A stretch of 41,511 bases of DNA from Candidatus Altimarinota bacterium (GTDB taxonomy: Bacteria > Patescibacteriota > Gracilibacteria > Absconditabacterales > Absconditicoccaceae), in the NCBI GenBank assembly GCA_027046965.1, contig JALTWR010000020.1, positions 1 to 41,511 of the forward strand. The letters are read 5' to 3'. Below are positions 1-41,511 of this stretch, in pieces. A program made the translations under genes and the position numbers. The notes beneath the pieces are model-generated. The model was not told where the DNA came from and did not search any database. It saw only the letters and a list, made by a program, of their open reading frames with translations. Within the stretch, counting starts at the first letter, position 1, and each line of letters opens with the position of its first letter.

Positions 1-1116
1 GTGGAGATAACTGCAGTGAAGCCTGTTAAAAAATTATCTCTCCCGGACTACAATCTAGATGAAAAAGTAATAGATCTATTTCAAAACAAAGCCCAAGGAA
101 TTTTGATTTCATGAGCTCCAGGTGAAGGGAAAACCACCTTTGCACAAGCATTGGTAGAATTTTACGTAGAGCAAGACAAAATAGTAAAAACCATAGAATC
201 TCCTAGAGATTTATTAGTCCCAGAAGAAGTAACTCAATACAGCTTTTCCTATGCCCCCCATAATGAGATAAGAGATATATTATTACTCTCTAGACCCGAC
301 TTCACTGTGTATGATGAAGTAAGAAATACCGAAGATTTTATTTTGTTCAAGGATTTAAGACTTACCTGAATAGGTCTAATAGGGGTAATACACGCCACCA
401 GACCCATAGATAGTATCCAAAGATTTTTAGGAACTATAGAAATGGGGATTATTCCCCAAGTCGTAGATACAATTATATTCATTAAAGGAGGCAAAATAGC
501 AGAAATCTTCCAAACAAAACAGGTTGTAAAGGTTCCTGAAGGTTTGCAATCTGATGATTTAGCCCGCCCTGTAATACAAGTATTGGATTTTTTCACCCAG
601 GAAGTCAAATACGAAATATATTCATTTGGAGAGGAAGTAGTGGTTATACCGTTAGACCAAATAGAGAAAAAAGCCTCTCAGCAGCAAGGCGTGATGAAAT
701 ATGCAAAAGATGCTATAGATCAACAATTAAAACTTTTGATAAATGCACCATTTATAACTAGTATCAAATGAGCACACTCATTGGACTTGTATGTTCCAAA
801 TGCTTACAAGTGACAAATAATTGGTAAATGAGGAGCCAATATTTCTCAGCTGGAAAACAATCTAGGTATATCTATCAACGTCAAGCCACTAGAAGAAATT
901 CAAACGTTTGTGCCCAAAATAGAATATCAAAGACAGAGAAAAAGGGAAATAGCTACTGTTCATCTCCCTCCGGAATTGGTTGGTAAAACAGTATATCTTA
1001 TAATAGGAGACAGCATAATGTCTTCCAAAGTCCCTTCAGATGGCAAATTACATTTGAAGGGAGCTCAACTGATTAAAAAAATTAAAAGCCAAGGAATCAA
1101 AGTAGCAATAGCGTAA
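1..1116 (+). CDS. PIN/KH-domain ATPase (PilT-family, COG1855 type), 5' partial
   Basis: The last 371 codons of a P-loop ATPase whose start, and probably an N-terminal PIN nuclease domain, lie left of the window. Near residue 40 is GAPGEGKTT (Walker A), whose first glycine is TGA. It is followed by the family blocks KTIESPRDL, LLSRPDFTVYDEVR (Walker B/arginine region) and GVIHATRPIDSIQRF, then a DTIIFIKGGKI block and VKVPEGLQSDDLARPVI. Near residue 275 is the KH-domain loop IIGKGGANI, again with a TGA glycine. This order matches the PINc/VapC-type ATPases common in archaea and CPR bacteria, thought to act on RNA; the substrate is unknown. A true type IV pilus retraction ATPase is encoded separately at 8947-10074, so this gene should not be called pilT. 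It leads a run of four plus-strand genes. Confidence 0.85.
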
Positions 1117-1142
1117 AACTTTTACTTTGTTAACATATATAG

Positions 1143-2567
1143 ATGAACCATTACAATTTTTGAAAGATTATTGCGACTATGTGACCTGAAACAGACAAGG
1201 AAACTCTATTGATCAAACTTGTTCAATTTATAGATATCTTTAGGATAAACCTTTCCCATGTCAAAGAAACAACTCTAGAAAGATATATAGAAATTATTCA
1301 AAAAGCAGATAGCAGCAAAACCATATTGCTAGATACAAAATGAGCTGAAATAAGAACCAAAAATAAAGAAAATGTAGTTATTCCCAAATGATATACTTTG
1401 ATATTGTCTTACGAAGATATAGAATTACCAAAAAACAAAAAGCAAATTTTGATAAAAGTAGACTATGATTTAACGCAAGTTCCAAAAGAAGCAACAGTAT
1501 TTTTGGGGGATAATCTAGAATTTGAAATCTATAAAAAACAAGATTGAACCGTATTAATTAAAATTGAAAGCGAAATAACTATTACCCCAGGGATGAAGGT
1601 CTCTTTCAAAGGATTTTATCCTGATTTGCCTATTCTTTCTCAAAGAGAAAAGAAACTATTGAGATTAGGAATAAACAGAAAAGCCAATATGGTAGCAATT
1701 TCTTTCGTAAAAGATGCAACCGATATAGCACAAGTAAGAGAATATATTAAATCCTTGACCTCCGAAAACATTAAAATAATCGCTAAAATAGAGACACAAG
1801 AAGCCATAAAAAATATAGATGAAATATTAGAAGCAAGCGATGGTATTATGATAGCAAGATGAGATCTAGGAGTAAATCTACATGTGACAGAACTTCCGAG
1901 AGTGCAGCTTAATTTGTTAAAAAAAGCAAATGAGGTAGGTAAGCCTGTAATAATTGCCGGCGAAGTATTGGCTTCTATGGTTCATCAGCCTTTCCCTACG
2001 AGGGCTGAAATAGACGGAATAGTATTTAACTTACTTCAATGAGCCGATGCTTTTGTATTATCCAATGAAACAGCAATCTGAAAATACCCACTAGAAGCTA
2101 TACAGTGGTTACGTGAGATAATTATATCCAATCAAGATATGGTAGATATAAACCTTGATATCAAGGATATAAAAGTAAAAAAGGACAAACAGATTTCAGA
2201 TTATATAGCAAATTTGGCAATTCAAACAGCAAAAAAAATAGGAGCAAAGGCTATTATTTGCCCCACAGAAACCTGATATACAGCTTCTAGACTTGCATCT
2301 TTCAAATCTAATATCCCGATAATAGCCTTCACAAAAAATGAACAAACTTTTAAATATCTAAATTTATTATGGGGAGTAAAAGGGGTTAGAATCTCAGGAG
2401 AGTTTTCTTTGGATATGATAAAAAGGATTGGTAAAGAAATGATAAGAATGATATTCAAAGGCACAATAAGATTAGATGACAAAATACTACTGATACATTC
2501 TACCCTAGCTCAGAATGTTCCAAATATGATAAATGGAATAGAAGTTTTTAAATTCAAAGATATGTAA
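1143..2567 (+). CDS. pyk: Pyruvate kinase, with a divergent active-site loop
   Basis: 474 aa, the normal length. Pyruvate kinase makes pyruvate and ATP from phosphoenolpyruvate and ADP, the last step of glycolysis. Visible in order are KIIATMGPE at the N terminus, FRINLSH (substrate Arg and the K+-site Asn and Ser), LLDTKGAEIRT (metal/K+ Asp and Thr), IIAKIET (catalytic Lys), MIARGDLGV (Mg2+ Asp), PFPTRAEIDG and ADAFVLSNETAIGKYPLEA, then a C-terminal allosteric-type domain. Oddity: the usual ATQM(L)ESM segment reads AGEVLASM, so the conserved Thr involved in proton transfer is Gly and the Gln is Glu. LSGET is LSNET. The enzyme could be slow or altered, but no other function is suggested. The ATG follows the ATPase gene by 26 bases; no Shine-Dalgarno is visible. 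Confidence 0.93.
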
Positions 2568-2571
2568 ATAA

Positions 2572-3330
2572 ATGGCTGGACACAGTAAATGGCACAATAT
2601 CAGACATAAAAAAGCAGCTCAAGACGCTAAAAAAGCAAAAATTTATGCAAAGGTTGCTAAAATTATTGAACTAGCAGCTAGAAATTGAGCTGATCCTTCT
2701 CTAAATCCTGCACTTGCAGCTGCACTTGCAAAAGCTAAATCTTATAGCGTACCAAAAGATATTATCGAAAGGGCTATCAAAAAATGAAGCTGACAACTGG
2801 AATGAGAAAAATTGGAAGAAATAATCTACGAAGGTTATGGCCCAGGAGGTACAGCTCTTTTGATCAAAGCTATCACATCCAACAAAAATAGGACTAACTC
2901 TAATGTTAGATCCATCTTAAGCAAATATGGATGAAGTCTAGGCTCACCAGGAAGTGTGTGATGGCAATTTGAAGAAAAATGAATGATAATAATTGATGGT
3001 AAAATCAACAAAAAACTTGAAAAAGGCAAAAAGATTGAAGAGGTCTTGCCACTAGACCCTGAAAGTATTGAAGAGGAGATATTGAATTTTGATATTGAAG
3101 ATTTTGAATTAGAGGATAGACTTTTAAGTGTGATAACTTCTAAGGATAATTTTGCTAAAGTAGCTAAAGAATTGGAACAGACTGGATTCCATCTCAAAGA
3201 ATATGAACTCGAATACTTACCACAAAATAAGGTCGCTTTATCTCCTCAAGATGAAGAAAAGCTGATCAAGCTAATTGAGGCCTTAGAAGAAGATGATGAT
3301 ATTGACAGAGTTTATCACAATGCCGATTAA
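2572..3330 (+). CDS. yebC: YebC/PmpR-family protein
   Basis: 252 aa, full length for the family. It opens with the signature [21 protein letters not shown], continues with [19 protein letters not shown] and [13 protein letters not shown], and has [18 protein letters not shown] before the acidic C-terminal half. YebC proteins are cytoplasmic. They were first described as DNA-binding regulators, and some members are now linked to translation of difficult peptide stretches such as polyproline on the ribosome. Several conserved glycines are TGA, as in GSPGSVGWQFE. It starts 4 bases after the pyk stop and is almost certainly co-transcribed. Confidence 0.95.
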
Positions 3331-3333
3331 CCA

Positions 3334-3921
3334 ATGACCTACACAAGTACTACTCAATCTGCCGACAAGGTATTTCCAGGCCAAGCTAAAAATGAAAAAG
3401 TTTTGATTTTTAAAAAAGAAAATGGTCTTAGCTATCTATCCGCTAACTCAAGATTTATAGTAACCATCCTGATAGTTTCTACAATCACATTTGCTATATC
3501 ATATTTGTACCTAAACATTTATTTGGCACTACTGTTAACTGTTTTAATTGTTTTATTGGGTATTATCTTGCTATTTTATTTTCGAAACAATTCTTTTTTT
3601 ATACTAACTAACAAAAGACTTATAAAATTTATAAAAAACAGTCTATTTGCGGAACATTCAAAGGAATTAAAAATAGATCAAATAAATGAACTAACTTTTA
3701 CAAAAATCTGACTATTTCCTAAGCTTTTAAATTACTGAAACATCAAGATTATCTGAAAAGATAAAGAGGCAGCTATTTGGGTTAGGTGAATAACCTATCC
3801 TGACGAAATTGTTCAATACATTTCTAGACTTAGAGATTTTTTAATAGAAAATCCCGACTTTGATTATCAGGAAATTACCCCCTTTATCCCCAGGAAAATC
3901 AGAAAAAGTAAAAAAATATAA
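3334..3921 (+). CDS. Two-helix membrane protein with a PH-like domain
   Basis: 195 aa. The first 45 residues are polar. Two adjacent hydrophobic segments follow (about residues 45-62 and 66-86, SRFIVTILIVSTITFAIS and a Leu/Ile/Val-rich stretch). After them comes a domain beginning FFILTNKRLIKFIKNSLF, the usual entry to bacterial PH-like (DUF304/bPH) domains. Three or four glycines in the C-terminal half are TGA, without which the ORF would appear to end at 3711. It starts 3 bases after yebC and ends 2 bases before the convergent glycosyltransferase. The family call rests on topology and one motif, so the function is unknown. Confidence 0.7.
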
Positions 3922-3923
3922 CA

Positions 3924-5018
3924 CTATTTTTTTGATTTCTGAGCTATTTTTTGGTATAGGCTACGATACTCTGTCAACCATCTCTCAAAGCTGAATCTAT
4001 GCATAAGATCTTGTTTACCTTTGCTTCCTATTTTATGACGCAAAGAAGGCTCTCTAATCAGCATATGTAATATTCAAATAGCCTCTTGAACACTTTCAAA
4101 AAGAAATCAGTTTTCTCAATGTTTTATGACCTCTTCCACTCCTGGAATTTTACGTGATACCACTGGCTTTCACAAACACATGGCCTCTAATACAGCTAAA
4201 GGTACGGCTTCAGAAAAAGAAGTAAATAAAAATATATCAATCAGAGCTAGCTTATGAATCGCCTCGGGATGAGGTAGCCATCAAGAGATTTTAACATTAG
4301 AGGGAAAATTAAACTTTGAGAGAGTATCACCTCATCATATCCACCAAAACTCTATATTTCAATGTCTAACAAAGTGATTAGCTATTTCTCAAAAAAGCTC
4401 AGGGCCTTTAATTTTGACCAATCTCCCCATATTTGCTACAACAATATTTTGAGATTTATTATCCTTTTGCCCATGATGTTTTTCTATTGCTCTACAATTA
4501 AAAGTATTAGAAATCCATCAGGCCTTTATCCCATTGGAGTTGAATACTTGAGCTTCAAATTTAGAGTTTCCTATCACTTCTCCTCCAAATTTAAAAGCTA
4601 TTTTTTCAAACAATTTATAAAGCTTTTGTTTTAAAGGTCAAAAATCTGGATCTAAAAAAGCAATTCAATGTATAGAATATATTGTTTTAGAAGACCTCCC
4701 CAAAATCCTCAGCACTAGTCTGCCCAGAAATCAAGCCTTTGACGAATGAAGGTGATATGCATCAGCATCTAAGTCTTTCAAAATACGCCATAAATTAATA
4801 GCCGCCTTAATATCCTGAATTAGATTAATCTTTCTTTGAGCATAAGGCCATTGTATAAATTTTGTGTTTTTACCAAAATATTTTTGAAAATCTTGCGGAG
4901 TTTCTTCTCTAAGAGAATAAACTATAATATGCTCAATATCATTTAACCCGCTAGTTAGATTTACCAAAAAATCAAAAACGCCCCCTCCAAACGCTTCAAC
5001 AATATGCACTACTCTCAT
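3924..5018 (-). CDS. Glycosyltransferase family 4 (GT-B fold)
   Basis: 364 aa, the usual GT4 length. The N terminus MRVVHIVEAFGGGVFDFLVNL is the acceptor-side Rossmann entry with its glycine loop. HLHSSKAGFLGRL follows, and the C-terminal donor domain has NIVVANMGRLVKIKGPELF, VKISGWLPHPE and FTSFSEAVPLAVLEAMCLGKPVV. The last contains the EX7E nucleotide-sugar motif (Glu270 and Glu278). It probably transfers a sugar from a nucleotide donor to a surface polysaccharide or lipid carrier; neither substrate can be read from the sequence. Seventeen or more TGA glycines occur, including two in tandem (WIGGGDT). It is the last gene of its minus-strand group and converges on the membrane protein gene. 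Confidence 0.9.
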
Positions 5019-5077
5019 AAAATCTACTACAAAAATAAAGACAACCCAACTATATCTACCTTAAAATTTATTTCAAC

Positions 5078-5095
5078 TTAGTATTCACATACTAA
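5078..5095. repeat. Perfect inverted repeat at the 3' end of the 5092-5883 gene
   Basis: TTAGTAT-TCAC-ATACTAA, 7-bp arms and a 4-base loop. It overlaps the TAG stop of the minus-strand gene at 5092-5883. On the minus strand it is followed by an A/T-rich stretch but not a clean U tract, so it may be a weak terminator or an mRNA 3'-end hairpin. Confidence 0.4.
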
Positions 5096-5883
5096 ACTAG
5101 AAAGGTGTATTTCACTTCAATAATCGGTTTATCACCAGCACCAAGAAGACTCAAGGTAGTGCTAACATGCTTATCCATAATTTCCATAGACCTACTAACT
5201 AACTGGTCCTTTTGCCCTCTTAAGGATTCCAAAGCTTGTATCATATTAATAAATTCAGGCCAAAAAGCAGAAAAAAATTGCTCAAGTAAAGCTCTATTGT
5301 ATACAAATATTTGTTGCCCCTCGTTAGTCATATTTAAAACATTAACATTTGGCTTCAGTACCTTAGCAACAGCAACTTCCTTATGACCTCAAGTAAGCTT
5401 GACAACCTTAGCTCATCCATTTTTTGCTCCTTCGACAAACTTATCTATAACTTTTATATCTTTCTCTCACAAATCAAATTTCCCAGTAGAGGTATGTAAA
5501 ACTCACATATATCCGCAACCTTTTAATGGATTTGGTGAATTATCATTTGAATGCTCATGATTATCTGTATGGAATCTAAGATTAGACGATCATCATCTAA
5601 TCAACATATATCAGGTAACGATATCTTCCTTTAAATCGCTTATATTTACATCAGGCTGATCTAAAACCTCCTTTAACACACTCCACACCACAGCAAATAT
5701 ACCAGCATCTGCCCCTGGCACTGCTAAAGGAGCTTCTTTAGCGTCCTCTAAATCATATCTTCCATCAACACATCTTGCTAAAACCTTTGATAAATCACCT
5801 TGCGTTGACTTCAAAACTTGTAAAGTTAATCCATCTCAACCAACAAAGCTGTTAGGCTCTTCATTTACAAAATCTCTTTCCAT
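5092..5883 (-). CDS. Possible metal-dependent carbonic anhydrase-like protein
   Basis: 263 aa, no signal peptide or membrane segment. The only catalytic-looking features are ARCVDGRYD (Cys38-x-Asp40-x-Arg42) and, later, RFHTDNHEHSND followed by KGCGYMG (His105, 109, 111 and Cys123). The order Cys-x-Asp-x-Arg then His then Cys resembles the zinc or cadmium site of beta/zeta-type carbonic anhydrases. Cadmium-type carbonic anhydrase repeats have a similar C..H..C ligand set and a GCG-like segment. The metal-site reading is my inference; I see no other family. It has its own near-consensus promoter (5918-5945), so it is likely a single-gene unit. A protein that hydrates CO2 would be notable in a genome of this reduced type. 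Confidence 0.45.
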
Positions 5884-5917
5884 TACAAAACCCTTAAGAA
5901 TTTAAAAAGCAAGAACA

Positions 5918-5945
5918 ACTATAGCCTTTTACCAGCAATTATCAA
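5918..5945 (-). promoter_or_regulatory. Sigma70-like promoter for the 5092-5883 gene
   Basis: Reading the minus strand, TTGATA, a 16-base spacer, then TATAGT. It starts 35-62 bases upstream of the ATG at 5883. Four to five of six bases match consensus in each box. Confidence 0.5.
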
Positions 5946-5968
5946 GTGTTTTAAAATTTTTTTGTTAA

Positions 5969-7978
5969 TTAATTATCAGTATAAACTCTAATAGGAAACT
6001 TATCATCGACAATATGTCCTTTAATAACGCTCAAACATTTAATTACATTTCTTTGCCAATTAATGGGATCTGAAGCATAAATATGATTATCCTCATTACC
6101 ATACCTTGAAAGTTGGTCTATTCTCCAATATTTACCCAAAAATGGATTGGTCAAAGCTCTAAAAATGGCCTTAGCTCCATCTTGAGGGGTATCAAAAGCA
6201 ATCCTATTGCCCCTATCATTATTGCCCACATTACCAACATTCCATTTAGAACTCAGATTGTGACCTAATCCAGATTCAGCAAATCAAATACAGATACCAA
6301 CATCTATATCCACATTTGTACCAGATTGTGCATTTTGCCACAAAGCAACATCTTTAAATTCATCTATAGCATATTTTTGCAAAAATTGCTCCCTCCTTTG
6401 AGCAACAGTTGTTCAAGTTATACCTTTAGATAATTTGGAGATATCAATCTTTCTTTGCATAATATCCTTTTGATATTTTACCTGATATTTCAATGGCAAT
6501 TTAGCAGGATCAGGATAAACAGATAAGTCCATAGTCTCAAGCGGGTCCATCAGGTTGCCATATTTCCATACCTCAAAATGCAAATGAGGTCAAGAAGATA
6601 GATTTCCAGCTCCTGGTGTTCATGGAAGCCCTCCAACTAATCCGATTAATTGCCCACGTTGTACAAAATCTCCCTCTTTAACCAAAATCTTTGATAAATG
6701 AAGGTATACCGTCACATATCAATGATTATGCAATATCATTAGCCATTTCAATCACTTACCATCATATACTTTGTATACAACCCCATCAGCTGGAGCATAT
6801 ATTTCCTCTCACTGAGAAGCACGAATATCTATAGCTCAATGATCAATTCATAATGCTTTCCTATACTCTTCATCTGCAAAGAATGAAGAAATACCTCTAA
6901 AATCAACAACCGGCCACGACATAAACTTATCACTATCAGGAACAGTATCGCTATCAATAAGACGAGAAATATCTATGTCTTCCCCAGATGCACTTAAGGA
7001 AACTTTCTGATTCGCTCTAGCTACCAATCATGAAAGCTGCTGTTCCAATAACTCTTTTTGAGAAGCTACAGCATGATATTGAAAGTCCACAAGGTTTTTT
7101 TCTTCCTTGAAAAATTTAAGTAAATCCACAAGGTATTTTTTTTGAGCTCTAAGCAAGTCCATTTCCATTTGGTACTGTTCAATCTCTTCTTTATATTTGC
7201 TCCTTAAGTCTTTTATCTTTAGCGATAATGTCTCGTATTGCTTTTTTTTGACACGTAAGATATCTACCAGCTCTTTAATTTGATATCACAAAGACTTAAC
7301 AATATTCTCTTTTACCAAAGAGTCTGCTATAGTATCTTGAGAGTTTACCAAAAGCTTAATATCATCTATATAAAAATTATCATCTATGGTATAAAACTCA
7401 TTTTTAATACGATATAATGCCTCTGTATAAAGCAAGAGCTGCTCTTTACTATCTTGAAGTTGAACAGAAAGCTGATCTATTTCTTTTTTAAGTTTAAAAT
7501 ATTTTCTAGTTAAAATGTCAATTCTCAGCATACGATTGTCCATTTCCTTTTGGAGACGCTTTACATTTAGTATTAATTGACTGACAACCTTCTGGGTTTG
7601 AGAATATTTTTGAGAGATTCTAAGTTTCCTATTTAGTAAGTCAGCAAAATCTTTATCTATTTCGTCCAATTCTTTAGAGATTTCAGCTATTTGAGCTTGA
7701 GCAACCTGAATAGACATAATAGCTCAATAGGAAGTATCGTTAAATACTTTGTTAATCAATGTTTGTTCCCTAGCTCTAAAATCTAAAATAGCCCTAGCCT
7801 TCCAATTGGGATTGCTCAATTGTGATTCATCCAATTCATCAAACAAGAATTTTTCCCCTGAAAGTTGGGCACCTGTAATTGAAGTTCCTCAACTTAAAGA
7901 AGAAATAGCACCCGTACTAGCCTGTACCACATTTGTTAACACAATTAATAGTATCAATCCTCCTACAAACTTTTTCAT
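5969..7978 (-). CDS. Secreted peptidoglycan hydrolase: coiled coil + M23 (LytM) + lysozyme-like domain
   Basis: 669 aa. A signal peptide (MKKFVGGLILLIVLTNVVQA) is followed by a long coiled coil (about residues 85-320, rich in Glu, Lys, Leu and Gln). Next is an M23 metallopeptidase core: GIDHGAIDIRA (zinc His and Asp), VTVYLHLSK and GPHLHFEVWKYG (HxH). The C-terminal 190 residues contain CIGFAESGLGHNLSSKWNVGN, which resembles a lysozyme/transglycosylase fold with a candidate catalytic Glu in AESGL; that domain call is weaker. The coiled coil is like that of EnvC/PcsB division hydrolases. The protein should cut cell-wall peptides and possibly glycans outside the membrane. Its ATG overlaps the stop of the upstream sortase gene (TAATG), so the two are translationally coupled. 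Confidence 0.88.
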
Positions 7979-8853
7979 TATTCTTTAAAAGATAAAGGTA
8001 AATTGTCAATTTTTTCAAATACCACCATAATTCTTTGAGCATCTGTTCCAATCGGATAACATCCCATCAGTGTTAAATACTCACCACTAAGATAAGAAGC
8101 ATAATAATCATTTACTCCTGAAGGCCAGACTATTTTCCTATCTATCATTTTGTATTGATAGTACTTACCTTTTCGCCATATTTCCAATATATCTCATTTT
8201 TTGAGTAATGGAATTTTAGCAAAAATATCTCAATAGGGGTTTTTCTTTCGCCAATAGTAGCTCGTATGACCAAATATCAGCGTGTTTCATTTTTCTCCAG
8301 GAGAAGCTGTATGAGGATACTTAACCACTCACTTATACAATTCTTTGTCAAAATCTCCTTTGGCAAGTTTTTCTGGGGTATAATACACAATATTTAATAT
8401 AGGGGCTTGAATACCAAGTTTGGGTATAGCAAGTCTATTATCTGGAGGCAAAAGATTAAACTCAAAGTCTATTTTTACTAGTTGACTCCTCAAAAAAGAA
8501 TCTATATCAGGAAGAGCTATATCATTTGTAGGAATTGTAATGGTATCTAGCTTATCCAGAGTCTTTTTTAACTGACTAGAATTAACTTTGGAGTTAGAAT
8601 TCAAAGCAGTAAAATGTTGAGAAATTTTCTCATAGTTTTCAGAACTGGTGTTTTCTCCATTTTGACTTGTTGTAAATATGGCAGCAAGAACCTTTTGATA
8701 AGTAGGAAAATTTATAGCTGAAAGTCCTAAAGTAAACACTATGCCATTAATTATCAAAAAAGTTAGTACCTCGTTGAATATTTTTATAAATCTTTTATTT
8801 TTTTTGGATTTTCTTTTTTTCTTTTTGGGCTTTATTTCCTCCAATGATGGCAT
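7978..8853 (-). CDS. Membrane-anchored sortase
   Basis: 291 aa. A lysine-rich cytoplasmic N terminus (KPKKKKRKSKKNKR) precedes one membrane helix (about residues 30-55) and a linker. The sortase beta-barrel begins at NRLAIPKLGIQAPI. Catalytic residues are visible: FGHTSYYW (His196), TLMGCYPIG (Cys265) and AQR (Arg274). Sortases cut LPxTG-like signals and attach proteins to the cell wall. The spacing (His-69-Cys-9-Arg) is nearly the same as in the sortase domain at the end of the 24450-27941 protein. The gene is coupled to the wall hydrolase downstream, suggesting anchoring and wall cutting are co-expressed. The ATG at 8853 is preceded in frame by a stop 24 bases upstream. Confidence 0.92.
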
Positions 8854-8893
8854 TCCATCTCAACTTAATTTAATAAATTATTTTCACATATAA

Positions 8894-8922
8894 ATTTTAT
8901 CGCTAGTAACTAAATTTGTCAA
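8894..8922 (-). promoter_or_regulatory. Promoter of the sortase-hydrolase operon
   Basis: On the minus strand, an exact TTGACA box (8917-8922), a 17-base spacer and TAAAAT (8894-8899). It lies 41-69 bases upstream of the sortase ATG, in the 93-base gap after pilT. Confidence 0.65.
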
Positions 8923-8946
8923 AAGGAGCACTTGACAACAAGTTGT

Positions 8947-10074
8947 TTATCATGCTGGCCTAAAATATTGTTTTCAGTTTTTGTAATGATCTATTAATAG
9001 CTTGAACGTTTCCATATCCCTTACATGAGGTAATGCCACATTAATATCTATCTCTCCTCTTGCTACCAAATAAGCCAAACTTTGATCCATTGTGTTCATT
9101 CCTTCTCATTGTCCCATTTCAATCATAGAAAATATTTGATGCAACTTTTTTTCTCTAATTAAATTAGCAATAGCTCTATTGTTTATCATTATCTCCCTGG
9201 CAGCTACTCTTCCTGTTTCATCTTTTTTGGGAAAAAGTTTTTGAGATATCACAGCAGTTAATGACATAGAAAGTTGAACCGCTACCTGATTTTGCTGATG
9301 AGGTGGAAAAACGTCAATAATACGAGAAATAGTCTGAACAGCATCAATTGTATGCAAAGTCGAAAGCACCAAGTGACCTGTTTCAACTAGAGTCAAAACA
9401 GATGAAATACTTTCTAAATCTCTCATCTCACCCACCATAATCACATCTGGATCCTGTCTCATAGCATACTTCAAGGCATCTTGCCAATTCTCAGAATGTT
9501 TACCTATCTGCCTTTGCGTAATCAGCGATTTCTTGGGCTTGTACAAATATTCTATGGGATCTTCTAAAGTTAAGATATGAACTTTCCTAACTTCATTTAT
9601 AAAGTCCACCATAGCTGAAAGAGTTGTAGACTTACCAGAACCTGTGGGTCATGTTACTAATATAAGACCGGAGTTTTTGAGCAACAATTTTTTGACCATC
9701 GGATAATCCAACTGAATATCCTCCAAAGCATAAGGATATGATGCAAGCTTCCTCATAGCCAGAGAGATACCTTCTTGAGAGAGAAAAACATTAATCCTAA
9801 ATCTATATCTGTCCATCTGATATGCAGCATCTATTTCTTTTCACTTTAGTAATAGCTCTAACTTATCTTTAGGAAGAATAATCTTTAAAAAATTCCAGAC
9901 GTCTTCATAATTAAATTTTATATCTGGAAAAGATTTAAGATCACCCACAGCTGTTCTTACATAAAGAGGTAATTTTTCCCTGATATGAATATCAGAGACT
10001 TTATAGTTAACCACTGAAGAAAGGACCTTGTAAACCTTATTTTCTCATATTACTTGAGCAGTAGAATCTCACAT
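8947..10074 (-). CDS. pilT: Type IV pilus retraction ATPase PilT
   Basis: 375 aa, typical length. It carries SDIHIREKLPLYVR near the N terminus, VTGPTGSGKSTT (Walker A, about residue 140, first Gly is TGA), LEDPIEYLY with Asp box, RQDPDVIMVGEMRD (Walker B), STLHTIDAVQTISRI (His box), and IANLIREKKLHQIFSMIEMGQ followed by GMNTMDQSL. The last two blocks mark PilT rather than PilB. This hexameric motor depolymerises pili, driving twitching or DNA uptake. Only one prepilin (14831-15493) is seen in the window, so the rest of the pilus machinery must be elsewhere. It has its own exact consensus promoter. The in-frame region upstream of ATG 10074 ends at a TAA after ten codons. Confidence 0.94.
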
Positions 10075-10108
10075 AAGTAAATCTATAAATGTAATTTTTG
10101 CTATTTAA

Positions 10109-10137
10109 ATTATACTTTTCATTATTACAATTGTCAA
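10109..10137 (-). promoter_or_regulatory. Exact consensus promoter of pilT
   Basis: On the minus strand, TTGACA (10132-10137), 17-base spacer, TATAAT (10109-10114). Both boxes match sigma70 consensus perfectly. Predicted start near 10102, giving a leader of about 28 bases to ATG 10074. Confidence 0.8.
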
Positions 10138-10206
10138 AAAAGACGGAGATTGTTTTTGGGAAAATAATTCATATAAATAAGACCACTACTTAATAAAAAT
10201 ACCCTA

Positions 10207-11097
10207 ATGAAAGAGGAAACTAAAAATATAATATATAATGCATATTGGGTCATATTAGAAGATAACAAACTAATATGGCTAACTACCCTAACTACCTTTA
10301 TTCATTCCATTATAATCACCGGGTATATCATATGGCAAATATATATTTTTTTAAATGGTGCTAACTTAAATGAAAGCTTTGCAATAGCTGGGCTTTTTTT
10401 GCAATACATAAAATCTCTTACCCAATCACCTGGGCGAATTACATTTTTAATCATATGAGGAATTGTAGCACTAATATTTTATCTCTTACTTCCTCCTATA
10501 GGATATTCCAGCATAATTTATCGGCTAAGCGGCAAGACGTCAAATAGTATATCTTCAAGCATATGAAAATGAGTACTGAAGTTTTTCCCAATGTTTGAAT
10601 ATTTTTGAATGATTTCTTTACTATCTCCTTTTTTAATATTTATTACTGCATCTAGACTTTATTTTATGCATATCTTAAACCAACCTCTGGTAATAACCAT
10701 ACTTATAATTTGGAGTCTGTTATCAATAGGAACCTCTTTTTTCTTAGCCTATACCCCTTTTATCATCGTACTAGAAAACAAGCCTGTATTAACTGCTATC
10801 AGAGAAAGTGCTCAGCTTGCTATAATGAACGTAAAAACTACTGCTAAATTTTTGATTTTAAAATATTTTTTAGCGGTAAGATTTATTACAAATATAATAT
10901 TACTTTTAGGAGTGCCAATGAGTATAGCCTATTTTGCATTTAAAACTTGAGCTCAGACAAACGTAATTCACAATATTTTACTATGGCTATTTGCACTAGT
11001 ATTTGTTTTAATAGCTTACATAAATGGAATTATAGAAGCATTCTTTTTGGCATACTGGTATACTATCTACAAATACATCAAATGAATAGTAGAATAG
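10207..11097 (+). CDS. Multi-pass membrane protein, unknown function
   Basis: 296 aa, about six hydrophobic segments (roughly residues 22-44, 80-100, 134-152, 157-182, 215-240, 255-285). I recognise no catalytic motif. Between segments 4 and 5 is IIVLENKPVLTAIRESAQLA, an amphipathic cytoplasmic-looking linker of the kind seen in DUF4013/GPDPase-membrane-domain-like proteins. The gene at 33170-34075 has the same layout and may be a distant paralogue. TGA glycines at 10456-10458, 10561-10563, 10567-10569, 10603-10605 and elsewhere must be read through. It is alone on its strand and ends 1 base before the stop of the convergent der gene. Confidence 0.75.
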
Positions 11098-11098
11098 G

Positions 11099-12397
11099 TT
11101 ACTTGTTTTCAAACTCCAATACTATTGGAATCCCTTTTAGATCATAGGCCTCTCTCAAAGTTTTTTCTATCCATCTTTTAAAAGCTGTAGTGACTCGATC
11201 CTTACGATTCACAAAAATCTTGAAAGTAGGAGGTGCTTCTCATACTTGGGTTATATATCATATCTTAACTATTTTATTTTTGGGGAATGTAGGCGGAGAT
11301 GTTAGATATTTTTGTCTTAAAAGTTTATTAAGCTCATGTGTGGGAATATGCCTAAGATATTTATGTTGCAGCTCTTTTGTTAGTTCTAATAATTTATGCA
11401 GGTTCTTTCCAGTTTTGGCAGAAACAGTTAAAAGAGGCAGAACTGCAGGGAAATTACCTAGCTCTCTTATCTTGGACTTAATATCTCCCTCAAATGCATC
11501 ATATTTGTTGAACACGATAATAGTTGGCAACTTGTAATTATCAAAGACTTCCTTTAATAACGTTAAATCCCTATGCGTCACTCACTCTAGAAGATCTATT
11601 AATACAGCAACCACAGGTTTTACATAATGAAGCATTTTTTGAAGTTTGTCTAAGGCTATTTTCTCAAGACCACTAATTTTTCCTCTTCTTCTCACTCACA
11701 TTAAATCAAACAATTGAAATCTATTTCCTTTGTAGTGTATCTCCCATTTGTTGTAATCCAATGTAGTGCCAGCTTTTTCAGAAACTTCTGCCACATTTTC
11801 TCCAACAAGCCTGTTAAATAGGGTTGATTTTCAAACATTCGGCCTACCCATTATGGCTAAGTAAATATACTCATCCTCTTCATCACGGCTAGAAGTGTTT
11901 TTCTCAAAATATTTGGAAACTTGATGATTAACCCAATCTTTAATCTCGTTTATACCATTTCACGTTTTGAGTGATAATGGTTTAATATTTTCAAAACCTA
12001 ATCAAAAAAAATCTGCAGCAACAAGATCAAATTTATAAAAATCTTTACCATCTAACTTATTTACCACTAAAAGTGTTTTATCTTTTTTCCCCGCTTTATG
12101 AATAAAAGCAGCTATTTTCTGATCAACAGAGCTTAGTCATGATTTGCCATCAACAACAAATATTAAAAGATCAGATCACTTTATAATTTCCTCAATATTT
12201 TGCAGTTCATCTTCAGGCTTAAGCCCCGGAGTATCCAAAAAAAACACCGATTTACCCTCTATATTTTTTTTCTCATACAATATATCCCTTGTAGTACCCT
12301 CAACTTCAGTAACTATAGCCCTATGAGTTCAAATTAACTTGTTAAATAGGGTTGATTTTCAAACATTCGGCCTACCTACTATACCTATTTTTATCAT
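11099..12397 (-). CDS. der: Ribosome assembly GTPase Der (EngA)
   Basis: 432 aa with the diagnostic tandem GTPase domains and C-terminal KH-like domain. Domain 1 has GIVGRPNVGKST, GTTRD, FLDTPGL and VVNKLDG. Domain 2 has AIMGRPNVGKST, GTTLD, DLMGVRRRGK and VFNKYDAF, then SAKTG. The glycine of each GKST is TGA. Der acts in late 50S ribosomal subunit maturation. Oddity: the domain 2 G3 motif, normally DTAG, is DLMG. Asp and Gly remain but the Thr is lost, which might slow hydrolysis. The two P-loops are encoded by an exact 37-bp direct repeat (11812-11848, 12340-12376). It lies 25 bases downstream of the PBP gene. Confidence 0.96.
11812..11848. repeat. 37-bp direct repeat, copy 1 (Der domain 2 P-loop)
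   Basis: Identical over 37 bases to 12340-12376, 528 bases away in the same gene and frame. It encodes the GRPNVGKSTLFN segment. Identity includes synonymous positions and the TGA glycine codon. Confidence 0.95.
12340..12376. repeat. 37-bp direct repeat, copy 2 (Der domain 1 P-loop)
   Basis: Second copy of the exact repeat at 11812-11848. Protein conservation alone would not fix the third codon positions. Confidence 0.95.
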
Positions 12398-12422
12398 AAT
12401 ACTATTTTACAACTTTAAAATA

Positions 12423-14807
12423 TTAATTTCTTATTCAACTATATTCTATAAGGAACTGAGCAGTTTTTTTAAATATCTCCCCCGCAGTGCTGACTCACCA
12501 TTGAGTTGTTCTAGGACGCCTAACTTGAACAACAACAACATACTTGAGATTATTTTTAGTTACTATACCAACAAAAGATCATATAGTTCGCCCCTCTCCT
12601 GATTGATATTTACCCTTAAATGCTATTTGTGTGGTACCAGTCTTACCTCCCAATGAATAGCCAGGGATTTTTAGCTTTCTAAGATCTCCATTTTGCATTA
12701 CCTGATATAAAGCATCTTTTATTTTTTCAGATGTAGATTTCCTAAATATCCTTTCCCCTTTTTTAGGGACATATTCTACACATCCACGCTCATCTTTGTA
12801 ACATATTTTACTAACAATAGTAGGCTGAATCTTATAACCTCAATTCACTAATGTAGCATAAGCACTGGCCATCTGCAAAGGAGTTGCCAAAATTCCCTGC
12901 CCAAAAGAGTTATTGAATAACCTAGCCTTTGAAAGCTCCCCAACATTTGGCAACTGTCATGATTTTTCACCAGCTAGCTGAATGCCAGTTTTTTGTCCAA
13001 ATCCCAATCTCTGTAAATAATTATAAAACCCCCATTTAGTTATTTTTTGAACTATCTTGATCATTCACACGTTACAAGATCGCTGCAAAGCATGCAAATA
13101 AGAATTAGTTCATTTACACTGCTCATGAACGTTTTTGATAGTATAAGGACCAACTTTAGCATATCCTTTGTCATAATAACGATCATATAAATCTATAGCG
13201 TCAATATCCAATCCTATTGCAGTAGTAATTGTTTTAAAAGTACTACCTGGCTCATATTCAACAGAAATATTCCTATCCAAAAAAACGAAGGGACCAAAAA
13301 TATTTTGATATACATACTTTTTTAAAAAAGGATCCTTTCTTTGAGCATAAGTTGCCTTTTTAAGAACACTACCAGTATATACTAGCACCGGAATGTCTAT
13401 ATAACTATCATCTTCTACTAAAAATTCTAAGTCTCCACTTAACGGAACTATCTTGTAAACATCTTTGTAAAAATTCCCATCAAAAGAAGGATAATTAACA
13501 TCGGCAACTACTTTGCCATTTGCGGGGTCAAGCACTAAAATAGATACACTATCTGCTTTAAATTTTGAGAAGTATTCTCTTGCTATCTTTTCTAACTCTC
13601 TTTGTATCGTATAATCCAATGTCAAATAAATGTCCGCCCCATTTACAGGCGACTGTATTTCCAAAGACGTGGTACCAACTGCACCGATCCAGGGTGTAGA
13701 TAGCCCTGCAACTTTCCCCTTTCTTCACTGCAATAGATCATCAAAATAAGCTTCCACCCCATAAAAAGCCCTACCCTCTCCATCCAAAAACCCTATAACA
13801 TTGGAAGCAAACTCTCAAAGTGGATAAAATCTTTTTAAATTCTCTTCTAGTCACAATCAATGTAGCAATGGAACACCATCTACGTACTCATTTGAATAAT
13901 CTTTTTTTAGTTTTCTAATTTTCTTGGCTATATCTGCATTAATATTTTTCAAAAGCTTTATATACCTTATATCTTGAGACAAAAGGGCATTTTTAACCAT
14001 TTTTAGAGAAACATCCGTATATCCATATTTTTGAAAAAGATTATAAATATGTTGAGATATCTGTTCCACATCTCAATCAACTTTGAAAGGATTTATATAA
14101 ACATAATAATTATTTTTTACCTCAACAAATCAGCTTTGCTTCAAAGAATTCAATAAATTTTGATCGTCTACAAATGCCAAATAATTGAGATCCCTTTTGC
14201 CTATTTTAATTAGATCTTCTAGCCTTTTGGAAATCAATGTATAAGCAAAACCCGTATTAAACTCTTGTAAAAATTTATTTATCACATCTTCTCATATTAT
14301 TCCTTCCTGTGCTGTAGCCTCATTTTCATAAGGCAATATCTGGGCTCTGGTAAAATCCTCCAAATTTAAGATACACTCTTTGGAAGAAATATCCAATCAA
14401 TACTCATCCTTTTGACACAAAGCTTCATAGACTAAAGGGGTGATTATTTTAATAAGCCTTTTTTTATCCTTTACAAAATATGGATCCACAAAAAGATCAA
14501 AGACTTTGATATTTTCTGTTAATGATATATCTTTTCAAGCTTTATCCTGGATATAAATCTTACCTCTTTCTGCTTGCAAAAAAGATTGCCTATAATGTTG
14601 ATTTATCAGCTGCAAACGGTATTCTTTAGCGTTTATAATCTGAAAAGAAAATAATCTTACAATCAAAACCAAGAACAAAAAAGAAAGCAAACTAAGTACT
14701 TTATATTCTTTTAAAGCTAAGTACTTACTGATATCCAGATTTTTTATAAACTTTTTAACACCATTCTTTAATGCTTTAGCATGATCAAACCTTATTGAAA
14801 GTTTCAT
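12423..14807 (-). CDS. Class B penicillin-binding protein (peptidoglycan transpeptidase, FtsI/PBP2-like)
   Basis: 794 aa, longer than usual (about 600-700). A short cytoplasmic N terminus precedes one membrane helix (SLLSFLFLVLIVRLFSFQI, about residues 40-60) and the dimerisation-domain start QHYRQSFLQAERGKIY. The transpeptidase motifs are EYEPGSTFKTITT (catalytic Ser in SxxK, about residue 520), RSCNVG (SxN, about 577) and GGKTGTTQ (KTG, about 723). It crosslinks wall peptides during division or elongation outside the membrane. The excess length lies in the pedestal region between about residues 100 and 380. It sits upstream of der and downstream of the prepilin gene. Whether it is the division or elongation enzyme cannot be decided from this sequence. 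Confidence 0.92.
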
Positions 14808-14830
14808 TTTATTATAATTTTAATGTATTG

Positions 14831-15493
14831 CTAATAACAAGGAGTAAATATACATCCTGAAAAAGATTCTTGTTTATTGTCCGCCCACTTTTGACAAGAT
14901 GTTCATCAACTAAATTGCAAACAAGGCACTCAAACAACTCCATAACTTCTAAAATCAGCGCTTATTTTGTAAAACTCTTTACACTTACCACCCTTACAAT
15001 AAAACAACTTGTACACATAGTTAAATCTATCTCAACTACTACAATCGCAATATATTTTTCAGTTTAGAGCATCTTGATAGTTAATACCTATTGGAGCCTC
15101 TTTACCTCATGAGATAACTCCTATTTTTACTCGATAACCATTTCAGTAACAATTATTATCCCCTCCATAATTAAAACCTGTAGTTAACATCTCATCTACT
15201 AATATGGGAGTATCTCAACTATATATCCAATACTGAAATCATGTAGGATAAAATTCTATCCAGTGAGATGTGGGATAAATCCATTGATTGTTTATAAATA
15301 CTCATTTTTGCAATAATGCTCAGTTTACAATTGAAGATAGTTTGGAAGAAACTTCATTAGCACATGTTTGGGCTTTGATAAAGTCTCTATCCACACCTTT
15401 CCAAAAATTTGCAAAGGCTGTTAAAAGCAAACCAACAATAATGACCACTATAGTAAGCTCTAACAATGTTAACCCCTTTTTGTATTTTATCAT
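14831..15493 (-). CDS. Type IV prepilin-like protein
   Basis: 220 aa from ATG 15493; a GTG at 15502 in the same frame is an alternative. The N terminus MIKYKKG-LTLLELTIVVIIVGLLL is a class III signal: a short basic leader, cleavage after Gly, mature Leu1 and Glu5, and a hydrophobic helix. The C-terminal domain is rich in Gly, Tyr and Cys (about ten Cys), suggesting disulphides. Many glycines here are TGA. It should be cut by PilD and assembled into a pilus or pseudopilus. With PilT at 8947-10074 it supports a working type IV pilus. It is found directly downstream of dnaN, an unusual site for a pilin. Confidence 0.85.
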
Positions 15494-15509
15494 AATTAAC
15501 ACTATGTTT

Positions 15510-16655
15510 TTATTTAACTAATGGCCTAACAATATAAGTATAGTTTGGAATGGTCGGATCTTTTAAGATAATAGGTCTCTCATTGTCTACAATGTTTAAA
15601 TCTATTATTTCCCCTTCTACCTCTCTTAGAAAGTCTAAAATTTGCTTACCATTGACACCAAATTCTATATTTTGACCATCAACAATTGCTTTAAGGGTTG
15701 TCTTAACCTCTCCCATATCAGTCTCTCAAGAGCTAACCACTACTTTGTCCACGTCTCATTTTACATCTACAAAATAATTTAATCATTTGGTCAAAATAAC
15801 AACTTTTTTAATAGCTTTCTCTAGCCCTGATGGTGCTACCTTGATAGTAGCATTAAACTTTGTAGGCATAATGTTTTCATTTTCATAATCAGGGAAATTC
15901 CCTTCTATTAGTACTGACGAAGCATAAATTTTCTTGTTACCGGGCAACAATACCTCAATACCAACAAAAGATTCGGTAATATCCACTTTAACCTCTTCTA
16001 CATCCTTTGAGATCCCAAATTCTATAGCTTTAGTAAGTTCTCATATGTTCATCTTTGGCACAATTACACTGAAAGGTTGAGAATCTGAATCTATCTCGAC
16101 CCTATAATCAGCAAGCCTCAAAGCATCTGTCCCAGCGAATATCAAATAATTTTTGGAGTCCTCTTTTTTTAATCTTATTAAAATACCAGTTAAAACAGCT
16201 GTCAGGCTTCTATCACTGACTGCAAACTCCACTTTTTTTACTCCTTCTACAAAATAAGATGCCGGTAAAGAAATACTTTGTTGGGGATCAATTTCAGGTA
16301 TGGCAACATATTCGCCAGCAGGTATACCCTTAATTTGGATAGTGTCTCCATTGGATTTAAGACTAAACATTGATTTACCCTCATCAGCCTCCATTTGTAA
16401 GTCGCCATCATCGAGTGTTTTCAAAAACTCACCCAAAGTCCTTGCATTTACAGTCATTGCTCCTTCCATTTGAACATCTGCAGGAAAAGCGAACTCTATA
16501 TACTTACTCATATCTGTTCCCCTAACGATCACGAAATCTTCTTGTGCCTTAAGATATATATTTTCTAATACAGGGAGAGTAGTGTTTCTAGATACATATC
16601 TTGACACCAAATCTATCACTTCTTCGAACTCTTTTTTTGCAACTTTAAACTCCAT
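15510..16655 (-). CDS. dnaN: DNA polymerase III beta subunit (sliding clamp)
   Basis: 381 aa, normal length. It starts MEFKVAKKEFEEVIDLVSRYVSRNTTLPVLENIYLK, typical of the clamp's first domain, followed by VRGTDMSKYIEF and VNARTLGEFLKTL. Later domains contain SDRSLTAVLTGILIRL and FAGTDALRLADYR, and the end is YTYIVRPLVK instead of the common MPMRL. The clamp encircles DNA and tethers polymerase, MutS and ligase. No dnaA is adjacent, so this is not a standard dnaA-dnaN origin region. TGA glycines occur mainly in the last 220 residues. Confidence 0.93.
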
Positions 16656-16681
16656 AGTTTTTAAAAATTAAAATATAAAGA

Positions 16682-17404
16682 TTATTTACCAAAGTTACGA
16701 TATCTTACCACCTGCTCAAACCAACTTAAAGCTTCTTTAAATTCCTTTACTCCAAACTCTGGCATCATTTGAGGAGCAAAATAGAGTTCCGCATATCCTA
16801 TCCACCAGAGCATAAATCATGATAGCCTTCTAGCCAAATGACCTTTGGTTCTAATAACCAAGTCTACCTGTGGTAAATGGGCAAAGTCCAAATATTTTTT
16901 TGTCAAGAGATCTTCAATCTCCCCTGAAGATAGTTTATCTATCTCCTTCCTTTTAGCTAGCCTTTTTACTCCCCTTGCAATCTCATCCCTTCATCCATAA
17001 TTGATAGCTACCACTAGTCGTTTATTACTTTCTTCAAAGGAAAACTCTTTTTCCAGGCTTTTAAAATGCTTGATCAATTCTTTAGGGAGTCATTCTTCAG
17101 AACCTACTCGTTTAAAATTAATTTTTTTTGCCTTCATAAGCTTTCTTTGCTCATTACCAACATCTCAAAACAACCTAAACAAAAACTGCTTTTCAATATC
17201 ATTTCTATTTTTCATATTCTCTGTACTAAGCCCCCAAACAGTAATCACATCTATTGGTGTCCTTTTAAAGACATATTCAATGATCTCAGCCACTCTTTTC
17301 TCGCCTTCTAAAGTTCATTCCACAGGATTTGAATATCCCTTAGATTTTGCCCATGTTCTATTTCAATCTGGGATTATAGCAACATGCCTTGGGTATTTTT
17401 TCAT
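16682..17404 (-). CDS. uppS: Undecaprenyl diphosphate synthase (cis-prenyltransferase)
   Basis: 240 aa, normal length. PRHVAIIPDGNRTWAKSKG contains the catalytic Asp and substrate Asn/Arg (DGNRRWAK in most members; the TGA is the Gly). Also visible are VITVWGLSTENMKNR, VAINYGGRDEIARG and the C-terminal block IRTKGHLARRLSGFMLWW followed by AELYFAP. Oddity: the last block normally reads RTGGExRLSNFLLWQ, and here the conserved Gly-Glu is replaced by Lys-Gly-His. It supplies the C55 lipid carrier for the wall polymers handled by the PBP and glycosyltransferase. It lies 10 bases after the TIM-barrel gene and 26 bases before dnaN. Confidence 0.92.
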
Positions 17405-17414
17405 GGAATTAATC

Positions 17415-18236
17415 TTAGCCTAATTTTAAATCCTCATAATATTCTTTGAAATAATTTCTACATTTTTTCAAGATTATCTCTACCTTTTCAGAATCAGCCA
17501 GAATTTTTTTGCCAAGTTTTAATCTTAAGGAGAAGTATCAATCATACTCAAATTGTTTAAACTTTTTTAAGATAGTAGGCAATTTCAAAGACCCCTCCCC
17601 TAAAGGTAAATACTTTTTTCAACTTCTATCTCTATCAGATAGATAAGTTACTACAACATATGGTAGGAAATTACCCAACTTTTTTAAAAGAGACATCTCT
17701 AAAACCTCTTCTTTGAGATGCACTAATTCTAAAGCTAGATATGCTTTGTATTTTTTAACTATATCTGCTATATTTACAAAACTATAACCTGGCAAGATGG
17801 GAAGCAAAGTTAAACTCGATTCCATATCTCAATTCACTATAGCAAACTTTATATTAGAAGCTACTTTTTTGTATGCTGGAAGATTATCCTTGATGAATTT
17901 AAAAGTTTTGACATCTAAATACCTGGGCGGATTTATAACTATAGTATCCACTCCTAATTTAGTAGCCAAGTCAACAGCTTTATTAAGCTCCAGACGGTTA
18001 ACTTTCCCAGAAACTTGGATAATCTTGACAGGAAGCTCATACTCTTTTACCAATCATTGTACATAATCTGCATTCCAAGCATCAAAATTTTTCCACATAG
18101 ACAAATCCAATCAATCAAAACCAACCTTTTTTGCAAGAGAAAATATAAAATCCAAACCATATCCCTCCAAAGTATCCGAACTTAACAAAAACTTACCTTG
18201 ATTAGATTTAGCTACTGATCTTCTTCTTGGGTTCAT
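17415..18236 (-). CDS. Sugar-phosphate isomerase/AP-endonuclease-like TIM barrel
   Basis: 273 aa. The pattern KVGFDGLDLSMWKN, LPVKIIQVSG, LGVDTIVINPPRY and AIVNGDMESSL follows the alternating strand-helix order of xylose isomerase-like (AP_endonuc_2) barrels. The Glu/His metal ligands of active enzymes in this superfamily are not evident where expected, so it may be catalytically inactive or use a different site. It lies between uppS and endonuclease IV, a true member of the same superfamily. The function is not known. Confidence 0.6.
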
Positions 18237-18291
18237 GAAATACAAAAAACATATTAATTAAATAAATCTTTTTGATATTAGTCATTTGCTG

Positions 18292-19194
18292 TTATTTTTC
18301 AAATTTTTTTAGCACCTGGGTTTTGTAGTTTCCCTTTTGAGTCTCCAATCGAGAAAAATCACCATCAGCCGCCTTTATTAAGAACTCCAACTCTCTAGGC
18401 CGCAAAGTCCAGTCTGGTGTCTCTACTATAACAGGAATATTATTTTTTGCAGCTCGGTGCCAAACTTTTAAGAGCCTCTCCCATCATATAAAACCATATC
18501 ACAAATTAGCGTGTCTATCCAATCTACTTCACAATGGAACTTTTGAATCATTAAGATGAATTGCTTTTATGTTATTAACTCCTATAGCTTCATCCAACAT
18601 TGATAAAATTTCTTCCCATTTTCAAATATCCCGTCCTGCTCATCGCAAATGTGCTGTATCAACACAATATCAAATAGGCAATTCTCTCATATATTCCTTA
18701 TGAAATTTTTTCAATTGCTCAAAATCCCATCCTATTTCGCTACCTTGTCAAGCTGTATTTTCTCGAAGAAATTGTACAGAAGTACTATGTTTATTTGCTT
18801 CAGTTAATACCAGTTCAAGATTTCTTTTCATGTTTTCCATTACCTCTTTTTCCGACCTTTTTCAAGCTGACTTCCCCAAGTGAGTATTAACAAAGTCAAA
18901 ACCTAATTTATCTCAAAAATACAAATCAAACAAAACAGCATTTCTATCCTTAACAGCCTCCTGAGGAGGTTTTCACAAGTTCACCAGATAAATACTATGA
19001 ACAATTCCCCCTTGAATATTGTTTAGCCTTCTAGCAGAAGTGCCCATTTCAAAGGCCTCAGAAGAATATTGGGGGATAGTCCAATTCCTAGGAGACTTTG
19101 AAAATACTTGTAGAGTATTAGCTCCTATCTTTTGTGCCTCCAAAAAAGGCTGCTCCAACCCTCAGCTAATGCTAGTATGAAAACCTATTTGCAT
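18292..19194 (-). CDS. nfo: Endonuclease IV (AP endonuclease)
   Basis: 300 aa. It starts MQIGFHTSISGGLEQ and has NTLQVFSKSPRNW, GGIVHSIYLVNLG, FVNTHLGK, LRENTAGQG (metal Glu), YCVDTAHLRGAG (Asp/His), IHLNDSKVPLGSRLDRHANLG (His, Asp, His) and VIVETP (Glu). These are the trinuclear zinc ligands of the family, all present. It cuts DNA 5' to abasic sites in base excision repair. The glycine after SIS is TGA. It starts 5 bases after the upstream methyltransferase stop, so the two probably share a transcript. Confidence 0.95.
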
Positions 19195-19199
19195 AATTT

Positions 19200-19805
19200 T
19201 TAATATTTAACAGCTAAAATATATTCTCCTACCTTAGTGCCATTTTCTTCAACTCTTTTGAACTGTACATCAAATCCAGCATTAATCAAAAAAGATTTAA
19301 CATGCTGATATCCCCACCCTATATTCTCAATTATAAACTTCTCTCCTCCAACCTTGTGCTCCAAAGGCTTTTTTTCAACATGATGAAAAACTAAAAACCT
19401 GCCTCCTGGCTTTAAAATTCTATGAACTTCCCTTACTAGCATACCTAAATTTTGAACATGTAACAAAACAAAAAAAGCCACAACCAAATCAAACGTTTCA
19501 TTCTCAAAAGGCAATTGGTCATTAAGATCACACTCTACTTTTTTAGCCAAAGCTGGACATTGCTTAAGCATAGATGAAGAAATATCACAAGCAACGTAAT
19601 CTATTTTACCTAAAACCTTCATTAAAATTGGATAAAGCCTACAATTTCAACTTCAAATATCCAAAACTTTCAGTTCTTTCTCATATCACGACAAATCAAG
19701 AAGATCAACAAAATCTAGACCATGCCATTTTTCAAGGGTCTTATGAAAATTTTTATATTTTTTAGCTAACTTATCATAACCTTGTTTTGGGGGATATTTT
19801 TTCAT
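19200..19805 (-). CDS. Class I SAM-dependent methyltransferase
   Basis: 201 aa. LKVLDIGSGNCRLYPIL is the SAM-binding motif I (both glycines of the SGN region use TGA in part), YVACDISSSML is motif II, PFENETFDLVVAFFVLLHV is motif IV and VHRILKPGGRFLVFHHVEK is motif V (Methyltransf_11 type). The substrate is unknown. Its 5' end overlaps the 3' end of the tRNA thiolase gene by 35 bases in another frame, indicating translational coupling. A tRNA or nucleoside substrate is therefore possible but unproven. Confidence 0.85.
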
Positions 19806-20772
19806 TTTTAAAATTCATTATTTTACAAAATCTACAAATTCCATCAGAAGAATTCGTAAGATATCAACACTTTTTGCAAAATTTAGCTTCTCATTTACTT
19901 ACTAAGTTATCAAAGTTCAAAGTTTTTCTCAAAGACTTCATAAAATGATAAGAATAATTATATTTTTTTTCCAAATCTTTTACATACGTTTCAAATATAT
20001 TATGAGTGGATTTTTTATCATTCAAAGGACAGCTTATGCTGGAAGAAACATAATTTATTCATTTTAGAGAACAATATAGCTCATTGTCTTCCTCTTCTAA
20101 CCGAAACTGCGGTTTCAATTTGCCAACAAGCTTTAAATCCTTGTTTCAAGGAAGCCAATAACTAGCAACATTTAAAACCTCATCATATTTGGACGCTACA
20201 ATATTAAGATTAGCAAATATTACCAAATCTGTAAGATTGTGTCATGTAAGGATTATATCAAAATTATTTTCTCGGGCAAACCTATTCATAACATATCTTT
20301 TTGAAGTACCGCATACTGAACAGGCTTTTCACCATTTAGCTGCTAGCTCAGGTACAGAGTGCCCATATTCTCTCTCTAAATCTACTACACTGATTTTTAT
20401 GCTATGCTTATTTGCTATTTCCATTATAGATTCATAAGCACTTCTACAAAACTTATTGAACCCTCTACCAATCTCCTCATCTACAACTCCAAACCCACTT
20501 TGAATGCTACATGCATCGCCTACTCACAATTTTATAAAAAGTCACTCCAGATAATAACCATAATGTGGCTTAAGTTCTGCCATAACATCTAGGAGTGCTT
20601 GAGAATCCTTACCTCAACTTACCGCCACCAAAAGCCTTTTATCCTTCAAATCAAACTTATCCAACACCCTCTTAACTCTATTAAGATAATAAGTCAAAAA
20701 GTGCTCTTTACACATCCAAAATCAGTGCTTGAAAACTATAGCCTCTTTTTTACAATGTCTGCATCTAGGCAT
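19771..20772 (-). CDS. Ncs6/TtuA-type tRNA 2-thiolation enzyme
   Basis: 333 aa. It opens with a zinc knuckle (MPRCRHCKKEA, then FWMCKEHF), carries the PP-loop ATP motif LLVAVSGGKDSQALLDV, has a catalytic-type CSVCGTSKR and LTGHNLTDLV, and ends with a second zinc knuckle (AKFCKKCGY and CRFCK). This two-finger layout marks the TtuA/Ncs6/CTU1 branch of the TtcA superfamily. These enzymes activate uridine in tRNA with ATP and insert sulfur, usually with a ThiS/Urm1-like donor. No such donor is in the window. The target position cannot be told from sequence alone. It heads a minus-strand run with the methyltransferase and nfo. Confidence 0.82.
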
Positions 20773-20804
20773 TTGAAATATGAAATTAAACTAAAGCCCT
20801 CTAA

Positions 20805-20832
20805 AATATACTTCTTTATTAGTATAAATCAA
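20805..20832 (-). promoter_or_regulatory. Promoter for the tRNA thiolase-methyltransferase-nfo run
   Basis: On the minus strand, TTGATT (20827-20832), 16-base spacer, TATATT (20805-20810). It lies in the 64-base divergent gap before rsmG, 33-60 bases from the thiolase ATG. Confidence 0.5.
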
Positions 20833-20836
20833 TTTA

Positions 20837-21424
20837 ATGCATCCTATGTTCAAACAACAACTAAATCAACTAGCAAACACTTTCTTGGAAAAAAATTCTC
20901 AAATCAATTTGTCAGCCATCAGAGATTTGGAGTGAATAAAAATCAAACACATTAATGATTCGCTGGAGTTAAATAAAATTTTGAAAATCCCTGAAGGAGC
21001 TAAAGTACTAGACATATGAACCTGATGAGGTTTCCCACTTTTGCCCTTAGCAATTACCAACCCAAAGGCTGATTTCACATGAATTGACTCAAGAAGAAAA
21101 AAAATACAAGCAATACAAGAGATGATAAACAATTTATGACTTCGCAATATCAGACTAGTTCGATGAAGAATAGAGGAACATAAGGGCAACTATGATATCA
21201 TAACTGCTAGAGCTGTGAGTTATATTGATAATTTACTTAAGCGAACAAAATACTTAATTAAAAAGTGAGGGATACTAGCATTTTATAAACAATATTCATC
21301 TCAAGAATACAAAGATATGGAAAAGTTATTGCCTAGGTACAAGCTAAAGCTACTAAAAATTCATCACTATAAACTTTTCAACGATGATATTGAGAGGATA
21401 ATATACTTGCTTCAAAAAAAGTAA
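20837..21424 (+). CDS. rsmG: 16S rRNA (guanine-527-N7) methyltransferase RsmG
   Basis: 195 aa, slightly short for the family. INLSAIRDLEGIKIKHINDSLEL is the family's N-terminal block. VLDIGTGGGFPLLPLAI is the SAM loop, in which three of the glycines are TGA, so standard-code prediction misses the gene entirely. GIDSRRKKIQAI and ITARAVSYIDNLL follow, and the end is an amphipathic C-terminal tail. It methylates the 530-loop of 16S rRNA. The ATG at 20837 follows an in-frame TAA by three codons; a second ATG at 20846 is an alternative. Divergent from the tRNA thiolase. Confidence 0.92.
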
Positions 21425-21469
21425 AAAGTATATTTTAAGCACTTTTTATATATAAACTATTTTGGCAAA

Positions 21470-22333
21470 ATGCAGACTAGCGAATTGATAAAGTTTTTAA
21501 ACAAGCTTTTGTATATGAACTATTTTAAAGATACATCTAAAAATGGGCTTCAGGTATCTACCCCTAAAAGAGAAATCAAAAAATTAGGCTACGCTACGGA
21601 TGCCACTTCTTATATTTTTGATCTGGCTATTGAAAACAAAATTGATCTATTGTTAACCCATCATGGCCTATTTTGGTGATATGATACACCCATTACTAAT
21701 GTTCATTACGAAAGAATTTCAAAACTTATTAAAAACGACATAGGATTATTTGCTGTTCACCTGCCATTGGATGCACATCCAGTTGTATGAAATAACATAT
21801 GACTTACTATAGGATTAATAAATACTGTTTTGCCCTCTTATGATTCTACATTAATATTAAAATCACTAGAAACGAAGGTAGAAGAAGTCTTGCAGGCTCC
21901 AAACGCTACAGTAATATTTGAAGATGAGGTATTATCCCTTAAAAAATTTTGAAATTACTGATGAACATCTATAGGATATGGTATAAAATTCAAGCAAAAC
22001 AAATTTCATATTTCGCAAATTATTGATTTTACTAAAGCTTTACAATTACAAAAACAATTTTTTAACTTTTGACAACATGAAACATTTGATAGCATCTCCA
22101 TCATAAGTTGAGGTGGAGGGGCTGCATTACAAGAAGCAAAAGAATCAGGCTATGACATATTTTTAACCTGAGAAATGGCACATTGGCAGATAACTCTAGC
22201 CAAGGAGATTAAACAATCTGTTTTGTTGGGCGGACATCGGCATACAGAAAAAATAGGCCCTAAATTACTAGCAAACTATATTGCAAAAAAATTTGAGGAT
22301 GTTGAAATAATTTTTTTAGATGAGGCTTATTAG
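21470..22333 (+). CDS. NIF3-family (YbgI/YqfO) dinuclear metal protein
   Basis: 287 aa. LLTHHGLFWG gives the paired metal His, VHLPLDAHP a further ligand region, FLTGEMAHW and GGHRHTEKIGPK the C-terminal His and Glu ligands. The NGLQV segment near residue 25 is also typical. It follows rsmG by 45 bases on the same strand. The biochemical role of NIF3 proteins is unsettled; some are annotated as GTP cyclohydrolase I type 2 with little support. The stop is directly followed by the convergent stop of the next gene (22333/22334). Confidence 0.92.
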
Positions 22334-22849
22334 TTACTTACATCTTGTAAATCTTAGGATTTCTTCTTTAAACTTGTTTATATCTCAGCTTTTAAGTCTA
22401 CCTTTGGGAATAACAATCACCTTTGTTGAGGAAACATAAACAAACAAAAACTTAGGAGTTTCATATACTTTGTACAAATATGCTAACTCGAATTTGCTTT
22501 CTCATTTAACGGTTTTAACATTCAAAGAATCTCCTACAATGGTTATCTCTATATCTCCTTCAAAAAGGCCAGCGGTTTGCCACTGTTTTTTAATCTTATC
22601 TCTTTTGTGCCAAAACATATAGTCAACTCATTTCCAATAAAGCCACAATCATATCACAATCAGAAATAAAACAACAATCATATCACCTACTGTCTTATTC
22701 GTATCTACAAACCAAATCCATAAAAGCACGAAAGGAATTATTAATCCACCCAAAAATTTAGTTCTTAAATAATTTCTATCATATTTTATAGTATGAGAGA
22801 TAAAGTCAGTTATATCATCTGGCCTAAGTTCAAATTTAATAGAAGTCAT
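22334..22849 (-). CDS. YcxB-like membrane protein
   Basis: 171 aa. A polar N terminus (FELRPDDITDFISHTI) is followed by a basic segment, two close hydrophobic helices (about residues 32-48 and 56-72) and a soluble C-terminal domain ending GRLKSGDINKFKEEIL. This order fits the YcxB family of Gram-positive bacteria. The function is unknown. It shares its strand with the next membrane protein upstream (gap 43 bases). Confidence 0.55.
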
Positions 22850-22892
22850 TTAGAGATATTTAAATCAAATTAAACGATGAGAAAAATAAAAC

Positions 22893-23894
22893 TTATTCAC
22901 CTTTTTCAAATGGCGTCACTAGATAGTTAATAAGATTACCTTTGTATTCGTCTTTTATCTCTGATGGTTTCTTTAATGCTATATAAAAAAGTGTGAAATA
23001 TACACTCTTGGTAAATATAACTATAGTTTTTAGGATCCCATCTAAAACAGCCAATACTCCTATTCCTATCAAAATTGCTGGAATATACAAAGAGATACTT
23101 TGTGAGATAGTAACTACCAGTGGGCCATTTTTAATTAATACTCCCAAGCCATATGATATTATTCCAAAAAGCAACATAATCAGCATATAGACAGGTATTA
23201 ATATTCTTGAAATGCCACTGCCTATAAAGTCTATTCACAAAACTCCTACCAAGGTAGCAGGAATATTGTTTTTTACCTCTTTTAAATCATCTATAGCTTT
23301 TTTAAGGGTTTTTTTTCAAACTACTATAGCTGGTAATAAAAAATTAGAAGCAAGGTCAGCCACCTCGCCAAGAACTCATATAAATATACTCAGCACAAAA
23401 TCCTTTATACTAGTTGATTTATTGTTAGAAGTATTGCCCTTTAGCAAAAGCGAATTAGCCATATCAATAATTCATATAAGTCTTATATCTTTTTTAAGAT
23501 TAGAAATGAGTTCGTGACAATTATTTTTTTGAATTAAAATCTCATTTTCACTTTCACAGCTAATTAAAGCTCTTTTGTAGGAAAAAAAGAAATAGCCATA
23601 GACTCCCATAATTACAACTGCTATTAACAATCGTCCTATTATGCTAGACATCCACTTAAGCGAGATTCCCAGACCCAAAAGTATAAAACTGCTTCACAAA
23701 ACAAAAACCAGAAACCTCATCAACAAGTTATAAGACAACATCAACTTAAAGTTTTTCTGGATAGCTTTATTATTCTTGAATAGCTCCCACGTTAGCTTAA
23801 AGATCCCCAAAATATCCCTAAATCTTGGCTTTAACCTGGGAGTTGTTTTAGAGATCTTACTAGAAAGATTAGATAATAAGTCATTATTAGTCAT
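22893..23894 (-). CDS. Multi-pass membrane protein, unknown function
   Basis: 333 aa. A soluble N terminus (about 45 residues with RFRDILGIFKLTWELF) precedes about six hydrophobic segments, paired around residues 55-100 and 225-310. Between them is an amphipathic region with KGNTSNNKSTSIKDF. I recognise no family motif. TGA codons at 23187-23189 and elsewhere are read as glycine in hydrophobic contexts. Upstream on the minus strand is a conserved A-rich leader (see the leader finding). Confidence 0.7.
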
Positions 23895-23975
23895 GCTTTT
23901 TTATTTTTAAAATAAAATTACTACTTTGCTGATTATAATAAATTTATCGAGTTAATGCAAACTTTTATCAAATAT

Positions 23976-24001
23976 TAAAAACTCGCCCCAAAGGGCGAGC
24001 T
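23976..24001 (-). terminator. Rho-independent terminator of the DUF805 gene
   Basis: On the minus strand, an 8-bp G/C-rich stem (AGCTCGCCC paired with GGGCGAGT, loop of four) followed by five U. It lies 24 bases after the DUF805 stop and separates it from the 22893-23894 gene. Confidence 0.85.
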
Positions 24002-24024
24002 AATACTCAAGATAGGTATAAAAA

Positions 24025-24390
24025 CTATTGTTTAGAAGGAGCTATAAGAAGATAAATAAACAATAGCAAATTAACAAATGGAACAAAATATAATACTACA
24101 AACCAAGGGCTAAGTCCTGCATCTCTTAATCTTTTAATAGTGATCACGACACTTATATAAAACATTAGTAAGGAAAAAACCAACATTACCAACCCCATAA
24201 CACCTCCTGCCATTACTGTACTTGATGCCATACCTCCTTTGTTAGCAGAAAGAATTATACCACCTCCAGCCAAAAACATTAGCAAGATCCCAAAAACCAA
24301 AAGTCATAGATTTATCAAAAAAAACTGCATTCTATCAATCCTCCCTTCTGGAGAGAAAATTAATTGCATCCAATTTTGCTTTTTGTCCAT
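24025..24390 (-). CDS. DUF805 small membrane protein
   Basis: 121 aa with four hydrophobic helices. SPEGRIDRMQFFLINLG matches the GRxxRxxFW entry of DUF805, and TIKRLRDAGLSPWFVVLYFVPFVNLLL matches its signature RRLHDxGxSGW block. The glycine of INLG is TGA. The likely role is in the membrane and is unknown. It has its own terminator and lies 59 bases downstream of the large sortase-tailed gene. Confidence 0.85.
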
Positions 24391-24449
24391 CAGTAGTATA
24401 TTAAAAAATAAACACGCATATAATATAAGATTTTACAATCCCAAAACAA

Positions 24450-27400
24450 CTAATTATCAGTTAGCTTCTCATCTTCAAATAACACAAAAAGCAACTTCAT
24501 CCTCAGATAATCCAAAGTTGCCTTTACAGTCTTGTTCTTCATCAGATCTTTATCTGCCAATAGTTTATCTATCTTTTTAATTACATTTGAAATAGCTACT
24601 CTTCTTTCATCTGAAGATAATGATGCAAATTTTTGAGTTACGATATTATCTATCAAGACCCTGTATTTATATGGAACATCAAGCCCATAAAGCTCTCTCC
24701 TAAGCTCATATATTTTTAGACCTAGATCTTGCTCAGGAACTAATCTTGCTTTAACTATCCATCTATGAGCAATTCCTCAAATTGGAGTACAAGTAAGCAA
24801 AGTTAAATTAGGCTCTTGCGTTGGTTTCAGAACTTCAACATCATAAGGACTTGTCTCATAGGAACGTGTAACTGTGTACCTATATCTTTTATAATTATCT
24901 CATACCTTTTTATAAATTCGAACTTCTTCTCATGGGTCCAATTCTATTATTTTTTGAAAATGTGTCTTATATCTTCACGGATCGTTTTTCCAGTAACTGG
25001 AATGTCCGAATATCACCACATTGCCAGCCTTCCCAACATACTCATCTGTTGTCGGATAATACATAGCACCATTTCTCAAATATTTGTTTATATCTATTTG
25101 CTCTCCTGAAGTCATTTTTTCAAAGTCAGATGATCAAACAGGAACTTTTATTATCGGCATCACCAATCAATTACTTGGTATCACAATATAACTATCTTTT
25201 GTCTGATCTTTTTGAGGCAAAACCTGTTTCCGATATTCAAGATTATCTATATATGTTCATTTTAATCTAAACGTAGACTCATCAGGCAAATCTACCTCGA
25301 TTGTAGGCACCCTCCTTATATATGTTCTTTGAAGAATAGGCGTTCAAGTTTGAGGCAATATATTCGGCAAAACAAATCACAAATGTGGAGCTGATCGTTG
25401 ATTTTCTAGTTCATTAAGATGTTTTCTTTGATCTAATATTAACTTAAAGTCAGCTTCAAGTTCCTCTAAATACTGATCTAAAGTTTGTGTAGCCGCATTT
25501 TCATCCCCCTCATCATCAGGAGTATCGGCTTCTTCGGTAACAGATTCCTCTGAGGAAGCCGGAGCATCGCATTTCCCATCATACAAATCACCTGATTTAT
25601 CCTCACCTAGGCAATAGTCTATAGGCTTATAATACCCTCCATAAGCTCACTCAGGAGGTGTATACACAGCTATGGTAGATAAAACAAAGGGGCTAAAGTG
25701 GCTAGTTTCACAACTAACAAGGTTTGCTTGAACATCTACTTGACAATTATCCAAAGGAATCCAACGAGAAAGTGAATCATCATACCTAAAGATTTCCAAT
25801 TCATCTTCTTTTAGTCAATTTATTTCACTATCTGAATAATGAATCAATATATCAAGATTTTTATCAAATATATGTATTTTTTCATCCTCCTTACAATAAG
25901 CACTAAATTCATAGGTTCTAATTACCTCGGGTTTACTCGGAGTGCCTAGAGACCCAACAACAACATCCTTTTGCAACTGTTTTAATTGGAAAAAAGTTCA
26001 GGTCCCTCCGCAACTACCTGTTCAAATATCAAAATATCCTACAGGAACTTGTATCTGCACCATATCTTCTCAACTTCCCAAAATCAAACTTCAACTGCCC
26101 ATAGCTCAACTCCAGGTATAAACAACATCCGATATTTGATCATCCATAACTTGAGAGTTTCCTGGACATCATTTAGTAATAAAAGTATATGCTCAATCTC
26201 TAGCTTCATTAAGTGCTACATCCCTGGAAACAACTTCAAAAAAATATCTGGTACATGAGAGTAGTCACGTCAAAACTACTGTATGTCACGTGCTTCTATT
26301 ATCGATATTAAATTCTGGGGTTGATCTACCTAAATTAGGAGTTAATCAATAACTAATCTGAGAAGTAGCATCTTGAGTAGTAAGCCATCTAATAATAGCT
26401 CCTGTTAGTTGTGGCTCTATATTGATACTTCAAGATACTATAGCCACAGCAGGCATAACATTCACAATCCTATATATAGGATCAGCAGCATTTCAATTAG
26501 AATCAAATCAGCTATATCGAATAATATAACTGCCAGGGGTCTGATTATCAACAGTACCAGAAGAGACAACATTACAAGTTCAATCATGTTCATCATAACA
26601 ACTAGCTCCTGGATCTACAAAGTTTTGTCATTGGATAATATCTATAACCCCACTTCAATTCAAAGTCAAAATAGGCTTTTTATCTACCTCGACCTGAATT
26701 ATTCCAAAAGAACATTTAGAGGCACAATGACTGTCACATACCTGTATTCAAACCTCATATATCGCATCACCATTTGCATCAGTAGGGTTGTCACCGTCTT
26801 GACCTGTTAAAAAACTCAACAATCAGGTTGAACTAAGTTGAAACTTATCAACATCCGCCCCTCAAGACAAAGTATAGGTTAATTCATTGGGAATAGTTAA
26901 AGTTCAAGATGACGAAGAAAACACTAAAAATCAAACAACTTCTGTAGTATGCCATCTATCGGCTCAGGGACCATCCTCATCTATTACAGCAGGGAAGTAT
27001 CAAGTGGTTGCTATTCATCAAGAGTGAAACTGAGCAAATCCCCCATCTCATCAATCTTCTCAAAGTTGAGAGGTGAAAAAAGTCTGTGGGACCGAATTAA
27101 AGGGAGAGGTGTAATTAACGTTTGAACCAGAAGCACTACTTCATCAAACCACATCGGCACTCTGCCCAGCATCAATCTCGATACCATTGACAACATAATG
27201 CCCTGGCTCTACAGCTAAGTAATCAATTGTTTCTCATCAATGGACATTGGAAGCCCGACTTCTCTGTAAAAATACAGACATCTGTGATATTGTTGGTTCA
27301 CTTGCTCTATTGTTATCATTGCCATTAACGGAAGAAGCTACCCAAGAAGGATCATTATTACTGGTAACCATATGAATAACAGCAGGATTATTTACAAAAT

Positions 27401-27941
27401 TTGGAGTAAAGTATACTGGGGTTCCATTATCAATTTGATCAGTTCTTGAGTATACAAAATCAGTATATATACTTCCTGCTTGAATATGAATAGGCCCAAT
27501 ATCGTAAGCTCAGGACTCAACAACCGCATACGCTACATAAGTGGAAGCAGGTGGATTACTATCATAATTGTCTACTTTCAATGTAAAGCCTGTAGAATTT
27601 TTGTTCCAAGCTCTAGGTGTTCTTTGAATTTCTGCGTCATTTTTACCTCTTATAGTAGCGATCACTATAGGGTTACACATTTGAGAATGAGAAATAAGCT
27701 GAGGCGTATTTCAGGATAAATAGACATTTCAAAACTCCAATACTACATTATCATCGTCAATAGCTATATTATTACTTATAAAAGTTTCTCCTTTATTAAC
27801 GAAATAATAGTTGGTTGTAAACGTAGGAGGCTCATTTAAATGAGTAATTGGTGAGGTAGCATAAACCTGATTTAAAAAAATAGAATGAAAATTGGAAAAC
27901 AAAACCATCACGGCCATTAAGGCAATGACTCATCTCCTCAT
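24450..27941 (-). CDS. Secreted multidomain surface protein with internal LPQTG and a C-terminal sortase domain
   Basis: 1163 aa; I checked the frame codon by codon and found no TAA or TAG. A signal peptide (residues 1-28) precedes two H-lectin-like segments (about 75-270), a cadherin-like stretch (about 320-420), a DUF5011-type Ig domain (about 425-495) and a fibronectin-III-like domain (about 500-595). A ZU5-like segment ending ETSHFSPFVLS follows (to about 790), then an acidic Ser/Glu linker and coiled coil. The sorting motif LPQTG lies at residues 862-866 (25344-25358; its Gly is TGA). From about 925 a full sortase fold follows: FGHSSYWKN (His980), LLTCTPIGG (Cys1051) and AHRW (Arg1060), then a helical tail. 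No membrane helix follows the motif. It is probably secreted and acts on itself or on neighbouring proteins. Confidence 0.88.
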
Positions 27942-27957
27942 TCTTTATATATTTAAC

Positions 27958-28026
27958 AAAGCTAAATAATATAGAGTAATGATAGGTATTTACCTAGATT
28001 TTTCAAAGATTTTTAAAGCTAAATAA
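27958..28026. promoter_or_regulatory. Repeat-flanked leader of the sortase-tailed gene
   Basis: A 14-bp perfect palindromic element TAGGTA-TT-TACCTA (27983-27996) lies 42-55 bases upstream of the ATG at 27941. It is flanked by two exact copies of AAAGCTAAATAA (27958-27969 and 28015-28026). A minus-strand TTGAAA-N16-TATCAT promoter overlaps the palindrome. The layout suggests an operator; no regulator is identified. Confidence 0.45.
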
Positions 28027-28071
28027 GTTGACAACACAGATCGCTATTAGTGTATTATGTTTTAAAAGATT

Positions 28072-28100
28072 AAAAAAACCCCGCCATGATTGACGGGGTT
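28072..28100 (-). terminator. Rho-independent terminator of groES-groEL
   Basis: On the minus strand, AACCCCG pairs with CGGGGTT around a ten-base interior and is followed by at least seven U. It lies 23 bases after the groEL stop. Confidence 0.88.
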
Positions 28101-28122
28101 ACTTCATCAAATCTTAGAAAAC

Positions 28123-29763
28123 CTACATCATACCACCCATTCCTCACATATCAGGCATACCACCACCTGTGGACTCCTTTTTGTCCTCAGGCTTATCTGT
28201 AACTACTGCATCTGTTGTCAAAGTCATAGCAGCAGCACTAACAGCATTTTGCAATGCCACTCTAACTACCTTTGCGGGATCGATCACTCCCATTTTTAAC
28301 AAATCTCCATATTCTCCTGTTTTGGCGTTAAATCAATAATTAAAATCACTATTTTCTTTGACTTTTTCTACGACCAAATCACCTTTGTAACCTGCATTAT
28401 CAGCAATCTGTTTAGCTGGATACTCAATAGCTGCCTTTACTATTTCTAGTCCTATCTTTTCGTCTTCTTCATCAACTTTTACATTATCCAAAACATCTTG
28501 CAATTTTAACAAAGCAGTACCACCTCCTGGAACAATTCCTTCCTCTACTGCTGCCCTTGTTGCATTAAGAGCATCTTCAATTTTTGCTTTTTTGTTTTTT
28601 AGTTCCATTTCAGTTGCAGCACCAACTTTGATAACTGCAACACCTCCTACCAACCTCGCCAATCTTTCTTGCAGCTTTTCTCTATCATAATCAGAAGTTG
28701 TTTTTTCAAGTGCTGCTCTAATTTCTTCAGCCCTTTTTTCTATCTCACTTTCATCACCCTTACCTCATACTATTGTGGTTTTGTCCTTATCAGCTATTAC
28801 TTTATCAGCTTTACCTAACATATCTACTGTAGCATTTTCTAGTTTTAATCCTAGTTCTTCACTTATTACAGTTCCTCCTGTAACCACTGCTATATCCCTC
28901 AACATTTCCTTCTTCCTATCTCCAAATCCAGGTGCTTTAACCGCAAGAACATTTAATACTCCTCTAAGTTTATTCAATACCAAAGTTGCCAAAGCTTCTC
29001 ACTCAACATCATCTGCAATGATAACAATATCCTTTTTACCACTTGCGGCTATTTGCTCAAGAATAGGTAGAAGTTCTTTTATAGAGCTAATCTTTTTATC
29101 TGTAATTAAGATATATGGTTTCTCTACTACAGCTTCCATTCTACTTGGATCTGTGATGAAATATGGAGATATGTATCCTTGATCAAATTGCATACCTTTA
29201 ACTAGCTCTTTTTCTAGTCCTATAGATTTTCCTTCTTCAACTGTTACAACCCCATCTTTTCCAACTTCCTCCATAATTTCAGCTATGAGCTTACCTACCT
29301 CAGGATCTTGAGAAGAGATAGTAGCAACTTGTTCTATCTCTTCTTTAGTTTCAACTTTTTTAGATTTTTTGCTAAGTTCTTCGACTATGGCATCAACCGC
29401 CTTGTGCAAACCTCTTCATAACGCAAAAGGATTAACACCAGCTCTTACAAATTTCAATCCTTCCTTGGTAATGCTATCAACTAGTACTACAGTCGTTGTT
29501 GTTCCATCACCTGCAGCATCGTTAGTCTTGCTAGCAGCTTCTTTGACTAGCTCAGCACCTATATTTTCAAACTTATCTTCCAACTCAATCTCTTTGGCTA
29601 CAGTAACACCATCATTTGTAACTTGTGGTGCCCCAAAGGACCTTTCTAAAATAACATTTTTACCTTTGGGTCACATTGTAACCTTAACAGCATCAGCTAC
29701 TTTTTTAATTCCAGCGTATACCTCTCTCCTGGATTCATCTCAATATTTTATAATTTTTGGCAT
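28123..29763 (-). CDS. groL: 60 kDa chaperonin GroEL
   Basis: 546 aa. GroEL encloses unfolded proteins in an ATP-driven double ring. It has [38 protein letters not shown] (ATP site Asp and Thr residues), [46 protein letters not shown] and the flexible tail ending GGMPDMGGMGGMM. The tail contains a TGA glycine. By hand count only about 7 of 53 glycines are TGA, far fewer than in glyS. It forms an operon with groES upstream and ends at a strong terminator. Confidence 0.98.
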
Positions 29764-29794
29764 GATTTTTCACTTTTAAGATATAAATTTAAAT

Positions 29795-30094
29795 TTATCT
29801 AGCTTCTTTAGCTAATATAGAAGAATGCCTGATAACTAAATACTTTTTACCCTTAATTTCAATTTCATCTGGAGAATATTTAGTAAAATACACTACATCT
29901 CCTTCTTCTACATCCATAGGAGCTCTTTGCCCGTTTTCTAAAATTTTCCCTTCACCTACCGCTAAAACTCTTCACCTTTGTGGTTTTTCTTTAGCCGTAT
30001 CTGGTAAAACAATGCCAGACTCTGTAACATTCTCATCCTCTAAAGGTTCAACAATAATATGGTCTTCTAATGGGATCAACTTAACCTCCGCCAT
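29795..30094 (-). CDS. groS: 10 kDa co-chaperonin GroES
   Basis: 99 aa, full length. [46 protein letters not shown] (mobile loop and roof), [12 protein letters not shown] and [13 protein letters not shown] are typical. The ATG at 30094 is 31 bases before groEL's. One of seven glycines is TGA (QRGRV). It caps GroEL. An inverted repeat and promoter upstream may control the operon. Confidence 0.97.
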
Positions 30095-30120
30095 GGGTCT
30101 TTTTATTTTTAAGATATAAA

Positions 30121-30143
30121 ATCACCCAACTTTCAGCGGTGAT
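30121..30143. promoter_or_regulatory. Inverted repeat at the groES start site (candidate operator)
   Basis: ATCACC, an 11-base spacer, then GGTGAT (perfect 6-bp arms). It lies just downstream of the -10 box and covers the predicted transcription start. It is not the CIRCE element of HrcA and does not match the sigma32 promoter. Confidence 0.4.
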
Positions 30144-30144
30144 A

Positions 30145-30172
30145 AATATAAACATATTTTCAAATTTTTCAA
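30145..30172 (-). promoter_or_regulatory. Promoter of groES-groEL
   Basis: On the minus strand, TTGAAA (30167-30172), 16-base spacer, TATATT (30145-30150), about 50-80 bases before the groES ATG. Both boxes are close to sigma70 consensus, so heat-shock control, if any, likely works through the adjacent repeat. Confidence 0.55.
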
Positions 30173-30201
30173 GACAAAATAGCACTATTTCAATATATAT
30201 G

Positions 30202-30504
30202 CTACTTTAAAATCCATTCTAAATATTTTTTTCCAACCTCTTCGGGTTTTAAAAATATTATCTCTGGTATCTCATAAGGATGGTTCTTTTCAAAATACGC
30301 AAGAAGTTGCTGTTTTTTTTCAGAAGGGAATTTAATTATTAGTATCTTCTCTTCATCTTGAACTAGTTTTCATTGCCACATATAATAAGACTTAACATAA
30401 TTTAGTCTGTTAACACATTTGGCTAATCCTCACTTTACCATTCCTACAATAAATCTTTTAAGCTCCCTAGGTTTGTTAGGATAGGTGGTCAAAAGAATTT
30501 CCAT
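30202..30504 (-). CDS. cutA: CutA-like divalent cation tolerance protein
   Basis: 100 aa, family length. MEILLTTYPNKPRELKRFIVG, AKCVNRLNYVKSYYMWQGK and the signature block EKNHPYEIPEII are the CutA1 pattern; it forms a trimer with a ferredoxin-like fold. The physiological role is uncertain despite the name. It begins 13 bases after the queA stop on the same strand. Confidence 0.92.
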
Positions 30505-30517
30505 TTTAATTTTGTTA

Positions 30518-31642
30518 TTAAATTATAAACATCCCATCTCCGAAACTATAAAATTTATATTTACGCTCTATAGCCTGTTGATATATCTTTTTCATATTTT
30601 CATATCCCATAAAAGCCGCAACTAACATTAAAAGAGAAGATTTTGGTAAATGAAAATTAGTAATTAAACTATCTACTATTTGGAACCTAAATCAAGGATA
30701 AATAAAAAGCTTAGTTTCCCATAAAAGAAAGTCTTTATCAAAGGAGAGGTTATAGATAATCTGTTTCCCTTCCCATTTGCGGCTATTCCAAAAACTTTGA
30801 GTTTCATTTGAATAAGAATCTTTTATATTTTTAGGTAAACTATACCACAGAGCAGGCAAACTTTCCAAAGTTCTCAAAACTGTTGTTCCTACAGACAATA
30901 TTCTTTTTCAATTGCTCTTCATTCAGGCAATTTTTGAAAAAATGTCTTTGTTAATTTTAACCTGCTCAGTGTGTATATCATATTTTGTTATATCTTCCAC
31001 ATCCACTTTTTTAAAAGTTCCCAATCAAACATGCAATATCACATACTCCATATCCAAACCCTTAGCTTCAAGAGCAGATAATAGCTGATGGCTAAAATGC
31101 AGGCTGGCAGTAGGAGCAGCCACACTTCAAGGTTCTTGAGCAAGAAGAGGTTGATAAAAGCTCGTTTTGCTCTTATCAAACTTGATATATGGCGGTAAGG
31201 GCATTTGTCCGTATTTGTCCAAAATATTCAAAATATCTCAGCTTAGAGATTTCAAAATTCTACCTTCTGGGGAAAATCACATCACCTCAAACTCCAATAT
31301 TTTGCCACCAATCTCAAATTTTACAGTACTACCTAGTCTAAATTTTTTTCAAGGTCTAATTAAAGCCTCAAAGGTTCAATTATCCAGCATACGCAAATAA
31401 AATATTTCAGCATCTTTCCCCTCTATCATCCCCTGCAACCTCGCTCTAATAACCTTTGATTTATTAAAAAATATCACTCGATTTTTATCTAGTATCTGCG
31501 TCAAATCCAAAAATTTCTTGTGTTTAATTTCTCAGGTTCCCCTATCATAAATCAGCATTTTGCTATTATGAGGAGGATTTGTCTTTTGCTGAGCTATCAA
31601 CTCTGGGGGCAAATCATAGTCATAATCACTTAATTTAAACAT
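30518..31642 (-). CDS. queA: S-adenosylmethionine:tRNA ribosyltransferase-isomerase QueA
   Basis: 374 aa. It starts [17 protein letters not shown] and has [54 protein letters not shown] and [12 protein letters not shown], ending near [14 protein letters not shown] and [10 protein letters not shown]. It makes epoxyqueuosine in tRNA from SAM and a preQ1-modified base. No other queuosine genes are in the window, so the precursor may be salvaged or made by genes elsewhere. The common C-terminal SFGDAM is SFGDGM here. Divergent from glyS. Confidence 0.95.
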
Positions 31643-31649
31643 TCGAGAG

Positions 31650-31677
31650 TTGAAAAATCAAATTAAATTACTACACT
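31650..31677 (+). promoter_or_regulatory. Candidate promoter of glyS
   Basis: TTGAAA (31650-31655), 16-base spacer, TACACT (31672-31677), 32-59 bases before the glyS ATG. TTCGAG (31642-31647) and CTCGAA (31676-31681) form an inverted repeat enclosing the promoter. The gap is only 66 bases, too short for a T-box leader. Confidence 0.4.
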
Positions 31678-31708
31678 CGAAAAGATTTACTATTTTTAAT
31701 AAAATTTG

Positions 31709-33154
31709 ATGCAATATCCACTAGAAACTATTGTAGCTTGGGCCAAAAGAAGAGGTTTTGTTTATCCCGGTTCTGATATTTATTGAGGCTTGGCTAATGC
31801 TTGGGATTTGGGCCCATATGGTGTTATTCTTAGAAAAAATATTTTGGATAGTTGGTGGAAGAGTTTTGTTCAAAAAAGAGCAGATATTTTGCCGCTCGAT
31901 TCTGCTATTTTGATGAACCCAAAAGTTTGGGAAGCTAGTTGACATACTGAAAATTTCAATGATCCAATGATTGATGATAAAAATACAGGTGAAAGGTTTA
32001 GAGTAGATAAACTTATAGAGGAAAAAATTGAAGGATTTAGAAAAGAAAGAACTGATAATGAATTATTAAATCAATTAAGATCAGAGTTTTGAGTAGAAAA
32101 TTTAGTGCCAGAATCATGGTCTTTTGAGCAAATGAAAGTTTTTATTGAAAAATATATTCCAAACAATCCTAATACCTGAAAAAAGGCAAATTGGACAGAT
32201 GTTAGAAAATTTAATCTTATGTTCAAAACTTTTCAATGAGTGATAGAAAATGAAGCTAATGTAGTATATCTTAGACCAGAAACTGCCCAATGAATTTTTG
32301 TAAATTTCAAAAATATTTTGGATACAATGAGAGTTAGGATTCCTTTTGGTATAGCTCAAATTTGAAAAGCTTTTAGAAACGAAATTACACCTTGAAATTT
32401 TTTGTATAGAGTAAGAGAGTTTGAACAAATGGAAATAGAATATTTTGTAGAACCGGAAAAAGATGAACAATATTTTGAGCAGTGGAAAAAAGATTCTATG
32501 GATTGGTGGATAAATGAAATTTGAATCAAAAAAGAAAATCTTAGATTTAGAGATCATGAGCCAGATGAACTTTCACATTATAGCAAGGGAACTACCGATA
32601 TTGAATACCATTTCCCTTGGTGATGGTGAGAACTTCAATGAATAGCTAGAAGGACAGATTATGATTTACGTCAACATCAGAAATTTTCTTGAGAAAGTAT
32701 GCAATATACAGATCCAAAAACTTGAAAAAGATTTATACCTTGGGTGATAGAACCATCTTGGTGATTAACTAGAGCTATTTTGACAGCAATGTTAGATGCT
32801 TATGATGAAGAAGTTTACACAGATCCAAAATGAAGACAGCAGTCAAGAGTAGTTGTAAGATTTAACAAAAATATTGCACCAATTAAATTTGCTATTTTGC
32901 CATTATTGGAGAAAAATGAACAAATGGTTGAAACTGCTGAAAAATTATTTAAAGAGCTTTCACAAGATTATATGGTAGAACTTGATATTAAATGAAATAT
33001 TTGAAAAAGATATCGCCGTCAAGATGAGATATGAACTCCATATTGTTTAACAATTGATCATCAAACACTTGAAGATTGAACAATTACAATTAGAGATAGA
33101 GATACAATGGAGCAGCAAAGAATAAGAGTTAAAGATATAAAAAGCTTTATATAA
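31709..33154 (+). CDS. glyQS: Glycyl-tRNA synthetase (single-chain, class II)
   Basis: 481 aa. [47 protein letters not shown] (motif region), [29 protein letters not shown] (motif 2) and [18 protein letters not shown] (motif 3) mark the alpha-2 (archaeal/eukaryotic and Gram-positive) form. It charges tRNA-Gly, which in this organism should include a UGA-reading tRNA-Gly(UCA). By hand count about 20 of 29 glycines are TGA, an extreme bias compared with groEL (about 7 of 53). The downstream membrane gene starts 16 bases later. Confidence 0.96.
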
Positions 33155-33169
33155 ATAACTTATTATAAA

Positions 33170-34075
33170 ATGCTTTCACAAACGTGAGCCAGTAGACAAC
33201 AAAATCCATATATTCCAAAACATGATGCAGATGTTATAAGGCTATCGATTGAATTCATAAAAAAAGAGGCACTCTCAATACTTATGCTTGGAGCAATCTG
33301 GTTCTTAGTTTTTTTAATAGCCCTATTGCCTATACGACTACTATACATAACAATCTTATGAAGCTACTTTGCAAAAATATTAGCAAGCACACCAGACAAG
33401 CTTAGTCTTACCTCATTTCCTCTATTTTTAATTGTTTCATTCATAGTGATCTGACTTTTGTTATATTTTTTGTACTTTATATATCAAACTTCTTTATTTT
33501 ACTTAATAAAATGATTTACTCACAAAGACTCAGCCACCACACCTTGGCAATCCACCAAAAAAGCATTTTCTAAAGTGCCACATCTAGCTACAATATATTT
33601 TTGGCGGATAATTTATGCTGTTTTAATACCATTTTTACCATATATAACAGGTATCTTGCTTTCACTAAGTTGAGTAAGTCCGGCTATATCTTTGCCTCTT
33701 ATCTTAATATGAGTTCCATTAGCAACAGTATATGTTATATATATCATAGTTAAAACTTCCTTTATTGTGATATATCCTGTTGAAAAAGAAAGATGGGATT
33801 GAAATGCATTTTTTGAAGCATTAGATTTTGTAAAAGGATATTGGTTTTACGTATTCTCTATACTAGTAGTTCTCTGGATAATAAGTGCGTTGCTAACAAA
33901 TATACTTTCAAACGTTGCAGATTTTGTATTTAACCAAATTGAGAATATATTGTTATTGACACTAATAGTTAAAATAATAGTAGGCACATTGACTTTTTAC
34001 ATTTGAGTTTTTTTCCATACTTGAAAATATTTCTTATTCAAACGCTTAGAACAAATAAAAACAGAAAAAAAGTAA
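33170..34075 (+). CDS. Multi-pass membrane protein, unknown function
   Basis: 301 aa with about six hydrophobic segments (roughly residues 42-75, 88-115, 150-170, 175-200, 230-255, 258-285). A cytoplasmic loop IYPVEKERWDGNAFFEALDF lies between segments 4 and 5. Layout is like 10207-11097. I recognise no family motif. TGA glycines are spread throughout. It follows glyS closely and is probably co-transcribed. Confidence 0.72.
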
Positions 34076-34099
34076 AATCTGGCCATTTAATTAAATTTT

Positions 34100-34154
34100 G
34101 CAACCTAAGGAAACACTGTGTTGCTAGTGATACCAATTAAGTGATGCTAATTAA
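34100..34154. repeat. Short repeats in the 122-base convergent gap
   Basis: A weak hairpin (GCAAC 34100-34104 with GTTGC 34120-34124) and a tandem 14-base repeat (34127-34140 and 34141-34154, 12 of 14 bases identical). The gap lies between two convergent stops, so a bidirectional termination role is possible, but no U tract is convincing. Confidence 0.35.
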
Positions 34155-34197
34155 ATTAACTAAAATAAAAAATTAAATCAACTTTTTTGAATAAGAT

Positions 34198-34623
34198 TTA
34201 TTTTATTGTTATCTTTCTTTTTGTTTCATCTATTTTTTCAATTTTAACTTTTTTTCGTGTTTGATCTGCATAAAGATCCTCCAAGATTGGCCACTCTATT
34301 GCCACAAAAGGAAAGCTTTCTACAGCATCCAGTAGTCACTTTTGGAGCAATTGTTCTCTAATCTCATCTGGCATAAGATCCATTTCATGAAATCTATAAA
34401 AGTCCATATGAGCCAAAATATTTTTGTAAATATTTAAATATACATATGTTGGTGATATCACCTCATCAGAAGGTATGCCTAATCCCTTAGCAAATCATTT
34501 TACAAGATGAGTTTTTCAAGCTCCTAGAGATCAATATATTAGTAATTTGTTGATACTTTTCTCCTTTGCCAAATGCTCTCAAAATAGCATCATTTCTTGA
34601 GGAGAGGTCGCAATATATTCCAT
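34198..34623 (-). CDS. tsaE: tRNA threonylcarbamoyladenosine ATPase TsaE
   Basis: 141 aa from ATG 34623; an ATG at 34653 would overlap the upstream gene by 14 bases and is less likely. SLGAGKTHLVKGFAKGLGI is the Walker A block (two glycines TGA), ISPTYVYLNIY the switch-like Thr region, LAHMDFYRFHE the Asp-x-Tyr-Arg motif and VAIEWPILEDL the Walker B-like Glu-Trp. TsaE works with TsaB and TsaD to make t6A37 in ANN-decoding tRNAs; TsaB/C/D are not in the window. Confidence 0.88.
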
Positions 34624-34639
34624 ATCACTTTGAACGAAA

Positions 34640-35683
34640 CTATTTAAAACCATAATAAACAGAAGTCCACTTTTTTTGGAAAGTTAAATCTGCTCCACTC
34701 CATACCTTTTTTTGAACATAAGCTGATAACTTTGATAAGTTTTTCTTTTCTACTTGAACTTTGAAAGGATTTCTTTGGGGGGATATACTCACTAAATACA
34801 CCTCCCTCTGCCCTTTTTTAAAAACTTTAAAATACAAAGGAGCATCACCTATGTTTTGAATTTTAAAAAATTTATACATCTCATACACAGCTGCATCATC
34901 ACCCAACACTATCGGACTATAAAATTTAGGATACCGATGAGCATGAGATCTCCTCTCTACTACTCTAACAAAAGGATTAAGTAAAGAATTTCTAAAAAGC
35001 TGCGTACTAACACCGCATACTCCAGCATAAAAAAGATACTGTCTATCACTTTTTCCTTTACAATATTCATCTTGTGAAATTTTTACCAAATCTTCATTAA
35101 AGTTATATACTTTTCCAGGAGGTAGTAACAATCCATCAAGCTTATTCATAGCTAAACTATAATTAGTGAGCCTACATTCATCCCGACCAGTTAATGACTT
35201 AGTCGAAACCCAAAAAGAATAATTTTTAAAATACTTCCAAGCAAAATAAGCAACGGGGACTTGAATATCAGAATTACTTCACTTTAATATCATATATCCT
35301 CCCCAGCTAAGTTGTTGATCCCAAAATTTTTTAACTCTTTTTTCAAATCCAGAATCCAATATCACATTAGCCCCTGTATAAAAAAATTCATTTTGATCTA
35401 ATCTGTAAACTCCCTTTATGTCTTGCACAAATGGCCAAATAAGATCAACCGCCTTACTAAAGGGTATATAAACAGTAGGTTTTGTAATCAAGCATTCTGG
35501 AGTTGCGATCAAATATTGTCCAGATATTCATTTAACCTTACACTTATCCTTTAAAGAAGATAAAGAACTAAAAGAAGAAAAATTATTTAGCAAAAAAGAC
35601 GTATTATCTAAGGATATTACCTTTTTGGCACTCACAGTTCACCAAGACAACAGCAAAAAAATCAAAATAATAATCCTTTTCAT
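34640..35683 (-). CDS. Secreted VanW-like protein
   Basis: 347 aa. A signal peptide (MKRIIILIFLLLSWGTVSA) precedes an N-terminal region with no recognised domain (to about residue 175). The VanW block follows: LDGLLLPPGKVYNFNEDL, AGVCGVSTQLFRNSLLNPF and VVERRSHAHRYPKFYSP. VanW proteins are named from vancomycin-resistance clusters, but their role is unclear; presence here does not imply resistance. The protein is likely extracytoplasmic and wall-associated. It ends 16 bases before tsaE. Confidence 0.88.
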
Positions 35684-35764
35684 ATTACCTGAATTAGCTT
35701 ATCAAGGAATTAAAGCAAGCATTACCTACTTTAAAAAATTAAAATCTATATTCAACCCTTAAAC

Positions 35765-35792
35765 TTGAAACTTCTAGAACTTATATTATACT
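35765..35792 (+). promoter_or_regulatory. Promoter for the exonuclease-HemW-rhodanese operon
   Basis: TTGAAA (35765-35770), 16-base spacer, TATACT (35787-35792), 33-60 bases before the ATG at 35825. Confidence 0.55.
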
Positions 35793-35824
35793 TGCACTTA
35801 AATTTTATCAAATAATCATATACC

Positions 35825-36700
35825 ATGCTCTATTTATTGGATTGATCAGGATATATGTTCAGAGCCTACTACGCCCTCCCGCAACTAACTGATAAAAATG
35901 GCAACAATCAAAATGCAGTTTACGGGTTTTTAAGGATGCTTCTTGCACTTTTAAAGGATAAACCAGACTATTTTGTTATCGCTCGAGATCACCCCAGTAA
36001 AACTTTTAGAGAGAAAGAGTTTCAACAATACAAGGCTACCAGACCAGCCATTCCTGACGATTTCAAAAGACAAATATCTACTATCAAGCAACTACCACAA
36101 AAGATAGGAATAAAAACTATAGAAATCCCAGGATATGAAGCTGATGATATAATTTATACTCTTGTCAAAAGTTTCAAAAGACAAACTCCTATAACCATTA
36201 TCTCAGGAGACAAAGACCTTAAACAACTATTGGAACCAAACGTTGAATTTTATGACCCTATGAAAAAACAAAAAGAAACATTTCAAGACTTCCAGCAAAA
36301 ACGAGGGTTTGATCCTATTAATATAGTGGATTATCTAGCATTAGTCTGAGATTCTTCCGATAACATCCCATGAGTAGAAGGAATTGGTCCTAAATGAGCT
36401 AAGAATTTAGTCCAACAATATGGTGAGATTGAAAATATTTATCAAAACCTGCACAAACTAGCCCCATCAATCCAAAAAAAGTTAAAAGAAGGTAAAGATA
36501 AAGCCTATCTTAGCAAAAGTTTAATAACTCTTCAAAACATTGAGCAGCTTCAAAACATTGAACTTAAAGATTTAAAGCTAAATATTGATTTTTGAAAATT
36601 CAAGCAAGTGGTATCTGAGCTAAGCTTTCCTTCTTTGATATCCCAAATTGATAAACTAAAACAAATTATCAATACCCCCTCTCAAAATTCACTTTTTTAA
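35825..36700 (+). CDS. Stand-alone 5'-3' exonuclease (Pol I N-terminal domain type)
   Basis: 291 aa. LLDGSGYMFRAYYALP, REKEFQQYKATRPAIPDDF, PGYEADDIIYTL, TIISGDKDLKQLL and GDSSDNIPGVEGIGPKGAKNLV (helix-3-turn-helix) are the flap-endonuclease fold with its acidic metal ligands. There is no polymerase domain, so this is the ypcP/ExoIX-like class, used to remove RNA primers or flaps. Position 2 of the usual FD motif is altered (VIARDHPSKTF). It leads a three-gene plus-strand run. Confidence 0.93.
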
Positions 36701-36710
36701 CAATCCTACT

Positions 36711-37931
36711 ATGAGGCCAGGAGTTTATATACATATCCCGTTTTGTGAGAATAAATGCCCATATTGTAGTTTTTTAGTGTTTGAAAAAAACAAAATATCA
36801 AAATTTGAAAACATAAAAATAAAATATGCTAGAGCATTAAAAACTCACCTAAAATTATGGAAGGACAAACTAAATATTAATCAAGTAAGGACCATCTATT
36901 TTGGATGAGGGACGCCTTTAACCTTGGGGGAAGAAAACTTGATTGATATTACACAATACGTATTGGAGATCTTTGATCCTGATCAAATTGAAGAAATCTC
37001 TATAGAACTCAATCCTTCACCACACCAAAAAGTTTTAAAATTTATAAAAAAGTTTAATCAATATTTCAAGAATATATTTCGCATTAGATACAGTATTGGA
37101 ATACAATCCTTACAACCAGAAGTTCTAAAATTAGCCTGAAGGGACTACAACTTCATTTCTGTGTCTACATTTTTAAGAGAGCTGAGGAATCTTAAGCAGC
37201 AAAACAATGTTATAAATCTAGATTTTATAGCTTTTGGCATACCTAGAAGTAGCAACAAAAAAGATCTAAGTAAATTTCGGCATCCAACTTATATAAAGTT
37301 TTTTACTGATCTAGCAAACTCATCTTTTGTAGACAGCTTTTCTCTGTATTTTTTGGAATTATTTGCTTGAAGTCTCTGGTACAAATACCTGAAACAAAAC
37401 AAACTGGACATTAAAGATGAAGACAGCTGGGAGGAATTTAATTATCTTAAGCAAATAATCACCCAGGCTGGCTATTCGAGATATGAAGTGTCAAATTTCT
37501 CAACCTCAGGCAAAGAAAGTATCCACAACCTGATTTACTGGAACTTAGAGCCCTACATTGCCTTATGAGTATGATGAGCATGGTTTCTCCCCCAGCAAAA
37601 TGGGACTTGAATTCGCTGAGAAAATATAAAAAATATTTATGAGTATATTAACATTATATCAAATGATAGCGAGGAAGCTTTTTCAAAGGCAACCAAACAA
37701 GAGGTTGTATCTCATCAAGATCTATTATTTGAAGAGTTTTTCTTGAGATTAAGAACCAAATGGGGTATAAAAGATATTAGGAAATACACACCTATCTTAC
37801 AATCTAGTCGAGAAAGTAAAATAAAAGAGTTGGCCACACAAGACTTAATCAATTATGCCCCTCCTGCTTTAAAATTGACCGATAAGGGGATGGATCTCTC
37901 TAATGAAGTAATAACCCTTTTAACTTCCTAA
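36711..37931 (+). CDS. hemW: HemW-like radical SAM protein
   Basis: 406 aa. PGVYIHIPFCENKCPYCSF holds the CxxxCxxC [4Fe-4S] motif, TIYFGGGTPLTL the SAM-binding GGE-like turn, and RIRYSIGIQSLQPEVLKLA, NLDFIAFGIPR, RYEVSNF and HNLIYWNLEPYIALGVGGAW follow. HemW is thought to be a haem chaperone rather than a coproporphyrinogen oxidase. The C-terminal HemN-like domain is present. No haem gene is in the window. The ATG at 36711 is 10 bases after the upstream stop. Confidence 0.9.
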
Positions 37932-37940
37932 AAAATTTCA

Positions 37941-38453
37941 ATGAATAGCAAATTAAAACGGCTCATCTCCTTCTTATCAGTGATCCTTTTAATATGGCTT
38001 TTATGGGCATTTGGCAACAGCATTTGACCTTTTGCAAGCATTAATGCCCCAAAGGCCAAAGCTATTGTTAAATTAAGTTTTAATAGGCTAAACCCTCAAA
38101 TTATTTGGGGACCTAAACCAGTAATGCGATGACCTATTACACCTCAAGAATTTAAGCAAAAAATTAATAACCGCTGGTACCAGTTCATAGATCTACGCGA
38201 CCCTGTATCTTATAAAAATGGAAGACCCCTAGAGCAAGCTACTAATATTTTTGCAAAATGATCTGACTTCTTACCACAAATAGACGCTCTGCCAAGAGGT
38301 AAAATCTATATTCTCTATGATAGGGACGGGAAAACATCCTCCAAAGTGGCAAACATTATGAAATACTTAGGATTTAGAAGAGTTTATCGACTTTCTGGAG
38401 GAGTCATCAACTGGGATAGAGCATGATATAAGTTACAAAGATTCAATAATTAA
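37941..38453 (+). CDS. Membrane-anchored degenerate rhodanese-like protein
   Basis: 170 aa. An N-terminal anchor (LISFLSVILLIWLLWAFG) precedes a rhodanese fold: WYQFIDLRDPVSYKNG, KIYILYDRDGKTSSKVANIMK and VYRLSGGVINWDRAGY. The catalytic position, Cys in the usual loop, is Asp (YDRDGKTS), so sulfur transfer by persulfide is not expected. It may bind rather than catalyse. Its TAA stop overlaps the convergent methyltransferase stop within a 4-base TTAA palindrome. Confidence 0.85.
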
Positions 38454-39406
38454 CAGGGTATGTTCATAATTCCTCTTAATTTTGAAAAATAGTTAACAAT
38501 CCTATTTATTGCATTTTTATGAGTTTCGTCCCTAGGCTTCACAAAAGGATTGACAAACATAGAACTACATTGAGGATTCAAAATTTCTTCTCATGATACC
38601 TTAATGAGCAAATATTTATCCATCCATCTAAAAGTAAAAAGAGAGGGATCTGATAAAAAATGTTGAAATCCCCAAAAGTCTGCCCCTACCACAGGCAAAG
38701 GCAATAAATGGGAGGGCTCTACAACTCCTTTAAGCATCCAACGCCGCTCAATCTCATCCTTAGAAGAATAATATAAACTCTCATTAGGGAAAGGCCATAT
38801 CAAAGGGTTCTTCGTGTTGTAAGTCCTATCTTTTAAAAAAGAATCCAAAAAATAAATATAGGGATCTTTGGCTAATACATTCGGATAGATATTTTCTTGT
38901 GTTATTTCCTCTCCCTCAATCAACACCCTACCATTTTTAATTTCAAAAGAAGGCAAGCGATTGTTTATAATCTCCGCTACAACAATGTCCGGACTTTTTA
39001 AAGATGAAGAAAAAAGAGAAGGAATGCCAACTCTAGGATGAAATCTAGTATATCCTGATACATCTGCCCATACAGGATTAATATGAACTGACGAATCTTT
39101 TATATTACGCTCCAACATCTCTTTACCCTTTTTAGCACTTCCAAAACTATGATCTATTAAATAAACTAGCATATTAGGTTTATCCAAATGAGGAATAAGA
39201 GCTGCCAAAGCAAGTATCCCCAATCAGCTTCCAATATCCCATATTACATACTGGCTATTTTCTTGACTAAATTTATGATTGGAAGAACGCAATATTATAT
39301 CCCTCACAACTCGCGCACTAGCCCATAAATCAACAAGCATTTGGATACTATATTCCAAGTCATATTCTTCACCACTCTTGTTCCCCTTACGTAAAATCTC
39401 AGCCAA
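38450..39406 (-). CDS. SAM-dependent methyltransferase-like protein (TTG start)
   Basis: 318 aa from TTG 39406. No ATG exists in the frame between the upstream in-frame TAA (39434-39436) and the conserved region, so the start is TTG or another non-ATG codon. VIWDIGSGLGILALAALI is the SAM-binding motif (one Gly TGA). Later regions such as VYLIDHSFGSAKKG fit a Rossmann continuation, with an unusually long C-terminal extension (about 200 residues) of no recognised family. The same frame continues upstream as a short ORF. Confidence 0.7.
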
Positions 39407-39433
39407 TGATTCCTGGGCTTCACGCCTAATTTT

Positions 39434-39607
39434 TTAAACATTATTACCCTCTGGTTTAACTTCCAAAGCCTCAAACAAAAAAGCAGTAACCAAGTTTATT
39501 ACTTGGGAAGGATTTTTTGGGAGCTCTTCTACCATTTGTGCCGTATCCACTATATGTTCAGCCAAGGAAACTGGTTTATATCGTTTATCAAAAGGAATAA
39601 CAGTCAT
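39434..39607 (-). CDS. Short ORF in frame with the methyltransferase, unknown function
   Basis: 57 aa, starting MTVIPFDKRYKPVSLAEHIV, ending TAA at 39434-39436. It starts 35-42 bases after a perfect promoter. It continues in the same frame into the methyltransferase at 38450-39406 after 9 codons, so it may be a small leader protein or the N terminus of a gene broken by a nonsense change. Confidence 0.55.
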   Translation of the reverse strand: MTVIPFDKRYKPVSLAEHIVDTAQMVEELPKNPSQVINLVTAFLFEALEVKPEGNNV

Positions 39608-39648
39608 CTTTAAAAATAATCAATAAAAAACTACCAAACATAATTTAT

Positions 39649-39677
39649 ATTATAAAAAACCCAGCAATACATGTCAA
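39649..39677 (-). promoter_or_regulatory. Exact consensus promoter of the 39434-39607/38450-39406 pair
   Basis: On the minus strand, TTGACA (39672-39677), 17-base spacer, TATAAT (39649-39654), perfect in both boxes. Predicted start near 39642. Only 35 bases separate it from ATG 39607, supporting that ATG as the real start of the unit. Confidence 0.8.
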
Positions 39678-39778
39678 TATTGATTTGGGAATTTGAGCTG
39701 GAAATTATTCCCTTTATCCTTTTCAAGAAATTACTATATTAAAAAGGAAATATGGTTTTTATATCATTGACACTGTAA

Positions 39779-41511
39779 ATGTCCAAATTGACTCCTGCTC
39801 AAAAGCAATATCTTCAATTAAAAGCAAAACACAAAGACGCTATACTTTTTTTTCGTATGGGAGATTTTTATGAAACATTTTATGAAGATGCAAAAATATG
39901 TGCAAATGTATTGGGTATTACCTTAACTACCAGAGACAAAAACTCCCCAAACCCTATTCCAATGGCTTGAGTACCTTACCACAGCGCAGACAAATATATA
40001 GCCAACTTGCTCAAAGCTTGATACAAAGTTGCCATAGCTGAACAAATTGGAGAAGTTAGACCTTGAGAAATTGTTAAAAGAGAAGTTGTCAAAGTAATTA
40101 CACCATGAACTTGGTTTGAAGAGGGTTGAGACGGTTCATTTAACACTATTTTAGCTATAACCTATGATGGCAAAAATTATCATATTGCTTGGTGAGATTT
40201 TTCCACTTGAGAATACTGGACAACCTCATTTAAAACTGAAGAAGATATGCTAAAATTTGTGTCTAGACTTACTCCAAAAGAAACAATAATTGATATCGAC
40301 TATCCCAACAAATCCATAGCAAAAGACTATCTAAAAAAGGTTTTAAATAGCTATATTAGTATCTTTGATACCCCTAATCCTCCTCAAGATTTTTTAAAAA
40401 CTGTTTTAAAAGCCACATCCCTTAAAGGTTGGTGAGAAGCTCTTAGAGAAGGCAGAGAAACATCTATCGCTTTACTCTTTAACTACTTGCTTCACACTCA
40501 ACAAACCAAGCTCAAAAATATAAGTAGGATTAGCTATAAAGCCTTAAACAAAGAAGTTTTACTAGATGATATTACTATAAAAAATTTAGAGATTTTTAGA
40601 TCATCTTATACTCAAGATGAACGTTTTAGTCTAGAAAAAACCATAAATAAAGCTTTAACCCCTATGGGAAAAAGGATTTTTAAACAATTACTAGCATCAC
40701 CAACCAAAGATCTCTGAGAGATAAAATTCAGATCCAACACTATAGGTTATTTCATTGACAATTTGCAACTTGCTCAGCAATTATCAGACTCTCTCAAAAA
40801 TATTGGTGATATTCCAAGACTAATAGCCAAGATTCTTTACAAAAAAAATTCACCATTATCCTGGCTCAAGCTAAAAGAATTTTTGGATACAATACTCACC
40901 CCTCCCTTGCAAACTCAGCTTAAGAAGGTCTTTGAAAATTTGGATTTATCTCAAGCTCAACAACTTCACCAAAAGATTGATCAAACTTTAAAGGAAGAGA
41001 TACAAGTTGAAGACAAAGATTTCATTAGAGAGGGATATTCTCCTCAAATTGATCAACTAAGAAAACTAGCATTTCATAGCGATAGCTTACTCTTGGAGTA
41101 TGCAAATCAGTTAAGCAACTCTCTCAACTTCCCTATTAAAATAAAATATATAACTAATCAAGGATATTTTATAGAAATATCCAAAAGATTCGAACCCCAA
41201 CTCGAAAAGAAAATTGCAGCTCTTGCCACGAAAGATCCTGATAAATTCACACTTTATCGTAGACAAACATTAAAACTAGTAGAAAGATACTCATCTCCTT
41301 ATCTTCAAAGACTTGAAAAAGATATCCTTGCAGCCCAACAACAACTAACAGAATTAGAAAAACAAATATTAGAAGAACTCAAAGACTATTTAGAGTCTAT
41401 ATCTCCATATCTTGTTGAACTTGCACAAAAGATCTGATGGATAGATATATTTGTCTCTCACGCAATATTTGCCTCCAACAATAGTCGAACTCAGCCACAA
41501 ATAGACAAAGA
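39779..41511 (+). CDS. mutS: DNA mismatch repair protein MutS, 3' partial
   Basis: 577 codons before the right edge. [20 protein letters not shown] and [15 protein letters not shown] give the mismatch-binding Phe-x-Glu block (Phe-Tyr-Glu) and [27 protein letters not shown] the rest of domain I. The connector, the lever region ([14 protein letters not shown]) and the clamp are visible. The ATPase domain lies beyond the window. MutS needs DnaN contact and MutL; neither MutL nor a clamp-binding tail can be checked here. Confidence 0.95.

Follow-up and report, generated by a model that had tools for sequence, protein, structure and literature searches.

Within the window, i.e., the whole analysed stretch of 41,511 nucleotides, the minus strand between positions 24450 and 27941 holds a single frame of 1163 codons that is open under genetic code 25 only; its length and its freedom from TAA and TAG are as a first-pass annotation of this DNA had claimed. 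The 47 in-frame TGA codons of this gene for a fused stalk and sortase are read as glycine, because the adjacent gene for GroEL (28123–29763) has TGA at conserved glycines in a full-length alignment to solved GroELs. The features of the encoded protein are collected in Table 1. The signal peptide proposed earlier is supported by inspection, and a signal-peptidase-like ORF is present in the genome (L198, 2893–3540). With regard to the stalk, the proposed lectin and Ig-like modules stand in part: an Ig-like domain is recognized, while a lectin module is without Pfam support. The N-terminal passenger region has a relative in another genome (L004 in G057; 38% over residues 5–420). The sequence LPQTG occupies residues 862–866, as previously noted, and is followed by 297 residues that feature a complete predicted triad of His980, Cys1051 and Arg1060 and, again in agreement with the annotation, no hydrophobic segment. 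The triad spacings of 71 and 9 residues had correctly been likened to those of a 291-aa sortase (P0002; 69 and 9). This protein and the fused protein are the only two sortases of the 855-kb genome, which is 95% complete, and both lie in the window. P0002 is membrane-anchored and is encoded at 7978–8853 on the minus strand, between genes for an M23 peptidase and a type II/IV secretion ATPase.

Table 1. Features of the fused gene and its product (window coordinates).
Feature	Residues	Position	Strand	Basis
Fused surface protein–sortase gene	1163 aa	24450..27941	-	Code 25 ORF and homologues
Signal peptide, likely SPase I site between VYA and TSP	1–29	27855..27941	-	Inspection; sole hydrophobic segment of the protein
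N-terminal passenger	30–330	26952..27854	-	Without Pfam match; relative in G057
Bacterial surface Ig-like domain	425–494	26460..26669	-	PF16403, 8e-12
FN3-type module (weak Pur_ac_phosph_N)	513–574	26220..26405	-	Under Pfam cut-off
Extended sorting signal PNILPQTG, predicted cut Thr865/Gly866	859–866	25344..25367	-	Conserved PxxL[PAL]x[TS]G
Linker from motif to sortase core	867–899	25245..25343	-	Poorly conserved; low AlphaFold confidence just past motif
Sortase catalytic domain	920–1068	24738..25184	-	PF04203, 5e-20; sortase fold match
C-terminal helical segment	1082–1163	24453..24698	-	Resembled in many fused and standalone relatives

The glycine of the motif is itself encoded by TGA (25344–25346), and translation with table 11 would stop right after LPQT. 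An artefact of the code was rejected for this residue: the motif does not depend on the assumption of code 25, because the corresponding codon is GGN in 13 of 20 aligned homologue rows.

The catalytic domain falls into the sortase superfamily, matching PF04203 with 72 bits (curated cut-off 26.6), containing the complete triad and showing the sortase fold in an AlphaFold model. None of the NCBIfam sortase class models reaches its cut-off for the fused enzyme, the models that matched being those for class E (39 bits, cut-off 160), C (36, 160), D (24, 165) and F (19, 166). The earlier statement that the protein is not covered by classes A–F therefore holds with respect to every NCBIfam class cut-off but not with respect to the catalytic domain, whose fold is that of an ordinary sortase. 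Class E sortases yield the best class score and close fold matches, albeit far under the cut-off.

Sortases and their substrates are normally separate proteins in established systems, where a hydrophobic tail keeps the substrate in the membrane. Signal peptide, Ig-like stalk, LPxTG and a sortase fold with His, Cys and Arg are shared between the fused protein and the pair of a canonical LPXTG protein and its sortase. The differences from canonical Gram-positive sorting are that everything resides in one chain, that this chain is tail-less and that a conserved proline is located three residues before the leucine. Two defining features of canonical LPXTG wall proteins are thereby absent: the motif is far from the C terminus, and the tail described for those proteins (PMC10924467), a hydrophobic segment and basic residues after the motif, is not present. 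The same geometry of passenger, LPxTG and sortase in a single chain characterizes the engineered STEPL fusions, which free their passenger by transpeptidation (PMC11561820); these are, however, a man-made tool, whereas the window protein occurs in nature, is secreted and has counterparts of the same layout in many species. No report of a natural stalk–LPxTG–sortase fusion was found in literature searches, which scarcely covered subscription journals.

Relatives were sought in 59 related genomes, in named public genomes and in 353 genomes of the class; many of the compared genomes are metagenome assemblies, and several ORFs end at contig edges. Sortases occur in most of the 59 related genomes, with a few matches also extending across LPQTG, and profile matches outside families f1, f14 and f19 came without the linker and motif part. 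The layout of stalk, motif and sortase was nevertheless recovered in 23 further ORFs from 12 other genomes of code-25 Absconditabacterales/Gracilibacteria, with the motif at the same place in 21 ORFs and degenerate in two more. Among them are an ORF of at least 2109 aa in G017 (LPRTGTP), one of 2670 aa with a signal peptide in G010 (LARTGTP), one in G069 (LPKTGPE) and several in G006 (LPVTGPD, LPATGPD and the two degenerate copies). Further fused ORFs stem from families f14 and f19 of other Gracilibacteria: 2411 aa (LPKTGTP), 2142 and 2353 aa (LPRTGTP), 1901 aa (LPQSGTP), 3445 aa (LPETGTP; its two near copies, LPQTGTP and LAQTGTP, are truncated at contig ends), 2086 and 2401 aa (LPKTGTP), 1643 aa (LPKTGSD), 974 and 534 aa (LLKTGTP), 518 aa (LPKTGAP), 488 aa (LPQTGTA) and two more with LPQTGVQ and LPQTGIP; in the last one of this series (L177, 358 aa) a frame break separates stalk and motif. 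The stalks vary among these relatives and comprise DUF11, DUF7507, SdrD_B and Big_9/cadherin modules. The degenerate motifs of G006 read HPGMGTP (L077, 4629–5996, minus strand) and HLDTGTP (L078, 1–9249, plus strand), and the sortases of both copies have a longer loop between Cys and Arg.

The first-pass annotation had proposed to look in other genomes for LPxTG ahead of a C-terminal sortase, and the homologues do keep the motif. Both a chance motif and an error of assembly, each named there as a result that would refute its reading, were rejected because the layout recurs in these 23 ORFs of 12 other genomes, motif and join alike being retained in independent assemblies. As judged from sequence comparison, the fused layout is thus a family of proteins and not a lone oddity.

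When 20 rows were anchored on the glycine, proline was found at position -7 and leucine at -4 in every row, proline at -3 in 17, threonine at -1 in 19 and serine in the remaining one; the anchoring expression itself fixes part of this conservation, while an earlier, looser search did not require the proline at -7. The consensus across the fused ORFs is PxxL(P/A/L)x(T/S)G, usually continued by TP. The flanking sequence is variable on both sides, the linker is divergent, and the distance from the glycine to the catalytic histidine ranges from 110 to 133 residues in the 20 aligned rows. By this comparative pattern the motif is a sorting signal and not a product of chance. That it is a functionless remnant of gene fusion is hardly credible: two relatives in G006 do have degenerate motifs, but elsewhere invariant motif positions stand beside a divergent linker and the motif strictly co-occurs with the fusion.

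This co-occurrence became apparent from 53 sortases of the family, in each of which the motif is present if the enzyme is fused to a secreted stalk and absent if it is not. A sortase was counted as "fused" when its core was preceded by 180 residues or more and no membrane segment lay within 150; this criterion was chosen post hoc. On a maximum-likelihood tree of these 53 sequences, motif and fusion each switch nine times; well-supported branches require only three of these switches to be independent, a number with which a sign test cannot reach significance. Fisher's test of motif vs. fusion by rows gives p of about 1e-10 but ignores the relatedness of the rows.

Unfused sortases of the same family are without the motif, and the signal can be found on neighbouring proteins instead. 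The clearest case is locus L125, where a secreted protein ends with PTKIPTTGVSISR followed by a stop (KIPTTGVSISR), and its gene lies 26 bases upstream of that for a standalone sortase with a decayed motif (IPQTR) and the linker LPAKIPQTRASIGDRV, as compared to LPKELPRTGTPISERV in its fused sisters. At L127, a secreted protein ending PNTLPRTGASN precedes a motif-less sortase. Including these two, 12 separate non-sortase ORFs of the same genome set end with P..[LI][PAQ].[TS]G, with tails of 1–31 residues past the signal and no membrane segment. When fused and standalone enzymes are aligned, LPxTG occupies the position of the signal peptide of the latter, as expected from fusion of a stalk gene with a sortase gene. 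The L125 sortase is nested among fused proteins on the tree, and these sequences imply that the opposite process, fission, must have occurred as well. The reading of the fused LPxTG as a substrate of the sortase behind it is partly supported by sequences and models: it gains weight because the motif is absent from the sortase whenever stalk and sortase are separate genes and because this signal also terminates secreted proteins that are encoded on their own.

Structure prediction was applied to residues 841–1163 of the window protein (AlphaFold, ten sequences). The model has a pLDDT of 80, with model residues 1–14 and 29–38 below 50; the motif stretch GFVLPNILPQTGTP lies between those low-confidence parts and exceeds 50. 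For the homologue L123, the block with LPKELPRTG has a mean pLDDT of 84, with a weaker linker after it. Both models match sortases (window model: Foldseek E 2e-9, VIA Z up to 16). For most of the class C sortases, which carry a lid, superposition starts shortly ahead of the motif (model residues 6–19), for those of Clostridium perfringens only at 49–71. Bacillus anthracis SrtA (2kw8) and Streptomyces coelicolor SrtE1 (5cuw) superpose from 18–25, most other class A and E structures only from 62–79. Because most class C lid sortases start to superpose just before it, the motif is suggested to pack over the catalytic groove at the site of the class C lid. Burial of the motif, raised earlier as an argument against self-cleavage, did not materialize, as the two models place it on the enzyme and not inside another domain. 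The fused protein may accordingly resemble the class C pilus sortases (2xwg, 3o0p, 3g66) in having an N-terminal stretch over the catalytic side, as far as model superposition can tell, but differs from them in that this stretch is a sorting signal after a long passenger.

Taken together, the protein is probably a self-sorting surface protein, the tethered sortase of which cuts its own Thr–Gly bond and transfers the stalk to an amine. This reading is further favoured because the window protein is the sole secreted signal-bearing protein found in the genome and because engineered STEPL fusions release their passenger by transpeptidation (PMC11561820). Two DNA pattern searches of the 95%-complete genome, with the candidates read, revealed no other secreted protein with LPxTG or PxxLPx[TS]G and likewise no separate LPxTG substrate for P0002. 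The other candidates for a sorting signal were rejected as FtsW-like, UDP-sugar dehydrogenase-like or lying in an unconvincing coding frame.

The signal peptide would direct secretion of the fused protein, after which the C-terminal sortase would bind the preceding PxxLPxTG, to which a tether of about 34 residues connects it. Cys1051 would attack the Thr865–Gly866 bond and hold the stalk up to residue 865 as a thioester, until it is taken over by an amine, which most likely belongs to peptidoglycan or a peptidoglycan precursor; sortase, linker and helical tail would stay behind after transfer. A protein that combines enzyme and substrate may do without the customary hydrophobic hold and basic tail. 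Catalysis, action in cis and the acceptor are deduced from the sortase family and the comparative pattern, and adjacent copies might process one another instead. The helical C-terminal segment, which was looked for in other secreted proteins of the same genome and not found there, is a candidate for retaining the protein before sorting. Points against self-sorting include the signal peptide, which looks cleavable on inspection, and L077 and L078, in which the motif is degenerate although the layout is preserved.

That the motif stretch of both models superposes on the region where class C sortases have their N-terminal lid would also be in line with a built-in lid, an uncut pseudo-substrate that plugs the active site of an enzyme serving other proteins. 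We consider this unlikely in view of standalone sortases of the family that lack such a motif, of separate secreted proteins that end in exactly the same signal, and of the pattern searches, which found no other signal-bearing protein in the genome. The anatomy would be identical if water resolved the cut, shedding the stalk or freeing an active sortase. Such self-release would fit the cleavable-looking signal peptide and the fact that no acceptor has been identified. Sortases, however, usually hand the acyl group to amines, and the genes for a penicillin-binding protein and M23 peptidases in the window indicate that peptidoglycan, a usual sortase acceptor, is made by this cell, which renders release by water quite unlikely. 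The closest lid-bearing structures being those of pilus class C sortases, fused copies might furthermore act in trans and build covalent, pilus-like stalk multimers; this appears very unlikely given the wide variation of the stalks among relatives and an unsystematic look that revealed no pilin-type acceptor lysine.

If self-sorting applies, a conserved, natural and tail-less fusion would represent another route to the sorting of surface proteins, in a layout otherwise found only as a laboratory construct, and would supply naturally evolved versions of a hand-built protein-engineering tool. The host lineages are tiny, mostly uncultured bacteria, some species of which live attached to other bacteria, a lifestyle for which covalent fixing of adhesins would matter. 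The tree puts the window enzyme among f14 sequences with moderate support, and because of this grouping it hints at lateral transfer of the stalk–motif–sortase cassette. It would be a long shot to propose that code-25 candidate-phyla bacteria possess in it an exchangeable C-terminal cassette for one-shot self-ligating proteins, joining an adhesin covalently to an acceptor outside their own wall, e.g., on the surface of a cell lived on, or to sister copies.

Separate genes for stalk and sortase also occur in larger arrangements. At L039 and L041, a protein with the tail-less signal is followed by a pair of genes for small membrane proteins and by two secreted sortases in tandem. The gene row recurs at L036, L081, L082 and L087; at all six loci it comprises a tail-less-LPxTG stalk protein, a membrane protein of 130 aa with four helices and a tandem pair of secreted sortases, most rows adding a membrane protein of ~330 aa with an outer domain. 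At L079, a secreted-looking ORF of 118 aa (2031–2387, plus strand) ends PSILPQTGI, one residue past the signal, and adjoins a 1500-aa stalk protein ending LPQTGADLAVSMCVAK. Long secreted ORFs stand in a row in G025 (L092, 784–11553, minus strand), share the ending PW.NVGVMLHD..DLDIDH and apparently form a tandem surface-protein family.
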